Shown in pieces: positions 1 to 64,000 of a stretch of 64,000 nucleotides of DNA. The position numbers and the translations under genes were made by a program. The DNA comes from Porticoccaceae bacterium (GTDB lineage Bacteria; Pseudomonadota; Gammaproteobacteria; Pseudomonadales; Porticoccaceae). The stretch covers positions 1 to 64,000 of the forward strand of contig CACEBC010000002.1 in NCBI GenBank assembly GCA_902557735.1. Reading direction: 5' to 3'. A model generated the notes under the pieces. The model had not been told where the DNA came from. It did not search any database and saw only the letters and a program-made list of their open reading frames with translations. Positions within the stretch are counted from its first letter, which is position 1, and every line of letters starts with the position of its first letter.

Positions 1-208
1 TAAAGCCCAAAAAGCCAAAGGGCCTCACGACCCAACCAGTCTCCTCTAAAGTTTCGCGCACAGCCGCCGTAATAATATCTTCCCCCGGAAGGACATGCCC
101 TGCAGGTTGGTTTATCACTTGGCATTCGTCGATTGTTTCCTTCACGACAAGGTAACAATCGTTATCGGCAACCACTGTTGCTGCGGTCAAGTGAATACGT
201 TCGTCCAT
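1..208 (-). CDS. nudJ: NUDIX hydrolase, NudJ-like (3' end outside window)
   Basis: This is the N-terminal 69 codons of a NUDIX pyrophosphatase read on the minus strand from an ATG at 208; the rest lies beyond the left edge. The visible protein has the NudJ-type opening (HLTAATVV, then YLVVKET and NQPAGH) and a full NUDIX box: the G of AGHV, five residues, E, seven residues, then RETLEETGW, which binds Mg2+. NudJ hydrolyses nucleoside tri- and diphosphates and the thiamine precursor HMP-PP in the cytoplasm. A NUDIX gene next to icd is also the Pseudomonas arrangement, where mnmA follows it, so mnmA may lie just outside. The ribosome-binding site is weak. Family assignment is firm; the exact substrate is inference. 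Confidence 0.85.
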   Translation of the reverse strand, partial: MDERIHLTAATVVADNDCYLVVKETIDECQVINQPAGHVLPGEDIITAAVRETLEETGWVVRPFGFLGF

Positions 209-582
209 GCGAATGGGTCCATTGAAATTGGTAACTTTTGAAAGCACTTTCTTACTTATTTTATCATGACATTGTAGACCAGAAGAAAATAGTTAATCAC
301 AAAAAAATCGTTTTGGGAGTTAATTTCGTAAACAAAAGTATTCACATAATCAATGACCTCAAAGCTCGGCTGGACGATATTTTTATCTTTTCGAGTGAGG
401 TGAAAAGGGCATCGCAGTAAATCCAAGAAAGCTTATTTTTGGACATTGCATCTGTCTGTTTAAACTCTAAAATACAGATTTCTAAAACACGTAGTATTCA
501 TGCTAAAATCAGAGGCTGAGGGCAACACTAGGGACTTGAGCGGTTCCTGTTCACAAATGAATCCAAGTTGACGAGGCAGAAA
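209..582. promoter_or_regulatory. Divergent intergenic region nudJ/icd with possible icd promoter
   Basis: No convincing gene lies here. A possible sigma-70 promoter for icd is TTGGAC (439-444), 16 bp, TAAACT (461-466), about 115 bp before the icd start. A 60-codon open frame at 238-420 has no family resemblance and was not annotated. The icd ribosome-binding site is GAGG at 573-576. Confidence 0.35.
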
Positions 583-1836
583 ATGGCGTATCAGCATATC
601 GTAATCCCCGAATCCGGACAGAAAGTCACCGTTAACACGGATTATTCACTAAACGTTCCCAATAATCCGGTGATTCCTTTCATTGAAGGAGATGGTATCG
701 GGGTCGACATTACACCGGTAATGATTAGCGTCATCAATGCAGCGGTTGAAAAAGCTTATGGCGGAAAGAAAAAAATATCTTGGATGGAAGTTTATTGCGG
801 AGAAAAAGCGGCAGAGCTATATGAAGGAGATTGGTTCCCCGCAGAGACTTTGGAAGCTGTCAAAGAATATGTTGTATCCATTAAAGGGCCTTTAACCACC
901 CCGGTTGGCGGCGGGTTCAGATCTCTTAACGTTGCGCTTCGACAAGAGCTGGATTTATTTGTATGTCAAAGGCCCGTCCGCTGGTTCGAGGGGGTTCCAT
1001 CTCCTGTGAAAGAGCCTCACAAAGTAGATATGTGCATATTTCGTGAAAATTCTGAAGATATTTACGCTGGAATAGAATGGAAGGGCGCTAGTGACGGCGC
1101 AAAGCAGCTCATTGACTTTCTAAAAAACGAAATGGGGGTATCAAAAATTCGCTTTGAGGATAACTGCGGAATCGGTATAAAACCCATTTCTGAAGAGGGT
1201 ACCAAGAGACTAGTGGGCAAAGCAATTCAATATGCGATAGATCAAAATAAAACCTCCGTTACTTTGGTGCACAAAGGAAATATTATGAAGTTTACTGAAG
1301 GAGCCTTCTGCGACTGGGGTTATGAAGTTGCTCGGGAGCAATACGGCGGCACGGCTCTAGATGGAGGACCTTGGCATGTCGTGAAGAATCCAAATACAGG
1401 ACAAGATATAGTAATTAAAGATGTAATTGCGGATGCGATGTTGCAACAGATCTTAACAAGACCGAATGAATATAGCGTTATTGCAACCATGAACTTAAAC
1501 GGGGACTATATATCAGATGCGCTCGCCGCGCAGGTAGGTGGAATAGGAATAGCACCTGGTGCAAATTTATCGGATGATATAGCAATATTCGAGGCTACTC
1601 ACGGCACAGCGCCAAAGTATGCGGGTCAAGATAAAGTCAATCCAGGCTCACTCATTCTATCCGCAGAGATGATGCTAAGGCACATGGGCTGGAGCGATGC
1701 AGCAGATCTCGTGGTCAAAGGTATTGAAGGGGCAATCTCTCAAAAGAAGGTAACCTATGATTTTGAGAGATTAATGGAAGATGCTCAGCTTCTATCGTGC
1801 TCGCAATTCGGAGAAGCAATCGTAGAAAACATGTAA
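583..1836 (+). CDS. icd: NADP-dependent isocitrate dehydrogenase
   Basis: This enzyme oxidatively decarboxylates isocitrate to 2-oxoglutarate in the TCA cycle, producing NADPH. The 417-residue length matches the 416-residue E. coli protein. The frame stays open back to a TTG at 568, but the ATG at 583 has GAGG at a 6-base spacing and gives the family N-terminus (MAYQHIVIP). The substrate loop [10 protein letters not shown] contains the serine that AceK phosphorylates in E. coli, so control by phosphorylation is possible. The HGTAPKYAG motif carries the Lys-Tyr pair of NADP-specific enzymes. In Pseudomonas cspD lies between icd and clpS; here only a 196-bp gap separates them. Confidence 0.97.
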
Positions 1837-1947
1837 TATTGGTTATTACATTTTATTAGACGGTTAAACTAATATTTTGGCGTTTACCAGACTGAAGCGC
1901 GAGAGTTTTACAGTGACATGAGGACCCAGCAATACTGATATATTGCA

Positions 1948-1976
1948 TTGCTAAACACGGTTTTGGTAATCTTAAT
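1948..1976 (+). promoter_or_regulatory. Possible promoter of clpS-clpA
   Basis: TTGCTA (1948-1953) and CTTAAT (1971-1976) are separated by 17 bp, about 60 bp before the clpS start, in the icd-clpS gap. Both hexamers match the sigma-70 consensus only partly. Confidence 0.35.
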
Positions 1977-2032
1977 AGGCATCAGTATAGCGATTAAATT
2001 AGACATTATTGGGCAAGCATAGGGCGTCAGCC

Positions 2033-2371
2033 ATGAGCGACAAAACAGAGGAACGTGACGCAAATAGTGACCTAGGCATTTTGGTAAAAGAAAAGCCTCC
2101 AGCGCTCCAAAAACCCAGACTCTATCAAGTTATATTGCTCAATGATGACTACACTCCGATGGAATTTGTCGTAGAACTGATCGAGAAATTTTTTAACAAG
2201 GATCGTCAAACTGCGACCAGAATAATGCTTATGATCCACAATGAAGGAAAAGGAGTCTGCGGTATTTATACACAGGACATCGCTGAAACCAAAGCAGCAT
2301 TGGTTAATAAGTACTCAATGCAACATCAGCATCCTCTCCTGTGTGAAGCTGAACCCTGTGATGAAGACTAG
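2033..2371 (+). CDS. clpS: ATP-dependent Clp protease adaptor ClpS
   Basis: ClpS binds proteins with N-terminal Leu, Phe, Tyr or Trp and hands them to ClpAP. The 112-residue product has a short acidic, flexible N-terminus and the core [17 protein letters not shown], whose NDD...MEFV residues form the N-degron pocket. The frame is open to a TTG at 2009, but the ATG at 2033 has AGGG at 2021-2024 and matches family starts. clpA begins 5 bp after the stop, so the two are surely co-transcribed. Aat, which attaches Leu/Phe to make N-degrons, is encoded nearby at 5194-5931, so the adaptor and the tagging enzyme are close neighbours. Confidence 0.96.
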
Positions 2372-2376
2372 TCATT

Positions 2377-4683
2377 ATGTTAAGCCGTGAACTCGAAGTT
2401 ACTCTGAATCTTGCTTTCAAAACGGCTCGCGAAAGCCGTCACGAATTTATGACGGTGGAGCATCTCTTATTAGCTCTCTTAGATGACGCATCTGCTGCGA
2501 CAGTCCTCAAGGCATGTGGTGCAGACCTTGGTCTGCTGAGACATGATCTAGATGAATTTATTGATTCTACCATGCCCAGAATCTCTGAAAAAGATGGGGA
2601 TCAAGAAACAAAGCCGACTCATGGATTTCAAAGGGTCCTACAAAGAGCAGTCTTTCAGGTCAATTCTGCCAGCACCAAAGAGGTGGTGGGTGCAAATGTC
2701 ATCGTGGCAATCTTTAGCGAGCAAGAAAGTCAGGCAGTCTACTTTTTGAGATTACAGAACGTGGCTCGTATAGACGTCGTTAACTATATTTCCCACGGTA
2801 TTTCGAAGATGGCCGATCAATCCGAAGCTTCTAATACTGATCAATCTCTAAATGGGCAAGATCAAGAAAGTGATACTCCAGCTGAAACAGACGACCTCTT
2901 ATCACAATTTGCCACGAACCTAAATTTCAAAGCAGAAAAGGGGTTAATTGATCCGCTTATCGGTCGAACATCTGAACTAGAACGATTGAGCCAAATCTTA
3001 ATGCGCCGACGTAAAAATAATCCTTTATTGGTCGGCGAAGCCGGTGTCGGAAAGACAGCTATAGCCGAAGGTTTAGCTCAACTCATCATTGAAGGAAAAG
3101 TCGCTGAACCGATACTTGATAGCACGGTATATTCGCTGGACATGGGTTCCTTACTTGCTGGGACTAAGTATAGAGGTGATTTTGAGAAACGGCTCAAGGG
3201 AATCATCACCGAACTAAAACAGAAGAATAAATGCATACTCTTTATAGACGAGATTCATACCATAATCGGCGCTGGGGCCGCTTCAGGTGGAGTAATGGAT
3301 GCGTCCAATATTCTTAAACCGCTTCTGTCGTCGGGTGAAATAAGATGCATTGGCTCAACCACGTATCAAGAGTACCGAGGCGTTTTTGATAAAGACCATG
3401 CATTATCAAGACGATTCCAAAAGATCGATATACCAGAGCCGACTGTTGAAGAAGCGCATCAGATTTTAAAAGGTCTTAAATCACGCTTTGAGCACTACCA
3501 CTCTTTGCGTTACAGCGATGCATCGCTTAAATGCGCTGCGGAGCTTTCGAGTAAATATATTAATGATCGATTCCTGCCTGACAAAGCGATTGACGTCATC
3601 GACGAGGCAGGAGCCTTTCAGCGACTCCAAGTCGGAGCCAAGCGCAAAAAAACTGTTAGCGTTTCTGACATAGAGAAAATCATCTCAAAGATCGCCCGAA
3701 TTCCACCCAAAAGCGTCTCTAGCTCCGATAAAAAGCAACTGAAAGGGTTATCTCAAAAACTAAAGATGACAGTGTTCGGACAGGATCATGCAATAGACCG
3801 ATTATCCACTGCTATTAAACTTGCTAGGGCAGGTTTACGTGAAGATAATAAACCCATTGGAAGCTATTTATTTGCGGGCCCGACTGGAGTCGGCAAAACC
3901 GAACTCAGCAAACAGCTAGCCAAAATATTAGGGGTTGAGCTGATTAGGTTTGATATGTCTGAATATATGGAACGTCACACAGTGTCCCGATTGATTGGAG
4001 CCCCGCCTGGATATATTGGTTATGACAAAGGAGGGCTGTTGACCGAAGCCATTAATAAACAACCTCACTCTGTTCTCCTTTTGGATGAAATGGAGAAAGC
4101 TCATCCTGACGTATTTAATTTATTGCTTCAGGTCATGGATCATGGAAAATTAACAGATAACGATGGCAGAAAGGCCGATTTTAAAAATACCATTATCATA
4201 ATGACAACCAATGCAGGCGCAGAATTAATGAGTCGAACGTCCATAGGATTTTCTACCCAAGATCATAGCTCTGACGGCATTGAATCAATAAAGAAAATGT
4301 TCACTCCAGAATTTCGCAACCGACTAGATGACATTGTCCAGTTCGGCGCTCTCTCAACCAAAGTTATCAAGACGGTTATAGATAAATTTCTCGTGCAATT
4401 GCAGCTCCAGCTGGATGAAAAACAAGTATTTCTCAAGGTAGACAAGAGTGCCCGATCTTGGTTGGCGAAATATGGTTATGACGCTAAAATGGGTGCAAGG
4501 CCCATGGATCGCTTGATTCAAGAGCACATAAAGAAACCTTTAGCCGAGGAAGTGCTTTTTGGTTCGCTTGCAAAGAACGGCGGTACTGCCTCAGTAACAG
4601 TCGAGGATAACGCCCTTTCAATAAAATGCCAATCGGCTAACAAAACGGAAAAGGGTTCCCGCGCCGATAAAGCAGCGCTCTAA
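2377..4683 (+). CDS. clpA: ATP-dependent Clp protease ATP-binding subunit ClpA
   Basis: ClpA is the AAA+ unfoldase that feeds substrates into the ClpP peptidase. At 768 residues it is close to E. coli ClpA (758). The N-terminal Clp-N repeat domain, where ClpS docks, covers roughly residues 1-145. The first AAA domain has Walker A GEAGVGKT near residue 220 and the Walker B region CILFIDEIH. The second has GPTGVGKT near residue 500 and LLLDEMEKAH. An IGF tripeptide near residue 621 (in SRTSIGFST) is the loop that docks into ClpP. clpP is not in this window. The gene is convergent with infA, with a hairpin between them. Confidence 0.97.
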   Translation: MLSRELEVTLNLAFKTARESRHEFMTVEHLLLALLDDASAATVLKACGADLGLLRHDLDEFIDSTMPRISEKDGDQETKPTHGFQRVLQRAVFQVNSASTKEVVGANVIVAIFSEQESQAVYFLRLQNVARIDVVNYISHGISKMADQSEASNTDQSLNGQDQESDTPAETDDLLSQFATNLNFKAEKGLIDPLIGRTSELERLSQILMRRRKNNPLLVGEAGVGKTAIAEGLAQLIIEGKVAEPILDSTVYSLDMGSLLAGTKYRGDFEKRLKGIITELKQKNKCILFIDEIHTIIGAGAASGGVMDASNILKPLLSSGEIRCIGSTTYQEYRGVFDKDHALSRRFQKIDIPEPTVEEAHQILKGLKSRFEHYHSLRYSDASLKCAAELSSKYINDRFLPDKAIDVIDEAGAFQRLQVGAKRKKTVSVSDIEKIISKIARIPPKSVSSSDKKQLKGLSQKLKMTVFGQDHAIDRLSTAIKLARAGLREDNKPIGSYLFAGPTGVGKTELSKQLAKILGVELIRFDMSEYMERHTVSRLIGAPPGYIGYDKGGLLTEAINKQPHSVLLLDEMEKAHPDVFNLLLQVMDHGKLTDNDGRKADFKNTIIIMTTNAGAELMSRTSIGFSTQDHSSDGIESIKKMFTPEFRNRLDDIVQFGALSTKVIKTVIDKFLVQLQLQLDEKQVFLKVDKSARSWLAKYGYDAKMGARPMDRLIQEHIKKPLAEEVLFGSLAKNGGTASVTVEDNALSIKCQSANKTEKGSRADKAAL

Positions 4684-4693
4684 AAGTTTTTGT

Positions 4694-4717
4694 TTGGCAT
4701 CAGTTACCACATGCCAA
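4694..4717. terminator. Hairpin between convergent clpA and infA
   Basis: TTGGCAT (4694-4700) pairs with ATGCCAA (4711-4717) around a 10-nt loop, 11 bp after the clpA stop and 16 bp from the infA stop. Neither strand has a proper T-run after the stem, so it is an imperfect bidirectional terminator candidate. Confidence 0.4.
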
Positions 4718-4732
4718 TCCGGGATTATAACG

Positions 4733-4951
4733 CTAACGCTCTCTATAGGTGATTCGACCTTTGGTTAAATCATAAGGCGTCATCTCAACCTTGACTTTAT
4801 CGCCTGTCAATATGCGGATATAGTGCTTACGCATCTTTCCAGAGATATGGGCTATGATTGTATGCCCATTCTCTAATTTTACCTTAAACGTAGTATTTGG
4901 AAGTGTATCTACCACTTCACCATCTAATTCTATATTTTCTTCTTTTGCCAT
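4733..4951 (-). CDS. infA: Translation initiation factor IF-1
   Basis: IF-1 binds the ribosomal A site during initiation. The 72-residue protein has exactly the E. coli length and is a single S1-like OB fold, with the signature blocks [32 protein letters not shown] and [22 protein letters not shown]. The initiator Met is followed by AKEEN, as in most homologues. The 242 bp upstream of the gene contain no other gene. In Pseudomonas ate (bpt) lies between aat and infA; it is missing here. Confidence 0.98.
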
Positions 4952-5193
4952 TGATTTATTATCTTGTCCATTAATCCAAACCTGCGCCAGTGTGCCTTAT
5001 AATCACTTTTTTAGCAAAACCATAAGCGCTCCAGAAATAATTTCTTTCTCAACAATTAAAACGGTCACCCCCTCATAATTACAATATCTGCTTAACTAAG
5101 TCGATTCACTATTAAATGCTATCACTTAATAATTGCGTCCTGTCGAGAGCAATTTCAAAATAAGCCAAGAATGTTTCTTTAAGAATTTAAAAC

Positions 5194-5931
5194 CTATTGA
5201 TTAGCACGGAATGCTACTTTATGTATCAAGCTTCGAATATCATTGACGCCAAAATCCGGCCAATCTATCGTTCGATGCCGTTGGATCTTCAAGATATCGA
5301 GAAAAGCCGTTCGAGAGATCGGCTGTGCCCCTAATCTCTCTAAGTGAGGGGTCATCAGTTGGCAATCAATTATACTGAAGCCCGCGCTCTTCAGCTCTTG
5401 ACAAAGTGCGATTAATGCGACTTTAGACGCATTCGAAACTTTACTAAACATGGATTCTCCACAAAAGATTCCACCAATAGCCACACCATATAAACCTCCT
5501 ATTAACTTGTCGTCGAGCCACACCTCGACGGAATGGGCAGCACCAGCACCATGCAGCTTGCAGTAAGCTTTCTCCATATCCATAGTAATCCAACTCCCTT
5601 TATTTTTTCGATTTCCATCAAGGCTGCAACCCCTAACTACTTTATTAAAAGCTAAATCGGAAGTTATCGAGTATCGATTTTTTCTTATATTTCTCTTGAG
5701 GCTACGAGAAACGTGAATATTATGCGGATACAATATGCATCGTACTGGGGGACTCCACCATAGCAATGGATCGTCTTCGCTGTACCAAGGGAAGATGCCT
5801 TGTCCATATGCCGTTAATAATGTCTCCGGTTGAAGGTTACCGCCGATCGCAAGCAGGCCATCAAGAGAAGTGCTCGCACTCTCTGGATTAGGAAATTCTG
5901 GATTTACAGGATCTAAATAACTTATTGGCAT
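5194..5931 (-). CDS. aat: Leucyl/phenylalanyl-tRNA--protein transferase
   Basis: Aat transfers Leu or Phe from aminoacyl-tRNA onto N-terminal Arg or Lys, making N-degrons read by ClpS. The product is 245 residues (E. coli 234) with the expected motifs: GIFPWYS, LWWSPPVRC, SWIT, VEVWLDDKLIGGLYGV, FCGESMFS and the C-terminal IDCQLMTPHL block. The frame remains open to 6213 inside trxB, but that extension is trxB sequence read in another frame. The ATG at 5931 lies 4 bp after the trxB stop; an ATG at 5961 overlapping trxB is an alternative, and neither has a clear Shine-Dalgarno sequence. The tight spacing suggests translation coupled to trxB. Confidence 0.95.
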   Translation of the reverse strand: MPISYLDPVNPEFPNPESASTSLDGLLAIGGNLQPETLLTAYGQGIFPWYSEDDPLLWWSPPVRCILYPHNIHVSRSLKRNIRKNRYSITSDLAFNKVVRGCSLDGNRKNKGSWITMDMEKAYCKLHGAGAAHSVEVWLDDKLIGGLYGVAIGGIFCGESMFSKVSNASKVALIALCQELKSAGFSIIDCQLMTPHLERLGAQPISRTAFLDILKIQRHRTIDWPDFGVNDIRSLIHKVAFRANQ

Positions 5932-5935
5932 GACA

Positions 5936-6883
<948 letters not shown>

Positions 6884-7051
6884 TTACCTCTTTAACAAAT
6901 TAACTAAAAGTTCGAAATTTGGATGTTTAAAGCCCTATGATATAGGCATAGGTTACTCACTCCCAAAATTTTTTTATTATCATTTGATAGGCACATGATT
7001 TAACCTGCCATGAGGGTGTTTCATCTATAATGAGCTACAATTGACCATCCA

Positions 7052-9412
7052 GTGGAATTAAACAAACAATTATTTATACATAACGGATCCGAAGCAGTGA
7101 GCACAAATTCGAGGGTAGCAAGATTAACGGCAGAGGGCGCTTTAATGGGTTTAATATTGATATGCGTCATAATTTTTATTGCCTTAATAACCTACTCATC
7201 AGATGATCCAGGATGGTCCACTTCAGGGACTGGAGAAACTATAAAAAACGAGATCGGACTTGTGGGCTCGGTCCTAGCGGATTTCTTTTACTATGCTTTT
7301 GGGTTCATGGCATATGTTTTTCCTGCAGCGCTGACATTGCGAGCATTTGAAAAATTAAGGAAATACTTTCGCTCATCTGATGATCAATTTGACCTCGAGG
7401 GATTAGTCTTGACCATATTGGGATTTATCTTAATTATGGCTAGCACAACGGCTTTGACGCATATTCATTTGGAGACAGCGGATATAAATTTTCAATACGC
7501 TGGCGGTCTGCTGGGTTTCACTGTTGGAAACGCTTTCATAGCGGCATTTAGTCAAATGGGAAGCAGTCTGATTTTGACAGCACTGCTTTTATTTGGCATC
7601 AGCGTGTTCGCGGACATTTCATGGTTCAGATTTGGCGATGTAATACGCTACAAGATCATTCATTTTTATAAAAATGTAAATGAGCGGCTACTAATCAAGT
7701 TAGCCGAAAGGAGAGACTCATCATTATCTCAAAAAATTATCGACGAGAGGAAATCCAAATTATCTATCGAAAAAGCAGCTCAAGCGACGAGAATCGCTCC
7801 AGTTATAGCGTTGCCAGCTGATGAAGACTTAAGGAGCGGCCGCTTTGAGAGAGAAAAACAACAACTATTATTTGAAGATGGTGATCTGCAAGAATCTTTG
7901 CCACCTTTAAGCCTCCTCGATTCCTCGAGCATCGAAAAGGGAGCCGGCTATTCAACTAAATCGCTTGAACATCTGTCTCGTTTGTTAGAGCATAAACTTC
8001 AAGATTTCGGTATTAGTGTAAATGTTGTAGAGGTTTTTCCTGGGCCAGTCGTAACCCGTTTTGAAATTCAACTAGCCGCGGGAGTTAAAGTCAGTCGCAT
8101 TACGGCTTTAGCCAAAGATTTGGCCCGCTCTATGGCGGTCATAAGCGTGAGGGTGGTAGAGGTAATCTCAGGAAAATCTGTCGTTGGTGTCGAAATTCCC
8201 AACGAAAAAAGAAAAATGGTAAGGCTCAGTGAAGTGCTTTCTAGCGATGCATATGACCGTTCATCATCGCCCCTAACGCTAGCACTCGGACACGACATAT
8301 CAGGAATTCCAATTGTCGTTGATCTAACTCGAATGCCCCATTTGCTTGTAGCAGGTACCACAGGCTCTGGGAAATCCGTTGGAATAAACGCTATGCTCTT
8401 AAGCTTACTTTTTAAATCTTCATCAGAGCATGTAAAACTGATTTTGATCGATCCCAAAATGCTTGAACTCTCAGTCTATGATGGTATTCCCCATCTGCTC
8501 ACGCCAGTCATTACCGATATGAAGGATGCCGCTAATGGACTGCGCTGGTGCGTCGGGGAGATGGAACGTCGCTATAAACTCATGTCTGCGCTGGGAGTCC
8601 GAAATGTCTCAGGCTATAACCGCAAAATCGAAGATGCCGAGAAACAAGGGAAGCCAATTGTTGATCCATTTTGGGAAACAAATACGTCTGAGGATCGGAG
8701 TGAGGCTGATCCACCCCCAAACCCGTCATTTCTAGATGAATTACCTTACATAGTGGTCGTCATCGATGAGTTTGCCGACATGATCATGATCGTCGGTAAA
8801 AAAGTAGAGCAGCTGATAGCTCGAATTGCTCAAAAGGCGCGCGCGGCTGGAATCCATCTCATTTTAGCGACACAAAGGCCCTCGGTTGATGTCATAACTG
8901 GCCTCATAAAAGCTAACGTACCTACTAGAATCGCCTTTCAAGTTTCTTCAAAAATCGATTCCCGAACTATTCTCGATCAGGGTGGTGCGGAACAATTACT
9001 AGGTCATGGCGATATGCTTTATCTTCCGCCCGGTACAAGTGTACCCGAAAGAGTTCATGGTGCTTTCGTTGATGATATGGAAGTTCATCGGGTTGTAGCG
9101 GAGCTAAAACGCCGAGGCGAGGCAAAATACACCTCGGGAATCACAGATGAACTTGCCGTGTCAACGATAGCTGTGCCCGGATTTATATCGGATTCTGAAG
9201 ACGTATCAGGCGAAGTCCAGGATCCGTTGTATGATGAAGCAGTTAGGTTTGTAGTCGAATCCAGGAAAGCCTCAATCTCATCTCTTCAAAGAAAATTAAG
9301 AGTAGGGTACAACAGAGCGGCACGTCTGATTGAAAAAATGGAAGAACAAGGAATAGTCTCTCCAATGACAAATGGCGGGATACGCGAAGTTCTGGCCTCT
9401 CATCGGCAATAA
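7052..9412 (+). CDS. ftsK: DNA translocase FtsK
   Basis: FtsK is the septum-anchored DNA pump that clears the chromosome terminus and activates XerCD at dif. The 786-residue protein has about four membrane segments in roughly the first 190 residues, a short linker, the alpha/beta motor with Walker A AGTTGSGKS (about residues 433-442) and Walker B IVVVIDEFAD, and a C-terminal winged-helix gamma domain (from about 715) that reads KOPS sequences. It is much shorter than E. coli FtsK (1329) because the linker is short, as in Pseudomonas. The start is a GTG at 7052 with a poor ribosome site; a GTG at 7097 is possible. lolA follows directly. Confidence 0.96.
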   Translation: MELNKQLFIHNGSEAVSTNSRVARLTAEGALMGLILICVIIFIALITYSSDDPGWSTSGTGETIKNEIGLVGSVLADFFYYAFGFMAYVFPAALTLRAFEKLRKYFRSSDDQFDLEGLVLTILGFILIMASTTALTHIHLETADINFQYAGGLLGFTVGNAFIAAFSQMGSSLILTALLLFGISVFADISWFRFGDVIRYKIIHFYKNVNERLLIKLAERRDSSLSQKIIDERKSKLSIEKAAQATRIAPVIALPADEDLRSGRFEREKQQLLFEDGDLQESLPPLSLLDSSSIEKGAGYSTKSLEHLSRLLEHKLQDFGISVNVVEVFPGPVVTRFEIQLAAGVKVSRITALAKDLARSMAVISVRVVEVISGKSVVGVEIPNEKRKMVRLSEVLSSDAYDRSSSPLTLALGHDISGIPIVVDLTRMPHLLVAGTTGSGKSVGINAMLLSLLFKSSSEHVKLILIDPKMLELSVYDGIPHLLTPVITDMKDAANGLRWCVGEMERRYKLMSALGVRNVSGYNRKIEDAEKQGKPIVDPFWETNTSEDRSEADPPPNPSFLDELPYIVVVIDEFADMIMIVGKKVEQLIARIAQKARAAGIHLILATQRPSVDVITGLIKANVPTRIAFQVSSKIDSRTILDQGGAEQLLGHGDMLYLPPGTSVPERVHGAFVDDMEVHRVVAELKRRGEAKYTSGITDELAVSTIAVPGFISDSEDVSGEVQDPLYDEAVRFVVESRKASISSLQRKLRVGYNRAARLIEKMEEQGIVSPMTNGGIREVLASHRQ

Positions 9413-9415
9413 GTG

Positions 9416-10075
9416 ATGACGCAAATAAATATCTTTCTAATTCTTAGGGTTTTGTTGCTCAAGGCAGGATTGATCATATTATTCAGTTCTTTGACAAAAG
9501 CGGATGATTCAGCAAGTTTTAAGCTGTATCAATTATTGGAGCGAACAAATAGCTTGTCCGCTAGATTTCAGCAACAAATCAGCTACGAGCAAGGCAGCAT
9601 TATGGCCGAGCAATTTCGCGGTGATTTTTTATTTTTGAAACCAAACTATTTACGATGGGTGATTGAACCACCCGCAGCGCAAGAAATTGTCTCAAACGGC
9701 GACAAAATATGGATCCATGATGTCGAACTTGAGCAAGTAATAATCCATGATTTTAAGAATGATTTGTTAGCTACTCCTAGTTTGATTTTCTCCAGTTCCC
9801 TTGCAGACATTAATAGGTCTTATACGGTAACAGAGCAACAAGCAAAAGAGCAATCACAATACTTTGTCTTGAAAGCAAATTCTCGCTCTAGTCTATTCAT
9901 CCGTCTTGAACTTGAATTTTTTCAAGGGGTTATATCTCAGGTTAAGCTTGTTTCCGACGATCAAATAAACATTATTTCCTTCTCTAACACAAAAACAAAT
10001 ATATCTCCGGCAATAGACTTATTTACTTTTGATCTGCCGAAAACTGCCGAAGTGCTCTATAATTATGACCGGTGA
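9416..10075 (+). CDS. lolA: Outer-membrane lipoprotein carrier protein LolA
   Basis: LolA ferries lipoproteins across the periplasm from LolCDE to LolB. The 219-residue precursor begins with a hydrophobic signal peptide of about 30 residues ending near LTKA. The mature part shows the LolA pattern: TNSLSARFQQ, FRGDFLFLKPNYLRWVIEPP, VSNGDKIWIHD and a late FDLPKTAEV. The coding frame starts within four bases of the ftsK stop; a GTG at 9413 is also available, but the ATG at 9416 is preferred. Position directly after ftsK is conserved in gammaproteobacteria. In Pseudomonas rarA lies between lolA and serS; here there is only a 106-bp gap. Confidence 0.95.
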   Translation: MTQINIFLILRVLLLKAGLIILFSSLTKADDSASFKLYQLLERTNSLSARFQQQISYEQGSIMAEQFRGDFLFLKPNYLRWVIEPPAAQEIVSNGDKIWIHDVELEQVIIHDFKNDLLATPSLIFSSSLADINRSYTVTEQQAKEQSQYFVLKANSRSSLFIRLELEFFQGVISQVKLVSDDQINIISFSNTKTNISPAIDLFTFDLPKTAEVLYNYDR

Positions 10076-10181
10076 AAATAAATTGCAAATCTGACATGAA
10101 ACCAATCCCATGACATCAAAATATTTGTGCCAATTTATCGGCTTTTGCCTTATGCATAGCGCGTGTATTTGAGGAATTTTT

Positions 10182-11480
10182 ATGCTAGATATCAAGGAGG
10201 TACGGTCTAACTTAAATGACGTCGTATCAAGGCTAAACAAAAAACATTACAAATTCGATTCGGAGCTTTTTCTATCGATTGATCAAAGACGAAAGGCGCT
10301 GCAAATTGAAGCCGAGTCACGTCAAGCCGAACGCAATGCGTATTCGAAAAACATAGGTTCTTTAATACATCAAGCAAGGTCAGAAAAATCAGAAGTCGAA
10401 AATTTGAAAAAACATGGGGAGGTGCTAAAAAAAGCCGCTCAAGAGGCTGAGGAATTATTGGAACAAACTCAAACGCAGCTGGAGCAATTGTTAAGTGAAG
10501 TGCCAAATCTTCCAGACTCAAGCGTGCCAGATGGCTCCGATGAATCGTCTAATATTGAGCTGATGCAATGGGGGAACATTCCCAATTTCACTTTTACGCC
10601 CCGAGACCACGTTGATTTGGGGGCCGGTGTTGGTGGATTGGATATTGACAGAGCGGCAAAAATAACTGGTTCGCGTTTTGCCATTATGAGAGGAAATCTA
10701 GCATTAATGCATCGAGCGTTAAGCCAATTTATGTTGACAACCCATGTGCTTGACCATGGCTATGAGGAAATACATGTGCCCTATATAGTGAATGACCAAT
10801 CGCTTTTTGGTACGGGTAATCTTCCCAAGTTTGCTGATGATTTATTTAAACTTAATGATGAAAGAGAATTCTATTTAATACCCACAGCAGAGGTTCCCGT
10901 CACCAATCTCTTCCGAAATGAGATAATTGATGATTTACCGAAAAAATTCGTCTGCCATACTCCTTGTTTTAGGAGTGAGGCCGGAAGCTACGGTCGCGAC
11001 ACACGCGGAATGATCAGGCAGCATCAGTTTGATAAAGTCGAGCTTATGCAGTTTGTTGAGCCCGTCAAATCATGGGACGCCCTCGAGGAGTTAACGGGAA
11101 ATGCCGAATCAATATTGCATAAGTTAGAACTGCCATTCAGGCGCATCGCGCTGTGCGGAGGAGATCTGGGTTTTTCATCAGCGAAGACATATGATCTCGA
11201 GGTATGGTTGCCCTCTCAAAATACATTTCGTGAAATTTCCTCTTGCAGCAATTTTACCGATTTTCAAGCTCGCAGAATGAAAACAAGATATCGTAGCAAA
11301 AGCGGTGATCGGCCTGAGTTGATCCACACTATAAATGGGTCAGGCTTGGCGGTGGGCAGAACCCTTGTAGCCGTGCTGGAGAATTATCAACAAAATGATG
11401 GATCGATATTGGTGCCGGATGTTCTCAGACCATACATGAATGGTCTGACCAAAATTGAACTTTCTAAAAATGGATTTTGA
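10182..11480 (+). CDS. serS: Serine--tRNA ligase
   Basis: SerRS charges tRNA-Ser (and tRNA-Sec), including the tRNA-Ser(UGA) encoded at 45385. At 432 residues it matches E. coli (430). The N-terminal 100 or so residues are the antiparallel coiled-coil arm rich in Lys, Glu and Gln that contacts the tRNA long variable arm. The class II core has motif 2 (FRSEAGSYGRDTRGMIR followed by QHQFDKVE) and motif 3 (GLAVGRTLVAVLEN). A good Shine-Dalgarno sequence (GAGGA) precedes the ATG at 10182. Confidence 0.98.
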   Translation: MLDIKEVRSNLNDVVSRLNKKHYKFDSELFLSIDQRRKALQIEAESRQAERNAYSKNIGSLIHQARSEKSEVENLKKHGEVLKKAAQEAEELLEQTQTQLEQLLSEVPNLPDSSVPDGSDESSNIELMQWGNIPNFTFTPRDHVDLGAGVGGLDIDRAAKITGSRFAIMRGNLALMHRALSQFMLTTHVLDHGYEEIHVPYIVNDQSLFGTGNLPKFADDLFKLNDEREFYLIPTAEVPVTNLFRNEIIDDLPKKFVCHTPCFRSEAGSYGRDTRGMIRQHQFDKVELMQFVEPVKSWDALEELTGNAESILHKLELPFRRIALCGGDLGFSSAKTYDLEVWLPSQNTFREISSCSNFTDFQARRMKTRYRSKSGDRPELIHTINGSGLAVGRTLVAVLENYQQNDGSILVPDVLRPYMNGLTKIELSKNGF

Positions 11481-11700
11481 ATCCATGATAAGGATTATGG
11501 CTCTTTTTAAAAAATTATTTAACTCTGTGAAGATTGGTCTTTGCTCGATGGCTCATTCAATTTAAGTAAACAATGAGGTTTGCGAGGAAAAAGTTTCATC
11601 GACTCAAGAAACCAATTGCTTTTGTTTTCTGCGTATATTGATCAGACAAGAATTATTTAAGATAGAAAGTCTATCTGCGATGGTTAGGAACGAGCGACCC

Positions 11701-12522
11701 ATGAAAATAAAACATCTAGCCGGCGCTCTTGGAGCGGAAATAAGCGGTATAGATTTAACTAGTAATCTAACTTCGGCAGTTTATCAAAGTATCAGAGCTC
11801 TACTAATTGAGCATGAGGTCATATTCTTTCGCGATCAGGATTTATCTCCAGCACAACAATATGCCTTGGCGTCTTTATTTGGGCCTCTGCAGACTCATCC
11901 AGCATATGCTACTTTGGAAGGGTTTCCCGAAATCACTATTCTTGAGAGTACTGCGGAGAAACCGAGCAAGATAGAGTGTTGGCATAGTGATATGACTTTT
12001 CGCCCACATCCTCCCATGGCGACTTTACTGCGCTCAAAAACGATTCCTGAAAAGGGTGGTGATACCCTCTGGTCTAGCCTGACTGCTGCCTATGATGGCT
12101 TGTCTCCAAAGATGCAGAATTTTCTTGCTGATTTGACGGCTGTTCATGACTTTTCCTATGGCTTTAAAGAAAGCCTCGCTGAACCGGGCGGCTCCGAGCG
12201 CCTCGCCCATGCTGTGGCAGATAATCCGCCCGTATCGCACCCAATAATCAGAACTCACCCTGAGACCCGCAAAAAAGTAATCTTTGTAAATCCTCTTTTT
12301 ACTACTCACATTGAGGGGTTATCGGCAGCAGAGAGTCGAGCAATTTTGCGTTTTTTATATGGGCATAATACTACCCCTGAGTATACCTGTCGCTTTGCCT
12401 GGGAGGCCAATTGCATTGCTATATGGGATAATCGCAGTACCCAGCATAAACCAATAAATGATTACTTTCCCGCCTACCGCTACCTAGAAAGAATCGTAAT
12501 CAACGGAGACAAGCCTTATTGA
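11701..12522 (+). CDS. TauD/TfdA-family 2-oxoglutarate-dependent dioxygenase
   Basis: This non-heme iron enzyme uses 2-oxoglutarate and O2 to hydroxylate a substrate; in TauD that substrate is taurine, releasing sulfite. The 273-residue protein aligns along its length with TauD. The metal ligands are H95 and D97 (WHSDMTF) and H249 (STQHKPINDY), and arginines at 260/264 (YRYLERIV) lie where 2-oxoglutarate binds. The frame is open to 11638; ATGs at 11680 and 11701 are candidate starts, the second matching TauD length. No taurine ABC transporter (tauABC) is beside it, so the substrate may be another sulfonate or something else. Its last 7 bp overlap the convergent amidotransferase gene. Confidence 0.85.
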   Translation: MKIKHLAGALGAEISGIDLTSNLTSAVYQSIRALLIEHEVIFFRDQDLSPAQQYALASLFGPLQTHPAYATLEGFPEITILESTAEKPSKIECWHSDMTFRPHPPMATLLRSKTIPEKGGDTLWSSLTAAYDGLSPKMQNFLADLTAVHDFSYGFKESLAEPGGSERLAHAVADNPPVSHPIIRTHPETRKKVIFVNPLFTTHIEGLSAAESRAILRFLYGHNTTPEYTCRFAWEANCIAIWDNRSTQHKPINDYFPAYRYLERIVINGDKPY

Positions 12523-13241
12523 GATGCAAGACAGAAGTCGATCATTGCCTTGGCGACTCGATACTGATCTGTGCTTTGCTCTATAGATGCCATGGCTGCA
12601 GCATAGACCTTTGGAGGATATGCTGCGCGTCGAAGCTGGAGGAGAGCACGACAGAACTCGGGAGAAAATTCCGGGTGTCCCTGAAAAGTCAAAATGTGGT
12701 TATCCAGAGTGGTTGCAGCGATAGGGCAGGTATCAGTTGAGGCCAAAATCACTGTTCCCGGAGCTATAACAGTCACTTGATCCTGATGACTGTAAATTAA
12801 ATCGAACGATTTTCCCGCAAGTATATTTGGCTCTGCCTCCACCGTTAATTTTGCTTTCTTGACGCCCAGAGACCAGCCTGACTCGGCCAGTTTGGCCTCT
12901 CCACCAAGAGCATGTGCTACCATCTGATGACCAAAGCAAATACCAATATATTTTTTTTTGTGCCGGTGAAGAGTCCTTAAAAACTCAGCTAGTTCTATCA
13001 CCCAAGGTGTTTGCTCGTATACGCTGCTTTTACTGCCGGTCATTATGAAAGCATCAACCTCATCCAAGTCGACTGGATAACATCCCTCATTAACTCGATA
13101 AGTAACAAACTCCAACTTTAACTGAGCGTCTTTATTAGCAATCCGCAACAAACGCTCAAACATCAGGGGATACTCACCATGATTTTCAACTAATTCGCTT
13201 AGTACATCGTCTGCTTTCAATATACCCAGAGTTAATTTCAT
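12516..13241 (-). CDS. Class I glutamine amidotransferase-like protein
   Basis: The 241-residue protein is a stand-alone class I (triad) glutamine amidotransferase domain, which normally hydrolyses glutamine and passes ammonia to a partner. The catalytic triad is visible: C102 in GICFGHQM, then H189 and E191 in FQGHPEF. It resembles the GMP-synthase-like amidotransferases such as YfeJ, but no synthase domain is fused or adjacent, so it may instead act as a gamma-glutamyl hydrolase. It starts 4 bp after the stop of the upstream AGCS symporter, so the two form an operon, which hints at handling an imported amino-acid compound. Function beyond the family is unknown. Confidence 0.85.
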   Translation of the reverse strand: MKLTLGILKADDVLSELVENHGEYPLMFERLLRIANKDAQLKLEFVTYRVNEGCYPVDLDEVDAFIMTGSKSSVYEQTPWVIELAEFLRTLHRHKKKYIGICFGHQMVAHALGGEAKLAESGWSLGVKKAKLTVEAEPNILAGKSFDLIYSHQDQVTVIAPGTVILASTDTCPIAATTLDNHILTFQGHPEFSPEFCRALLQLRRAAYPPKVYAAAMASIEQSTDQYRVAKAMIDFCLASQ

Positions 13242-13245
13242 TGAC

Positions 13246-14691
13246 TCACTGTTTTTGAGAAGGGTATTTATATAAGTAATCCTCGAGATCGCGCTTTATT
13301 TCAGGTCCATAGAGGTACAAGCCGATTATATTGGGTACCGCAATCAAAAACACCATAGCATCAGAGAACTCTAACACCGCAGATAATTGAATCATGCAAC
13401 CTAGAGCGACAAAGCCACAAAATCCCAGCTTAAAAATCATTTGAGTAGCGTAAGCCTCGCCAAATATATAAGTCCAACCTTTAAGCCCATAATAAGACCA
13501 AGCGATTGTGGTCGAGAAAGCAAACAGTAGGGCGGCTGCAGCTATTATATAGGGAGACCAGCTGATATGGTGCGCAAACGCTGCTGAAGTAAGGGCAATG
13601 CCCTCTAAACCTAGCTCGTCCTCAAGCAGACCATTGGGGATGGCTGTAGTAATAATAACCAACGAGGTCAGGGTGCATATAACCATAGTATCGATAAATG
13701 GCTCAAGCAGGGACACCAAGCCCTCGGTAACCGGTTCATCGGTCTTCACAGCAGAATGAGCGATCGAAGCCGAGCCTATGCCTGCCTCATTAGAGAATAG
13801 GGCTCTTTGAAAGCCAACAATGACGGCTCCGATCATACCACCCTGAACGCTATTCCAACTGAAGGCACTATTGAAGATAAGTGCGACAGCTCCAGGCAAA
13901 TGGTCTGCACTTAAGCCAATAATTAAAAGCGCAGAAACAACATAGAGCACTGCCATGATGGGCATAATTCTCGACGCTGCAGCGGCAATGGAACGAATGC
14001 CTCCTAAAATGACCAAAGCCACAGCTGAAGCCATCAAAAAACCAAACAACCACCCGCGACCATAAAAGAAGCTATTTTCACCGCCAGTGATATTCAAAAC
14101 CTGTGCATAGGCTTGATTAGACTGAAACATGTTACCAATGCCCAGACAGCCAATCACTAATGCCAAAGCATAGAAACTACCAAGTGCCGTGCCTATTCTA
14201 GGCCAGTCTCGGGTTCGAAAGAAGTGTTCCAAATAATACATTGGGCCACCAGATACGGAGCCATCCGCGTTAACCCGCCGATACTTTACCCCGAGTGTGC
14301 ATTCCATAAACTTAGTCGACATAGCGAGAAAGCCCGCTAAAAATAACCAAAATGCGGCACCAGCTCCCCCTATTGTAATCGCGACAGCCACACCACTTAT
14401 ATTTCCGATACCCACGGTACCGGAGGTTGCAGTAGATAGAGCTTTAAAATGCGAGATTTCACCTATAGAGGTTTTATTGGACGACGGCCGGATGAGGAGC
14501 CTTACGCCATGGCCAAAGCCTCGAAGATTGATCATACGGAGGTAAAAAGTAAACCAAAGCGCAGCGGTCGCAAGCCACAGCACTATTAATGGGAAATCCT
14601 GATTAAATAGCTTAACTGGGTAGAACACCAGTTCCGACAGCCCCTGAGCAATGGGCCCAACCCAGATCTCTATATGCGCATCAATACTCAT
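13246..14691 (-). CDS. Sodium:alanine/glycine symporter (AGCS family), first copy
   Basis: AGCS proteins import alanine, glycine or related amino acids with Na+ across the inner membrane. The 481-residue product is strongly hydrophobic with about ten membrane segments and the family blocks ALSTATSGTVGIGNISGVA, FWLFLAGFLAMSTKF, SVSGGPMYYLE and ALFSNEAGIGSASIAHSA. The open frame reaches a TTG at 14724, but the ATG at 14691 has a GAGAGA ribosome site and is preferred. It is followed after 4 bp by the amidotransferase gene. A second AGCS gene lies at 27234-28595; the two proteins differ clearly, so they are not a recent duplication. Confidence 0.92.
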   Translation of the reverse strand: MSIDAHIEIWVGPIAQGLSELVFYPVKLFNQDFPLIVLWLATAALWFTFYLRMINLRGFGHGVRLLIRPSSNKTSIGEISHFKALSTATSGTVGIGNISGVAVAITIGGAGAAFWLFLAGFLAMSTKFMECTLGVKYRRVNADGSVSGGPMYYLEHFFRTRDWPRIGTALGSFYALALVIGCLGIGNMFQSNQAYAQVLNITGGENSFFYGRGWLFGFLMASAVALVILGGIRSIAAAASRIMPIMAVLYVVSALLIIGLSADHLPGAVALIFNSAFSWNSVQGGMIGAVIVGFQRALFSNEAGIGSASIAHSAVKTDEPVTEGLVSLLEPFIDTMVICTLTSLVIITTAIPNGLLEDELGLEGIALTSAAFAHHISWSPYIIAAAALLFAFSTTIAWSYYGLKGWTYIFGEAYATQMIFKLGFCGFVALGCMIQLSAVLEFSDAMVFLIAVPNIIGLYLYGPEIKRDLEDYLYKYPSQKQ

Positions 14692-14770
14692 GAAATCTCT
14701 CGTATTAGCCCTTGAGCCACTCAATATAACTAATAATCTACCTAATATTGTCTCTATAACTTGTTAGTTT

Positions 14771-16048
14771 TTATACTTCTCTTGTTTTTCCAGAGAGCGC
14801 TCTCTCTCTCATATCCGACTGAATATAAACCTGATCTGTTGTACCCATGCTGGCATGACCCAAATCATCAGCCATGTGTTTTAAAGGCCTAGTGGTGATA
14901 TCTTGTGATGCCCCAGTGTGCCGCAACCAATGGGTTGTCGCCTCCCTTAATGCCTTGGCTTCATCATTGAAACCCTCAGAGCGCATTCTCTGGTAAGCCA
15001 GATCAAAAGCTTCCTGCACTATGCGCCTTAGCTGGCGAGAAGTAACGCCGCCAGTGCCGCGGTTTTTAGCCACAAGTGAACTATTTACACCGAAGTTTGA
15101 ACTCATAGATAGACGGTAAGCCTGATAGCGCTTAATATAGGGCGCTAAGGCGTTCGGCACTGAAATATCCCTAATCTTATTACCCTTGCCCAGCACTTTA
15201 AGCCACTGATTGCCATCGGTATCTTGCCAAAAATCTTTCCACGCCGGCTGCCAGTTAGGTCTCTCAGACAGCTCAGAGACCCGAAGATACAGTGATTTAA
15301 TCATAGCGATAATAAATAACGTACGCTCGTGACTGGGATCATTATTTGCGGCGGCCTCGGCGCACTCCAGAACCGTTTCCCATTGCAAATCCGACAACCG
15401 CTTTATATTTTTCTGACTTGCACCTTTGATCAAATATGCAGACTGCTTGCGAATTGCAGGTATGGGATTCCCAAAGGCATATCCTTCGTCGGTCAAATAG
15501 TCATAAAAGCAGGAAACGGCTGAGTAACAAATTTTCATGGCTTGATGTGACAGAAGATGCCCATCTCTACTAATCTCTATATCAACTCCAGCCTCTAAGG
15601 CCTCAGCTCGGTCCTCTTTTGCCATTTTTGCGGCAAATGGACGCCAACTATTATTTTGACGTAGCGCTCCGTCGATTTCTTTAAAGCGGTCCTGCACCGA
15701 GACGCCCACCCAGCTGGAGTCAGGACTGTGCACGAAATCAAAATAAGCTTCCAAATCTGGACGCTTGAGCTGGATAACGCTTTTACTTACCAAGGTCCAA
15801 GCCCACAGCAGGAGACGTTCAACTTCATTGCGATAGCCGCGATATGTAGCTTCGGACTTTCGGCTGTAGCTTTTTAAAAATGACTGGGTATGCAAAACAT
15901 CACTGCGAACCTCTGGTATCGACTCGCACAACTTGTATATAAATTGCTTTGAATCTGGGTAATCGTCAAACATCGCCATTCCCATGGGCGAGCGTATAAA
16001 ACTTTTGTGTGAGTCAAACAATGGGGTGGCATTAAATGCTTTGGGCAC
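14771..16048 (-). CDS. Solitary tyrosine recombinase/integrase
   Basis: This 425-residue site-specific recombinase has a complete tyrosine-recombinase active site: R256 (YLRVSEL), K289 (LGKGNKIR), H373 and R376 (THWLRHTG), H398 (LGHAS) and the nucleophile Y408 (DQVYIQSD). The N-terminal part (about residues 50-200) is a SAM-like core-binding domain. The start is a GTG at 16048 with GAGAAG upstream. No phage, transposon or cassette genes flank it; it sits alone between a symporter operon and prc. XerC and XerD are about 300 residues, so this is a different subfamily. It could be a domesticated integrase or the relic of a small integrative element. No flanking direct repeats were seen by eye. 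Confidence 0.88.
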   Translation of the reverse strand: MPKAFNATPLFDSHKSFIRSPMGMAMFDDYPDSKQFIYKLCESIPEVRSDVLHTQSFLKSYSRKSEATYRGYRNEVERLLLWAWTLVSKSVIQLKRPDLEAYFDFVHSPDSSWVGVSVQDRFKEIDGALRQNNSWRPFAAKMAKEDRAEALEAGVDIEISRDGHLLSHQAMKICYSAVSCFYDYLTDEGYAFGNPIPAIRKQSAYLIKGASQKNIKRLSDLQWETVLECAEAAANNDPSHERTLFIIAMIKSLYLRVSELSERPNWQPAWKDFWQDTDGNQWLKVLGKGNKIRDISVPNALAPYIKRYQAYRLSMSSNFGVNSSLVAKNRGTGGVTSRQLRRIVQEAFDLAYQRMRSEGFNDEAKALREATTHWLRHTGASQDITTRPLKHMADDLGHASMGTTDQVYIQSDMRERALSGKTREV

Positions 16049-16363
16049 GGGTGAAAACTTCTCAATTTAGCTGGTTACTTGACCCCACAGATGCTGCTAA
16101 GCTAGTGGAGGTTAGATCTGACTAGCAATAACTGTATCAATATATTTTGAGAGTGTCTAGTTATGTCCACTAATTGAGATTAGAGGACAAGTTGCGCTGC
16201 GCAGATATGATCTCTGCCACTGCCCCAAGCCCACAAACATTTGCGCATAAAAGCTGACAGTTACGAAAGTAAAAAGTATCATATAGATGTCTGACTTGCA
16301 GTCAAAGAAAGTTCTCAACATGAAAGAGTACACCTCGGATCAAACCCGATGCTAGGAATGTCG
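16049..16363. other. Intergenic region between integrase and prc
   Basis: No gene or clear repeat is visible in these 315 bp, which carry the divergent control regions of the recombinase and prc. The prc ribosome site AGGA is at 16354-16357. No attachment-site-like direct repeat was recognised. Confidence 0.5.
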
Positions 16364-18649
16364 ATGTCGCGATTAATACAACATTTCGCATTTGTCATCT
16401 TTTTGTCGTCTCCAACATGGAGTCATAGCGAAGCTGAATATAAACCCACTGGGCTGAACTTAGACAAAGGATCGAGTCACGAAACCTCTGGGCATCAATA
16501 TACTCGGATAGCGCCGATCGCCGATGCTAAACGACGTTACAAGGAAATCTTAGAAAGACTGCAAGAGAAACATTACAAGCGGCTGGAAATAAACGATGCT
16601 CTTTCCGAACTGTATCTAGACGCATATATCGAATCTTTGGATCCCCAGAAGAGTTACTTCTTAGAGTCAGATATAGTCGAATTCAACAAGTGGCGTAATC
16701 TACTGGATGATTTTCTTTTGAATGGTGAGGTCTCGCCTGGTTATGCGATATATAACCGTTTTCTGCTTCGTGCTGAGGATCAGTTGCTCAAAAATTTAAC
16801 CCTTTTGAAAAGTGATTTCGAATTTGATTTGAATGGCAATGAAGAGCTCATCATAGATGCTGAAAAACGAACTTGGATCGACTCCCCTGATGACGCAATG
16901 GATTTTTGGCATAGGCGAATCAAGGATTCTCTGATTCGCCTAATTCTTAACGATAAGGATCCTATAGCAGCACGAGAATTGATAATTAAAAGATATGAGA
17001 ATCAACTGAAGCAATTAAAACAAAGAAATGGTGACGACGTATTTCAGCTTTATGTGAATGCGTTTACGACATTATATGACCCTCACACTGCTTACTATTC
17101 CCCTCGAACTAGCGAGAACTTTCAAATTAATATGTCATTATCGTTGGAAGGCATTGGAGCCGAATTATTAACGGAGGATGACTATACGAAAGTCGTTCGC
17201 GTCATACCGGGTGGCCCCGCTGATCTTCAAGGAATTTTAAAAGCTGAGGATAAGATCGTTGGCGTCGGACAAGGAGATCAGCCTATAGTGGACGTTGTTG
17301 GTTGGAGAATTGATGATGTTGTTGCGCTAATTAGAGGGCCAAAAGACTCAATTGTCCGCTTGCAAGTCCTACCCTTCAATTCTGAGACCATCGACATAAT
17401 TGAAATTATCCGTGACAAGGTCAAACTTGAAGAACGATCTGCGCAACAGCGGATAATAGAAGTTGCCGTTCAAAATGAGATTTTTAGAATTGGTGTAATC
17501 GAAATACCAGCATTTTACATGGATTTTGAAGCTTATCAGCAGCGTGATCCGGAATATAAAAGCACTTCTCGAGATGTATTTAAATTGCTCAAAGAGCTTT
17601 CGAGCGAAGATATTAATGGCATTATTTTGGACCTTAGGAATAATAGCGGCGGATCACTCACCGAAGCTATTCAACTAACCGACCTATTTATCGAAACAGG
17701 GCCAGTGGTGCAAATTCGAGATAGTAAAAAACGGGTATCTCCCGTCCAAAAGGCTAAACGCAGAAGTGTGTATAGAGGGCCTCTCATTGTCATGATAAAT
17801 CGATTAAGTGCATCCGCCACCGAAATATTTGCTGGCGCTTTGCAAGACTACGGGCGAGCACTTATCGTAGGAAGCCAGAGTTTTGGCAAAGGAACCGTCC
17901 AAGATATAACTGGACTTTCCAAAGGCCAGCTTAAAATGACAATCTCCAAATTCTACCGAGTTTCTGGAGAGAGTACTCAAAACAGGGGCGTCATCCCTGA
18001 TGTTTCTTTCCCGTCCCGCTTCAATGTTGAAGAAATTGGAGAGAAGCATAAAGAAAATGCCTTACCATGGGATCGTATAGCTCCTGTGCCTTACAAATCA
18101 AATCAACGACTAAAACAACTGACAGTCGCTATTAAAGAAAAGCACAGAGCACGAAGCTTAGCCGACCCTGATTATATTCATCTAATCGCTCGAAACGAAT
18201 TAGTAAATGAATGGCAAAATGAAGATAAATTGTCACTTAATTTAGATAACCGTCGTGGGCGGCTCGAGGAATGGGACTCTAGAAATCTTTCTTTAGAAAA
18301 TCAACGAAGAATTGGAAAGAACGAGAATCCTTATGCCAACGTGGAAATCTGGAAAAACGCAGAAGCCGCAAAGGTTGCGACTACACACACGATTAAAGAA
18401 GGCGATACACTTTCCCAGATCGCAGACAAATATGATGTAGCCGTGGATAAATTATTACGAGTAAACGAGCTTGCCGATGCAAATGACATTAAGATTGGTA
18501 AAATGATTAAATTAGAGAGGTCCAAAACTCAAAATGACGAGGATGCACTTTTGCTTGAAGCAAGTCAGATCTTGATAGATCAGATCAAGTTGGAATACGC
18601 CAAAAGTTTGCAATTAATGGGCAATAATGCAGGATACTATAGGCAATGA
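16364..18649 (+). CDS. prc: Tail-specific protease Prc with an extra LysM domain
   Basis: Prc is a periplasmic serine protease that trims and degrades proteins by their C-termini, including peptidoglycan enzymes. The 761-residue precursor starts with a signal peptide (hydrophobic core FAFVIFLSS). A PDZ domain spans about residues 256-340. The Ser-Lys dyad is S484 (in RLSASATE) and K509 (in SFGKGTVQ), 25 residues apart as in E. coli. Unusually, residues about 673-720 form a LysM peptidoglycan-binding domain (HTIKEGDTLSQIADKYDV, ending KIGKMIKLE) placed before the last helix (DALLLEASQILIDQI). E. coli Prc (682) lacks this. The ATG at 16364 has AGGA at a 6-base spacing; the frame is also open to an ATG at 16349. 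It overlaps xthA by 4 bp. Confidence 0.94.
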   Translation: MSRLIQHFAFVIFLSSPTWSHSEAEYKPTGLNLDKGSSHETSGHQYTRIAPIADAKRRYKEILERLQEKHYKRLEINDALSELYLDAYIESLDPQKSYFLESDIVEFNKWRNLLDDFLLNGEVSPGYAIYNRFLLRAEDQLLKNLTLLKSDFEFDLNGNEELIIDAEKRTWIDSPDDAMDFWHRRIKDSLIRLILNDKDPIAARELIIKRYENQLKQLKQRNGDDVFQLYVNAFTTLYDPHTAYYSPRTSENFQINMSLSLEGIGAELLTEDDYTKVVRVIPGGPADLQGILKAEDKIVGVGQGDQPIVDVVGWRIDDVVALIRGPKDSIVRLQVLPFNSETIDIIEIIRDKVKLEERSAQQRIIEVAVQNEIFRIGVIEIPAFYMDFEAYQQRDPEYKSTSRDVFKLLKELSSEDINGIILDLRNNSGGSLTEAIQLTDLFIETGPVVQIRDSKKRVSPVQKAKRRSVYRGPLIVMINRLSASATEIFAGALQDYGRALIVGSQSFGKGTVQDITGLSKGQLKMTISKFYRVSGESTQNRGVIPDVSFPSRFNVEEIGEKHKENALPWDRIAPVPYKSNQRLKQLTVAIKEKHRARSLADPDYIHLIARNELVNEWQNEDKLSLNLDNRRGRLEEWDSRNLSLENQRRIGKNENPYANVEIWKNAEAAKVATTHTIKEGDTLSQIADKYDVAVDKLLRVNELADANDIKIGKMIKLERSKTQNDEDALLLEASQILIDQIKLEYAKSLQLMGNNAGYYRQ

Positions 18650-19464
18650 AAATGCGTTTAATGTGTTTCAATGTAAACGGAATCCGGGCCCGTCTGCATC
18701 AACTAGCCGCCCTATTAGCTCATCACAAACCCGAAATCGTCGGCCTGCAAGAAACAAAAGTTCAGGACAGTGAGTTTCCCGCGAAGGATATCGAGGCTCT
18801 GGGATATAACGTTGAATACTTTGGTCAAAAAGGTCATTACGGCGTGGCGCTTATCAGCAAATCCCCTGCCCTAGCAATTAGGAAAGGTTTCTCCTCGGAT
18901 CAACCGGACTCACAAAAAAGATTCATTCAGGGCTCCTATAAATACTCAGGAAATACCTTCCACATTATCAACTGTTATTTTCCGCAAGGTGAAGGCCGCT
19001 CTAATCCGGTCAAATTCCCAGCCAAACAAAAGTTTTACGACGATCTTTTCCAGCACATCCAAACAAACTTTACTCCTAATGACCGGCTTATTGTTATGGG
19101 AGATATGAATGTCGCGCCCAGTGATTTTGATGTAGGTCTAACTGAAGACAATAAACAGCGATGGCTTCGTTCTGGCAAAAGCTCGTTTTTGCCAGAAGAA
19201 AGAGAATGGCTGCGTAAACTCAAGAGCCTAGGCCTAATTGATACCTATAGAATGATCAATGGTTCTGAAAAACGGGTTTATACTTGGTTCGACTATCGAA
19301 GTCGAGGATTTGAGCAGGAACCAAAAATAGGATTACGAATTGACCTTATCCTCGCTTCTAAATCGGTAAGCTCTTTCGTTTGCTCGGCCGGAATAGATCT
19401 GGAGGCTCGGGGCCAAGAAAAACCGTCTGACCACTGCCCAATCTGGGCAGATATCTCATTATAA
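18646..19464 (+). CDS. xthA: Exodeoxyribonuclease III
   Basis: This metal-dependent nuclease repairs abasic sites and removes blocked 3' ends. The 272-residue protein (E. coli 268) has the AP-endonuclease motifs CFNVNGIRAR, VGLQETKV (metal-binding Glu), YFPQGEGR, VMGDMNVAPSDFDVGL (catalytic Asp-Met-Asn) and the C-terminal KPSDHCPIWA with the Asp-His pair. Its ATG overlaps the prc stop in an ATGA arrangement, so translation is probably coupled. Its 3' end overlaps the convergent etfA gene by 6 bp. Confidence 0.97.
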   Translation: MKMRLMCFNVNGIRARLHQLAALLAHHKPEIVGLQETKVQDSEFPAKDIEALGYNVEYFGQKGHYGVALISKSPALAIRKGFSSDQPDSQKRFIQGSYKYSGNTFHIINCYFPQGEGRSNPVKFPAKQKFYDDLFQHIQTNFTPNDRLIVMGDMNVAPSDFDVGLTEDNKQRWLRSGKSSFLPEEREWLRKLKSLGLIDTYRMINGSEKRVYTWFDYRSRGFEQEPKIGLRIDLILASKSVSSFVCSAGIDLEARGQEKPSDHCPIWADISL

Positions 19465-20388
19465 TTCAGCTTCTATTTCTGGAAGAGCCGTAAACAGATC
19501 GGCGACCAAACCGTAATCGGCGACAGAAAATATAGGCGCCTCTTCATCTTTATTTATAGCAACAATGACTTTGCTATCTTTCATACCGGCGAGGTGTTGT
19601 ATCGCGCCAGAGATCCCCACCGCGACATAAAGGTCCGGAGCCACTATTTTACCCGTCTGACCGACTTGCATGTCGTTGGGTGCATATCCGGCGTCGACTG
19701 CTGCTCGGGAGGCGCCTACTGCCGCTCCAAGGGTATCTGCTAGCTTGTATATCATGGAAAAATTTTCTTCGCTTCCCAGCGCTCTTCCACCAGATACGAC
19801 TGTTCCAGCAGCTGTTAATTCGGGACGATCCGATTCCGCAACCTCTTCTCCTATAAATCTTGATTTTTGGGCATCGTGCGCTGAACTGATAGGAATGATT
19901 TGTGCTGATCCACCAGAAGTTGCTGCTGCATCAAAGGCCGTACCGCGAACTGTGATTATTTTCTTGGGATCATTGCTTTTCACTGTTGCTATCATACTTC
20001 CAGCATAAATTGGACGCTCAAAAGTATCATCGCTTACCACAGCAATAATATCTGAGATGGCCTGCAAATCCAATAAGGCGGCGACCCGAGGCATGAAGTT
20101 TTTGGCGGAGGTAGTAGCGGTCGCTAGTATGTGAGAATATTCTGCGCTTTGCTCGGCCACGAGCAGCGCCAAATTCTCAGCAAGCCCGAACTCATATGCC
20201 TGATCATTGGCATGCAAAATCTTTCCAATGTTCGCGACCTCAGCCGCCTGTTCAGCGACGCTTGTGCTATCTTTCCCAGCAACTAACATATCTATGTCCC
20301 CGCCAATCTCAAGAGCAGCGGTCACCGCATTTAAAGTGGCTGCGTTTAGAGAAACATTGTCATGTTCGGCTACTATTAAAATGCTCAT
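19459..20388 (-). CDS. etfA: Electron transfer flavoprotein subunit alpha
   Basis: EtfA with EtfB forms the FAD/AMP heterodimer that accepts electrons from acyl-CoA and related dehydrogenases and passes them to ETF:ubiquinone oxidoreductase. The 309-residue protein has the Rossmann-like N-terminal domain and the C-terminal FAD domain with the stretches [26 protein letters not shown] and [12 protein letters not shown], ending [10 protein letters not shown]. The ATG at 20388 has AAGGTG upstream and shares one base with the etfB stop. The quinone oxidoreductase gene lies divergently upstream of etfB, so the whole electron path is encoded here. Confidence 0.97.
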
Positions 20389-21137
20389 CAAATCACCTTA
20401 GCTTCATTTTTAAGTTTATCTACCAGCTGTCTGCTGTCTTCTACAATAATCCCAGCTTGCCTATCGGGAGGCAATTTGACCCCGATCAAGTTCGTTCTTA
20501 GTGCCACGTTTACCCCCAACTCTTCGGGCGTGACAGTCTCAAGTGGTTTCCGTTTAGCCTTCATTATATTAGGCAGTGAAGCATACCTTGGCTCATTAAG
20601 TCTTAAATCCGCAGTCACTATAGCCGGAAGCGAAAGAGACAGCGTTTGCAGGCCTCCATCTACCTCGCGGACAACCGTTGCTTCCGAGTTTTGAATCAAT
20701 AAATCTGAAGCAAATGTGGCTTGCCCGTAGCCAGTTAGCGCTCCGAGCATTTGTCCGGTTTGGTTATTGTCCCCATCGATGGCTTGTTTGCCAAGCAGCA
20801 CAAGGTCGGGCTCTTCACGAGCGCATAATTTTTGCAAACATTTCGCTACGGCCAGCGGCTCGACAACTACATCAGTTGACACAAGTATGGCGCGGTCCGC
20901 TCCCAAGGCTAATGCGGTTCGAAGTTGCTCCTGCGACTGTTCCTGGCCAACGGATACAGCGACAATTTCAGATGCCATCCCTTTCTCTTTTAGTCTCACT
21001 GCCTCTTCTACAGCGATTTCACAAAAGGGGTTAATTGACATTTTCAAGTTCGCAAGATCTGCGTCACTACCATCAGCCTTTGGCCTGACTTTTACGTTGT
21101 AGTCCACGACTCTCTTGACGGGTACTAGTACTTTCAT
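20388..21137 (-). CDS. etfB: Electron transfer flavoprotein subunit beta
   Basis: EtfB binds AMP and contains the recognition loop used by dehydrogenase partners. The 249 residues start [18 protein letters not shown] and contain the AMP/fold motifs [19 protein letters not shown] and [10 protein letters not shown]. The ETF-beta signature region is visible as [19 protein letters not shown] followed by KAKRKPLE. It is the first gene of the etfBA operon, divergent from the ETF-quinone oxidoreductase gene across a 298-bp region. Confidence 0.97.
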
Positions 21138-21359
21138 GAGGTCCCCTAACCTGGCAAGTGATCTAAGCCATCCTGCAGCTGACGGGCGACTTTACGATCA
21201 AGTTATACGAAGCGCGCCATATTGCCAACTTTTTAGCGCAAAATCAATGACCGCATCAGCTCGATATTCTAAATTGCAAAAATGTGTCATTGAGTGATTA
21301 CCATCTTTTTACGCCCAACGAACCGTATAAGATCGTGTTTTACATCTTTTCTCGAAAAA

Positions 21360-21389
21360 TTGCATTTAATGGCTATCTCTGTGCATTAT
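21360..21389 (+). promoter_or_regulatory. Possible promoter of the ETF:ubiquinone oxidoreductase gene
   Basis: TTGCAT (21360-21365) and CATTAT (21384-21389) are 18 bp apart, in the 298-bp divergent region between etfB and the oxidoreductase gene, about 47 bp before its start. I saw no PsrA-like operator in the region. Confidence 0.3.
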
Positions 21390-21435
21390 TTGTAAAATGT
21401 GACGAAATCTTGCTAGCGTTCTTGGAGGTGGAACA

Positions 21436-23079
21436 TTGGAAAGGGAATATATGGATTATGACGTGGTGATTGTGGGTGCCGGCCCAGCCGGGCTCTCAGC
21501 TGCTTGTAGGCTCAAGCAGATCAACGATCGCATTTCCGTATGCATTGTTGAAAAAGGTTCTGAAGTCGGAGCCCACATTTTATCTGGCGCCGTTTTTGAA
21601 CCTTCTGCCATCAATGAATTATTTCCAGATTGGTCCGACAAGCAAGCCCCTCTCGTTACGCCGGTGACAAAAGATGATATTTATTTCATGTATAGCGATA
21701 AACGAGCCTTCCGTGTTCCATCGCTCCTCGCGCCCAAAACTATGAATAACCACGGTAATTTCATAATCAGCTTAGGAAAATTATGTCGATGGCTTGCCGA
21801 GCAAGCTGAGAATATGGGAGTCGAGATATTTCCTGGATTTGCTGCATCAGAAATACTATTCGGCGACGAAAATGAGGTCAGAGGGGTTATCACTGGAGAC
21901 ATGGGCGTTGATAAAGATGGTAAAGAAAAAGATTCTTTTATGCCGGGCATGGAGCTCAGAGCTAAGTACACATTATTTGCTGAAGGTTGCAGAGGACACC
22001 TTGGAAAACAATTGATATCGAAATATGGCCTTGACCAAGACAAAAATCCTCAACATTACGGAATTGGCATTAAAGAGTTATGGAAGGTACCAGACGAGAA
22101 CTATCATCCAGGGTTAGTAATTCACTCGGCCGGTTGGCCTCTGGGATTTGGACGCAAGTCAACTGGCGGCGGCTTTTTGTATCATCTTGAAGAAAATCAA
22201 GTAGTCGTGGGACTGATCACGGATCTCTCCTACACTAACCCTTATCTCAGTCCCTATGACGAGTTTCAAAGGTACAAGCATCATCCTAAAATTGCCAAGT
22301 ATCTCACAGGTGGGGAGCGCCTATCTTATGGTGCTCGGGCATTGACAAAAGGCGGCTTGCAATCGCAACCGAAAATGTCCATGTCGGGCGGACTTTTAAT
22401 CGGTGATAATGCGGGCACCTTAAATAGCGCAAAGATCAAAGGGAGTCATACCGCAATGAAGAGCGGTATGCTTGCAGCGGAATCGATTGCGCAGGCAATT
22501 GAGGACGGTCGCGCACATGATGATCTCACAGATTATGCTAAGAGATTTGAACGCTCATCGATTTTTGCCGAACTCCATATGCAAAGAAACTTCAGCCCTG
22601 CTCTGCACAAACTGGGAACCTTGATTGGAGCCGCTTATGCATTTGTAGACATTAACCTTTTTAATGGCAAATTGCCCTGGACTCTAGAGGACAATAAACC
22701 TGATCATCAGACGCTGAAACCTGCAGCTGAATGCACAAAAATTGATTATCCAAAATATGATGGCTTGTTAAGTTTTGACAAATCATCATCCGTTTTTCTT
22801 TCGAGCACAAATCATGAAGAAGACCAACCTTGCCATCTAAAGCTCCTCGATAAAGATTTACCATTGTCTCTGAATCTACAACTATATGATGAACCCGCAC
22901 AAAGATATTGTCCTGCCGGAGTTTATGAAATTATCAGTGATGATCAGGGTCAAAATCGCTTTCAAATCAACGCTCAAAATTGCGTGCACTGCAAAACATG
23001 CGATATTAAGGAACCCAGCCAAAACATTGTTTGGCAAGTGCCTGAGGGTGCTGGCGGCCCGAACTATCCGAATATGTAG
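21436..23079 (+). CDS. Electron transfer flavoprotein-ubiquinone oxidoreductase
   Basis: This membrane-associated iron-sulfur flavoprotein moves electrons from reduced ETF to ubiquinone. The 547 residues show the FAD motif VVIVGAGPAGLSAACRL at the N-terminus, a central GWPLGFGRKSTGGG block and GDNAGTLNS. The C-terminal 4Fe-4S cluster site is made by an early Cys (RYCPAGVYE) and the NCVHCKTCDIKEPSQ motif. The start is a TTG at 21436 with a very strong GGAGG at 21424-21428 and a 7-base spacing; it gives the family's typical MEREYMDYD opening, so the rare start codon is preferred over the ATG at 21451. It works with etfBA next door. Confidence 0.96.
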   Translation: MEREYMDYDVVIVGAGPAGLSAACRLKQINDRISVCIVEKGSEVGAHILSGAVFEPSAINELFPDWSDKQAPLVTPVTKDDIYFMYSDKRAFRVPSLLAPKTMNNHGNFIISLGKLCRWLAEQAENMGVEIFPGFAASEILFGDENEVRGVITGDMGVDKDGKEKDSFMPGMELRAKYTLFAEGCRGHLGKQLISKYGLDQDKNPQHYGIGIKELWKVPDENYHPGLVIHSAGWPLGFGRKSTGGGFLYHLEENQVVVGLITDLSYTNPYLSPYDEFQRYKHHPKIAKYLTGGERLSYGARALTKGGLQSQPKMSMSGGLLIGDNAGTLNSAKIKGSHTAMKSGMLAAESIAQAIEDGRAHDDLTDYAKRFERSSIFAELHMQRNFSPALHKLGTLIGAAYAFVDINLFNGKLPWTLEDNKPDHQTLKPAAECTKIDYPKYDGLLSFDKSSSVFLSSTNHEEDQPCHLKLLDKDLPLSLNLQLYDEPAQRYCPAGVYEIISDDQGQNRFQINAQNCVHCKTCDIKEPSQNIVWQVPEGAGGPNYPNM

Positions 23080-23103
23080 TTTGCTCGATGCTAATCTTCA
23101 AGT

Positions 23104-23658
23104 CTACTCTAAGTCGAACTGAACGCCCATGCTCTCGATTACATGACCACTCGGCATCCCTTTCGGCATTCCCCAGGACACCAGCTCATAAAATACGCTT
23201 CTACTGATCAGACCTTTCATACCATCGCGAACCAACACCAGAGGTATTGGTTCGTCTGAACCTCGCTCATATTCAATGCAAAAAGGGTGGTCATTGCTCA
23301 TAACTATCAGTTCATCAGTATGAGTTAACAGCGAAATTATTTGATGGCCAGCCTTGCACGCCCGATCCGCTCGAATTATCAAAAAAGGAGCTAATTCTAC
23401 GGTAATCCTCCATTTTTCCTCTGGAGTGATTAGAAAATAGTCATCCCCCTCTCTTAATAGAAGGGAACTGAAGAATTTAACGAGTGAAGCTCGCCTAATT
23501 TCGCTCCCCTCATGCAACCACTTCCCTTGACGATTAATAACTATGTCAATATCCCCACACAACGGAGTTTTCCAATCTTCAACCGGCGGTAGATTTTTCA
23601 TTGACTGACTTTGACGTTCTAACTGAGACTTGAATAAACGAAAAAGATCCTCAGTCAT
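23104..23658 (-). CDS. DUF1285-family protein
   Basis: This 184-residue cytoplasmic protein belongs to the DUF1285 family. Recognisable blocks are PPVEDWKTPLCGDIDIVI, the SLVKFFSSLLLREGDDYFL stretch, ITPEEKWRITVELAPF and the final SGHVIESMGVQFDL. No enzymatic motif or membrane segment is visible and the role is unknown. The open frame extends to 23697 but the ATG at 23658 lies one base after the stop of the upstream TetR gene, showing translational coupling. A DUF1285 gene next to a TetR regulator near the etf genes also occurs in Pseudomonas as I recall it, so a link to ETF-dependent metabolism is possible but unproven. Confidence 0.85.
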   Translation of the reverse strand: MTEDLFRLFKSQLERQSQSMKNLPPVEDWKTPLCGDIDIVINRQGKWLHEGSEIRRASLVKFFSSLLLREGDDYFLITPEEKWRITVELAPFLIIRADRACKAGHQIISLLTHTDELIVMSNDHPFCIEYERGSDEPIPLVLVRDGMKGLISRSVFYELVSWGMPKGMPSGHVIESMGVQFDLE

Positions 23659-23659
23659 A

Positions 23660-24322
23660 TTAAAAGTCTGAGTTGTGAATAAGAGTATCGCTATCAAAAC
23701 TTATGGTTTTAAATATATCGGCAAAAAGATCCAGAGATTCGTTCACACCGATAGTCCATTCCACAGTTTCATTTATATACAGCTCGATGGCTGCATAAGC
23801 CAAAGACCAACATGCCAGGTAATGATACTGATCGGACAGACATGCTGATGCCCGGCTTTTACCCACTGATCTTATCGATGCCCCTAATATTCGGGCATTT
23901 GCCTTTTTTAAACGGTCTAACTCCTCAAAAGATGGTTTGTCTCTCAGGCTGCTTAAATGTTTTTCTAATCTATGAGCAAGCCTGTCTAACTCTGGATCGG
24001 CTAACTTCGCTAGAAGATATGCTTTCGGTTCTTGACCCGTGTAATTTTCCAACTTAGGCGAGTGAGCTTTAGTCAAAATCCGGTTAATGTTCTCTTCATA
24101 ATCCTTTACTACTCGCAATAGGATTGCATCTTTGGAATGAAAATGCTTGTATATCGTCCCCTTTCCCACCCCAGCCAAAGCAGCGATTTTTGATACAGTG
24201 ATATCTGATATACCGCCTTGCAAGCATAGGTTTCGGGCTGCATCAATGATTTTCTGCTCTCTCGCAAGGAATAAACGTTTCTTTTGTCTAATTCTATCTG
24301 GACTGATATTAGGCTCATTCAT
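23660..24322 (-). CDS. TetR-family transcriptional regulator
   Basis: This DNA-binding repressor-type protein has 220 residues from the ATG at 24322; the frame is also open to 24379. The helix-turn-helix is clear: IIDAARNLCLQGGISDITV, then SKIAALAGVGKGTIYKHFH followed by SKDAILL, at about residues 25-75. The remaining C-terminal helices form the ligand domain and do not match a known subfamily that I can name. It is one base from the DUF1285 gene and divides the etf region from thrH. Ligand and targets cannot be read from the sequence. Confidence 0.9.
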   Translation of the reverse strand: MNEPNISPDRIRQKKRLFLAREQKIIDAARNLCLQGGISDITVSKIAALAGVGKGTIYKHFHSKDAILLRVVKDYEENINRILTKAHSPKLENYTGQEPKAYLLAKLADPELDRLAHRLEKHLSSLRDKPSFEELDRLKKANARILGASIRSVGKSRASACLSDQYHYLACWSLAYAAIELYINETVEWTIGVNESLDLFADIFKTISFDSDTLIHNSDF

Positions 24323-24390
24323 ATTCGAAATTTTGTTTTTTATTTTGGGCTGAGGGAAAACCGCCGTTTCACTCCACAAATTCTATCTAA

Positions 24391-25008
24391 CTAAATTAGC
24401 AAATCACGATTTGAAGCTCTAACGAACTGTATTTTTAACTCCTCGTAGCTCTCAACGGCCGGGAATTGCGGGTATTGTTCAATGACCTGCTGCGGGGCTC
24501 GAAATAGAATTCCAAAATCTGCCTCTTTGAGCATTTCCATGTCATTGTAGGAATCTCCTGCGGCGATAGTTTTATAATAAATACTCTTTAGAGCAACCAC
24601 CGCTTGTCGCTTTGGATTCGCTTGTCTGAGTTTGTAACCAACCAAGAAGTCATTGTCGTCGACCTCTAATTCGTGACACATGAGAGTCGGAAAACCGAGC
24701 TTCTTCATCAGAGATTGAGCAAATACATAAAATGTATCAGAAAGAATAATTACTTGAAATCTCTCCTTCAACCAACCAAGAAATTCAGTTGCACCATCAA
24801 GAGGCTCGAGCTCATCGATTACTCGTCTAATACCATTCAGGGTCAAGCTATTGTCCCTTAAAATATCTAGCCGATATCTCATAAGAACATCATAATCTGG
24901 CTCGTCTCTGGTGGTTCTTTTTAAGGCTGCGATACCGACTTCATCAGCGAGAGCGACCCATATTTCAGGTACCAACACCCCTTCGAGGTCAAGACAAGCA
25001 ATTTCCAT
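24391..25008 (-). CDS. thrH: Phosphoserine phosphatase/homoserine phosphotransferase ThrH
   Basis: ThrH is a HAD-family enzyme that dephosphorylates phosphoserine and can move the phosphate to homoserine, linking serine and threonine synthesis. The 205-residue protein matches Pseudomonas ThrH closely along its length. The unusual HAD motif I reads CLDLEGVLVPE, with Glu in place of the usual second Asp, as is typical of ThrH. Motif II is VVIL-like (QVIILSDTFY) and the last motif is AAGDSYNDMEML. The gene stands between the TetR-DUF1285 pair and cysB, all on the minus strand. Confidence 0.95.
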   Translation of the reverse strand: MEIACLDLEGVLVPEIWVALADEVGIAALKRTTRDEPDYDVLMRYRLDILRDNSLTLNGIRRVIDELEPLDGATEFLGWLKERFQVIILSDTFYVFAQSLMKKLGFPTLMCHELEVDDNDFLVGYKLRQANPKRQAVVALKSIYYKTIAAGDSYNDMEMLKEADFGILFRAPQQVIEQYPQFPAVESYEELKIQFVRASNRDLLI

Positions 25009-25115
25009 GAATATATGGCCCCGGCAAATATTTTGAGAACTTTACGAAAAATTTGTCTCTGTATCAATTATAATGTTAGAAATTAACCATGATCAATCCA
25101 ATGTTTAATATCGGT

Positions 25116-26093
<978 letters not shown>

Positions 26094-26318
26094 TTAAATC
26101 CTTGTTATGGCAATTTAAGAAAAGATCCTCGTTTGGATTCAATGGGACCTCTAGTTATTGCCAAACTTTCTAAAAATGGCTTTGTTATTCTAATATCGAA
26201 TACACGTGCAATCAATTTTCCGTAGTCCTCTCCATGAGTCTTCCTGAAAAGGAATCAATAAAGCAATCAATTCGATATCAATTATGCTAGCAATCGCTAT
26301 GCTAGCTATCAGTTTCAG

Positions 26319-27227
26319 TCATTCTGAAATCTCATTCGCGACACCATGAGGGACATGTCCAGAAGAAATATAATCACGTGCAGAAGTGCAGTGAAATTGT
26401 TGATCATCGAAAAAAATATCAGCGTTAAATGATTTTAAAAAAGGCGTCTTATCTAATCCCCCCAAAAATAAACTCTCGTCAATACGAATATTCCACTTTC
26501 TTAAAGTGCGAATGACGCGTTCATGAGTCGGCGCTCCTCTGGCTGTCACTAAAGCGGTTCTAATAGGACAATTTTCAATAGGGAACTCGATTTGCAATCC
26601 ATGCAATGCATCAAGAAAACTTTTAAAAGGCCCTGGATCCATTGGTTGATTGGCCGATCTCGTCTCATTTTCATAAAAAGCTTCCAGCCCGTCTTGTTTA
26701 AAGATTCGCTCGGAAGCATCTGAAAACAAAACTGCATCCCCATCAAATGCAATTCTTAGTTCGTCCAGTTCATTCTGCTTTTTTTTGGAGGGCAGTAGCG
26801 TTGCAGCAGCCAAACCATAATCGAGCGCGTTTCGGACATCCTTAGCGTTAGTTGAAAGAAACAAATGACACTGGAAAGCTGATACATATCGGTAGGGAGA
26901 TTTTCCACCTGAAAAGGCCGCACGAGAAATATTCAAGCCATAATGAGCGATCGAATTAAAGACCCGCAGCCCCGTATCAGCGGAATTTCGTGATAAAAGA
27001 ATAACTTCGACTCGAGGGTTTCCATCCAGCTTGTCATTTATGCTGAGTAGTTTATTAACTAAAGGAAATGCCTCTCCAGGATCTAATGCTTCATCCTCGT
27101 GATCACGCTGATAGGATGCATAAGCTTCAACTCCTTTTGTCTCGAATACATTGTGACTAACTCGCATGTCAAACAAAGCAGCGGAAGAGATCGCTACTAC
27201 TAACTTTGGTTTTACGATTTCTACCAT
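26319..27227 (-). CDS. 5'-nucleotidase, cytosolic NT5C1-like
   Basis: This HAD-fold enzyme (Pfam 5-nucleotidase, PF06189) removes the phosphate from nucleoside monophosphates, with AMP the usual substrate of its animal relatives. The 302 residues match NT5C1A-type proteins across the chain: AISSAALFDM near the N-terminus, EAFPLVNKLLSIN, VFNSIAHYGLNISRAAFSGG, RIAFDGDAVLFSDASERIF, CPIRTALVTARGAP and FFDDQQFH. It starts 6 bp after the stop of the AGCS symporter, so it is the last gene of a cluster with that transporter and the PLP enzyme. Why a nucleotidase is coupled to amino-acid uptake is not evident. Confidence 0.88.
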   Translation of the reverse strand: MVEIVKPKLVVAISSAALFDMRVSHNVFETKGVEAYASYQRDHEDEALDPGEAFPLVNKLLSINDKLDGNPRVEVILLSRNSADTGLRVFNSIAHYGLNISRAAFSGGKSPYRYVSAFQCHLFLSTNAKDVRNALDYGLAAATLLPSKKKQNELDELRIAFDGDAVLFSDASERIFKQDGLEAFYENETRSANQPMDPGPFKSFLDALHGLQIEFPIENCPIRTALVTARGAPTHERVIRTLRKWNIRIDESLFLGGLDKTPFLKSFNADIFFDDQQFHCTSARDYISSGHVPHGVANEISE

Positions 27228-27233
27228 ATCAAT

Positions 27234-28595
27234 TCAATAGGTTGTTTCGTGAGCGTTGACATCTGACTCATGAGCATTAGCATGGTATTCTCGAGTCAAA
27301 CGAAACACCACTGGTGCGAGAAGAATTAGGGCAACTAAATTTGGTAATGCCATCAAGCCATTTAGCGCATCCGATATTTTCCATACTAATCCAAGTGTCA
27401 TTTGTGTCCCCAAAAATACGCCCGCTACCCAAAGGGTCCGAAAAGGTATTATCACAGCTGGGCCTAATAAAAATTCGGCACACCGCTCACCGTAATAACT
27501 CCAACCTAATATTGAAGTAAAAGCGAATAATACAATGCAGGTCGTTAAAATATCGCTTCCCAAAGGCAGATTAGTATCAAAAGCACTTAGTGTCATATTC
27601 GCGCCTTCCGCTTCTCCGTTCCAAACTCCACTTACCACCAATACCAAACCAGTCATCGTGCATACAACAAGAGTGTCGATAAAAGTTCCCAGCATAGCTA
27701 TGGTTCCCTGCCTTACCGGGCTATCAGTCTCAGCGGCGGCATGAGCAATCGGAGCCGATCCTAAGCCCGCCTCATTTGAGAAAATACCTCTAGCCACTCC
27801 CATTCTTAGAGCCATCGAGACCGTGGCCCCGGCAAATCCGCCCGCTGCAGCCACGCCATTAAACGCGCTGTCTATTATCAAATAAATAGCAGCAGGCACT
27901 TTATCGTAATTGAGAATCAAAATGATTGCGGTGCTGGAGATGTAAAGTAAAGCCATCGCAGGGACAAGCCTCCCAGCAACTTCTGCTATCCTTTTTAACC
28001 CCCCTAGAAGAACAAGAGCAACAAGAGCCATCATTGTAATTCCGCTATAAAACGTCGGGATAGAGTATGTTTCAAGGAGCACCTGAGATACAGCATTTGA
28101 TTGAACAGTGTTTGCCAATCCAAAACCGGCGATCGCACCAAAAAACGCGAACATAGCGCCGAGCCAAGACCATTTGGGTCCCAATCCGTTCTTAATATAG
28201 TACATGGGACCGCCTACTTTTTTTCCAGTGTCGTCTGTTTCCCTATAGTTAACAGCTAATACCGCTTCTGCGTATTTGGTTGCGATGCCTACTGTGGCAG
28301 TACACCACATCCAAAAGAGAGCTCCAGGTCCGCCAATTCCCACAGCTGTTGCAACACCAGCAATATTTCCAGTCCCAATGGTAGACGATAAAGCGGTCAT
28401 AAGAGCATTAAACGGGCTTATTTCACCCTCACCAGACCCATTTCGTCCTCTAAAAAGAAGGCGGAATGCATACGGAATATTGGTAAGCGTCTTACCTTTG
28501 AGCCCAATAGTGAGATAAATGCCCGTCCCCAGAATTAGCGTTAACATGAAAGGGCCCCAAATAATTGCATTTGCCGCATCTACAAAAGCTTCCAT
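27234..28595 (-). CDS. Sodium:alanine/glycine symporter (AGCS family), second copy
   Basis: This inner-membrane Na+-coupled amino-acid importer has 453 residues and about ten membrane segments. Family blocks include ALMTALSSTIGTGNIAGVA, GALFWMWCTATVGIATKY, KVGGPMYYIKNGLG, GIFSNEAGLGSAPIAHAA and SILGWSYYGERCAEFLLG. It is preceded 27 bp upstream by the D-cysteine-desulfhydrase-like gene and followed after 6 bp by the nucleotidase gene. The adjacency suggests that it imports a substrate of the PLP enzyme, perhaps a D-amino acid; that is inference. It differs markedly from the AGCS protein at 13246-14691. Confidence 0.93.
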   Translation of the reverse strand: MEAFVDAANAIIWGPFMLTLILGTGIYLTIGLKGKTLTNIPYAFRLLFRGRNGSGEGEISPFNALMTALSSTIGTGNIAGVATAVGIGGPGALFWMWCTATVGIATKYAEAVLAVNYRETDDTGKKVGGPMYYIKNGLGPKWSWLGAMFAFFGAIAGFGLANTVQSNAVSQVLLETYSIPTFYSGITMMALVALVLLGGLKRIAEVAGRLVPAMALLYISSTAIILILNYDKVPAAIYLIIDSAFNGVAAAGGFAGATVSMALRMGVARGIFSNEAGLGSAPIAHAAAETDSPVRQGTIAMLGTFIDTLVVCTMTGLVLVVSGVWNGEAEGANMTLSAFDTNLPLGSDILTTCIVLFAFTSILGWSYYGERCAEFLLGPAVIIPFRTLWVAGVFLGTQMTLGLVWKISDALNGLMALPNLVALILLAPVVFRLTREYHANAHESDVNAHETTY

Positions 28596-28622
28596 ATGTT
28601 AACCACCTTAATATTGATTTTG

Positions 28623-29633
28623 TTAAAACCGTTCGGCAGGTATTCTGCAGGGCTGAACACTGCCACTTTGGGCTAAGAGGCCGAATAGACCGCCAGTATG
28701 AACGAATACAATATCCGATACACTATCGAATCGACCACGTTCAATTTCTCGTAACATTCCATAAAATGCTTTGCCAGTGTATACAGGATCTAGGATGATT
28801 CCCTCTAATCGTGCAATCGTCTTAATTACGTCATATACCTCAGGTAAACAGGCTCCGTATCTGGGACCTTTATACTTATCGATGATGAGAATTTCAGGCA
28901 CCTTTGGCGGCTCATATGACCTTCTGCAGCGAAGCCAAGCTTGAATATCAGATTGGATCTTATTTTTAAAATAGGCTTCGTCGTCACATACTGCAAATCC
29001 AATAATTTGCGAATCGATCGAATGGAGACCACATCCCAATAATAGTCCAGCCTGTGTACCGCCCGAGCCTGTAGCAAGAATTATGGCCCCCGGCGTAATC
29101 TGATTCTCGTTAAAATCGATAGCCAACTCCGCCGAGGCATTAATATAACCGCAAACGCCTAGGGAATCACTGCCACCGGTGGGTATAAAGTAAGGTTGAT
29201 GGCCGAGGTCGCTATAATGCTTCAACCATTCTTTAGCATGTATATCTAGCTTAGAATATTCAGCCTTATCAAGATAGGTAATTTCAGCGCCTGTAAGTTT
29301 GCTTATGAAGAGGTTTCCGGAGTTATCTGCCGGGGAGTCCAAACGCAGCAAAAGGTGCGTCTTTAGGCCCAATTGAGCTCCCAAAATAGCGGTTGCCCTG
29401 CAATGATTGGATTGAATACCACCGCAGGTAATGACAGTATCTCGACGTTTATCGCGGACGTCCGCTAAGATAAATTCAAGCTTACGAACTTTATTGCCAG
29501 TTGTACCACAACCGGTAAGATCGTCACGCTTTATCCAAATCCGAGGACCGCCGTACCTTTCGGACAATCTATCCATTGGTTGAAGCGGCGTCGGCAATTG
29601 GGCCAACTCGATTTTCGAGGGCATGAAAGTCAT
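28623..29633 (-). CDS. PLP-dependent D-cysteine desulfhydrase-like enzyme
   Basis: The protein belongs to the ACC deaminase/D-cysteine desulfhydrase family (fold type II PLP enzymes). It has 336 residues with the PLP lysine region GCGTTGNKVRKLEF near the N-terminus, CGGIQSNHCRATA, and the phosphate-binding TGSGGTQAG. Two specificity spots point to D-cysteine desulfhydrase rather than ACC deaminase: DPVYTGKA (the deaminase has Glu after the Tyr) and VHTGG (the deaminase has His-Leu-Gly-Gly). D-cysteine desulfhydrase converts D-cysteine to pyruvate, H2S and ammonia. The start may be 29633 or the ATG at 29624. It is between yajC and an AGCS symporter on one strand. Confidence 0.85.
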   Translation of the reverse strand: MTFMPSKIELAQLPTPLQPMDRLSERYGGPRIWIKRDDLTGCGTTGNKVRKLEFILADVRDKRRDTVITCGGIQSNHCRATAILGAQLGLKTHLLLRLDSPADNSGNLFISKLTGAEITYLDKAEYSKLDIHAKEWLKHYSDLGHQPYFIPTGGSDSLGVCGYINASAELAIDFNENQITPGAIILATGSGGTQAGLLLGCGLHSIDSQIIGFAVCDDEAYFKNKIQSDIQAWLRCRRSYEPPKVPEILIIDKYKGPRYGACLPEVYDVIKTIARLEGIILDPVYTGKAFYGMLREIERGRFDSVSDIVFVHTGGLFGLLAQSGSVQPCRIPAERF

Positions 29634-29659
29634 AAGCCCAAACTATAACTGCTAAAACA

Positions 29660-29989
29660 CTATATTAACTTGATCGTGCCTTTTGGCAATACAGCATGCA
29701 CTGCTGATTTTTGAAATTTCAATTGAGTATTTTGTGCAACGTCAAGGATTAAATACGCATCATCCAGTTTACTAATCTTTCCCAACAGTCCGCTAGTCAG
29801 TATCACTTCGTCTCCCTTAGAAAGAGAACCGATAAGCTCGACGTGTTCCTTTTGTCGCTTCCGTTGCGGTCTTATAATCATGAAGTACATTAACCCGAAA
29901 AGGCCAGCAAAGAGGGCAAATTGAAACATCATATTTGGAGCTGCTGCCTGATTGGCTGCTTGGGAATATGCATTTTCGATAAAGAGCAT
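29660..29989 (-). CDS. yajC: Sec translocon accessory protein YajC
   Basis: YajC is a small single-span inner-membrane protein that associates with SecDF and the SecYEG translocon. The 109-residue product has a short N-terminus, a membrane segment about residues 20-40 (FQFALFAGLFGLMYFMII), the family signature IIRPQRKRQKEH and a cytoplasmic beta domain with GDEVILTSGLLGKI. Normally it sits in the tgt-yajC-secD-secF operon; here none of those genes is adjacent. It is 76 bp downstream of bcp and 26 bp upstream of the D-cysteine-desulfhydrase-like gene. Confidence 0.95.
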   Translation of the reverse strand: MLFIENAYSQAANQAAAPNMMFQFALFAGLFGLMYFMIIRPQRKRQKEHVELIGSLSKGDEVILTSGLLGKISKLDDAYLILDVAQNTQLKFQKSAVHAVLPKGTIKLI

Positions 29990-30065
29990 AGTTTTTTCCT
30001 TTTACTTTTATAATCGCGTCACTGAAGATTAAACAAGAAAATGTAAACTTTTTTCAGCCAGCGAA

Positions 30066-30539
30066 TCATAGATTGTTTTCTATCCAACGAATACTTTCTT
30101 CATGATGACTTTTTGTCTTAACTTTGGTCATTATGTTGACTATCCGCATACTTTTATCGATGATAAAAGTGTAGCGAAGTATTCCCATATACTCTTTCCC
30201 CATAAACTTTTTTAAACCCCAAGCACCATATTTTTCTGCAATCATATGATCTTGATCTGACAAGAGAGTAAAGTTTAGGGTTTCTTTAGTTTGAAACTTT
30301 AGCAATTTTTCAGGTTTGTCGGGGCTAACCGCAATCACTTCGGTCTGAAGCTCCGAGAGCTGTTGCTTGGAATCTCTCAGTCCGCATGCCTGAACCGTGC
30401 AACCCGGAGTCATAGCTTTCGGATAGAAGTAGAGTAAGACATTCTTTTTCTCGTGAAAGTCTTGCAGAGAGACCATTTCGCCGAACTGATTCGGCAAAGA
30501 AAAATCAGGGGCGATTGATCCGAGTTGAGGTAAAGCCAT
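30066..30539 (-). CDS. bcp: Thioredoxin-dependent peroxiredoxin (Bcp/PrxQ)
   Basis: Bcp reduces hydrogen peroxide and organic peroxides using thioredoxin. The 157-residue protein has the PrxQ motif YPKAMTPGCTVQACGLRD: the first Cys is the peroxidatic residue and the second, five residues later, the resolving Cys. Downstream blocks are VIAVSPDKPEKLLKF, LLSDQDHMIAEKYGAWG and YTFIIDK. The usual partner in gammaproteobacteria, gcvR, is not adjacent. The gene is 75 bp downstream of mdh on the same strand. trxB at 5936-6880 supplies reduced thioredoxin. Confidence 0.95.
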   Translation of the reverse strand: MALPQLGSIAPDFSLPNQFGEMVSLQDFHEKKNVLLYFYPKAMTPGCTVQACGLRDSKQQLSELQTEVIAVSPDKPEKLLKFQTKETLNFTLLSDQDHMIAEKYGAWGLKKFMGKEYMGILRYTFIIDKSMRIVNIMTKVKTKSHHEESIRWIENNL

Positions 30540-30614
30540 CTTAATTTCTCCAAAGACTGATAGTGATTATGCTCCAGATTTTTTATTTCAAGTTTCTTCA
30601 TATCCAAGCTATCA

Positions 30615-31598
30615 TTAAGGTTTCAGCAAGTGCGCAATCGCCTCCATCTCTTCAGCTAGCTCATTTTCTGAGATAGTCATCCTCTCTCTTGAGAAAACGT
30701 TAATCTCAAGATCTTGAACGATCATCCATTCACCATTTTGGCATATACACGGAAAAGAATATATTAATCCTTTGCTAATTTCGTAACTTCCATCACTCAC
30801 GACTCCCATGCTCACCCAGTCGTCAATACGTGACCCCAAAGCCCAATCACGCATGTGGCCAATCGCTGCATTAGCGGCGGAAGCGGCGCTAGAAGCTCCC
30901 CGAGCTGATATAATTTCTGCTCCTCGCTGCTGAACTGTAGGAATGAATTCTAGGTCATACCACTCGTGACTTACCAACTCTAGGACAGGCCTTTGATCAA
31001 TCCGACAATGATGTAAATCTGGAAATTGGGTGGCCGAGTGGTTACCCCAAATAATCATTTGGTTGATATCATTAATCGATTTATCAAGTTTTTGAGCAAT
31101 CTGAGACAAAGCACGATTGTGGTCTAGCCGAGTCATTGCCGTGAATTGTCTTGGATTAATATCGGGAGCATTTCTCTGAGCAATCAGAGCATTGGTATTG
31201 GCAGGATTACCGACCACTAGCACCTTAATATCTCTTGAGCCAACCATATTAATTGCCTTCCCCTGAACAGAGAAAATTGCAGCATTTGCCTCCAGTAAAT
31301 CCTTTCGCTCCATGCCTGCTCCGCGCGGCCGAGCACCTACAAGCAATGCATAGCTACTATCTTTGAACGCCTGTTCTGTATCATCAGTGCATATAATTTC
31401 GGATACCAAAGGAAAAGCGCAATCGTCCAATTCCATAGCCACGCCCTTTAGCGCTTTCATCGCGGGCGGGATTTCTAGCAACTGCAATACCACTGGTTGG
31501 TCATGGCCCAGCATCTCTCCGGCAGCAATACGGAACAAGAGCGCATAGCTGATCTGTCCAGCAGCACCTGTAACAGTTATCCGAACCGGTGATTTCAT
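30615..31598 (-). CDS. mdh: Malate dehydrogenase
   Basis: This TCA enzyme interconverts malate and oxaloacetate with NAD+. The 327 residues belong to the type with the cytosolic-MDH-like opening [20 protein letters not shown] (Rossmann glycine motif). Other motifs are [19 protein letters not shown] (mobile loop Arg residues), [21 protein letters not shown] and [13 protein letters not shown], which holds the catalytic His. Icd at 583-1836 is the other TCA enzyme of the window. No operon partner is certain; bcp follows after 75 bp. Confidence 0.96.
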
Positions 31599-31725
31599 TA
31601 TTTCTCTCCATTTGATACCTAATCCATATTATAAGTGCCGGAGCCCACTTTTCCCACTCATCGCCACATGAAAACTAATCTTCTGGCGTGAAAAACCTCT
31701 TTAAAATGATTACTGATGATCGAAC

Positions 31726-32346
31726 TCAAGCGGAGAGAAGAGCATACTCATTTTGCATCAGACCGTACAAATCCGTCCTAAAGCTTGAGGAAGCAGGATC
31801 TAACCGTTCAATAATCTCAACTAAAATTTCATTATCCTCTTTACCTCCCCAAGTTTTCCGGTATGTACCGTTCTGATAACCATTATCTTGTCGGAAAAAA
31901 TTTAAGACATTTTTTCCCACGTAGCTAACATATAGGCTTTCGAAGGTCATTTCTATATCGTTCATCAATCTACCGAACCGTCTCGCATCAAAACGCTTTG
32001 TTTTTAGCGTATGCGCAGCAAAATCTTCAATATCCTTACGAAATTCTCCAGACGATAAAGAAGAGTCCAAATCCTGCTTTAGCCGATGAGCAGACTGAGA
32101 TATTGAATTATGTTCTATCAAAGACAAACTTAGGCCAAAATGCCAGATATCAACCAATTCTAAGGTTATTTGATGTTTGTCCGGGCTTTGTTTTTTCCAC
32201 CATTTCCAGCCATAGTGGTCCATGAGCTCCGCGCTTTCAATCCAAATAGCCCGATACCATGCAAAATTTTGTTTGCGCCATTCTGGATGAACTTTTTCGT
32301 TCATTTCATCTTGAAGTTCGAGCATCGTAATGATTTGTTGCTCCAT
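31726..32346 (-). CDS. Dimeric dUTPase-like all-alpha NTP pyrophosphatase
   Basis: The 206-residue protein matches the dimeric, all-alpha dUTP diphosphatase family, which converts dUTP to dUMP and keeps uracil out of DNA. It is unrelated to the usual trimeric Dut. The Mg2+-binding helices are visible as ESAELMDHYGWKWWKK (ExxxD pattern) and ELVDIWHFGLS (ExxD), and the late FFRQDNGYQNGTYRKTW block is typical. The first possible start is a TTG at 32349; the ATG at 32346 has GAGGG at good spacing. It lies 10 bp after the metallo-beta-lactamase-fold gene and probably belongs to its operon with holB and tmk, both DNA-precursor or replication genes. Confidence 0.88.
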   Translation of the reverse strand: MEQQIITMLELQDEMNEKVHPEWRKQNFAWYRAIWIESAELMDHYGWKWWKKQSPDKHQITLELVDIWHFGLSLSLIEHNSISQSAHRLKQDLDSSLSSGEFRKDIEDFAAHTLKTKRFDARRFGRLMNDIEMTFESLYVSYVGKNVLNFFRQDNGYQNGTYRKTWGGKEDNEILVEIIERLDPASSSFRTDLYGLMQNEYALLSA

Positions 32347-32356
32347 CAATCATCCC

Positions 32357-33010
32357 TCATATTCTAACAAAATTATTGTTTACTTTTTCGATGCCTATCC
32401 GGGTATTTGGTCCGTGTCCCGTCACCACCAAGGCCTCATCATTTAATGTATATAGTCTTTGTATGATCGAGGTTTTTATCTTATCAAAGCTCCCACCCCA
32501 AAGATCGGTTCGACCTATACTTCCCTGAAACAAAGTATCTCCCGCCACCAGAGTTTTATATTGCTCAAACCAAAAACTCATGGACCCAGGGCTATGCCCT
32601 GGAGTATGAATCGCGATCCCGCCGCAACAAGCAAGATCTTGATCATCTTTCAAAAAATAATCTGGATCGGGCACGGGTTTGTAAGGAATACCTATCATTG
32701 CGCATTGACTCTCGAGTATATCCCATAGAAATTTGTCTTCTCGGTGCAGATAAATAGGAGCACCAGTTGCCTGTTTGATATCTCCAGCTGCCAAAATATG
32801 ATCCAAATGCGCATGGGTGTGGATAATTGCTACCACAGTTAAATCAAGCCGTGCAATAAGTCTTAGTATTTTTTCAGGTTCGCCTCCCGGATCTACGATC
32901 ATGGCTTTTTTAGACATTTTGTCGGCAATCACTGAGCAATTGCACTGCAGGGGGCCTACAGGAAAAGTTTCGATAAAGAACGGGCTTTCGTCCGATAAAT
33001 TAAATGTCAT
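32357..33010 (-). CDS. Metallo-beta-lactamase-fold hydrolase, YcbL/glyoxalase II-like
   Basis: This 217-residue cytoplasmic hydrolase has the binuclear-metal motif HTHAHLDH, a further metal His in HTPGHSPGSMSF, the bridging Asp in VAGDTLFQGSIGRTD, and a last His in VVTGHGPNT. It resembles YcbL-type glyoxalase II proteins, which hydrolyse S-lactoylglutathione, though the C-terminal glutathione-binding domain of true GloB is absent. It starts 15 bp after the holB stop and is followed by the dUTPase gene. Confidence 0.9.
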   Translation of the reverse strand: MTFNLSDESPFFIETFPVGPLQCNCSVIADKMSKKAMIVDPGGEPEKILRLIARLDLTVVAIIHTHAHLDHILAAGDIKQATGAPIYLHREDKFLWDILESQCAMIGIPYKPVPDPDYFLKDDQDLACCGGIAIHTPGHSPGSMSFWFEQYKTLVAGDTLFQGSIGRTDLWGGSFDKIKTSIIQRLYTLNDEALVVTGHGPNTRIGIEKVNNNFVRI

Positions 33011-33025
33011 AACTTTACCAACTCC

Positions 33026-33979
33026 TCAGCGATTGTGAATTTTTTTAGAGAGTGTTACCCAGTCAAAAAAAAGTTCTTCCCACAGCAATTTAGGATTTGG
33101 ATTTGACTCAATCAGCCAATTTCGCGCGTTATTGAGTTTATCGTAGAAAAAAAATATTTGTGGACAAATAACCCCGTCAAGCTGCTCTTTGGCCATACTA
33201 TGAACTCGAAATCGATACCAATCTATTAAATCAAGCGTCTTCTTTTGATGACATTTTTGAGCAGCTTCTATTGGCGAGACCTGACCAGACCAGAGGCTAT
33301 CCAAAACTGCATTGAATTCTTCACGCTGATTTATCATTGAGCCGGTTAGGTACTTTTCCGCCAATAGCGGCCTTCCGTTAGCCAACTCCAAGGATTTTTT
33401 TATTTTATTTTTATCGTAAGGACCTTTGAGTAACCATTCAAGAACCTTATTTTCTGGTGGAAGAGGCAATGTTATTTTATGACACCTGCTAACTATTGTG
33501 GAAGGAACACGCCCCAACTCATGAGACACTAATACGAAAACGATCTTCCCTTGTGGTTCCTCGAGAATCTTAAGAAGAGCCACTTTAGCATCTGTACTCA
33601 TCTTTTCAACCGGACATACCATGATGACCCTCCAGCCACCTTGTTGAGCAGACTGAAATACAAACGAAGAAGTGGCTCGAATTTGACTGATCTTGATCGC
33701 TTTATTTTCGTCCTCAGGTTTGATCAGGACAAAGTCAGGATGATTTCCAGTCGCAGATAACATACATCCTTTACATTGCCCACACTTATCACCCACTTTT
33801 AACTCAGACGACACACATAAAATTGTTTGAGCAAGTGCTAGAGAGAAGTTTTCCTTACCAACAAACTCGGGCCCTGAAATTAATACAGCATGCGGCATTA
33901 GACCCTGACGGTATCTTGAAAGTAGTCTTTCCCATTGGTTTAATTGCCACTCAAAAGGATAATAAAGTCCCATCCTCAT
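33026..33979 (-). CDS. holB: DNA polymerase III delta' subunit
   Basis: HolB is the stator subunit of the clamp-loader complex. The 317-residue protein has an N-terminal AAA+ domain with a degenerate P-loop (GPEFVGKENFS, with Glu where Ser/Thr normally follows the Lys) and a zinc module CGQCKGCML. Next come VCPVEKMSTDAKVALLKILEEP and the sensor-type SRC motif (VSRCHKI). A non-hydrolysing P-loop is expected for delta'. The ATG overlaps the tmk stop by 4 bp, showing coupling. The pilZ and tatD genes that often follow holB are missing. Confidence 0.95.
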   Translation of the reverse strand: MRMGLYYPFEWQLNQWERLLSRYRQGLMPHAVLISGPEFVGKENFSLALAQTILCVSSELKVGDKCGQCKGCMLSATGNHPDFVLIKPEDENKAIKISQIRATSSFVFQSAQQGGWRVIMVCPVEKMSTDAKVALLKILEEPQGKIVFVLVSHELGRVPSTIVSRCHKITLPLPPENKVLEWLLKGPYDKNKIKKSLELANGRPLLAEKYLTGSMINQREEFNAVLDSLWSGQVSPIEAAQKCHQKKTLDLIDWYRFRVHSMAKEQLDGVICPQIFFFYDKLNNARNWLIESNPNPKLLWEELFFDWVTLSKKIHNR

Positions 33980-34620
33980 GTTTGAGATGCCACGAACTGC
34001 TCTAGTAGATTCTTAATTTCGTTCTGAACCTCTCCAATGTTTTGTGAGGCATCAATAAGCTTGCAACGATCAGGAAAAGCATTGGCTCTCGTCAAATAAC
34101 ATTCCCTCACTCGATTAAAAAACCCAAGTTCCTCACGCTCAAACCTATCAGGTTTGCTGCGTCGGTGTGCTCTTTTCAAACCTAAGTCCGCTTGAATATC
34201 GAATATAAGGGTTAGATCAGGACGTATGAGTCCTTGCACCAAGTTTTCCATCCCCTCAATTAAATCAGTAGGCAGACCTCTCCCGGCTCCTTGATATGCG
34301 TAAGTCGCATCGGTAAACCTGTCACACACGACCCATGAGCCGGAGGTGAGAGCGGGTTCAATTATTTCGTGGATATGCTGTGCTCTCCCAGAGAAAATCA
34401 ACAAAAGCTCTGTCATAGGACAAAGAGACTTGTTGCCGGCTGCAAGCAGTACATCCCTGATTTGCTCGGAAATCGGTGTGCCGCCAGGTTCTCTAGTCGA
34501 AACATTTTTAATACCGAGATCATTTAAAAAATCACAAATGAAACGAATGTTCGTGCTCTTACCAACGCCCTCAATACCCTCTATACTAATGAAGCAACCT
34601 CTTGTTTCGCTATCGTTCAT
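33976..34620 (-). CDS. tmk: Thymidylate kinase
   Basis: Tmk phosphorylates dTMP to dTDP. The 214-residue protein has the P-loop SIEGIEGVGKST, the TREPGGTP substrate motif, the DR(Y/F) motif CDRFTDATYAYQGAGRGL and the LID-region FEREELGFF. It is in the conserved mltG-tmk-holB order. The ATG at 34620 is 49 bp downstream of the mltG stop, and holB overlaps its 3' end by 4 bp. Confidence 0.97.
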   Translation of the reverse strand: MNDSETRGCFISIEGIEGVGKSTNIRFICDFLNDLGIKNVSTREPGGTPISEQIRDVLLAAGNKSLCPMTELLLIFSGRAQHIHEIIEPALTSGSWVVCDRFTDATYAYQGAGRGLPTDLIEGMENLVQGLIRPDLTLIFDIQADLGLKRAHRRSKPDRFEREELGFFNRVRECYLTRANAFPDRCKLIDASQNIGEVQNEIKNLLEQFVASQT

Positions 34621-34669
34621 GAGTTTCCATCGAAAACATTTATCCTACATTACAAACGGTTCTAACATG

Positions 34670-35719
34670 TCAATTTATTTTTCTTGAACGCTTCGTAAGT
34701 TGATATTTTTTCACCGCTTTTTTATGTTCTTCATAAGACGAGGAAAAAAAGTGGCTTCCATCCCCTTTAGACACAAAATACAGGCTTCCCTCGTCTTTGG
34801 GATTTAAAGCTGCTTGAATAGAAGCCCTGCTGGGCATAGCTATGGGGGTGGGCGGAAGACCTCTTATCACATAGGTATTATAAGCTGTTTTTTGCCTTAA
34901 ATGCGACCGACGGAGGTTTCCATCGAATTCTTTGCCCAATCCATAAATTACCGTAGGATCGGTTTCAAGTCTCATTCCCCGCCTCAGTCTTTTTACAAAA
35001 ACACCTGCTATCGTCCTACGCTCCTCGGCCAAGCCTGTTTCTTTCTCAACGATAGAGGCCATAATCAATGCCTCATAAGGAGTATCATATGGCAAATGGT
35101 CAGCACGCTTAACCCACTCTTCTTCCAGAACTGTTTGCATCTCCCGATGAGCACGACGCAATATATCCGAGGCCTTATCCAGACTCATATATTTGTAGGT
35201 ATCTGGGAAAAACCATCCCTCAGGATGATCTAAAACGATTCCCGCTCTCTCCAATAACTCCTGGTCCGATAAGAATTGTGAATCAGAGAATTGGTAGATA
35301 GATGATAAGTGCTGCCGCCATTGAGAAAAATTCCAACCCTCAGGAAAAGTAAGCTTGTTAGTAATTACCTCACCATCATGAAATTTCGACAATAACGATA
35401 TCGCAGTGTCTCCGTCTGCTACCCAATATGTGCCGGCCTGAACGCTGGTTTGTCCGGACAACTTAGCAAAAATTTTGATGATATCTGGGCTATCAACGAC
35501 ACCTTGGTTGTGGAGCTTTCGAAACACGGTATTGTGTGAATTGCCGCGATCAATCTTCCATTCATAGCGATTCAAATCGCTTTCTATTATTTTATCTTCG
35601 GGGCCAAGAAGCTGCAGATTTTCAATCGAAATCGGTGCCATCATTCGTTGGCTAAAATTGAAAACGATCACTGCAGAGCCTAAACCAAAAATAAGGATTG
35701 ATAGAAGAATAGCCCGCAT
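34670..35719 (-). CDS. mltG: Endolytic peptidoglycan transglycosylase MltG
   Basis: MltG is an inner-membrane-anchored lytic transglycosylase that cuts nascent glycan strands and sets their length. The 349-residue protein has an N-terminal membrane anchor (AILLSILIFGLGSAVIVF), a LysM-like middle region and the YceG domain with the catalytic Glu in LIMASIVEKETGLAEER, followed by LETDPTVIYGLG and YNTYVIRGLPPTPIAMP. In most gammaproteobacteria pabC lies directly upstream; here the upstream 265 bp up to acpP hold no recognisable gene. Confidence 0.96.
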   Translation of the reverse strand: MRAILLSILIFGLGSAVIVFNFSQRMMAPISIENLQLLGPEDKIIESDLNRYEWKIDRGNSHNTVFRKLHNQGVVDSPDIIKIFAKLSGQTSVQAGTYWVADGDTAISLLSKFHDGEVITNKLTFPEGWNFSQWRQHLSSIYQFSDSQFLSDQELLERAGIVLDHPEGWFFPDTYKYMSLDKASDILRRAHREMQTVLEEEWVKRADHLPYDTPYEALIMASIVEKETGLAEERRTIAGVFVKRLRRGMRLETDPTVIYGLGKEFDGNLRRSHLRQKTAYNTYVIRGLPPTPIAMPSRASIQAALNPKDEGSLYFVSKGDGSHFFSSSYEEHKKAVKKYQLTKRSRKIN

Positions 35720-35984
35720 GAAACTGCTGTTTGTTTAAAAATAAGAATCTAGGTTAAACAAGACTGAGCATCATTACAAATATTTTAGGTCCAATGCTTG
35801 ATGGTCTGAGGGCTCGTCAGTATTCCGATCTGAATGTGACACGAGCCGGGTGTTTTGCTCAAGAAAGGGGGCACTTTCAACTCTTGACTGTGATTTAAGA
35901 TTTCCGAGGAGTGATCCTTGTGGAGTCCTGAGAGAACTGAGTAGCGACTGAAGCAGCGTTAACTTAGCCCCATGAAAAAGAGCA

Positions 35985-36218
35985 TCAACTATTTTGTGTT
36001 ATGTAATTAATGGCATCTTCCACGGTAGCAATCTTTTCGGCATCTTCATCGGGAATTTCAGCATCAAATTCTTCCTCTAATGCCATAATGAGCTCTACAG
36101 TATCTAAAGAATCTGCGCCTAGATCCTCGACGAAGGATGATCCTGTTTGGATATCATCCTCTTTAACCCCAAGCTGCTCTGCTACCATTTTGATCACTCG
36201 TTCTTCAACACTGCTCAT
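35985..36218 (-). CDS. acpP: Acyl carrier protein
   Basis: AcpP carries growing fatty-acid chains on a phosphopantetheine arm. The 77-residue acidic protein (E. coli 78) has the modification motif [18 protein letters not shown], with the Ser of DSL as the attachment site. fabF, the usual next gene, is missing: the 265 bp after acpP lead straight to mltG. Upstream, a hairpin with a T-run separates it from fabG, so acpP may have its own promoter and be expressed more strongly, as is common for this abundant protein. Confidence 0.98.
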
Positions 36219-36326
36219 AATTCTATCGCTCCTTTATAGCGGGACGCTAAATTATACTCTCGAGATTTTCAATTCCAACAAAATACATAAACCTTATTCG
36301 TGAGCACGGCATTTTACCTTAGAATT

Positions 36327-36350
36327 AAAAAAATGCTAGCGTGTTAGCAT
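36327..36350 (-). terminator. Rho-independent terminator between fabG and acpP
   Basis: Read on the minus strand, ATGCTA (36350-36345) pairs with TAGCAT (36338-36333), extended by a possible G-T pair, and is followed directly by seven T residues (36333-36327). It lies 32 bp after the fabG stop and 109 bp before acpP. It should end or attenuate the fabG transcript. Confidence 0.6.
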
Positions 36351-36381
36351 GCATCAAAAAAAAATTTTGAATTACAACTAG

Positions 36382-37119
36382 TTATGACATATACATGCCA
36401 CCATTAACATGGATATTTTCGCCTGTTATATAATTTGCTTCGTCGCTAGACAGAAAAGCAACGACCTCAGCCACCTCTTCTGGCGTCCCGAATCTTTCTA
36501 GCGGAATCTTTCTTTTAATATGGTCTCGACTGTCCAACGAGATTTTATTTGTCATATCTGTGCTAATAAAACCGGGCGATATGACATTCACCGTGATGTT
36601 ACGCGAGGCGACTTCGACAGCAAGAGATCGAGAAAACCCTTCTAGACCAGCTTTTGAAGCGGAATAGTTGGTTTGACCTGAGTTGCCAATACTTGCAACT
36701 ACTGAACTTATATTAATTATTCGGCCCCAACGACGTTTTATCATATCTCGCAGAAAAATTTTGCAAATTTGCTGCACCCCAAGAAGATTTGCTGTAATAA
36801 CGTCATTCCATTCATCGTGTTTCATCCGAATTAACAGGTTATCTTTTGTTATTCCAGCATTGTTAATAATAACGGACGGCTCAGAGTTAAGGTCAGCCAT
36901 CATAGATTTCAAATTGGATATAGATTCAGGATCTGCTATGTCGAGGAGCATACCTTGACCTTCTATCGCATCTTGCTTGAGAAACGCAGAGATTCGCAAC
37001 ACCCCTTCATTAGTAGTAGCGGTTCCGTATACTTTGAAACCAGCGGAACCAAGAATTCTTGCGATCGCGGCTCCAATTCCTCTGCTGGCACCAGTTATCA
37101 AGGCAATCTTATGTTCCAT
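36382..37119 (-). CDS. fabG: 3-oxoacyl-ACP reductase FabG
   Basis: FabG is the NADPH-dependent beta-ketoacyl-ACP reductase of fatty-acid elongation. The 245-residue short-chain dehydrogenase has the cofactor motif TGASRGIGAAIA, the NNAG motif (VIINNAGIT), the catalytic Ser of INISSVVAS and the Tyr-x-x-x-Lys pair in NYSASKAGL, and ends ITGENIHVNGGMYMS. It starts 12 bp after the fabD stop and is followed by a terminator before acpP. Confidence 0.97.
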   Translation of the reverse strand: MEHKIALITGASRGIGAAIARILGSAGFKVYGTATTNEGVLRISAFLKQDAIEGQGMLLDIADPESISNLKSMMADLNSEPSVIINNAGITKDNLLIRMKHDEWNDVITANLLGVQQICKIFLRDMIKRRWGRIINISSVVASIGNSGQTNYSASKAGLEGFSRSLAVEVASRNITVNVISPGFISTDMTNKISLDSRDHIKRKIPLERFGTPEEVAEVVAFLSSDEANYITGENIHVNGGMYMS

Positions 37120-37131
37120 TTGCTAACTCAC

Positions 37132-38079
37132 TCACTCTGACGCCGCAGAGATGGCAGATTCAAAGGCATGGATTGTGTGAAGCGGATAAACTCGGATGTT
37201 TTTATCTATCCGACGTATCAATCCGCTTAGAATACTTCCTGGCCCACATTCGATAAAAATGTTTGCTCCTTCACTGCAAAGCCGCTCAACACACTTGACC
37301 CATAAAACTGGTTGATATATTTGCTTAAGGACGGCAGCTTTTATGCCCTCAGGGCTGTCCTCAAAGCAACCGTGCACATTGTGAATTACAGGTATCTCGG
37401 CATACGAGAATAATACATTCTTTAATCGCTCACCAAGCTTCTCGGAAGCAGAGCGCATCATCGGGGTATGAAATGGCGCGCTAACTGGCAATAAAATGGA
37501 TCGTTTAGCACCAGCTTTTTTGCAAAGAGAAATTGCTGTCTTGACCGCTGCAGCAGTCCCCGCAATCACTATTTGACCAGGAGCGTTAAAATTTACGGCA
37601 GAAACTTCTCCATTTTCTCTGGCCTGTTCGCAGCATTCTAAAACGGCTCGATCATTCAAACCTATCACTGCAGCCATGGCACCGGAGCCTTCTGGAACAG
37701 CAGATTGCATCAGCGCACCACGCTCCTCGACAATAGATAATGCTTCCTCGAAAGAGATGGCCCCAGCGCACACGAGCGCAGACCATTCTCCAAGGCTATG
37801 CCCTGCAAGATAATCGGGTGTTATTCCGCCTCGTGCTAGCCATAAGCGCCACAGTGCTACACTACAACACAAAAGGATTGGTTGAGTGCGGACTGTGAGG
37901 TTAAGGGCTGAGGGGTCACCTTCTTGTATTAGCTTCCACACATCATAGCCTAATATATCAGAGGCTTCTGAAAATGTAACGCGAACGGTACGTTCACCAG
38001 CGAATTCGTTAAGCATACCCACTTTCTGGGAACCTTGGCCTGGAAAAACAAAACTGATATTGTTAATAGGATTCATCAT
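37132..38079 (-). CDS. fabD: Malonyl-CoA--ACP transacylase FabD
   Basis: FabD loads malonate from CoA onto ACP. The 315-residue protein has FVFPGQGSQKVGM at the N-terminus, the nucleophilic Ser in GHSLGEWSALV (most relatives have Tyr rather than Trp here), the catalytic His in SAPFHTPMM and the QIYQPVLW block. The start codon is one of two adjacent ATGs. It follows plsX by 26 bp with no fabH between them, as in Pseudomonas, so the initiating condensing enzyme must be encoded elsewhere or replaced. Confidence 0.97.
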   Translation of the reverse strand: MMNPINNISFVFPGQGSQKVGMLNEFAGERTVRVTFSEASDILGYDVWKLIQEGDPSALNLTVRTQPILLCCSVALWRLWLARGGITPDYLAGHSLGEWSALVCAGAISFEEALSIVEERGALMQSAVPEGSGAMAAVIGLNDRAVLECCEQARENGEVSAVNFNAPGQIVIAGTAAAVKTAISLCKKAGAKRSILLPVSAPFHTPMMRSASEKLGERLKNVLFSYAEIPVIHNVHGCFEDSPEGIKAAVLKQIYQPVLWVKCVERLCSEGANIFIECGPGSILSGLIRRIDKNIRVYPLHTIHAFESAISAASE

Positions 38080-38105
38080 AATCGACTTGATTACCCACCT
38101 CTCAG

Positions 38106-39116
38106 CTAAACGTTGAGTGCTGTGGCAAGATTCTGCGCCAAGCTGCTCGTGACAGCCGACTTCGCCACATTAATACTTTCTGTAAAAGCCTCAATATCAG
38201 CGCTACCGTGACTTTTTACAATGCTCCCTTTCAGACCCAACAGGTATGCTCCATTGTAGGCAGATGGATTCAATTTTCGATAAAACTTCTGACCATCACC
38301 TATCAAAAGATATTTTCCGAATTTTGACATAAAATCGCGATTGAATTGATCTTTAAGAATTCGCCTGATCAAGTTTGCGGCCCCCTCACTCGCTTTCAAA
38401 GCTATGTTGCCCGACCAGCCATCGCACACCACCACGTCTGCATCAGTGCTGAAAAGCTCGTCGGCTTCAATAAAACCTTTAAAGTTAAGTTTCGCATCGT
38501 CTTTCATCAATTTCGCGGCATTCTGGATAATCGGAGGCCCCTTGCTATTCTCGACGCCAATATTCAATAATTTAATAACCGGTTCCGATGTCTTCTTAAC
38601 CAGTTCCGCAGTTAACGCTCCTAAAACGGCAAACTGATAAAGTCTTTCAGCTGAGCAATTTAAGTTTGCCCCAAGATCAAGTGCGAGATAACCTCCTTTT
38701 TCCGAAGGTATACTACCGCAAATGGCCGGTCTAGATGTGCCAGGCAGTGTTCCTAAAAATTGGATCCCAAAAGCCATCAGCGCCCCAGTATTTCCAGCAC
38801 TAACGCAGGCATGGCACGTGCCATCCCCAATCGACCGAACTGCTTGAGCCATGGACGAATCTTGTTTTTCACGTAATGTCTTTGAAGGTTTTTCATCATC
38901 AGCGACTGAAGAGGTACATGGAACAATGGTCAGCCGAGATAGAATTGAATTTTGTCCAAACTTTTCCAGCGCATCATTAATCAACCGTTCATCACCAAAA
39001 AGGTGAAATTCAGTTTTGGGATGGTGTCGTAAAAAATACATCAATCCTGGAATGGTAACAGATGGTCCCCCATCTCCGCCCATGGCGTCTAAAGCTATTC
39101 TGATTGAACCAGACAA
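38106..39116 (-). CDS. plsX: Phosphate acyltransferase PlsX
   Basis: PlsX makes acyl-phosphate from acyl-ACP for phospholipid synthesis. The 336-residue protein has the signature IALDAMGGDGGPSV, VSAGNTGALMAFG, ALDLGANLNCSAERLYQFA and VVCDGWSGNIALKASEG. The start appears to be a TTG at 39116, because an in-frame ATG only appears within the conserved DAMGGD motif and a GGTG ribosome site stands 6 bp upstream of the TTG. It follows rpmF by 14 bp in the standard yceD-rpmF-plsX order. Confidence 0.96.
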   Translation of the reverse strand: MSGSIRIALDAMGGDGGPSVTIPGLMYFLRHHPKTEFHLFGDERLINDALEKFGQNSILSRLTIVPCTSSVADDEKPSKTLREKQDSSMAQAVRSIGDGTCHACVSAGNTGALMAFGIQFLGTLPGTSRPAICGSIPSEKGGYLALDLGANLNCSAERLYQFAVLGALTAELVKKTSEPVIKLLNIGVENSKGPPIIQNAAKLMKDDAKLNFKGFIEADELFSTDADVVVCDGWSGNIALKASEGAANLIRRILKDQFNRDFMSKFGKYLLIGDGQKFYRKLNPSAYNGAYLLGLKGSIVKSHGSADIEAFTESINVAKSAVTSSLAQNLATALNV

Positions 39117-39130
39117 GTCAGCACCAGTTA

Positions 39131-39307
39131 TTATTCGGGGATCTCAACAACTTTTTTTCCTCGGTAAAAGCCTTCAGCTGACATGTTATGCCGCAAATGT
39201 TTTTCGCCAGTGACTTCATCTACCGAAACGGTCGGGTTAGATAGTTTATCGTGAGATCGACGCATTCCTCTTCTTGAACGGGTCTTACGACTTTTTTGAA
39301 CTGCCAT
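39131..39307 (-). CDS. rpmF: 50S ribosomal protein L32
   Basis: L32 is a small basic protein of the large ribosomal subunit. The 58-residue sequence starts [20 protein letters not shown] and ends with [13 protein letters not shown], both hallmarks of the family. It has no zinc-binding cysteines, as in other gammaproteobacterial L32. It is preceded by AGGAGT at a suitable spacing and lies between the yceD-like gene and plsX. Confidence 0.97.
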
Positions 39308-39339
39308 ATGGTACTCCTTCTTTTTCTATTGAATGACTC

Positions 39340-39840
39340 TTAACTCTTCAATTGCTTCAATATATCGAATGGACTTCCTCGAACACAAGCGTAAGAATCA
39401 TTCGCTAATTCATATAAACTGTTGGTACATTGTCCTCGCTTGTGATAACTGACGATAGGCAAAGCCAAAATTAATTCATCTTCAAGCAGTTGATGCAGAT
39501 TAAGGATGCCTTTTTCAATCATTAAAGAGTCAATTGATTTGTCTTCCCATATCAATTCATGCTCCGCATCAGCTATTTTTAGTGTAAATTCACTCTCAAT
39601 GCAAATATCCACGTCATTAAGGCATCGTTGGCACTGCGCTACCGCAAACACAGAAACTGAACCCTCAATCAAAGTAAATCCGGACTCATCAATTTTAAAG
39701 GCTATAATGGCCTTCGCAGAATCATTGATGCGGACCGTCGCCGAAGCCAGGCGAGACAGACAGCCAACTGGAATGTCGCCCGATAATTCGGTTGACGCAT
39801 GGGCCAACTTTCTGGGGTCGACTTGAGCGGGTAAAGGCAT
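39340..39840 (-). CDS. YceD/DUF177-family protein (large-ribosomal-RNA accumulation protein)
   Basis: Homologues of this protein are linked to 23S rRNA accumulation in E. coli. The 166 residues contain the DUF177 signature VAQCQRCLNDV with paired cysteines, and the LHQLLEDELILALPIVSYH motif followed by a third Cys (GQCTN). The open frame goes back to a GTG at 39933 (197 residues), but the ATG at 39840 gives the family opening (MPLPAQVDPRKLAH). Neither start has a clear ribosome site. The gene precedes rpmF by 32 bp, the usual arrangement. Confidence 0.88.
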   Translation of the reverse strand: MPLPAQVDPRKLAHASTELSGDIPVGCLSRLASATVRINDSAKAIIAFKIDESGFTLIEGSVSVFAVAQCQRCLNDVDICIESEFTLKIADAEHELIWEDKSIDSLMIEKGILNLHQLLEDELILALPIVSYHKRGQCTNSLYELANDSYACVRGSPFDILKQLKS

Positions 39841-39976
39841 ATCAATCGCGGGATCACCAAAAGATTGGGCATGATAGGAGGAACATAAAAGCGTGTCAAA
39901 AGATAATTCAAAAAACTCGGATTCCTCAGCCACTGAATACTATGACTAGCTAAATCCACTCGCGTCAAGGACACAC

Positions 39977-40567
39977 ATGAACAATATTATCTTAGCATCG
40001 AGCTCTCCCTATCGAGCAAAACTTCTAGATCAAATCGGTATCCCTTACCAAATCGTTGTTCCGAACATTGATGAAACACCGAAACAAAATGAAACAGCAG
40101 CTAACCTGAGCAGACGACTCTCGCTTAAAAAGGCAGAAACTGTAGCTCATTACCACAGAGGCGCAATAATCATCGGTTGCGATCAAGTAGCTGAGCTAGA
40201 GGGGCAAAGTATAGAAAAACCAAGAACCGAATCTGTAGCGATCCAGCAAATGGAAAAACAATCAGGTAAAAAGGTAAGATTTTTTACAGCATGCACGGTT
40301 GCGAAGCTACATCAGGATGGCCATCACCTAGAGAACCATACCGCTATTAACGAAACGATAGTGGAGTATCGACAATTATCTTCTAGACAGATTAAAACCT
40401 ACATGAGAATTGAGCGACCTTACGATTGTACGGGAAGTTTCAAGGCCGAAGGCTTGGGCATAACTCTGTGCGCAGCCATTCAAAGTGACGACCCATCCGC
40501 CATAATAGGCCTTCCACTTATTGCATTAATAAATTTGCTAAAACATTTTAAGATAAATGCTGTTTAG
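39977..40567 (+). CDS. Maf-like nucleotide pyrophosphatase, YceF type
   Basis: YceF-type Maf proteins hydrolyse 7-methyl-GTP and related modified nucleotides. The 196-residue protein has ILASSSPYRAKLLDQIGI, the substrate-binding IIGCDQVAELEG, VEYRQLS and the subfamily block RPYDCTGSFKAEGLGI. E. coli YceF occupies the same genomic corner next to rluC and yceD, supporting the m7GTP subtype. The ATG at 39977 has AAGGA at a 5-base spacing. It is divergent from the yceD-like gene and overlaps the convergent HAD phosphatase gene by 4 bp. Confidence 0.93.
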   Translation: MNNIILASSSPYRAKLLDQIGIPYQIVVPNIDETPKQNETAANLSRRLSLKKAETVAHYHRGAIIIGCDQVAELEGQSIEKPRTESVAIQQMEKQSGKKVRFFTACTVAKLHQDGHHLENHTAINETIVEYRQLSSRQIKTYMRIERPYDCTGSFKAEGLGITLCAAIQSDDPSAIIGLPLIALINLLKHFKINAV

Positions 40568-41232
40568 TTTTCCTCTGCAAAGTGTCGATCGACTAATAAT
40601 AAAATCTCTTCAAAGTCACGTGCAAAGCCAATTGGCAGGTGCTTTGCCAAGATGGCCTGATCATGCACACCGTAAGCGGCCCCAATACAAGCAATGGAAG
40701 CATTTTGAGCCATTTCCAAGTCATGTTTCGAATCGCCGATCATCAAAGCATTGTTTGGAGCGATATTTAGTTGCTTAAGCAGCTCCAAAACCATTTGCGG
40801 ATCTGGCTTTGAAGCAGTTTCGTCCGCTGTCCTGGTAGCATCAAATAGATTCGTCAGTCCAGTCATATGTAGAGATCTGTTAAGCCCGTCCCGACTTTTT
40901 CCTGTCGCTATGGCAAGCATATAATTTTTCCTTTTCAGACGCTCAAGTGTTACGCCAACGTTCTCGAACAACCTCAATTCGATCTGCTGGGCTGATTTAT
41001 AACACGCTTTATAAATACTAATAAAGGATTCTTGCTCCAATTTGGTTGAATTTGGAAACAAAACAGAAACTGCGTTCCAAAGACTCAAACCGATAATATT
41101 TCGAATATCGTTTTCCGAAGGTTCGCTAAAACCAATCGTGCTGGCGGCCTGTTTCACAGAGCTGATAATGAGCAAAATCGAATCTTCGATTGTTCCATCC
41201 CAATCGAAAATTACTAATTTTTTTTTTAACAT
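40564..41232 (-). CDS. HAD-superfamily phosphatase, phosphoglycolate phosphatase-like
   Basis: This 222-residue HAD hydrolase has motif I VIFDWDGTIEDS, motif II IATGKS, motif III Lys in ASKPDPQMV and motif IV MIGDSKHDLEMA, with an alpha-helical C1 cap of the Gph type. Its position after rluC matches PA2974-like genes of Pseudomonas. The substrate cannot be read from the sequence. Its ATG overlaps the rluC stop by 7 bp, so it is translated with rluC. Confidence 0.92.
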   Translation of the reverse strand: MLKKKLVIFDWDGTIEDSILLIISSVKQAASTIGFSEPSENDIRNIIGLSLWNAVSVLFPNSTKLEQESFISIYKACYKSAQQIELRLFENVGVTLERLKRKNYMLAIATGKSRDGLNRSLHMTGLTNLFDATRTADETASKPDPQMVLELLKQLNIAPNNALMIGDSKHDLEMAQNASIACIGAAYGVHDQAILAKHLPIGFARDFEEILLLVDRHFAEEN

Positions 41233-42170
41233 ATCTTTCCTAAAACTTTTTTTAGCATGTAGGGTAATTCTGCCTTTTTTTCCAAAAGAACTCCTGTCGA
41301 TGGATTCTGCAGCCCTATTTTGTCTGCGTGCAAAAATAACCTTCTCAAACCAAAGGACCGCATTTCAGCATTAAAATTTTTATCACCATATTTCTGATCT
41401 CCCGCGATCGGATGGCCAGCATATTGACAGTGCACTCGTATTTGATGGGTTCGTCCCGTGACAAGCTTAATGTTTAGAAATGTACAATTTTTATACCGTT
41501 TGATGACGCTGAAATCTGTGATTGATTCTTTCCCTCGGCTATCTACCCGCACAATCCTCTCGCCAGAACTAAGCTTATTTTTTAAAAGAGGCGCTGATAT
41601 GGTTTTTTTTTTAATTGGCCATGAACCTTTTACCAACGCATAGTAAGATTTCGTCATACCGCGTTCCTTGAGTTGATTTTGCATCTTTATCAAAGCACTT
41701 CTTTTTTTTGCAAGCAAAAGGATCCCAGATGTGTCTTTATCTAAACGATGCACCAATTCAATATATCTTTGCTCCGGCCTGGCTGACCTGAGACTTTCGA
41801 TGACACCATGACTAATACCGCTTCCCCCATGCACTGCCACACCTGCCGGCTTATCTAAAATGAGCATTACATCATTCTCATAAATGATTAAATTATTAAG
41901 TTTTGACCTTTCACTGGGATTAGTGATACCGTTTGGGCGAATTTGTGAGACGCGGATAGGCGCGATCCTCAACACATCACCGCTAATGATGCGACTGCTT
42001 GCTTGCGCTCGTCGCTTATTGACTCGTATTTCTCCTTTTCGAATTAACCTGTATAAACGGGACTTAGGAACACCTTTGAGATGTTTTATTAAAAAATTAT
42101 CTAGGCGCTGACCGGAATGCTCAGAGTCTACCTCAAAAAAAGAAACTTTATCAGGACTAAAATTCTGCAT
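41226..42170 (-). CDS. rluC: 23S rRNA pseudouridine synthase RluC
   Basis: RluC makes pseudouridines at 955, 2504 and 2580 of 23S rRNA. The 314-residue protein starts with an S4 RNA-binding domain (QRLDNFLIKHLKGVPKSRLY, then IRKGEIRVN) followed by the RluA-type catalytic domain: LVHRLDKDTSGILLLA contains the catalytic Asp, and TGRTHQIRVHCQYAGHPI is the second conserved block. It lies divergent from rne across 512 bp, the same arrangement as in E. coli and Pseudomonas. Confidence 0.96.
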   Translation of the reverse strand: MQNFSPDKVSFFEVDSEHSGQRLDNFLIKHLKGVPKSRLYRLIRKGEIRVNKRRAQASSRIISGDVLRIAPIRVSQIRPNGITNPSERSKLNNLIIYENDVMLILDKPAGVAVHGGSGISHGVIESLRSARPEQRYIELVHRLDKDTSGILLLAKKRSALIKMQNQLKERGMTKSYYALVKGSWPIKKKTISAPLLKNKLSSGERIVRVDSRGKESITDFSVIKRYKNCTFLNIKLVTGRTHQIRVHCQYAGHPIAGDQKYGDKNFNAEMRSFGLRRLFLHADKIGLQNPSTGVLLEKKAELPYMLKKVLGKIC

Positions 42171-42682
42171 TTTACGTACGAAGTATTTGCCACCCGTACA
42201 TTTTAGCGTAAATCAGAAATATTGATAACATTGCTGTAACGCTCTGTTTTTGTTAGTATGATGATGGGGTCACACTGACGTGACTAAAACAATTGCAGTG
42301 TTGCAAAGAAAAGCCCGCGTCAAAATATTGGGCAAAGACAACAGAGAATTAGCCTCGAATTTAATGGCTGGTTCTCGCGTAATCGACTGACTGGGATCAG
42401 CGGACAAATTCGAATTTAGATACTTTAATCAGTTTATTGGTAAAATATGTTGCGTGATAAACATGCCTTTATTGAGATACAGCCATTCATTGGGCGGCCA
42501 CTAGGTCGACGATTACGGCAACCAAAAATCGCACGTCCAGAGGCATGAGCTTTGAGTAGTTCGCGCATCAAAACACTTAGACTGTTGTTTGATTAATACG
42601 CAATGTTACTTGCGTACCCACGCAAATAGCTTTTAAGAATCGACTTGTCCTCACTCAGTCCACAACAGAGTGTAGGTAATAT
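42171..42682. promoter_or_regulatory. rluC/rne divergent region containing the long rne leader
   Basis: The 512 bp have no supported gene. A good sigma-70 promoter on the plus strand, TTGCTG (42231-42236), 17 bp, TAGTAT (42254-42259), would give rne a leader of about 415 nt. E. coli rne also has a leader of several hundred nucleotides that RNase E itself binds to control its own mRNA. The leader here likely does the same, but I did not fold it. Confidence 0.5.
42231..42259 (+). promoter_or_regulatory. Promoter of rne
   Basis: TTGCTG (42231-42236) and TAGTAT (42254-42259) are separated by the ideal 17 bp; each matches the sigma-70 consensus at four or five positions. Confidence 0.5.
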
Positions 42683-45301
42683 ATGAAAAGAATGTTAATA
42701 AACGCCTCTCACACCGAAGAGGTGCGGGTTGCTATGGTTGATGGACAGCGTCTCTATGATCTTGATATAGAGAACAAAAATCGAGAACAAAAAAAGTCTA
42801 ATATTTACCAAGGTAAAGTCACGAGAGTAGAACCCAGTTTGGAGGCTGCTTTTGTCGACTATGGGGCTGCTCGGCATGGTTTTTTACCACTAAAAGAAAT
42901 ATCCAAAGAATACTTTCAAAAGAAATCAAATGATGCCGGAAAAATTCGGATACAGGATGCTCTAAAGGATGGGCAAGAAATAATCGTTCAAGTCGAAAAA
43001 GAGGAAAGGGGTTCAAAAGGAGCAGCTCTAACGACATTTGTAAGCCTAGCAGGCCGTTATCTCGTTCTAATGCCCAACAATCCCCGCGCGGGCGGCATAT
43101 CAAGGCGGATTGACGGCGACGATCGATCCGAATTACGGGAAGCAATGCGAGATCTTAAAATTCCAGATAATATGGGTGCGATAGTCAGGACTGCTGGAAT
43201 TGGGCGTGATACAGAGGAACTGCAATGGGATCTGGATTATCTTCACCAACTTTGGCGAACAATAAAAGCAGAGGCTAATCAAACGAAAGCACCTCATTTT
43301 TTATTCCAAGAGAGTAATGTAATTGTAAGAGCAATCAGGGATTATCTTCGTCATGACGTAGGCGAAGTGGTTATTGACAGCTCTGAATCCTATGATCTCG
43401 CTTCCGCCTTTATCAAGACCGTGATGCCAGACTTTACGAGTAAGGTCAAGTTCTATAATGAACAAATACCTCTATTCAATCGATTTCAAATTGAAAACCA
43501 AATAGACACTGCTTTCTGCAGAGAAGTTAGTCTGCCGTCTGGAGGCTCCATAGTAATCGACATAACGGAAGCTTTGGTATCAATAGATATTAACTCAGCC
43601 AGAGCTACTAAAGGTGGCGATATTGAGGAAACAGCAATTAATACCAATAAGGAAGCAGCCGAAGAAATCGCTAGGCAACTTCGCATACGAGACGTAGGCG
43701 GCTTGATAGTAATTGACTTTATTGACATGTTGAATAATCGTCATCAAAAAGAAGTAGAAAATAAAATGCGTCACGCTCTGGAAATTGACCGAGCACGTGT
43801 TCAAGTTGGGCGTATTTCTCGTTTCGGACTGCTTGAAATGTCCAGACAACGACTGCGTCCCTCGCTTGAGGAGACCATGTCTAAAGTATGTCCGCGCTGT
43901 CAAGGTCAAGGCTCCATTCGCGGCACCCGATCATTAGCATTGTCTATTCTCCGCATGGTTGAAGAGGAAGCCCAAAAGGAATATAGCAAAACTATCAAGG
44001 CAGTCGTTCCATTGGCAATAGCGACATTTCTGCTCAATGAGAAACGGCAAGACATTGTAGATATTGAATCTCGCAATGGCATCCAATTAATTGTGCTTCC
44101 AAACCCGAATATGGAGACTCCTCAGTATGAAGTGCAACGAATAAGAGAGCAGGATGAAGATGTATCCAACCCGAGTCACCAGCTAGCTGAAAAACTTTCT
44201 GAGGGAAGTCTGGAAGGTACCAAAGATATATTGCATGTTGATGCGCCACTAGCGCAGCCAGCAGTAAAGACTCTGGCACCAGCAACTCGTGCCCCTTCTT
44301 CAAAATCAAAGGTTATAGGAACACCGCGAGAAAATTGGATTAAACGCATGTTTGGACTGTTCTTTCCATCTAAGAAGGTTATCTCAAGTCCTGAAAAAAA
44401 GACACCTCGACGTTCCTCCAAGAGTAGGAGGCCGCAGAACCGCTACAGAGATGAAAAAAACAGACAACGTTCTTCCAAATCTCGTAATAGAAATGACAAA
44501 GATAGCATTAATGCAGAAGTTCGAGAGGATCGGCAAAAAGCCCGACAAAAACAGTCCGGTCCAACAAAGAAGCAATCTTCAAAGCCTATTGGAAAGCAAA
44601 GTAAAGGGGCAAGTGATTTGGAGGAGCGAAAATCGACCGAGCCGGAATCTCTTCGACGCAGGCCTGACGATAAGCGAAAACCGCTTCGAAAAAGGCGCCC
44701 ACGAAAAGCATCGGCCAAGCCGACTGTTCAGCTTACAAATGACGATACCATAAAAAATGAAGCGACTCATACCAATATTGCTGAAACTTCTGGTCAGGAA
44801 TTGAAGACGGAGGATGTCAGCATCAGCCCAAGCAAGTCTGATATAGCTAAAGAAAACAAATCAGTACCGTCAAATGCTAAAGAAGGCACCAGAAAGCCAA
44901 GAAAAAGAGGACCTAGGCGCGTTAGGACAGATGAATCAACAGCAGATACCCCTGCTTCAAATGCCTCATCCTCCAAGTTACCGCAAAGCGAGATAGAACA
45001 CTCGGTAAGTGACCCCGCAAAAACAAAGGCTAATGATAGCGTTGAGGAGTCGACAGAGCTCCAGACTAAAACACCCAAAGATATTCGTCCAAGAGCAATC
45101 AATGATCCGAGGAATGAAAGAAAACCGTCTGGCGAGTTAGCACATGATTCAGATTCAATGAAAGAAAATGAGTCTGCTAATTCTGGCGATATCAAGCCTC
45201 CAGAAAAATCGATCATAAAAAAACGTGCTACCAATGATCCCCGAAACAAGAAAGACATCGCTTCCAAGTCGGAAGTTTCAAATATAATTGAGGGGGAATG
45301 A
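42683..45301 (+). CDS. rne: Ribonuclease E
   Basis: RNase E is the main endonuclease of mRNA decay and rRNA/tRNA processing and the scaffold of the degradosome. The 872-residue protein (E. coli 1061) has an S1 domain (about residues 36-120), the catalytic region with [19 protein letters not shown] and IVIDFIDM (the two metal-binding Asp regions), and the zinc-link C403-P-R-C406. From about residue 520 onward the chain is a low-complexity, Lys/Arg/Ser/Glu-rich tail. Two NDPRN motifs in similar contexts ([10 protein letters not shown] and [10 protein letters not shown]) close the protein, a typical RNase E tail element. A helix around [12 protein letters not shown] may be the membrane-targeting segment. 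Confidence 0.96.
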
Positions 45302-45344
45302 CCTTTTAAAATAGTTCCATAATAACTTGATGATTGATCAAAAT

Positions 45345-45372
45345 TTGTCCTGCCACACGAGAGGAGTATAAT
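45345..45372 (+). promoter_or_regulatory. Promoter of tRNA-Ser
   Basis: TTGTCC (45345-45350), 16 bp, and a perfect TATAAT (45367-45372) lie 12 bp before the tRNA 5' end. Confidence 0.55.
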
Positions 45373-45384
45373 GAATAATTGATA

Positions 45385-45475
45385 GGTGGGATGGCAGAGT
45401 GGTTGAATGCACCGGTCTTGAAAACCGGCATAGGTTAATAGCCTATCTAGGGTTCGAATCCCTATCCCACCGCCA
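45385..45475 (+). tRNA. tRNA-Ser (anticodon UGA)
   Basis: The 91-nt gene, with an encoded CCA end (45473-45475), folds into a class II tRNA. The acceptor stem pairs GGTGGGA (45385-45391) with TCCCACC (45465-45471). The anticodon stem CCGGT/ACCGG encloses the loop CTTGAAA with TGA at 45419-45421. A long variable arm (TAGGTTAATAGCCTA) and a T arm with GGTTCGAAT follow. The long variable arm and UGA anticodon assign it to serine. A T-run directly after the CCA may help end transcription. tRNA genes are common integration sites, and an accessory region with an integrase begins just downstream. Confidence 0.98.
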
Positions 45476-45835
45476 TTTTTAAGGACTTAATAGCTCTATA
45501 AGCGCCTAAAATTCATGGTTTCGAGTGCATTAAGATGTTAGTAAAAATAAATAGGTACAATCAGAGGTACAACATGTCTCGGGAATATTTTAGTTTGTCA
45601 TTACACATTCATCTGCATTGTTAGAAAGAAGAGTTAGCAAATATATACTTGCCTAAAGATGAGACGATAGATCGATTCCAAGGAAATTACTGGTCAGTAA
45701 CGAAGGACTTGACCCGATCGCTAGGGGTTTTTTATTCAAGTAGAAATCCACAAACGTCTCGTTTCGTTCGATATGAACACTAAATTTCTCGTAAACAGTT
45801 TGCAGGAAATATAAGGAACGTACTTTCATCCGACT
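45476..45835. other. Gene-poor region after tRNA-Ser
   Basis: No complete gene is supported in these 360 bp. The plus strand has a short frame of about 50 codons (about 45624-45782) without a start codon that could be decayed coding sequence. A GGTACAA heptamer occurs twice within 20 bp (around 45553-45570). No copy of the tRNA 3' end was found by eye. Confidence 0.4.
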
Positions 45836-46042
45836 ATGAAAATGGCGGATAATTCAGTTGGTACTCATGAGTCAACTTTGAAGAATTATACTATTGACGA
45901 TTTAAGAAGCTCTATGGATGCTTGGATTAGGTTTGCCAAATGCACAGAGCCTAAGCTCGAGCCTATGTATTATCATCACGTGGAAAATCGAGTCATTAAC
46001 CCCATTGCTACAAGATTGGGTGGGGCGGAAGTCATCAATTAG
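45836..46042 (+). CDS. Hypothetical small protein
   Basis: This 68-residue open frame starts with an ATG and has a polar composition without a signal peptide or membrane segment. I recognise no family. An AAGGAA sequence lies about 20 bp upstream, too far for a good ribosome site. It could be a short real gene, a remnant, or chance; the location in a decayed, gene-poor stretch after a tRNA argues for caution. Confidence 0.3.
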   Translation: MKMADNSVGTHESTLKNYTIDDLRSSMDAWIRFAKCTEPKLEPMYYHHVENRVINPIATRLGGAEVIN

Positions 46043-46314
46043 ATAGACTCTCTTATGAGCTAAAAAACTTTTTTCATTTGTGCGGCATGCGCTGTGATGA
46101 TATAGATCCCCATCACTAAACCCCCTTTACGGCAGGAAATCCCTCTTACAATAAATCGACCAAGAGGTAACTATCCTTAAAAAATTAACCGCCAATTAAA
46201 TCTATCATGCGCATGGTCTGACCACCTTTTACTGGCAAATACATAAAGCCCAATCACTACAAATCGGAGATGCGCAAAATTATACTCAAAATCATCAGCA
46301 AAAATCTCTTGAAA

Positions 46315-46464
46315 CTAGAAAGCATCTCGCTGCGTACTAGTTATTAATATAAATTTTGCGTAATTCGAATGTCTTTGCTCCCTATTGTAATTGCTGGAAC
46401 CATCTGCTTTGGCTTGGCCCTGATTGAAGTCTTTGATCTTTGCTAGGCTTCCCGAGTTGTACAT
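46315..46464 (-). pseudogene. Possible remnant of an AhpD/carboxymuconolactone-decarboxylase gene
   Basis: A 49-codon minus-strand frame from an ATG at 46464 starts MYNSGSLAKIKDFNQGQAKA. From memory this resembles the N-terminus of a group of AhpD-like carboxymuconolactone-decarboxylase proteins, which begin with MYN, then KIKxFN. The similarity stops after about 20 residues, and the conserved Cys-x-x-Cys region is absent, so if the match is real this is a truncated copy. The assignment rests on recall and is weak. A complete AhpD-like gene is at 51021-51437, but with a different N-terminus. Confidence 0.2.
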
Positions 46465-46546
46465 GACGTGTGTCCCAAAGCGGCCTCTACTCAGCCTAGA
46501 TTCTAAATGCGGCGTGAAAAGTCTTTGGCCTTTATTCTAAAAAGGG

Positions 46547-48136
46547 TCACCACAATGTTAAAACCAGACAAATTAACATAATGAGAAAGAACACTTTAAA
46601 TAATTTCAGGACATGGGCTGTATACAAAGACTGTTGTTGGAATCTTAGATTGAGTGTAACTGAATCTCGGCCCTGATTATCAGAGTCGGCGGAATACATC
46701 TTAGCTGCACCTATTGAAAGCAACACCGCGATCCAAGCAGAAATAAATCCTAGCACATTCCACCAAAGCCAAGATATCTCAGGGATAAAAGTTGCAGTAA
46801 CAACATTGCTTAAAAAACCAAAGAAGAAACCAAACAGTGCCCTAACCTCACCCAAGTTTTTAAAGAAAACAGCCATACATACCAATGCGAAAAGCGGTCC
46901 ATTTATCATGGAACCAATCTTGTTTACGGCTTCTAACACGGTAGGAGCGATATTCTCTACCTGGAATGAAAAAGCGATCGCAACAAATCCCCAAACAAGC
47001 GTACAAATCCGTCCATATGCGAGCAACGTCGATTCTTCAATTTCCTCTGAAATATTTGGCAATATAAAATCCTCGACTGTAACGGCTGAGAGGCTGTTTA
47101 GTGACGAGTCAACAGATGACATGGCTGCAGCAACAAGTCCTATGAGAACCAATCCAACAGCTCCCTCTGAAAAATACTTGGCTACAAAAACTGGGACCAC
47201 TAAATTATAGTTTGGAGAGCCATCCTCGAGCAAAGGCAATGCGCTGATAAAAGTTGTATCCTTTTGTGCTAAAGCTGCCAAGCCTAGCCCTAGTACGCAA
47301 TATAAAAAGACCAAAGGAAATCGTAAGATTCCATTAAAAAACAGGATGTTTTGTAAGTCATTTTGTGAGCGAGAGGCTAAAATTCTCTGCGCTTGACTCT
47401 GATCACAACCGTAGTAAGCCATATATAAAAATATACCGCCGAACAACATTGGATAAAAACCGTAATCATTACCTGAAAATCCCCAGTCATTGACGAAAAC
47501 GTGTTTTCTTTCAGTGCCGAAAAAATCCCAGTTTATAATGTCGCCTAAAAAAAAGATTGAAAAAACTACAGCGGTTGTCAGGAGAATTAGCTGCACTACG
47601 TCACTGATGACTACGGCAGAGAGCCCGCCAATGAGGTCGTACAGCAGTGTCACTGTCATTAGTAGCGCAACGGAGTAAAAAAAACTTATGCCGAACATAA
47701 ATGACACCACAAGCGAACTGGCATAGATTATTACCCCAGTAGCGATAGATCTGAAAATCAAAAAGCAACCAGCAGCAGTTAGGCAACTTCTGCGACCCAA
47801 ATTTAACTCAAGAACTTGGTATATCGACGTTACCTTTGCTTCTCTGACCGGAGCCAACACAAATACGAGCAGTGCCATAGCGATGGGAACCGCTAATTCA
47901 TATTGAAGCCAAATGAGTCCCCCACCAACGGAGAAGCCTACAAAAGCAGGCGCCCCAAGGAGGCTATTTGTAGAGCATTGAGTAGCAACTGTCGATGCAG
48001 CTAGCGCAGATGGAGGAAAATACCTGCCCCCAAGAAAATAATCCTCACGCGACTTGTGTTTGCGTCCTACGGCCAATGCAATGGCTGCCATGCCAATTAA
48101 ATAGCCTATAACCACTATCCAATCTAAAGACGCCAC
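46547..48136 (-). CDS. Sodium:solute symporter (SLC5/SSS family)
   Basis: This inner-membrane transporter has 529 residues and about 13 membrane segments. Family features include the opening LDWIVVIGYLIGMAAIA, REDYFLGGRYFPPSALAAS, the QCSTNSLLGAPAFVGF stretch, GGLSAVVISDVVQLILL and the helix-8 Na+ site AAAMSSVDSSLNSLS. The solute cannot be read from the sequence; SSS members carry sugars, monocarboxylates, proline, vitamins and more. A xylulokinase gene about 7 kb away makes a sugar one option. It lies between tRNA-Ser and the P4-type integrase, apparently as cargo. Confidence 0.9.
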   Translation of the reverse strand: MASLDWIVVIGYLIGMAAIALAVGRKHKSREDYFLGGRYFPPSALAASTVATQCSTNSLLGAPAFVGFSVGGGLIWLQYELAVPIAMALLVFVLAPVREAKVTSIYQVLELNLGRRSCLTAAGCFLIFRSIATGVIIYASSLVVSFMFGISFFYSVALLMTVTLLYDLIGGLSAVVISDVVQLILLTTAVVFSIFFLGDIINWDFFGTERKHVFVNDWGFSGNDYGFYPMLFGGIFLYMAYYGCDQSQAQRILASRSQNDLQNILFFNGILRFPLVFLYCVLGLGLAALAQKDTTFISALPLLEDGSPNYNLVVPVFVAKYFSEGAVGLVLIGLVAAAMSSVDSSLNSLSAVTVEDFILPNISEEIEESTLLAYGRICTLVWGFVAIAFSFQVENIAPTVLEAVNKIGSMINGPLFALVCMAVFFKNLGEVRALFGFFFGFLSNVVTATFIPEISWLWWNVLGFISAWIAVLLSIGAAKMYSADSDNQGRDSVTLNLRFQQQSLYTAHVLKLFKVFFLIMLICLVLTLW

Positions 48137-48229
48137 AAATACATATCGCCATTATGAAATTTATAGCAAGATTCTAAGTTTATTATCTGGGTATTTCAAA
48201 AGTTATGCTCTTAACTAAATAATCTTATC

Positions 48230-49474
48230 CTAACGGATTCCATAGGCATAATAAGCCCAATCCATCATCAGTTTTCTATGTTGCGCCAGAACATCACCCC
48301 GCTGATACAACGCCCGCGTCTTATCCCTCAAATTATAAGCCAAAGCTTGCTCAGCAATGTCCCCACTAAAGTTAGTTTTTTCCGCAGTGAAGTCGCGAAA
48401 CGTTGATCGAAATCCATGCACCGTAATTTGCCCTGCCCGACCCATTCGTTTAATTACCGATAACATCCCAGCCTGAGAAAGATGTTTTTTTGACGACAGG
48501 TTTGGAAACACATATTGACTGACTTTTTGCCGTTTAACAAAACTCAGAATACCAAGCGACCGGGGAGTCAATGGGATCTCATGACTCACTTTTCCTTTCA
48601 TTCGATTGGCAGGAATCGTCCACGTCTCCGTCTCGAAATCAATTTCATCCCATTTGGCTTTCAGCACCTCTTCAGTTCTATTCGCATTAAGAATCAAAAA
48701 TTCTAATGCTCTTGCACCCATACCATCTATTTCCCTCAATTCACGCATAAACTCAGGAAGATCGCTGTAGGGTAGCGCTTTGTGATGCCTTTTCTCTTTA
48801 GGCTTTCTTTTATTTTTAGTTTTTTCGACGTTTGGCAGACTGAACTCTATACAACCTCGCCATACTGCAGGATTACCATTGGTTCGCAATCCGTCACTGA
48901 TAGCGCTGCGCAGAACTGCCTCTACACGACGCCTGACACGATCAGCAGTCTCAGTTTTGTCAAACCAAATCGGCTTTAAGATTTCAAGAATCTCATCTTT
49001 GGTGATTTCTGAAACAGGACGATGACCTATTACAGGAAAAGCATACTGTTTAAGGCTACTGAGCCATTGTTTCTTTGTTTTATGATTTGTCCATTCATGC
49101 TGGAGATTATCAATGGTGGTATGCGCGCAACTTTCAAATGTGGCAGCTTCCAAACTCTTGGATCGCTGAGCAGCTTTCACTGATCTCTGTTCAAGGATTT
49201 TTTCCTGTTGTTCCATCTCTAAAGGATCAATCCCTCTCTTAACCATTGCTTTCAACTCAAGCACTTTAGCTCTGGCCTTGTTTAAATTATTTTTCTCAGC
49301 ATCATATGCACGCAAGGACTTCTTTCTTGGCCGTTTGTCAATCTGATATCTAAAGACAAAGCGGTTCGAGTTACCTTTCTTGCTCAAGTATAAACTATCC
49401 CCCAAAGAATGGAGTTTATCAGCACCAAACCTGATAATTTCTTCCAATTCTTTTACTGTGACCTTCTTCGCCAT
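48230..49474 (-). CDS. P4-type tyrosine integrase
   Basis: The 414-residue protein has the bipartite prophage-integrase layout: an N-terminal DUF4102-like arm-binding domain (about residues 15-95, with LGDSLYL and DPLEMEQQEK), a core-binding domain, and the catalytic domain. Catalytic residues are R266 (NANRTEEVL), K293/K295 with H298 (MKGKVSHEIPL), H353 and R356 (HGFRSTFRDF) and Y390 (ALYQRGD). At the second His/Trp position the protein has Tyr (ALAY380) where relatives usually have ALAH. Such integrases drive genomic islands into tRNA genes; the nearest is tRNA-Ser at 45385. The integrase is intact but no excision factor or phage gene is seen nearby. Confidence 0.92.
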   Translation of the reverse strand: MAKKVTVKELEEIIRFGADKLHSLGDSLYLSKKGNSNRFVFRYQIDKRPRKKSLRAYDAEKNNLNKARAKVLELKAMVKRGIDPLEMEQQEKILEQRSVKAAQRSKSLEAATFESCAHTTIDNLQHEWTNHKTKKQWLSSLKQYAFPVIGHRPVSEITKDEILEILKPIWFDKTETADRVRRRVEAVLRSAISDGLRTNGNPAVWRGCIEFSLPNVEKTKNKRKPKEKRHHKALPYSDLPEFMRELREIDGMGARALEFLILNANRTEEVLKAKWDEIDFETETWTIPANRMKGKVSHEIPLTPRSLGILSFVKRQKVSQYVFPNLSSKKHLSQAGMLSVIKRMGRAGQITVHGFRSTFRDFTAEKTNFSGDIAEQALAYNLRDKTRALYQRGDVLAQHRKLMMDWAYYAYGIR

Positions 49475-49938
49475 CTTGACACTCCTTTCAAAGGCTATCG
49501 TTGGCTTTTAAGGCGTTCTCTTTCTCAAGACTAAAACGCATCTTAGCCCCCACCTCACAACGTGAGAGCAATTCTGCAGGACCAACCCTAGAGTAAATCT
49601 GCTGTCCGCTCGCCAGACTATAATATAAGACGACAAATTACAAAATACTAAAAGTTCTTTGAATATTGTGAAATAGTAAGGGCTTGGTGAATTTTTAAGA
49701 CCATAAAGGATCACACAAAGATGGTCTTTTTGAATGCAAAATATTATCCCACTTATCATGATCAGTTCGGATTTACGTCATAACCTCTACTGACAAGCAA
49801 TAAAGAGAATCCTAATCAGATGTTGATTTATGGAACGACTTTTAATCAGTTTTTACGGTTTTCAAAAACTTAGTATGTGGATTGTCTTATCGGGTGTACC
49901 ATAGTCGGGCCATCTGAGATTTTAACAGGAGAATAATT
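49475..49938. other. Region upstream of the integrase, with a terminator-like hairpin
   Basis: There is no supported protein gene in these 464 bp. A perfect TATAAT (49619-49624) has no matching -35. A hairpin with T-run follows at 49697-49731 on the plus strand (see the separate ncRNA entry). A 5-bp inverted repeat CTCAC/GTGAG lies around 49555-49567 just upstream of the integrase. An 83-codon minus-strand frame was rejected. Confidence 0.4.
49631..49732 (+). ncRNA. Candidate small RNA
   Basis: A possible transcript of about 100 nt runs from just after TATAAT (49619-49624) to a rho-independent terminator: AAGACCAT (49697-49704) pairs with ATGGTCTT (49721-49728), followed by TTTTTG. No plus-strand gene lies upstream that this terminator could serve, which is why a small RNA is proposed. 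The -35 region is poor and no known family is recognised. Confidence 0.25.
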
Positions 49939-50274
49939 ATGAAGATCCCAGTGATATTCATGTTTGTTTTGGTATTTCCGACCAGTCAAGTTAATGCGTT
50001 TGATAACCCAAGCGGTGATCGCGGTGATTACGAGGACTTGAGAGACCCTCGCGGTGATTACGAGGACTTGAGAGACCCTCGCGGTGATTACGAGGACTTG
50101 AGAGGTCCCCACGATGACTACCAGAATAATGCATCTGATGACCGTCCATGGAGAGAAATTCTAAAAAACTGCAGGGAAATGAAGAAAGCAGGCACGCTAT
50201 CTGCTAAGATGAAAAGAGAATGCAAGGCCGCACGCGAGCTCAGAAAAACAAACAAAGAGTTGCGGGAGGACTAG
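49939..50274 (+). CDS. Secreted small protein with RGDYEDLRDP repeats
   Basis: The 111-residue protein has an N-terminal signal peptide of about 20 residues (core VIFMFVLVF, likely cut after VNA). Then come three 10-residue repeats RGDYEDLRDP (the last one ends RGP) and a worn fourth start (HDDYQN), giving an acidic, extended segment with repeated RGD tripeptides. The C-terminal half is charged and Lys/Arg/Glu-rich with two cysteines (NCREMKK and RECKAAR), which could form a disulfide. AGGAG stands ahead of the ATG. It should be periplasmic or extracellular. I recognise no family; the C-terminal part vaguely recalls small exported, charged, helical proteins. Confidence 0.75.
   Translation: MKIPVIFMFVLVFPTSQVNAFDNPSGDRGDYEDLRDPRGDYEDLRDPRGDYEDLRGPHDDYQNNASDDRPWREILKNCREMKKAGTLSAKMKRECKAARELRKTNKELRED
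50021..50110 (+). repeat. Three tandem 30-bp coding repeats
   Basis: Units at 50021-50050 and 50051-50080 are identical, and 50081-50110 differs only in its last few bases; a degenerate fourth unit starts at 50111. Each encodes one RGDYEDLRDP-type repeat. Identity at synonymous sites shows recent expansion. Confidence 0.95.
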
Positions 50275-50339
50275 ATAAAGTGTATTGCCGACCTCACTAA
50301 AATTGCAGCAAGAGAATACTTTTAAGCTATCATGTTGAT

Positions 50340-50363
50340 GAGGGAGTCTTTAAAAGCTCCCTC
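50340..50363 (+). terminator. Hairpin after the repeat-protein gene
   Basis: GAGGGAG (50340-50346) pairs with CTCCCTC (50357-50363); the loop can form a short inner CTT/AAG stem. It is 66 bp after the stop. No T-run follows, so it is a weak terminator candidate. Confidence 0.4.
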
Positions 50364-50463
50364 TCGCTTCACATCCCGCCATTACTTTACCAAAAGCGGC
50401 TTTTAAATCATCAGGGGAGTTTCTGCAGCTTGGCTAAATGTTTAGCCTTCTATAACCAAGTGC

Positions 50464-50751
50464 TCATATTCCCTCAACCAAGACCAGTTCTGTCGAACAA
50501 GCCATTTCTCTGACTATCTTTGCGGCAGAGTATTCTTCAGATTCATAGAACCTTTTTGCATGTTCGATACTTTCAAACTCTAACGCAATAACCAAACCAG
50601 CGTTTTCTCCTTCCCTAAGATCTGGATGAGGGTTCCTTATTAACGCCTTGCCTTCATATTTTGTAATGATGGGTAAGGACATCTCTCTAAACTCTTCGAA
50701 GCCCTCTTTGTCGTGAATATTTATATGCGCAATAAGATAACCTTTTGCCAT
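50464..50751 (-). CDS. DUF1330-family protein
   Basis: This 95-residue protein is a ferredoxin-like-fold DUF1330 domain of the dimeric alpha-beta barrel type. Recognisable are the opening KGYLIAHINIHDKEGFEEF, a central ALIRNPHPD followed by GLVIALEFESIEHAKRFYES and the EYSAAKIVRE ending. The ATG at 50751 has AGGA at an 8-base spacing; the frame is open to 50778 but the extension lacks a ribosome site. Function of the family is not known. It is a lone gene within the accessory region. Confidence 0.85.
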   Translation of the reverse strand: MAKGYLIAHINIHDKEGFEEFREMSLPIITKYEGKALIRNPHPDLREGENAGLVIALEFESIEHAKRFYESEEYSAAKIVREMACSTELVLVEGI

Positions 50752-51020
50752 TTCATTTCCTCTTGAGATCTGAGTCACGTATTAGAGTGACTAATTAGTA
50801 GCTAAGTCGACAGTATTGATAGCTTTCGACCGTGACTCAAGTAAAAAGCTAACTCTAACATATTAACTTCTTAATGATATTTCATCAAAAGTAAAGAGTT
50901 GTAATTCAAGATATTTCGTCATGCTCCAAATCCCATCCAAATATTTACAAAACCTATCAACAGATAAGCGATGACGGATTCAATCTGAAAGATCTGCATC
51001 GGCTTAAATACCTCAAAAGT

Positions 51021-51437
51021 TTATTGGGGAAACATCTGCATAAATTTGGTCATATTAAACTGACTGCCATAGAGCATAGAACTGTTTAGAGCCACATCTG
51101 CTGCGATAGCTACAGCGGTCTTAATCTCTTCATCGGTTGCTCCTGCAGCTTTCGCTAGTGCTGTATGAGCAGGAATACAATATTCGCATCTCATTGCAAC
51201 AGAGGCGGAGAGAGCTGCAAGTTGGGCATGCTTTAAAGGTATGGCTCCATTAAAAACATGCTTCTCAACTTCTGCATAATAAGCTTCTGCTGCTTTTTGA
51301 ATCCCCGACGGATGAAGTTGAATCAGTGGATTAGCTGCTGTAGCGCTTTCCAATTCAAGCATGTCTTGCTCTTCTGCCGTAACTTCGACGTAAATTGACG
51401 TTAAAATTACAACTGCTACTAAAATACGTAATTGCAT
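51021..51437 (-). CDS. Exported AhpD-like/carboxymuconolactone-decarboxylase-family protein
   Basis: The 138-residue protein starts with a probable signal peptide (about residues 1-21, core ILVAVVILTSIYV), unusual in a family that is mostly cytoplasmic. The AhpD-like core has the redox motif C84-E-Y-C87 followed by the proton-relay H91 (CEYCIPAHT) and ATDEEIKTAVAIAADVALNS. Such proteins act as thiol peroxidases or disulfide reductases. Periplasmic location is inferred. It is alone, with no peroxiredoxin partner next to it. Confidence 0.85.
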   Translation of the reverse strand: MQLRILVAVVILTSIYVEVTAEEQDMLELESATAANPLIQLHPSGIQKAAEAYYAEVEKHVFNGAIPLKHAQLAALSASVAMRCEYCIPAHTALAKAAGATDEEIKTAVAIAADVALNSSMLYGSQFNMTKFMQMFPQ

Positions 51438-51622
51438 GATGTTTCCTTAATGATTAATTAGTTGAGAGGCTGAGTGCCTATGGCTCGCCTACAAAAAACC
51501 TCAAATCTCTCAATGGATTTGGGATATGTAGATTAACCGAATTGGGGATTTACCGAAAGAACCAAAGTATAGCGAAAATTGGAATTAATTTACTATTGCT
51601 AATTGTTTCTAATTGACTGGCA

Positions 51623-51859
51623 CTATTTCCCAACCACTTGCAATGCGCGCCATGCTCGCGGCATAACGCAGTCAATAAACTTGCCAAAGGACCCACGCAA
51701 TACATAAGTTCTGCCAGCTATTAGCCAATCGGTAGCTTCACACAAAGCCTCATCAGAATCCGAAACAAACGCGTTCCTAAAATCTGCTATCTCTGCTGAC
51801 GGAGTTCCTTGCCCCGAAAACCATCGATACATGCCGCCTTTAATACTGACGCTATCCAT
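51623..51859 (-). CDS. Hypothetical protein
   Basis: This 78-residue open frame begins MDSVSIKGGMYRWFSG and has a mixed composition with several Trp and Arg residues and two Cys. No signal peptide, membrane segment or known motif is visible. It has a possible start at 51859 and could be an old fragment of a longer gene. Its reality is uncertain. Confidence 0.35.
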   Translation of the reverse strand: MDSVSIKGGMYRWFSGQGTPSAEIADFRNAFVSDSDEALCEATDWLIAGRTYVLRGSFGKFIDCVMPRAWRALQVVGK

Positions 51860-51904
51860 AGATCCGGCGCCACCGAAGAGTTGAAATTGAATTAGCCTCT
51901 TCTG

Positions 51905-52147
51905 TCAATTTTCCAGATTATTCAAACCAGATCTCACGGCCCTTCCCAAGAGATTAAAGATCGCTAGTGACACCCAACCAAAAGTAATCCATCGCATAGC
52001 CTTACTTGTTACCCTCATCCGGGCGAAAATCCAAGCTATATTACCAGTATTGAGGTTTGCCGCGATGAATTCATGAGCGCCGACGATCAGGCTATAAAAT
52101 CTTTCATATCTTTTTTTATTAAGATTAAAAGAGATAATTTTGAGCAT
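51905..52147 (-). CDS. Hypothetical small membrane protein
   Basis: This 80-residue open frame starts MLKIISFNLNKKRYERF and carries one likely membrane segment near the C-terminus (MRWITFGWVSLAIFNLLG). I recognise no family. It lies 45 bp from the neighbouring hypothetical gene on the same strand and the two might be expressed together. The chance of being a real gene is moderate. Confidence 0.35.
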   Translation of the reverse strand: MLKIISFNLNKKRYERFYSLIVGAHEFIAANLNTGNIAWIFARMRVTSKAMRWITFGWVSLAIFNLLGRAVRSGLNNLEN

Positions 52148-52383
52148 CAGAATCAGGCAAGTGATCTTCAGCGATACTTATCATTGGTAATTTCACAAGT
52201 ACTCATCGGAGAGCGCATTTTTATGAGCTCTGTCGTGTCATAAAACCCTATTTTTACTCAGAAGCTAAATAGAAAATTCAATCATTTATATGAATTGCAA
52301 GCTAGTATTCGCATGTGAGTATTAAATTTAATTTTTTTGATGAAAAGGCAGCAATAGTTACCGATGTCGCAAGCTTATAATGA

Positions 52384-52800
52384 CTACCAGTCGTTTGAGA
52401 ATATCGTCCGAGATTCATTATTATTTTGTCGATATAACCAAAAACTGAGGGGCACAAGCATTGCTATAGCCACCCAGTAGGAAAAAATATTAGAGAAAGA
52501 AATTAGCTGGTAAAGAACGCCAAATAAAATCAAGAAGTTGTTGAACACCAGTAAAGGCGCAACAGACGAAAGTGGCCGGCGACGCCTCAAATAATTTAGG
52601 CCGAAAAACGCCAACATCATAAAAGCCGATGAGCGGATGACGTGTAAATAATAGCTCTCTGGCTCAGGATTAAAAGTTTCAAAGGCCATAGCTGCCAAAG
52701 TAATGTTATATCCAAAAAGCGGCAGAATGGCTGATACAGTAAGATAAAAACAAAGCAAACTCATGAAAATTTTTTGCACTGTTTCTAGTTCGGGTCTCAT
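52384..52800 (-). CDS. Hypothetical four-span membrane protein
   Basis: The 138-residue protein has four likely membrane segments: about residues 10-30, 58-75, 82-103 and 105-122, with a positively charged loop (YLRRRRP) between the second and third. Its composition and regular spacing of segments indicate a genuine integral inner-membrane protein. No family is recognised. It is flanked by gaps of several hundred base pairs. Confidence 0.6.
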   Translation of the reverse strand: MRPELETVQKIFMSLLCFYLTVSAILPLFGYNITLAAMAFETFNPEPESYYLHVIRSSAFMMLAFFGLNYLRRRRPLSSVAPLLVFNNFLILFGVLYQLISFSNIFSYWVAIAMLVPLSFWLYRQNNNESRTIFSNDW

Positions 52801-53155
52801 GGAATTATCTTTAATCTCCTGGTAGCACGAAATAGTAGAAATAGATATATTAAAACGATTTATATAAATAAACCGTGCAACTATAAAACAGGTTATTGTA
52901 AGTTTCTATTATTTATGTGATAAAAACACCACAAGTATATGAAGTTAATGATTATTCTAGGGGTAATCTCACTAGTTTGGTGCATAATTGCAATATGAAA
53001 TGACGCCTGCTGAGAAGACTGACACCAAATTCAATTCATCCACGCTAGAGTGTGTAGACATTTAAAGTTGCCATCAAACAAGTTCCTTGGAGGTCATTTT
53101 CGATATTATATCAGTCGCTTCAAATACGCGGTTTTATTGAGAAAACCTGCAATAT
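52801..53155. other. AT-rich gap
   Basis: These 355 bp are AT-rich. The only item seen is a 20-codon plus-strand frame at 52939-52998 that would make a 19-residue hydrophobic peptide (MKLMIILGVISLVWCIIAI), without a ribosome site. It is noted as a weak small-membrane-peptide candidate. Confidence 0.3.
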
Positions 53156-53626
53156 TTAACCATCTTTGAGATGGGCCATTTTATAAACTAATCTGATATT
53201 TGGAACAAAACTAAGTTCTATCTCAACGTGGCTATATAGCATATTATCAAACTGCAATTTTTCTTGAATATTTCCTGCCGTACGCAAAACTTTTAATAAA
53301 CTATATCCAAAACGGTTATCCTCAAGATTTTCATCAGCAGCACCCTCATCCGAGTCTAAATCTGCTGAATAAACAAAATGCGGGATAAGCTTCGGAGGCA
53401 GACCTAACTCTACTTCCAATTCATGAAGTGTATAACCGGCTTTCGAAAGGTAGGGTAAGGCGGCATTAAATTCGTCTATGAGCGATAAGATTTTGTCCGA
53501 TGCAACTTCTTGCCCAAGATGAAAAGTTTTATTCAAGCCATCGGTGATCTCTTTCGAGATGTGATTTTCACCGATCTTACTCTCAAGAATTTTATTTTTC
53601 GCATCATCCAAAAGGTTTTTTAACAT
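53156..53626 (-). CDS. Hypothetical cytoplasmic protein
   Basis: The 156-residue protein is acidic, probably soluble and largely helical in the first half (NLLDDAKNKILESKI). It includes a GYTLHELEVELGLPP motif and an acidic stretch DLDSDEGAADENLED in the middle, then a hydrophobic beta-rich end. The ATG at 53626 with GGAG about 9 bp upstream is preferred over an ATG at 53641 that has no ribosome site. It has the look of a conserved gene, but I do not recognise the family. Confidence 0.6.
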   Translation of the reverse strand: MLKNLLDDAKNKILESKIGENHISKEITDGLNKTFHLGQEVASDKILSLIDEFNAALPYLSKAGYTLHELEVELGLPPKLIPHFVYSADLDSDEGAADENLEDNRFGYSLLKVLRTAGNIQEKLQFDNMLYSHVEIELSFVPNIRLVYKMAHLKDG

Positions 53627-53927
53627 ATAAGTCTGCTCCATTAACTGTTATTTGCTGATATTTCTCTCGTCTGCTGAGCTGCTTAATCGAACCTCACGCT
53701 GAACAATCATCAAAGCTATCGATACTAAATAATTTTGAAACCAAGGTCGGCAAATATAGAATATTTCAAAGCGAATGTTGACTAAAATTTAGATTAGCGC
53801 ATACTATTTTTAGCTTAGAGAGTATAGTGGGAATCATTTCGTTAGGTGCGCACCTTTTGTTAGAAATTAAACGCTCTTCACATTTAGCCTAATATGATTA
53901 ATACGTCGGCACCTCTGGAGTAGAAAC

Positions 53928-54323
53928 ATGTCGCTAGTCACTTGTCCAAGCTGTTCAGCGCAAATTTGGGACACGGCAATTAGCTGCCCACAATGCTCTT
54001 TCAAATTTCAGAGCGCCTCAAGATCATTTTACGGCGATACCATCAGAGTATTCTTCTTTTTGTTCAACATTTTTATGGTAAGTGCCTTGGTGATCGGATT
54101 GCTAGAACCAGACATTCGAGGTGAACATCTAATATATCCATTAATAACATGGGTCAGTGGCGGCACCATTCTGGGTTTATTACATTTCATGAATCCCGCA
54201 ATAAATTACGCAAACCCCAGTCAGCAGCGCATCTACATGATTAAGCAACGGAAAATAGTAACGGGATTTGTTGGTATATTAATCGTCATTATTTACTTCG
54301 GCTTCTTGATAGGTAATATTTAG
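53928..54323 (+). CDS. Zinc-ribbon membrane protein
   Basis: The 131-residue protein begins with a zinc ribbon made of two Cys-x-x-Cys knuckles (TCPSCSAQIW and SCPQCSFKF) in its first 26 residues. After that come three likely membrane segments (about 40-60, 68-85 and 109-127). The N-terminal zinc finger plus small membrane domain is common among uncharacterised bacterial proteins. Its role is unknown; the ribbon could bind a partner or nucleic acid. Confidence 0.7.
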   Translation: MSLVTCPSCSAQIWDTAISCPQCSFKFQSASRSFYGDTIRVFFFLFNIFMVSALVIGLLEPDIRGEHLIYPLITWVSGGTILGLLHFMNPAINYANPSQQRIYMIKQRKIVTGFVGILIVIIYFGFLIGNI

Positions 54324-54624
54324 TGGAGAACATGACTTATTTGCGTTAGCAGATATATGGCGAGCGTGTTTGCACAATCTTGGTCAACTGAAGCTAAACA
54401 ATGATTCGTGATAATCGCATTCAAGCCCCCAGATCGCTTCAGAGATAATGTGCTTTATGAAAATCGATCACATTTTTAGTTACGAATCGGCCCCGACCTC
54501 ATTTAGGGTCTGATGCCCAGAAGAGTCATACAATTGGTGTAGAATTTTCACTGCTTTTAGTATCAAAAGCTGATCATAGTCTCGATTATTGTTGACTTTC
54601 TAATATCATTAGCATGAAAAGTTT
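54324..54624. other. Intergenic gap
   Basis: I see no gene in these 301 bp; they must contain the promoter of the RNase HI-like gene, but no convincing pair of -35/-10 boxes was found. Confidence 0.4.
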
Positions 54625-55104
54625 ATGGCAGAACTGAACGGCGAGCCGATATTTCTCACTACGAGCGGATTTTTACAAAATCAGCTGTCTACTGGTTATC
54701 TGAAGAGACTGGGAGCTTGGAGCTATTTGGTAAACCATCCCACTGGACAAAATCATTCATCTGGAAGTTCAATCAACACATCGAACGATAAAATGGCCCT
54801 GACAGCGATCGTAAGGGGTCTGCAGAAAATTCAATTTCAATCGCATGTTGAGATCACTGTCTCTAATGAGATGGTAATGAATGGAGTGACACTCTGGCTT
54901 TATGCTTGGAAGAAAAATAATTGGAAGACATACACCGGAAGCCCAATCGAGAATAGAGAACTATGGCAAGAGCTTGAAAAACTGCTTGATTTTCACACAA
55001 AAGTGACCTGGAAACTTGCAGATGTAACGAAATTAAGACCAGAAACTCACTTCGTGAAAAAATTATGTGAGTTAGAAATTGCATCAGTGATATCGGGCTT
55101 ATAG
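54625..55104 (+). CDS. RNase HI-like protein without catalytic residues
   Basis: The 159-residue protein aligns with RNase HI (E. coli 155 residues) over nearly its whole length. Matching blocks are the first beta strands, NDKMALTAIVRGLQKI (RNase HI NRMELMAAIVALE), the block GVTLWLYAWKKNNWKT (ITQWIHNWKKRGWKT) and NRELWQELEKLL (NVDLWQRLDAAL). All four metal-binding carboxylates are replaced: D10 by T13, E48 by A58, D70 by S80 and D134 by K145; H124 becomes T135. The substrate-binding basic handle (WKKNNW) is retained. The frame is intact, so it is likely a binding-only pseudoenzyme rather than a broken gene. Genome context gives no partner. Confidence 0.8.
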   Translation: MAELNGEPIFLTTSGFLQNQLSTGYLKRLGAWSYLVNHPTGQNHSSGSSINTSNDKMALTAIVRGLQKIQFQSHVEITVSNEMVMNGVTLWLYAWKKNNWKTYTGSPIENRELWQELEKLLDFHTKVTWKLADVTKLRPETHFVKKLCELEIASVISGL

Positions 55105-55412
55105 TAAAATCCTAGCCTTAAATTAGGCAAGTTACACGACTTTGATGATCCAACGAATAAGACCAATTAAATTTCATGAAATTACACAAATTCAAATAGT
55201 ATTATTTTAAATACCGTGGTTGTTGTATTTATTTATATTAACGAAAATCAATTCTTTGCACTCTCACAAGACATAAAATGCCGATACGTTTCAGTTCTTT
55301 ATTATATGCATTCGGAGTATTGACATTGCATGGGAGTTACAATTGGAATACCTATATAGGCGCAGGCTAGTAGTTGCATCTTTGAGAGGAACGAGCGCGA
55401 CCAACAAGATTA
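55105..55412. promoter_or_regulatory. Gap before xylB with a possible promoter
   Basis: No gene is seen in 308 bp. A perfect -35 TTGACA (55320-55325) is followed after 18 bp by TGGAAT (55344-55349), about 65 bp before the kinase start. Confidence 0.35.
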
Positions 55413-56924
55413 ATGACCATGGAAACAGTATTAGGCATTGACTTAGGAACCCAAAGCATCAAATTGGTTTTCTATGACTACAGATCCAAACAAATCGTTT
55501 CACAATCATCAGCGCCACTTAAGGTAATGAGACGGGATGATGGAACCGCAGAACAAAGAATTGAGGACTGGCTAGAAGGGCTGAAGATCTGCTGCGAGCA
55601 AATTCCCAAAGAAGTACGAGCGACGGTGACCGCGATAGGAGTAGCAGGACAACAACACGGGCTCGTGGCTCTAAACGAACAAAATTGCCCTATCTATCCG
55701 GTAAAATTATGGTGCGATACTTCGACTCAACTTGAGGCAGATGAGATACATCGGGCGTGTGGTGGCGCAGATAAAGCCATAGATTTGGCAGGAAATCCTG
55801 TGCTGGTGGGATATACAGCGCCCAAAATTCGTTGGTTGAAGAATAACATTCCGGAGCTTTATGCCACCATGAGACATATTCTCTTGCCTCATGACTACAT
55901 AAATTATGTGTTAACTGGTCAAAAAGTTATGGAGTATGGTGATGCATCAGGCACGGGGATGTTAAACATTTCTAAACGAGAGTGGTCATCTGATCTGTTG
56001 AATGCAATCGATCCTGATTTAAAACTCGAGAAATACCTTCCGCCTTTTGTAAAATCGGACAAGTTCATAGGCATGACTGATCGTGAAGTTTCAATCGAAT
56101 ATGGGATCCCGGAGGGTATTCCAGTATCTACTGGTGGTGGGGATAATATGATGGCTGCTATCGGCACAGGAAACGTAGTATCGGGACGCCTCACTATGAG
56201 TCTGGGAAGTTCGGGCACTCTCTTTGCATTTTCCGACAAAGCCATCATCGATCCCTCTGGAAATGTCGCTGCCTTCTGCAGCTCTACCGATGGTTGGTTG
56301 CCGCTGATGTGCACAATGAATTGCACCTTGGGGACCGAAATTCTTCGTGCCGCTCTCAGTGTGAATTTAAAGGATTTTGACGAGGTGATAGCAAAGTCAG
56401 AGGTGGGCTCTGGCGGTATCACTACGCTACCGTTTTTTAATGGAGAGCGGACCCCAAATCTTCCTCACGCAAAAGGCTGTGTATTTGGATTAACTTCAGA
56501 AAACACAAATACTGGAAACCTTCTCAGATCGCAAATTGAGTCAGCAGCGTATGGGCTAAAGTTTGGACTCAATGAGCTAATGAATTTGGGAGTTAGTGGT
56601 GAAAAACTGATTCTTACAGGTGGAGGCTCAAAAAGTGCGATGTGGCGCCAAATAGTCTCTGATGTATTTGAGGTAGAGATTGCTGTCATGCAGCAAAAAG
56701 AGGGCGCGGCATTTGGTGCCGCATTGCAGGCCCTTTGGGTATTGCTTAAAGAAAACGACCCGGATCTGGAATTAGCGTCAGTCACATCAGAGCATTTGAC
56801 TGAGGATCCCTCCGCATCGACTTCCCCCAATAAGAATAATTTTTCTGCTTACAGAGACGGTTATCAAAGATATGGTGAAGCTGTTGAAATTGTCATGGAC
56901 TTATATTCGAAACCAGCGGATTGA
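55413..56924 (+). CDS. xylB: Xylulokinase (FGGY family)
   Basis: Xylulokinase phosphorylates D-xylulose to xylulose-5-phosphate. The 503-residue protein has the FGGY fold with the ATP-binding opening VLGIDLGTQSIKLVF, the substrate motif GVAGQQHGLVAL (xylulokinase type), KLWCDTST, TGGGDNMMAAIGTG and the late ATPase block LILTGGGSKSAMWRQIVSDV. The catalytic Asp lies in STGGGDN. No xylose isomerase or xylose transporter is adjacent, so the sugar may come from another route or be another ketose. The start is the ATG at 55413 or the one two codons later. It stands alone in the accessory region. Confidence 0.9.
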   Translation: MTMETVLGIDLGTQSIKLVFYDYRSKQIVSQSSAPLKVMRRDDGTAEQRIEDWLEGLKICCEQIPKEVRATVTAIGVAGQQHGLVALNEQNCPIYPVKLWCDTSTQLEADEIHRACGGADKAIDLAGNPVLVGYTAPKIRWLKNNIPELYATMRHILLPHDYINYVLTGQKVMEYGDASGTGMLNISKREWSSDLLNAIDPDLKLEKYLPPFVKSDKFIGMTDREVSIEYGIPEGIPVSTGGGDNMMAAIGTGNVVSGRLTMSLGSSGTLFAFSDKAIIDPSGNVAAFCSSTDGWLPLMCTMNCTLGTEILRAALSVNLKDFDEVIAKSEVGSGGITTLPFFNGERTPNLPHAKGCVFGLTSENTNTGNLLRSQIESAAYGLKFGLNELMNLGVSGEKLILTGGGSKSAMWRQIVSDVFEVEIAVMQQKEGAAFGAALQALWVLLKENDPDLELASVTSEHLTEDPSASTSPNKNNFSAYRDGYQRYGEAVEIVMDLYSKPAD

Positions 56925-57152
56925 CACAAAAAATTCCCATACATCTAAGCGGTACTTCTATCTAAATCTCAGTAATATCAGGTATCAACCTGGTTACAGC
57001 TACAAAAAGGCTTTGGGGGCTTGAATTCTACTAAGCTTTCGCGAGTTTAAGATTCGGCCAATATGTTGCCTGCCTCGAACCATTTTCACTTCGGAACCCT
57101 GAGCTCTGCAGTTTAGACCTTTGTTCGCCATAAAATTAGCTGATAAGAAGCC

Positions 57153-57695
57153 TCATGACTCTCTCGCAATATTTTTAATCACAAATGAATATTTAAGAGC
57201 CTTCAAACCATGCATTATCGTCTGACCTATATATCGGAAATCCAATCTCTCAAGGATTCGAATGGAACCAAAATTGTTCACTGCAACGATGCCATAAACC
57301 GTTATAGGTTTCGACCTTGTCATCCCGAGTTCTAACACTTTTTTTGCAGCTTCGAATCCAATTCCCTTGCCCCAGAACGCGGGAGTATAGCGATATCCAA
57401 AATCAATGCCGTAGGCCTCCTCGAGAAAGCCGCACATACCTATTAATCGGCCATTTCGTTTATACCGAACCGCATATCGACTAAATCCTTTTTTATTGAA
57501 CTCATCAATGTTTCTATATACATAAGCTTTAGCCTGATCATATGAGAGCGTTTTCCCGTCTATGTAACGTCTTACACGACGGTTCCTCTCAATCTCAGCC
57601 CATGAAGCCACATCATTCTTACTGAAGTTTTCTATAATTAGTCGGTCACTTTCTATTTTCACGATCGAGCACTCAGAATCGAAGTATTTATTCAA
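57153..57695 (-). CDS. GNAT-family acetyltransferase (RimJ/RimL-like)
   Basis: The 180-residue protein is a GNAT enzyme of the Acetyltransf_3 kind, which acetylates N-terminal or side-chain amines using acetyl-CoA. Visible features are the opening ESDRLIIENFSKNDVASWA, GRLIGMCGFLEE, the DFGYRYTPAFWGKGIGFEAA stretch that contains the acetyl-CoA motif (WGKGIGFEA) and the NFGSIRILERLDFRYIG motif. The substrate is unknown. It is the last gene on the accessory side before the oxidase operon. Confidence 0.88.
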   Translation of the reverse strand: MNKYFDSECSIVKIESDRLIIENFSKNDVASWAEIERNRRVRRYIDGKTLSYDQAKAYVYRNIDEFNKKGFSRYAVRYKRNGRLIGMCGFLEEAYGIDFGYRYTPAFWGKGIGFEAAKKVLELGMTRSKPITVYGIVAVNNFGSIRILERLDFRYIGQTIMHGLKALKYSFVIKNIARES

Positions 57696-57788
57696 AACGA
57701 AAGAGTATATCTACCTTGAAGGAATAACGTCCTTTAAATCGCCTAAAACTGAAGTGGCAATTTTAAGAATTAAGCCTGAGGCTTGTCA

Positions 57789-57807
57789 AAATTAAATTAA
57801 ATTAAAT
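57789..57807. repeat. AAATT pentanucleotide repeat
   Basis: AAATT occurs three full times plus AAAT, just after the cox-linked small membrane gene. It is a small slippage-prone tract without a visible function. Confidence 0.7.
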
Positions 57808-57826
57808 GGGGTACTTCGATGCTAGC

Positions 57827-58039
57827 TCAAGAATCGGATCGCGGTGGCCCGCTCTCAGGCTTACGGATACGCACCAGATAAATTGCTACGCCAACGGCTA
57901 TTAATACGGCTATGTATCTCGCTGGGCTCATGGCTTCGCCAACGAGTGGGTAGCCACCCACAACCCAGAAGATCCAAAAAAAAAGCATATATTTTTGGGC
58001 TGAATTAAGACTTTTTAAAGCCAAAAGTAACTTAACCAT
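57827..58039 (-). CDS. Small membrane protein at the end of the cox operon
   Basis: This 70-residue protein has two likely membrane segments (about 17-33 and 39-57) and a charged C-terminal tail with Arg, Lys and Pro. It is 80 bp downstream of the subunit IV gene on the same strand. I recognise no family. It may be an assembly factor or accessory subunit of the oxidase, but that rests on position only. Confidence 0.55.
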   Translation of the reverse strand: MVKLLLALKSLNSAQKYMLFFWIFWVVGGYPLVGEAMSPARYIAVLIAVGVAIYLVRIRKPESGPPRSDS

Positions 58040-58119
58040 ATGAACACTCGTTTGGGCCTATTGACAGACAGTGAGTCCGTAACAAGACAGCTGCACCGTC
58101 TAGAAACTGTCCCTGAGAC

Positions 58120-58452
58120 TTAGCCCTGGTTCACGAAAAAGAGAGTCCTTACAAGCTCTATGTAGCTCCCTTCGCTAGCCATCAAAGCAATAAATACAAG
58201 AAGTATAACGGGTGGCCCCAATATAGCGAGGGCGAAGGCCATTCTTTCCCATACCATATGCATGAATATAGCCACAATGAAACCCGCTTTTAAGAACATA
58301 AACAACAGAATGAGTGTCCATCTCCAAAAACCCTGAAGCTGAGCGTAATCAACCCAGTAAGACAGCGCACTCAGAACGAAGAGCAGCCCCCAAACCTTAA
58401 AGTATGTACTGATTGGGTGCTGTTGATGACTGTCTTGTTCAGAATTATCCAT
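58120..58452 (-). CDS. Cytochrome c oxidase subunit IV-like protein
   Basis: The 110-residue protein has three membrane segments (about residues 20-37, 43-63, 70-90) and matches the prokaryotic cytochrome c oxidase subunit IV (caa3_CtaG/CoxQ-type) pattern, with the LILLFMFLKAGFIVAIFMHM motif typical of the family. It helps stabilise the oxidase in the inner membrane. It starts 15 bp after the end of the second subunit III gene and belongs to the same operon. Confidence 0.85.
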   Translation of the reverse strand: MDNSEQDSHQQHPISTYFKVWGLLFVLSALSYWVDYAQLQGFWRWTLILLFMFLKAGFIVAIFMHMVWERMAFALAILGPPVILLVFIALMASEGSYIELVRTLFFVNQG

Positions 58453-58467
58453 AAAATCGAAGCGCCT

Positions 58468-59139
58468 CTACCACAAATAAAAGAAAGCAAAGATGAAAAC
58501 CCAGACTAGATCCACGAAGTGCCAATACAACCCCGTGATTTCGACTATCTCGTAGCCGCGTTCTTCATAGTCACCTCTCAAAATTTTAAGGGCCACTACA
58601 ATCAGATATATCACCCCGATAGACACATGGAATCCATGGAAACCGGTCACCATAAAAAATATAGAGCCAAATTGAGGCGCACCGAAGGGATTGCCCCAGG
58701 GACGCACTCCGTCTTCGATGAGCTTGCTCCACTCGAAGACTTGCATACCGACAAAAGTAACCCCAAACAATGCAGTGATAATCATTAGGGTAGCTGCAGC
58801 CTTTGGTTTTCTGGCGTAACCGCAGTTGACGGCCATTGCCATGGTGCCACTACTGGTAATCAAAACGAACGTCATAATTGCAATCAGGAGCAGAGGCACA
58901 TGTTCCCCGGCTATGGTCAACGCAAACACTTCACTCGCATTTGGCCAAGGTATCACCGTCGTAGTTCTTACTGCTAGGTATCCGATTAAGAAACAGCTAA
59001 ATATGAAAGTATCGCTCAGAAGAAAAATCCACATCATGGCTTTTCCCCAAGATACCCCTTTAAAAGCGTCCTTGTCTGAGGCCCAGTCATCTACAAAGCC
59101 TTCCATGCCCTCGCTAGGTGCTTCTGAAATATTACTCAT
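58468..59139 (-). CDS. Cytochrome c oxidase subunit III
   Basis: This 223-residue membrane protein is a heme-copper oxidase subunit III of the CoxP kind. It has about five to six membrane segments, the MWIFLLSDTFIFSCFLIGYL helix, FFMVTGFHGFHVSIGVIYL with the paired His residues and the closing GLYWHFVDLVWVFIFAFFYLW. The frame is open to 59154, but the ATG at 59139 forms an ATGA overlap with the stop of the preceding subunit III gene and is preferred. Two subunit III genes in tandem are characteristic of coxMNOP-type operons. Confidence 0.93.
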   Translation of the reverse strand: MSNISEAPSEGMEGFVDDWASDKDAFKGVSWGKAMMWIFLLSDTFIFSCFLIGYLAVRTTTVIPWPNASEVFALTIAGEHVPLLLIAIMTFVLITSSGTMAMAVNCGYARKPKAAATLMIITALFGVTFVGMQVFEWSKLIEDGVRPWGNPFGAPQFGSIFFMVTGFHGFHVSIGVIYLIVVALKILRGDYEERGYEIVEITGLYWHFVDLVWVFIFAFFYLW

Positions 59140-59810
59140 ATCGATAATCCACAAAATTCGGCTATGGCGGCGTAGGTACTAGGAGAACTGGACACTAAAG
59201 CAAAAACTACTAGCCACAATGCCATCAGAAAGTGCCAATACATGGCGCATAAATCCGTGGAGAGCTTTGCTGCTCTGGCACTTTCTTGGTTGCGAAGATG
59301 GCGGGCTATCGACAATCTATAGCCGGCAATCAACAACGCACATAACCCACCGACTACGTGAAGGCCATGCAAGCCGGTCAATAAGTAAAAAAATGAATTC
59401 GCTGGATTGCTCTGGACATAGAAGCCATTGGCGGCTAAAAAGCTCCAAAACGAGATTTGACCTGCCAGGAAGACTAGGCTAGCTGCACCTGCCAGCCACA
59501 GGAATTCTCGACTGAAGCCGAGAGCCGATTTGCCAAATTCATGACGAGACGCCTCGAGAAATACGCTGGCCAGTATTAGAAAGGCACTATTGATAAGCAA
59601 CTGGTTGCTGTCTGCCAATGGTTGCCAGGGTTGAGCGAGTGCCTCCCAGTCAGAAATTTGAGACCTCATAATGTAGGACACAAAGAATAAGAAGAACATT
59701 GAACTAATAGCCGCCATAAGAAAGCGCAAACCAGTCTTGGCACTTGCGCTTCGAATATCCTGCTCACTCGCCAATGAACTGTTGGGAACAACTTGTGTCT
59801 CGGTCAGCAT
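59136..59810 (-). CDS. Second cytochrome c oxidase subunit III-like protein
   Basis: This 224-residue membrane protein is a more divergent subunit III (CoxO type). It has about five membrane segments, the LTGLHGLHVVGGLCALLIAG helix with the conserved His pair and the final MYWHFLMALWLVVFALV. A 4-bp ATGA overlap joins it to the next subunit III gene. With subunit I ahead of it by 19 bp, this fits the order II-I-III-III-IV seen in alphaproteobacterial coxMNOP clusters. How both subunit III proteins share the complex is unknown. Confidence 0.88.
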   Translation of the reverse strand: MLTETQVVPNSSLASEQDIRSASAKTGLRFLMAAISSMFFLFFVSYIMRSQISDWEALAQPWQPLADSNQLLINSAFLILASVFLEASRHEFGKSALGFSREFLWLAGAASLVFLAGQISFWSFLAANGFYVQSNPANSFFYLLTGLHGLHVVGGLCALLIAGYRLSIARHLRNQESARAAKLSTDLCAMYWHFLMALWLVVFALVSSSPSTYAAIAEFCGLSI

Positions 59811-59829
59811 AGTCGACTCCTAATCAGTA

Positions 59830-61647
59830 TTAACTCTGGACCAGTGAAGGAACACCATCACCATCGTCCTTGGCCGAGTCGTCCGCCTCCGCCAAAGTTA
59901 CCTCGTCATGATCACTTTCGTGCACTGGCACCTCTGAAGCAGGCGTGGTCTGAAGCGTATAGTCCAATTCGGCTTCAGGAACGGCAAAATCATATGGCCA
60001 CCTATGAACAACCGGCATGGCGTCTCCCCAATTGCCATGCTTAGGCGGTGTGTCAGGAGTGCACCACTCTAGCGAGCAAGCTTTCCATGGATTTGCATCT
60101 GCAATGGGCCCTCTAAAATAGCTATACCCCAGGTTCCAAACATATAGCAGCTGCGAAATACCCACGACTAACGCCACCACCGTGATGAACTCATTCATAG
60201 CATATGCAGATTCCGGAATAAACTGATAGTTCTCTGAAAGGTAATACCTTCTAGGCATACCTTGCAGGCCAAGATAATGCATCGGGAAATAGATCAAGTA
60301 GGTGCCGATGAAGGTGATCCAGAAGTGGATCTTGCCTATCGTGTCATTCAGCATCCTGCCAGTGATTTTTGGATACCAGTGGTATATCGCAGCAAACACA
60401 ACTAGAACGGGAGCCACACCCATGACCATGTGAAAATGCGCCACAACGAAATAGGTGTCAGACAGCGGAATATCGATGACGACATTTCCCAAAAATAGCC
60501 CCGTTAGCCCACCCGCTACAAACGTCATGATGAAAGCCAGAGCAAATAGCATGGGTACGGTTAAGTGAATATTGCCCTTCCAAAGGGTGAAGAGCCAGTT
60601 ATAAACTTTCATCGCAGTCGGAACAGCGATTATCAGTGTAGTGACTGCGAAGAAAAAACCAAAGTAGGGATTCATCCCGGCCACATACATATGGTGAGCC
60701 CAAACAATGAAGCTCAGGGCTCCAATCACAACTATCGCCCAAACCATCATTTGATATCCAAAGACAGCCCTCCTGGCGTGAACGCTGATGATATCCGAAA
60801 TCAACCCGAATGCCGGAAGCGCAACGATGTAGACCTCAGGATGACCAAAAAACCAAAAAAGATGCTGGAAAAGAATCGGGCTTCCGCCGGTATGCTCGCC
60901 CTTCTCACCAAATTGCATCATGTCGGGCATGAAGAAGCTGGTCCCCAATATCTGGTCGAATAACATCATTATTCCACTGACGAATAACGCAGGGAATGCC
61001 AAAAGAGCCAGAATCGTGGCTACAAAAATACCCCAAATTGACAATGGCATGCGCATCAAGGTCATTCCATGCGTTCGGGCCTGGAGCACAGTAGTGACGT
61101 AATTGAGACCTCCCATCGTTGCAGCGATAATGAAAATTATCAAAGACACCAGCATTAGAATGATTCCCCATTCAACCCCTGGCGTTCCTTGTGATATCGC
61201 TTGAGGAGGGTAGAGAGTCCACCCCGCGCCAGTCGGTCCTCCTGGAACAAAAAAACTGGCAAGTAAAACAATTACCGAAAGGAAGTAAAACCATACGCTC
61301 AGCATGTTCACAAATGGGAACACCATGTCTCTGGCTCCTAGCATGAGAGGTATCAAGTAATTCCCGAATCCTCCTAAAAACAGAGCGGTAAGAAGATAGA
61401 TCACCATGATCATCCCATGCATCGTCATCGCTTGATAGTACTCAGTAGAGTCCATATCAAGCACGCCGGGAAAACCGATTTGCATTCTCATTAGTGCGGA
61501 AAGAAACAGCGCTATCAGTCCGACCCCGATCGCAATCAAAGAATACTGAATCGCTATGACCTTGTGGTCTTGACTAAAAATATATTTTTCCCAAAACGCT
61601 GTGGGATCATGTAAATGCTCATGCTCTGCATCATGCACATAGGCCAT
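59830..61647 (-). CDS. Cytochrome c oxidase subunit I
   Basis: Subunit I holds heme a and the heme a3-CuB site where O2 is reduced. The 605-residue protein has 12 membrane segments. Key residues are visible: the heme His in TMHGMIMV, the FFGHPEVYIVALP motif with a CuB His, the D-pathway Glu and the cross-linked Tyr, the two CuB His residues in VWAHHMYV, and the two heme His residues in FVVAHFHMVM. The D-channel entry GNYLIPLMLGARDMVF is present. The signature fits an A1-type oxidase. The C-terminal 70 residues form an acidic tail. Confidence 0.96.
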   Translation of the reverse strand: MAYVHDAEHEHLHDPTAFWEKYIFSQDHKVIAIQYSLIAIGVGLIALFLSALMRMQIGFPGVLDMDSTEYYQAMTMHGMIMVIYLLTALFLGGFGNYLIPLMLGARDMVFPFVNMLSVWFYFLSVIVLLASFFVPGGPTGAGWTLYPPQAISQGTPGVEWGIILMLVSLIIFIIAATMGGLNYVTTVLQARTHGMTLMRMPLSIWGIFVATILALLAFPALFVSGIMMLFDQILGTSFFMPDMMQFGEKGEHTGGSPILFQHLFWFFGHPEVYIVALPAFGLISDIISVHARRAVFGYQMMVWAIVVIGALSFIVWAHHMYVAGMNPYFGFFFAVTTLIIAVPTAMKVYNWLFTLWKGNIHLTVPMLFALAFIMTFVAGGLTGLFLGNVVIDIPLSDTYFVVAHFHMVMGVAPVLVVFAAIYHWYPKITGRMLNDTIGKIHFWITFIGTYLIYFPMHYLGLQGMPRRYYLSENYQFIPESAYAMNEFITVVALVVGISQLLYVWNLGYSYFRGPIADANPWKACSLEWCTPDTPPKHGNWGDAMPVVHRWPYDFAVPEAELDYTLQTTPASEVPVHESDHDEVTLAEADDSAKDDGDGVPSLVQS

Positions 61648-61670
61648 ATGTTACTCCTCTCTATAACAAA

Positions 61671-62777
61671 TCAATTCGCTATTTCATTGGATGACAGCGA
61701 CACCATGTAGGCTAATAGCGCATCCAATTGCTCCTCACTAAAATCATAAGCCACCATTACGGGCGGGTAACCATCTACCATTTTGGCATTTGGCTCTACT
61801 ATGCTTTCCACCAAGTAGGCCTCATCGACCAAAACTTCAGTGCCATCGGTCAGTTTTTCATATCTACCATACATGTCCTTCCAGCCGGGTCCGAGCGCAG
61901 GGGACCCATCAATGCTGTGGCACGCCAGACACCCCCTGTTGAGCGCTAGTCTCTCACCCTGCTCTACCAAACCTTCACCCTCGCCTCCAGCCAAAACTTG
62001 AGCGAAAGTCTTCTGTGAAGAGAGCCAATCGTCGTAGGCCTGTTCTTCCTCAACTATCATTTGACCGCGCATGTTGTAATGCCCAACGCCGCAGTACTCA
62101 GCGCACGCCAAGTCGAAGGTGCCTTCGACGGTCGGCGTGAACCAGAAATAGGTAATTTGTCCGGGAATGAGGTCCATTTTGCCCCTAAACTCAGGAACAT
62201 AGAAGTCATGCAGAACATCTTTTGAGCGAAGATTTACCTTGACTGGCTGATCCAGCAGAAGGTGCATTTTGTTGCCCATTACAATGATGTCATCTTGACC
62301 ATTTGGATCCTCAGGATCTATCCCAAAATTGTTAACATCATCCATCATGTTGATGCTGGTGCGCCCGAAGATCTGGTCATCTCCCGGCAGTCGGAAACTC
62401 CAAGTCCATTGCTCTCCCAACGCCTCAAACTCAACCGCGTCATCGGGCACGTGAACAAAATCGCTGTACACTATTAATCCGGGCGCCAGCAACAGGCATA
62501 TGCCGGCGGTGGTGATCCAAATCAACCTATTTTCAAGTTTCTTATCCTCTCTCTGATACTCCGACTTGCGCCCAGGTTTCGCTTGGTATTTGTAGACGCA
62601 ATAAATCATGAATGCAACGATCGCTATGAAAAAGATTCCGGTGACCAGGAAAGTGAATGACAGAGTATCATCTATCGTCCCCCAATTAGAACCTAAGGGC
62701 GAAATCTGCCATGGACTAACGAAATGGAAGATAACCGATGCAAGTAGCAAGAGTGCGAAAATAATAGCAACAATCAT
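61671..62777 (-). CDS. Cytochrome c oxidase subunit II with fused cytochrome c (caa3 type)
   Basis: Subunit II receives electrons from cytochrome c at its CuA centre. The 368-residue protein has two N-terminal membrane helices (about 1-20 and 38-62) plus a third hydrophobic stretch, a cupredoxin domain with the CuA ligands (LHDFYVPEFRGKMDL and CAEYCGVGHYNMRG), and a C-terminal cytochrome c domain with the heme motif CLACH and the distal region ending YPPVMVAYDFSEEQLDAL. The fused cytochrome makes this a caa3-type oxidase, able to accept electrons without a separate docking subunit. It is the first gene of the operon. Confidence 0.96.
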   Translation of the reverse strand: MIVAIIFALLLLASVIFHFVSPWQISPLGSNWGTIDDTLSFTFLVTGIFFIAIVAFMIYCVYKYQAKPGRKSEYQREDKKLENRLIWITTAGICLLLAPGLIVYSDFVHVPDDAVEFEALGEQWTWSFRLPGDDQIFGRTSINMMDDVNNFGIDPEDPNGQDDIIVMGNKMHLLLDQPVKVNLRSKDVLHDFYVPEFRGKMDLIPGQITYFWFTPTVEGTFDLACAEYCGVGHYNMRGQMIVEEEQAYDDWLSSQKTFAQVLAGGEGEGLVEQGERLALNRGCLACHSIDGSPALGPGWKDMYGRYEKLTDGTEVLVDEAYLVESIVEPNAKMVDGYPPVMVAYDFSEEQLDALLAYMVSLSSNEIAN

Positions 62778-63124
62778 AGAAATTTGACCCGAAGTGAGAC
62801 GGCGCGAACTGTATCGAATTTTCCCTCAGATGGCAAGTTGTCTTGGTAAGTTAGCGAGTAAAACTCTTCAAAAACAGTCAAGGATGCGCACTCCTTATAA
62901 CGGATATGTCGCGCAGTTATTCCGCCTGAATAAATGTTTGTTCAATCCTGTTGATATACGAACACAGCTCCCGATCCGATTCATCAATTTAACACTGCCC
63001 GACTCACGGATAAAGTCACTCTGCGTAGCTCAGGTGCGGAGTCAAACAAATTGTGCAAATGTCCTTTTAGCGCTAGTATCGGCCCAATGAAGATTTTACT
63101 AGAAAAAAACAAAAGGCATGACAG
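62778..63124. promoter_or_regulatory. Divergent control region of the cox operon and the oligopeptidase gene
   Basis: The 347 bp contain no supported gene; a 98-codon plus-strand frame was rejected. Promoters for both directions must lie here, but I could not place them reliably. The AAGG ribosome site for the oligopeptidase is at 63113-63116. Confidence 0.4.
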
Positions 63125-64000
63125 ATGAAACGACAGATTATGCTACTCACTAGTTATCTGCCGTTTCTTCTTGCATCGGCGCTGCAAGTCTCGTGTGGAG
63201 AAAACCCCTCAATGATCACCTCGTATGACGTCCCCCAACCACCAGTAGCTAAAAAAGTTCCCCGACTACTCAATAAGCACGGCCACACACGCGTTGATAA
63301 TTACTACTGGCTTAGGGATGATCAGCGTAGCGATCCAGATGTCCTTGGATATCTCAATGCTGAAAATGAGTACACCAAAAAAATACTTCAGCCCATAGAG
63401 GATCTCAAAAGCGAATTATATCAAGAAATTGTTGGTCGAATGCAAAAGGATGATACTGGCGTGCCCGTAAAGGATAACGGATATTGGTATTCTTACCGTT
63501 ACTCCGGTGACGATGAATATCCGATTTACTGGCGCAGAAAAGATGATTCTCACTCATCTGAACAAATTTTATTAAATGTTAACGAACTGGCAAAAGACCA
63601 TGACTATTTCAGCGTGGCCAACTTAGCTGTCAGTGACGACAATAAAATCTTGGCATATGCATACGACAATGTGTCAAGACGACAATACAAAATCGCCTTC
63701 AAAGATCTCACCTCAGGTCAACTTTTAGTGGATTCACTCACTAACGTGGATTCCGACATCGTTTGGACCAGCGACAGTCGATCTATACTTTACATAAAAA
63801 AACATCCTCAAACCTTACTCGGATATCAGGTTTTTAAGCATTATTTGGGCCAAAAACAGACTGAAGATCAACTCATTTATGAGGAAATAGATGAGAGTTT
63901 TTACACTGGCCTTAGCAGGTCCAAAGACCGAAGCCTGATTTACATCCACCACGACAGCACTTCCACCAAGGGAGTTTCAATCGCCGATGCTGATCAACCT
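63125..64000 (+). CDS. Prolyl oligopeptidase-family (S9A, oligopeptidase B-like) peptidase, 3' end outside window
   Basis: The first 292 codons of an S9A serine peptidase are visible. An N-terminal signal-like segment (LLTSYLPFLLASALQVSCG) ends at a Cys that might be a lipidation site, although the lipobox is imperfect. After this come the family opening (KKVPRLLNKHGHTRVDNYYWLRDD), the ENEYTKKIL region, DDTGVPVKDNGYWYSYRY and the start of the beta-propeller. The catalytic Ser-Asp-His domain lies beyond the right edge. Export would place this enzyme in the periplasm or outer surface, unlike cytoplasmic E. coli PtrB. The ATG at 63125 has AAGG at an 8-base spacing. Confidence 0.9.
   Translation, partial: MKRQIMLLTSYLPFLLASALQVSCGENPSMITSYDVPQPPVAKKVPRLLNKHGHTRVDNYYWLRDDQRSDPDVLGYLNAENEYTKKILQPIEDLKSELYQEIVGRMQKDDTGVPVKDNGYWYSYRYSGDDEYPIYWRRKDDSHSSEQILLNVNELAKDHDYFSVANLAVSDDNKILAYAYDNVSRRQYKIAFKDLTSGQLLVDSLTNVDSDIVWTSDSRSILYIKKHPQTLLGYQVFKHYLGQKQTEDQLIYEEIDESFYTGLSRSKDRSLIYIHHDSTSTKGVSIADADQP

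Follow-up and report, generated by a model that had tools for sequence, protein, structure and literature searches.

A genus-restricted, probably exported small protein of Porticoccaceae with a variable acidic repeat array and a conserved basic C-terminal part

The locus and its gene

The window, by which is meant the whole 64-kb stretch of Porticoccaceae DNA analysed here, contains a short gene with an in-frame repeat array, flanked by an integrase gene on one side and by a DUF1330 gene and then a CMD-family gene on the other (Pfam assignments). The features are listed in Table 1. Homologues were found in two other genomes of the genus, referred to below as G006 and G003.

Table 1. Features of the repeat gene and its neighbour (positions in the window)
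Feature	Position	Strand	Basis
Ribosome-binding-site region, AGGAGA before ATG	49925..49938	+	Three-way upstream DNA alignment
Whole gene, 111 aa plus stop	49939..50274	+	ORF; homologues in G006 and G003; third-position-biased differences
Leader (signal) peptide, residues 1-20	49939..49998	+	Read by eye; hydrophobic, ends V-N-A
Three in-frame 30-bp units, RGDYEDLR(D/G)P	50020..50109	+	Tandem array, self-match
Degenerate half unit HDDYQ	50110..50124	+	11/15 bases shared with unit 1
Basic C-terminal predicted helical hairpin, residues 68-111	50140..50271	+	Invariant columns; AlphaFold2
Tyrosine-recombinase integrase, neighbour	48230..49474	-	Pfam Phage_integrase 1.2e-10, Phage_int_M 4.1e-29

The frame begins just 3' of AGGAGAATAATT. 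A three-way alignment of the upstream DNA revealed AGGAGAATAA as common to the window, G006 and G003, and a longer block is common to the window and G006. The earlier note had placed the repeats in a signal-peptide protein, and a hydrophobic leader can indeed be read by eye at the N terminus. It is kept in all three genomes, where it and the ribosome-binding region are alignable, and it ends at the same place in each (VNA in the window, VIA in G006 and VTA in G003). Cleavage is likely to follow VNA, and the protein is probably exported. Over 38 C-terminal codons, the differences between sequences fall preferentially at third codon positions: 18/25 for window and G006, 14/26 for window and G003, and 19/30 for G006 and G003 (one-sided binomial p of 9e-5, 0.025 and 7e-4, respectively, with sites taken as independent). 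As judged from these sequence comparisons, the frame is a real, lineage-restricted gene encoding a small protein. That a short repeat has simply left a frame open by chance is very improbable: an antisense frame (49870-50112) is open as well, as is readily explained by the ease with which a 30-base repeat leaves the opposite strand open, but the homologues, the kept start and ribosome-binding site, and the third-position bias all speak against chance. A promoter scan returned three candidates against 1.8 expected, none of which stood out, and no terminator was found at the window gene or within the initial 520 bases of the G003 piece.

The repeat array is the sole tandem array that Tandem Repeats Finder reports across the window (50019-50104, period 30, 2.9 copies, 100% matches). 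The exact self-match at lag 30 extends over 56 bases, with an echo of 26 at lag 60; with that echo set aside, the longest exact run at the remaining lags from 4 to 150 is 14. In codon register, the units occupy 50020-50049, 50050-50079 and 50080-50109, and their peptides read RGDYEDLRDP twice and RGDYEDLRGP once, followed by the half unit HDDYQ. The description in the earlier note of two identical 30-bp units and a near-identical third (27/30 in the register used there) holds, and its suggestion of recent copying fits with units 1 and 2 being the same at every base. The worn fourth copy that it also described is weaker than claimed: the half unit shares 11/15 bases with unit 1, but only 13/30 match when a putative fourth copy is scored over the full 30 bases.

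Relatives and distribution

The gene is present in three of the 14 genomes of the genus, its own (G000) included, with E values of 8.8e-27 for the G006 homologue and 5.0e-19 for that of G003. Homologues sharing the C-terminal half, the absence of which the earlier note had named as a refutation of its observation, therefore exist, albeit in these 3/14 genomes only; the C-terminal parts of the two relatives are 83% and 76% identical to that of the window. The family comparison rests on three sequences, two of them from metagenome-assembled genome (MAG) contigs with Ns or breaks within the array. Two public contigs from Porticoccaceae MAGs carry the gene, NZJL01000045.1 (isolate MED13) and, from isolate SP98, PCDB01000045.1; we infer that they correspond to G006 and G003. 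Just one of the five genus genomes with completeness ≥90% and contamination ≤5% carries the gene, so its absence elsewhere is not solely a matter of missing sequence.

Wider searches with the C-terminal part yielded no further family members. At the family level, 33 of 112 genomes gave matches at E ≤1, and those below 0.01 were only the three already known; at the order level, 1/293 genomes matched at 0.01, this being the gene's own; and at the class level, 17/369 matched at 0.05, again including its own. Two class matches below 0.01 (E 0.0016 and 0.0020) were rejected, as both cross stops. Among 43 loci outside the three known genomes (family- and class-search matches for which a locus was given, read on the correct strand), none encodes a small exported protein with the layout of acidic repeats and a basic C-terminal part; many cross stops, and others lie within unrelated longer proteins or short chance frames. 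Of 40 pattern matches in viral contigs none was confirmed, tblastn against phages and plasmids gave no match at E ≤1, and PHROGs returned only entries without an assigned function at E 0.02 to 0.45, which were judged to be noise. No Pfam family was matched at E ≤1 by the window protein or at E ≤0.1 by the protein of G006 or the C-terminal piece from G003, no NCBIfam family was matched, and the PDB sequences contained no relative at E ≤10. The literature search found nothing on tandem repeats in Porticoccaceae or on the RGD motif together with integrins in marine bacteria, and the portions of the broader literature available to us contained nothing on this protein.

The gene is thus a real orphan present in a few close relatives, and its family is unnamed within the databases searched. 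It belongs to a familiar kind, that of orphan, probably exported proteins carrying tandem repeats in frame; the unit and its number vary among relatives, and wider homologues are lacking.

Variation of the repeats and the RGD motif

Whereas the window array consists of three units of 10 residues, that of G006 has 11 units of nine residues (RGGEDMRDP, RGYDDMRDP and close variants, some of the array being obscured by Ns), and at least eight full units can be counted in G003, where RGEEDMRDP alternates with RREEGMRDY or RREADMRDY. The G003 figure is a lower bound, the gene being split between the ends of two contigs, each of which stops within the array; that the two ends belong to one gene is suggested by the units they share. 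The earlier note had suggested that copy number may vary among strains; between species, both unit and number do differ (three versus 11 versus at least eight). All three genomes retain the (M/L)R(D/G)(P/Y) core and a net acidity, and all units seen are in frame. Eleven Ns within the G006 array (contig piece L041, 6776-6827) could stem from a mixture of repeat variants or from reads of ambiguous placement in this MAG.

Species-wise homogenisation of the units was considered and is not clean. The G006 units resemble one G003 type (0.90) no less than they resemble one another (0.88), and only the window units are set apart (0.67-0.73). For this comparison, three of the 11 G006 units were left out because of their Ns, and the window unit was taken without its extra Asp codon.

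The RGD motif had drawn attention in the earlier note as one that binds integrins in animals. It occurs in 3/3 window units but in 0/18 readable units of the relatives, namely none of ten in G006 (the remaining unit has Ns at the RGD residue) and none of the eight full units in G003. Its place is taken there by RGG, RGY, RGE or RRE. The window unit looks like the nine-residue unit with one extra Asp codon, and RGD would then be a by-product of that codon; the motif looks accidental. That the repeats serve in adhesion to animal integrins is therefore highly unlikely, even though the protein has a leader peptide and three successive RGD motifs, since the retention across relatives expected of a bacterial RGD adhesin is not seen. 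No Pfam match to RTX or calcium-binding nonapeptide repeats was found (window protein E ≤1; G006 protein and C-terminal piece of G003 ≤0.1).

The conserved C-terminal part

The C-terminal ~44 residues are the constant portion of the protein: 28 columns are invariant in the three sequences, including a Trp, many Lys/Arg and both of the Cys residues already noticed in this charged half, Cys78 and Cys95. AlphaFold2 places helices at 70-84 and 89-109, with pLDDT of 85-87 for the ten-residue blocks across 71-100 and 70 for block 101-110, whereas nearly all of residues 25-66 fall below 50. The repeat part is accordingly predicted to be disordered and the C-terminal part to form a two-helix hairpin, in a model built on a three-row alignment and of low overall confidence (mean pLDDT 59.8, pTM 0.36). 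Both Cys lie 8.5 residues from the turn centre, an equidistance that makes a disulfide across the hairpin plausible.

A split of charge, with acidic repeats and a basic C-terminal part, is present in all three proteins. The net charge of the repeat part is -11 in the window, -13 in G006 (with seven unreadable residues) and -7 in G003 (first 54 mature residues only), and that of the C-terminal part is +8, +8 and +9, respectively. The net charge of the tail is partly a trivial outcome of copying one acidic unit.

Comparison with known small hairpins offers likeness of form only. CHCH proteins and other twin-Cys α-hairpins pair two helices whose Cys residues face one another across the turn and are arranged in twin CX9C or CX3C motifs. 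The window protein differs in having two Cys in all, one per helix in a C-x16-C arrangement, and matches no Pfam family at E ≤1. The PsiF repeat is exported, as the window protein probably is, and likewise basic, with two Cys around a short turn, but its Cys spacing differs, and its Pfam model was matched by neither the window protein nor its relatives. None of 18 Foldseek matches in the PDB reached 0.001; the best was the helical hairpin of the UPF0291 protein YnzC (PDB 3bhp), also a small two-helix hairpin, with a non-significant E of 1.9 and 16% identity.

Genomic neighbourhood

Gene order around the repeat gene differs in all three genomes, and no partner can therefore be read from context. 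In G006, a CMD gene is followed by a symporter gene, the repeat gene and a RecQ-like gene, where symporter and RecQ are the names we assume for these neighbours. The symporter lies on the opposite side of the repeat gene in the window, indicating that the region is shared but rearranged; when window 46547-53641 is compared with G006 (L041, 2029-7045), the symporter, repeat and CMD genes are seen to be locally reordered. An integrase between symporter and repeat gene is seen in the window only. The G003 neighbours are unlike those of the window and G006, and we take them to be transglycosylase-like and aldo/keto-reductase-like genes. Flanks of ~1.5 kb were also inspected on each side of the symporter in three more genus genomes (L046-L048), and around three more close reductase copies (L050-L052, one with an N run); none contained the repeat gene. 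The repeat gene appears to be an accessory one, readily moved or lost. No integration site was recognised: the segments 45301-49400 and 49481-56500 share no exact direct repeat of ≥13 bases, and the 3' half of tRNA-Ser has no copy longer than 11 bases elsewhere in the window.

Proposed function

These features make a neat, small example of a probably exported protein, restricted to one genus, whose folded part stays constant between species as its disordered acidic repeat tail changes. Our tentative reading, to which we assign a probability of roughly 0.4, is that the basic hairpin binds something and that the acidic tail, variable in length, shields or tunes it. The protein would be exported and its leader cleaved, after which Cys78 and Cys95 could form a single disulfide stapling the hairpin. 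The hairpin would then bind an anionic partner, be it an envelope polymer, a nucleic acid or a protein, and the flexible tail might fold back on it or compete with its target, thereby tuning or shielding its charge. Under such an arrangement, the length and exact sequence of the tail would be free to drift provided that its net negative charge was kept. If the tail does tune the hairpin, it would constitute a simple length-controlled charge switch.

Of the alternatives, the one that survives best, and that we consider only somewhat less likely than the main reading, is that the repeats are neutral filler, gained and lost by slippage without effect, and that the hairpin alone matters. The unit sequence, its period (nine or ten residues) and its number all vary, as this would predict, but the units are all in frame, and the core motif and net acidity persist across the three genomes, few as these are.

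Less probable still is a reversal of roles, in which the tail is the active part, an extracellular trap for cationic peptides or proteins, and the hairpin is simply an envelope anchor. There is a precedent in LbpB, a lactoferrin receptor of Moraxella and Neisseria, which is described as trapping cationic peptides or proteins by means of an anionic low-complexity domain (PMC11022072). LbpB is an exported bacterial protein, as the window protein probably is, and both have a low-complexity region that is highly charged and in part disordered; the repeat part of the window protein is net acidic and modelled with low, disorder-like confidence. The likeness is one of description, and the window protein differs in carrying a short acidic repeat before a 44-residue basic hairpin. 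Trapping by the tail also sits poorly with repeats that change fast beside a conserved hairpin, and with a tail that is not purely anionic but bears both charges (fraction charged 0.48-0.65).

A bolder version of the reading in which the tail tunes the hairpin can be envisaged, although we regard it as a long shot: a self-shielding exported peptide, its disulfide-stapled cationic hairpin quieted by the acidic tail, with strains setting its activity through the gain or loss of 27-30-bp units. Its targets might be, for example, competitors or an anionic envelope polymer.

Other observations

Several minor features of the surrounding DNA were recorded. The CMD-family gene was found in only 2/14 genus genomes, and G006 carries two copies on one 16-kb contig (L059, G006:C7:14017-14427, and L041, 3335-3751), with frames between them that resemble integrases by eye. 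Near the G003 copy of the repeat gene (L042, 328-5170) lie three genes in a row that are presumably sulfatase-like. A 159-residue protein encoded at 54625-55104 of the window matches Pfam RNase_H (1.1e-13), and a frame of the same length in G006 (L041, 665-1144) appears similar to it by eye.
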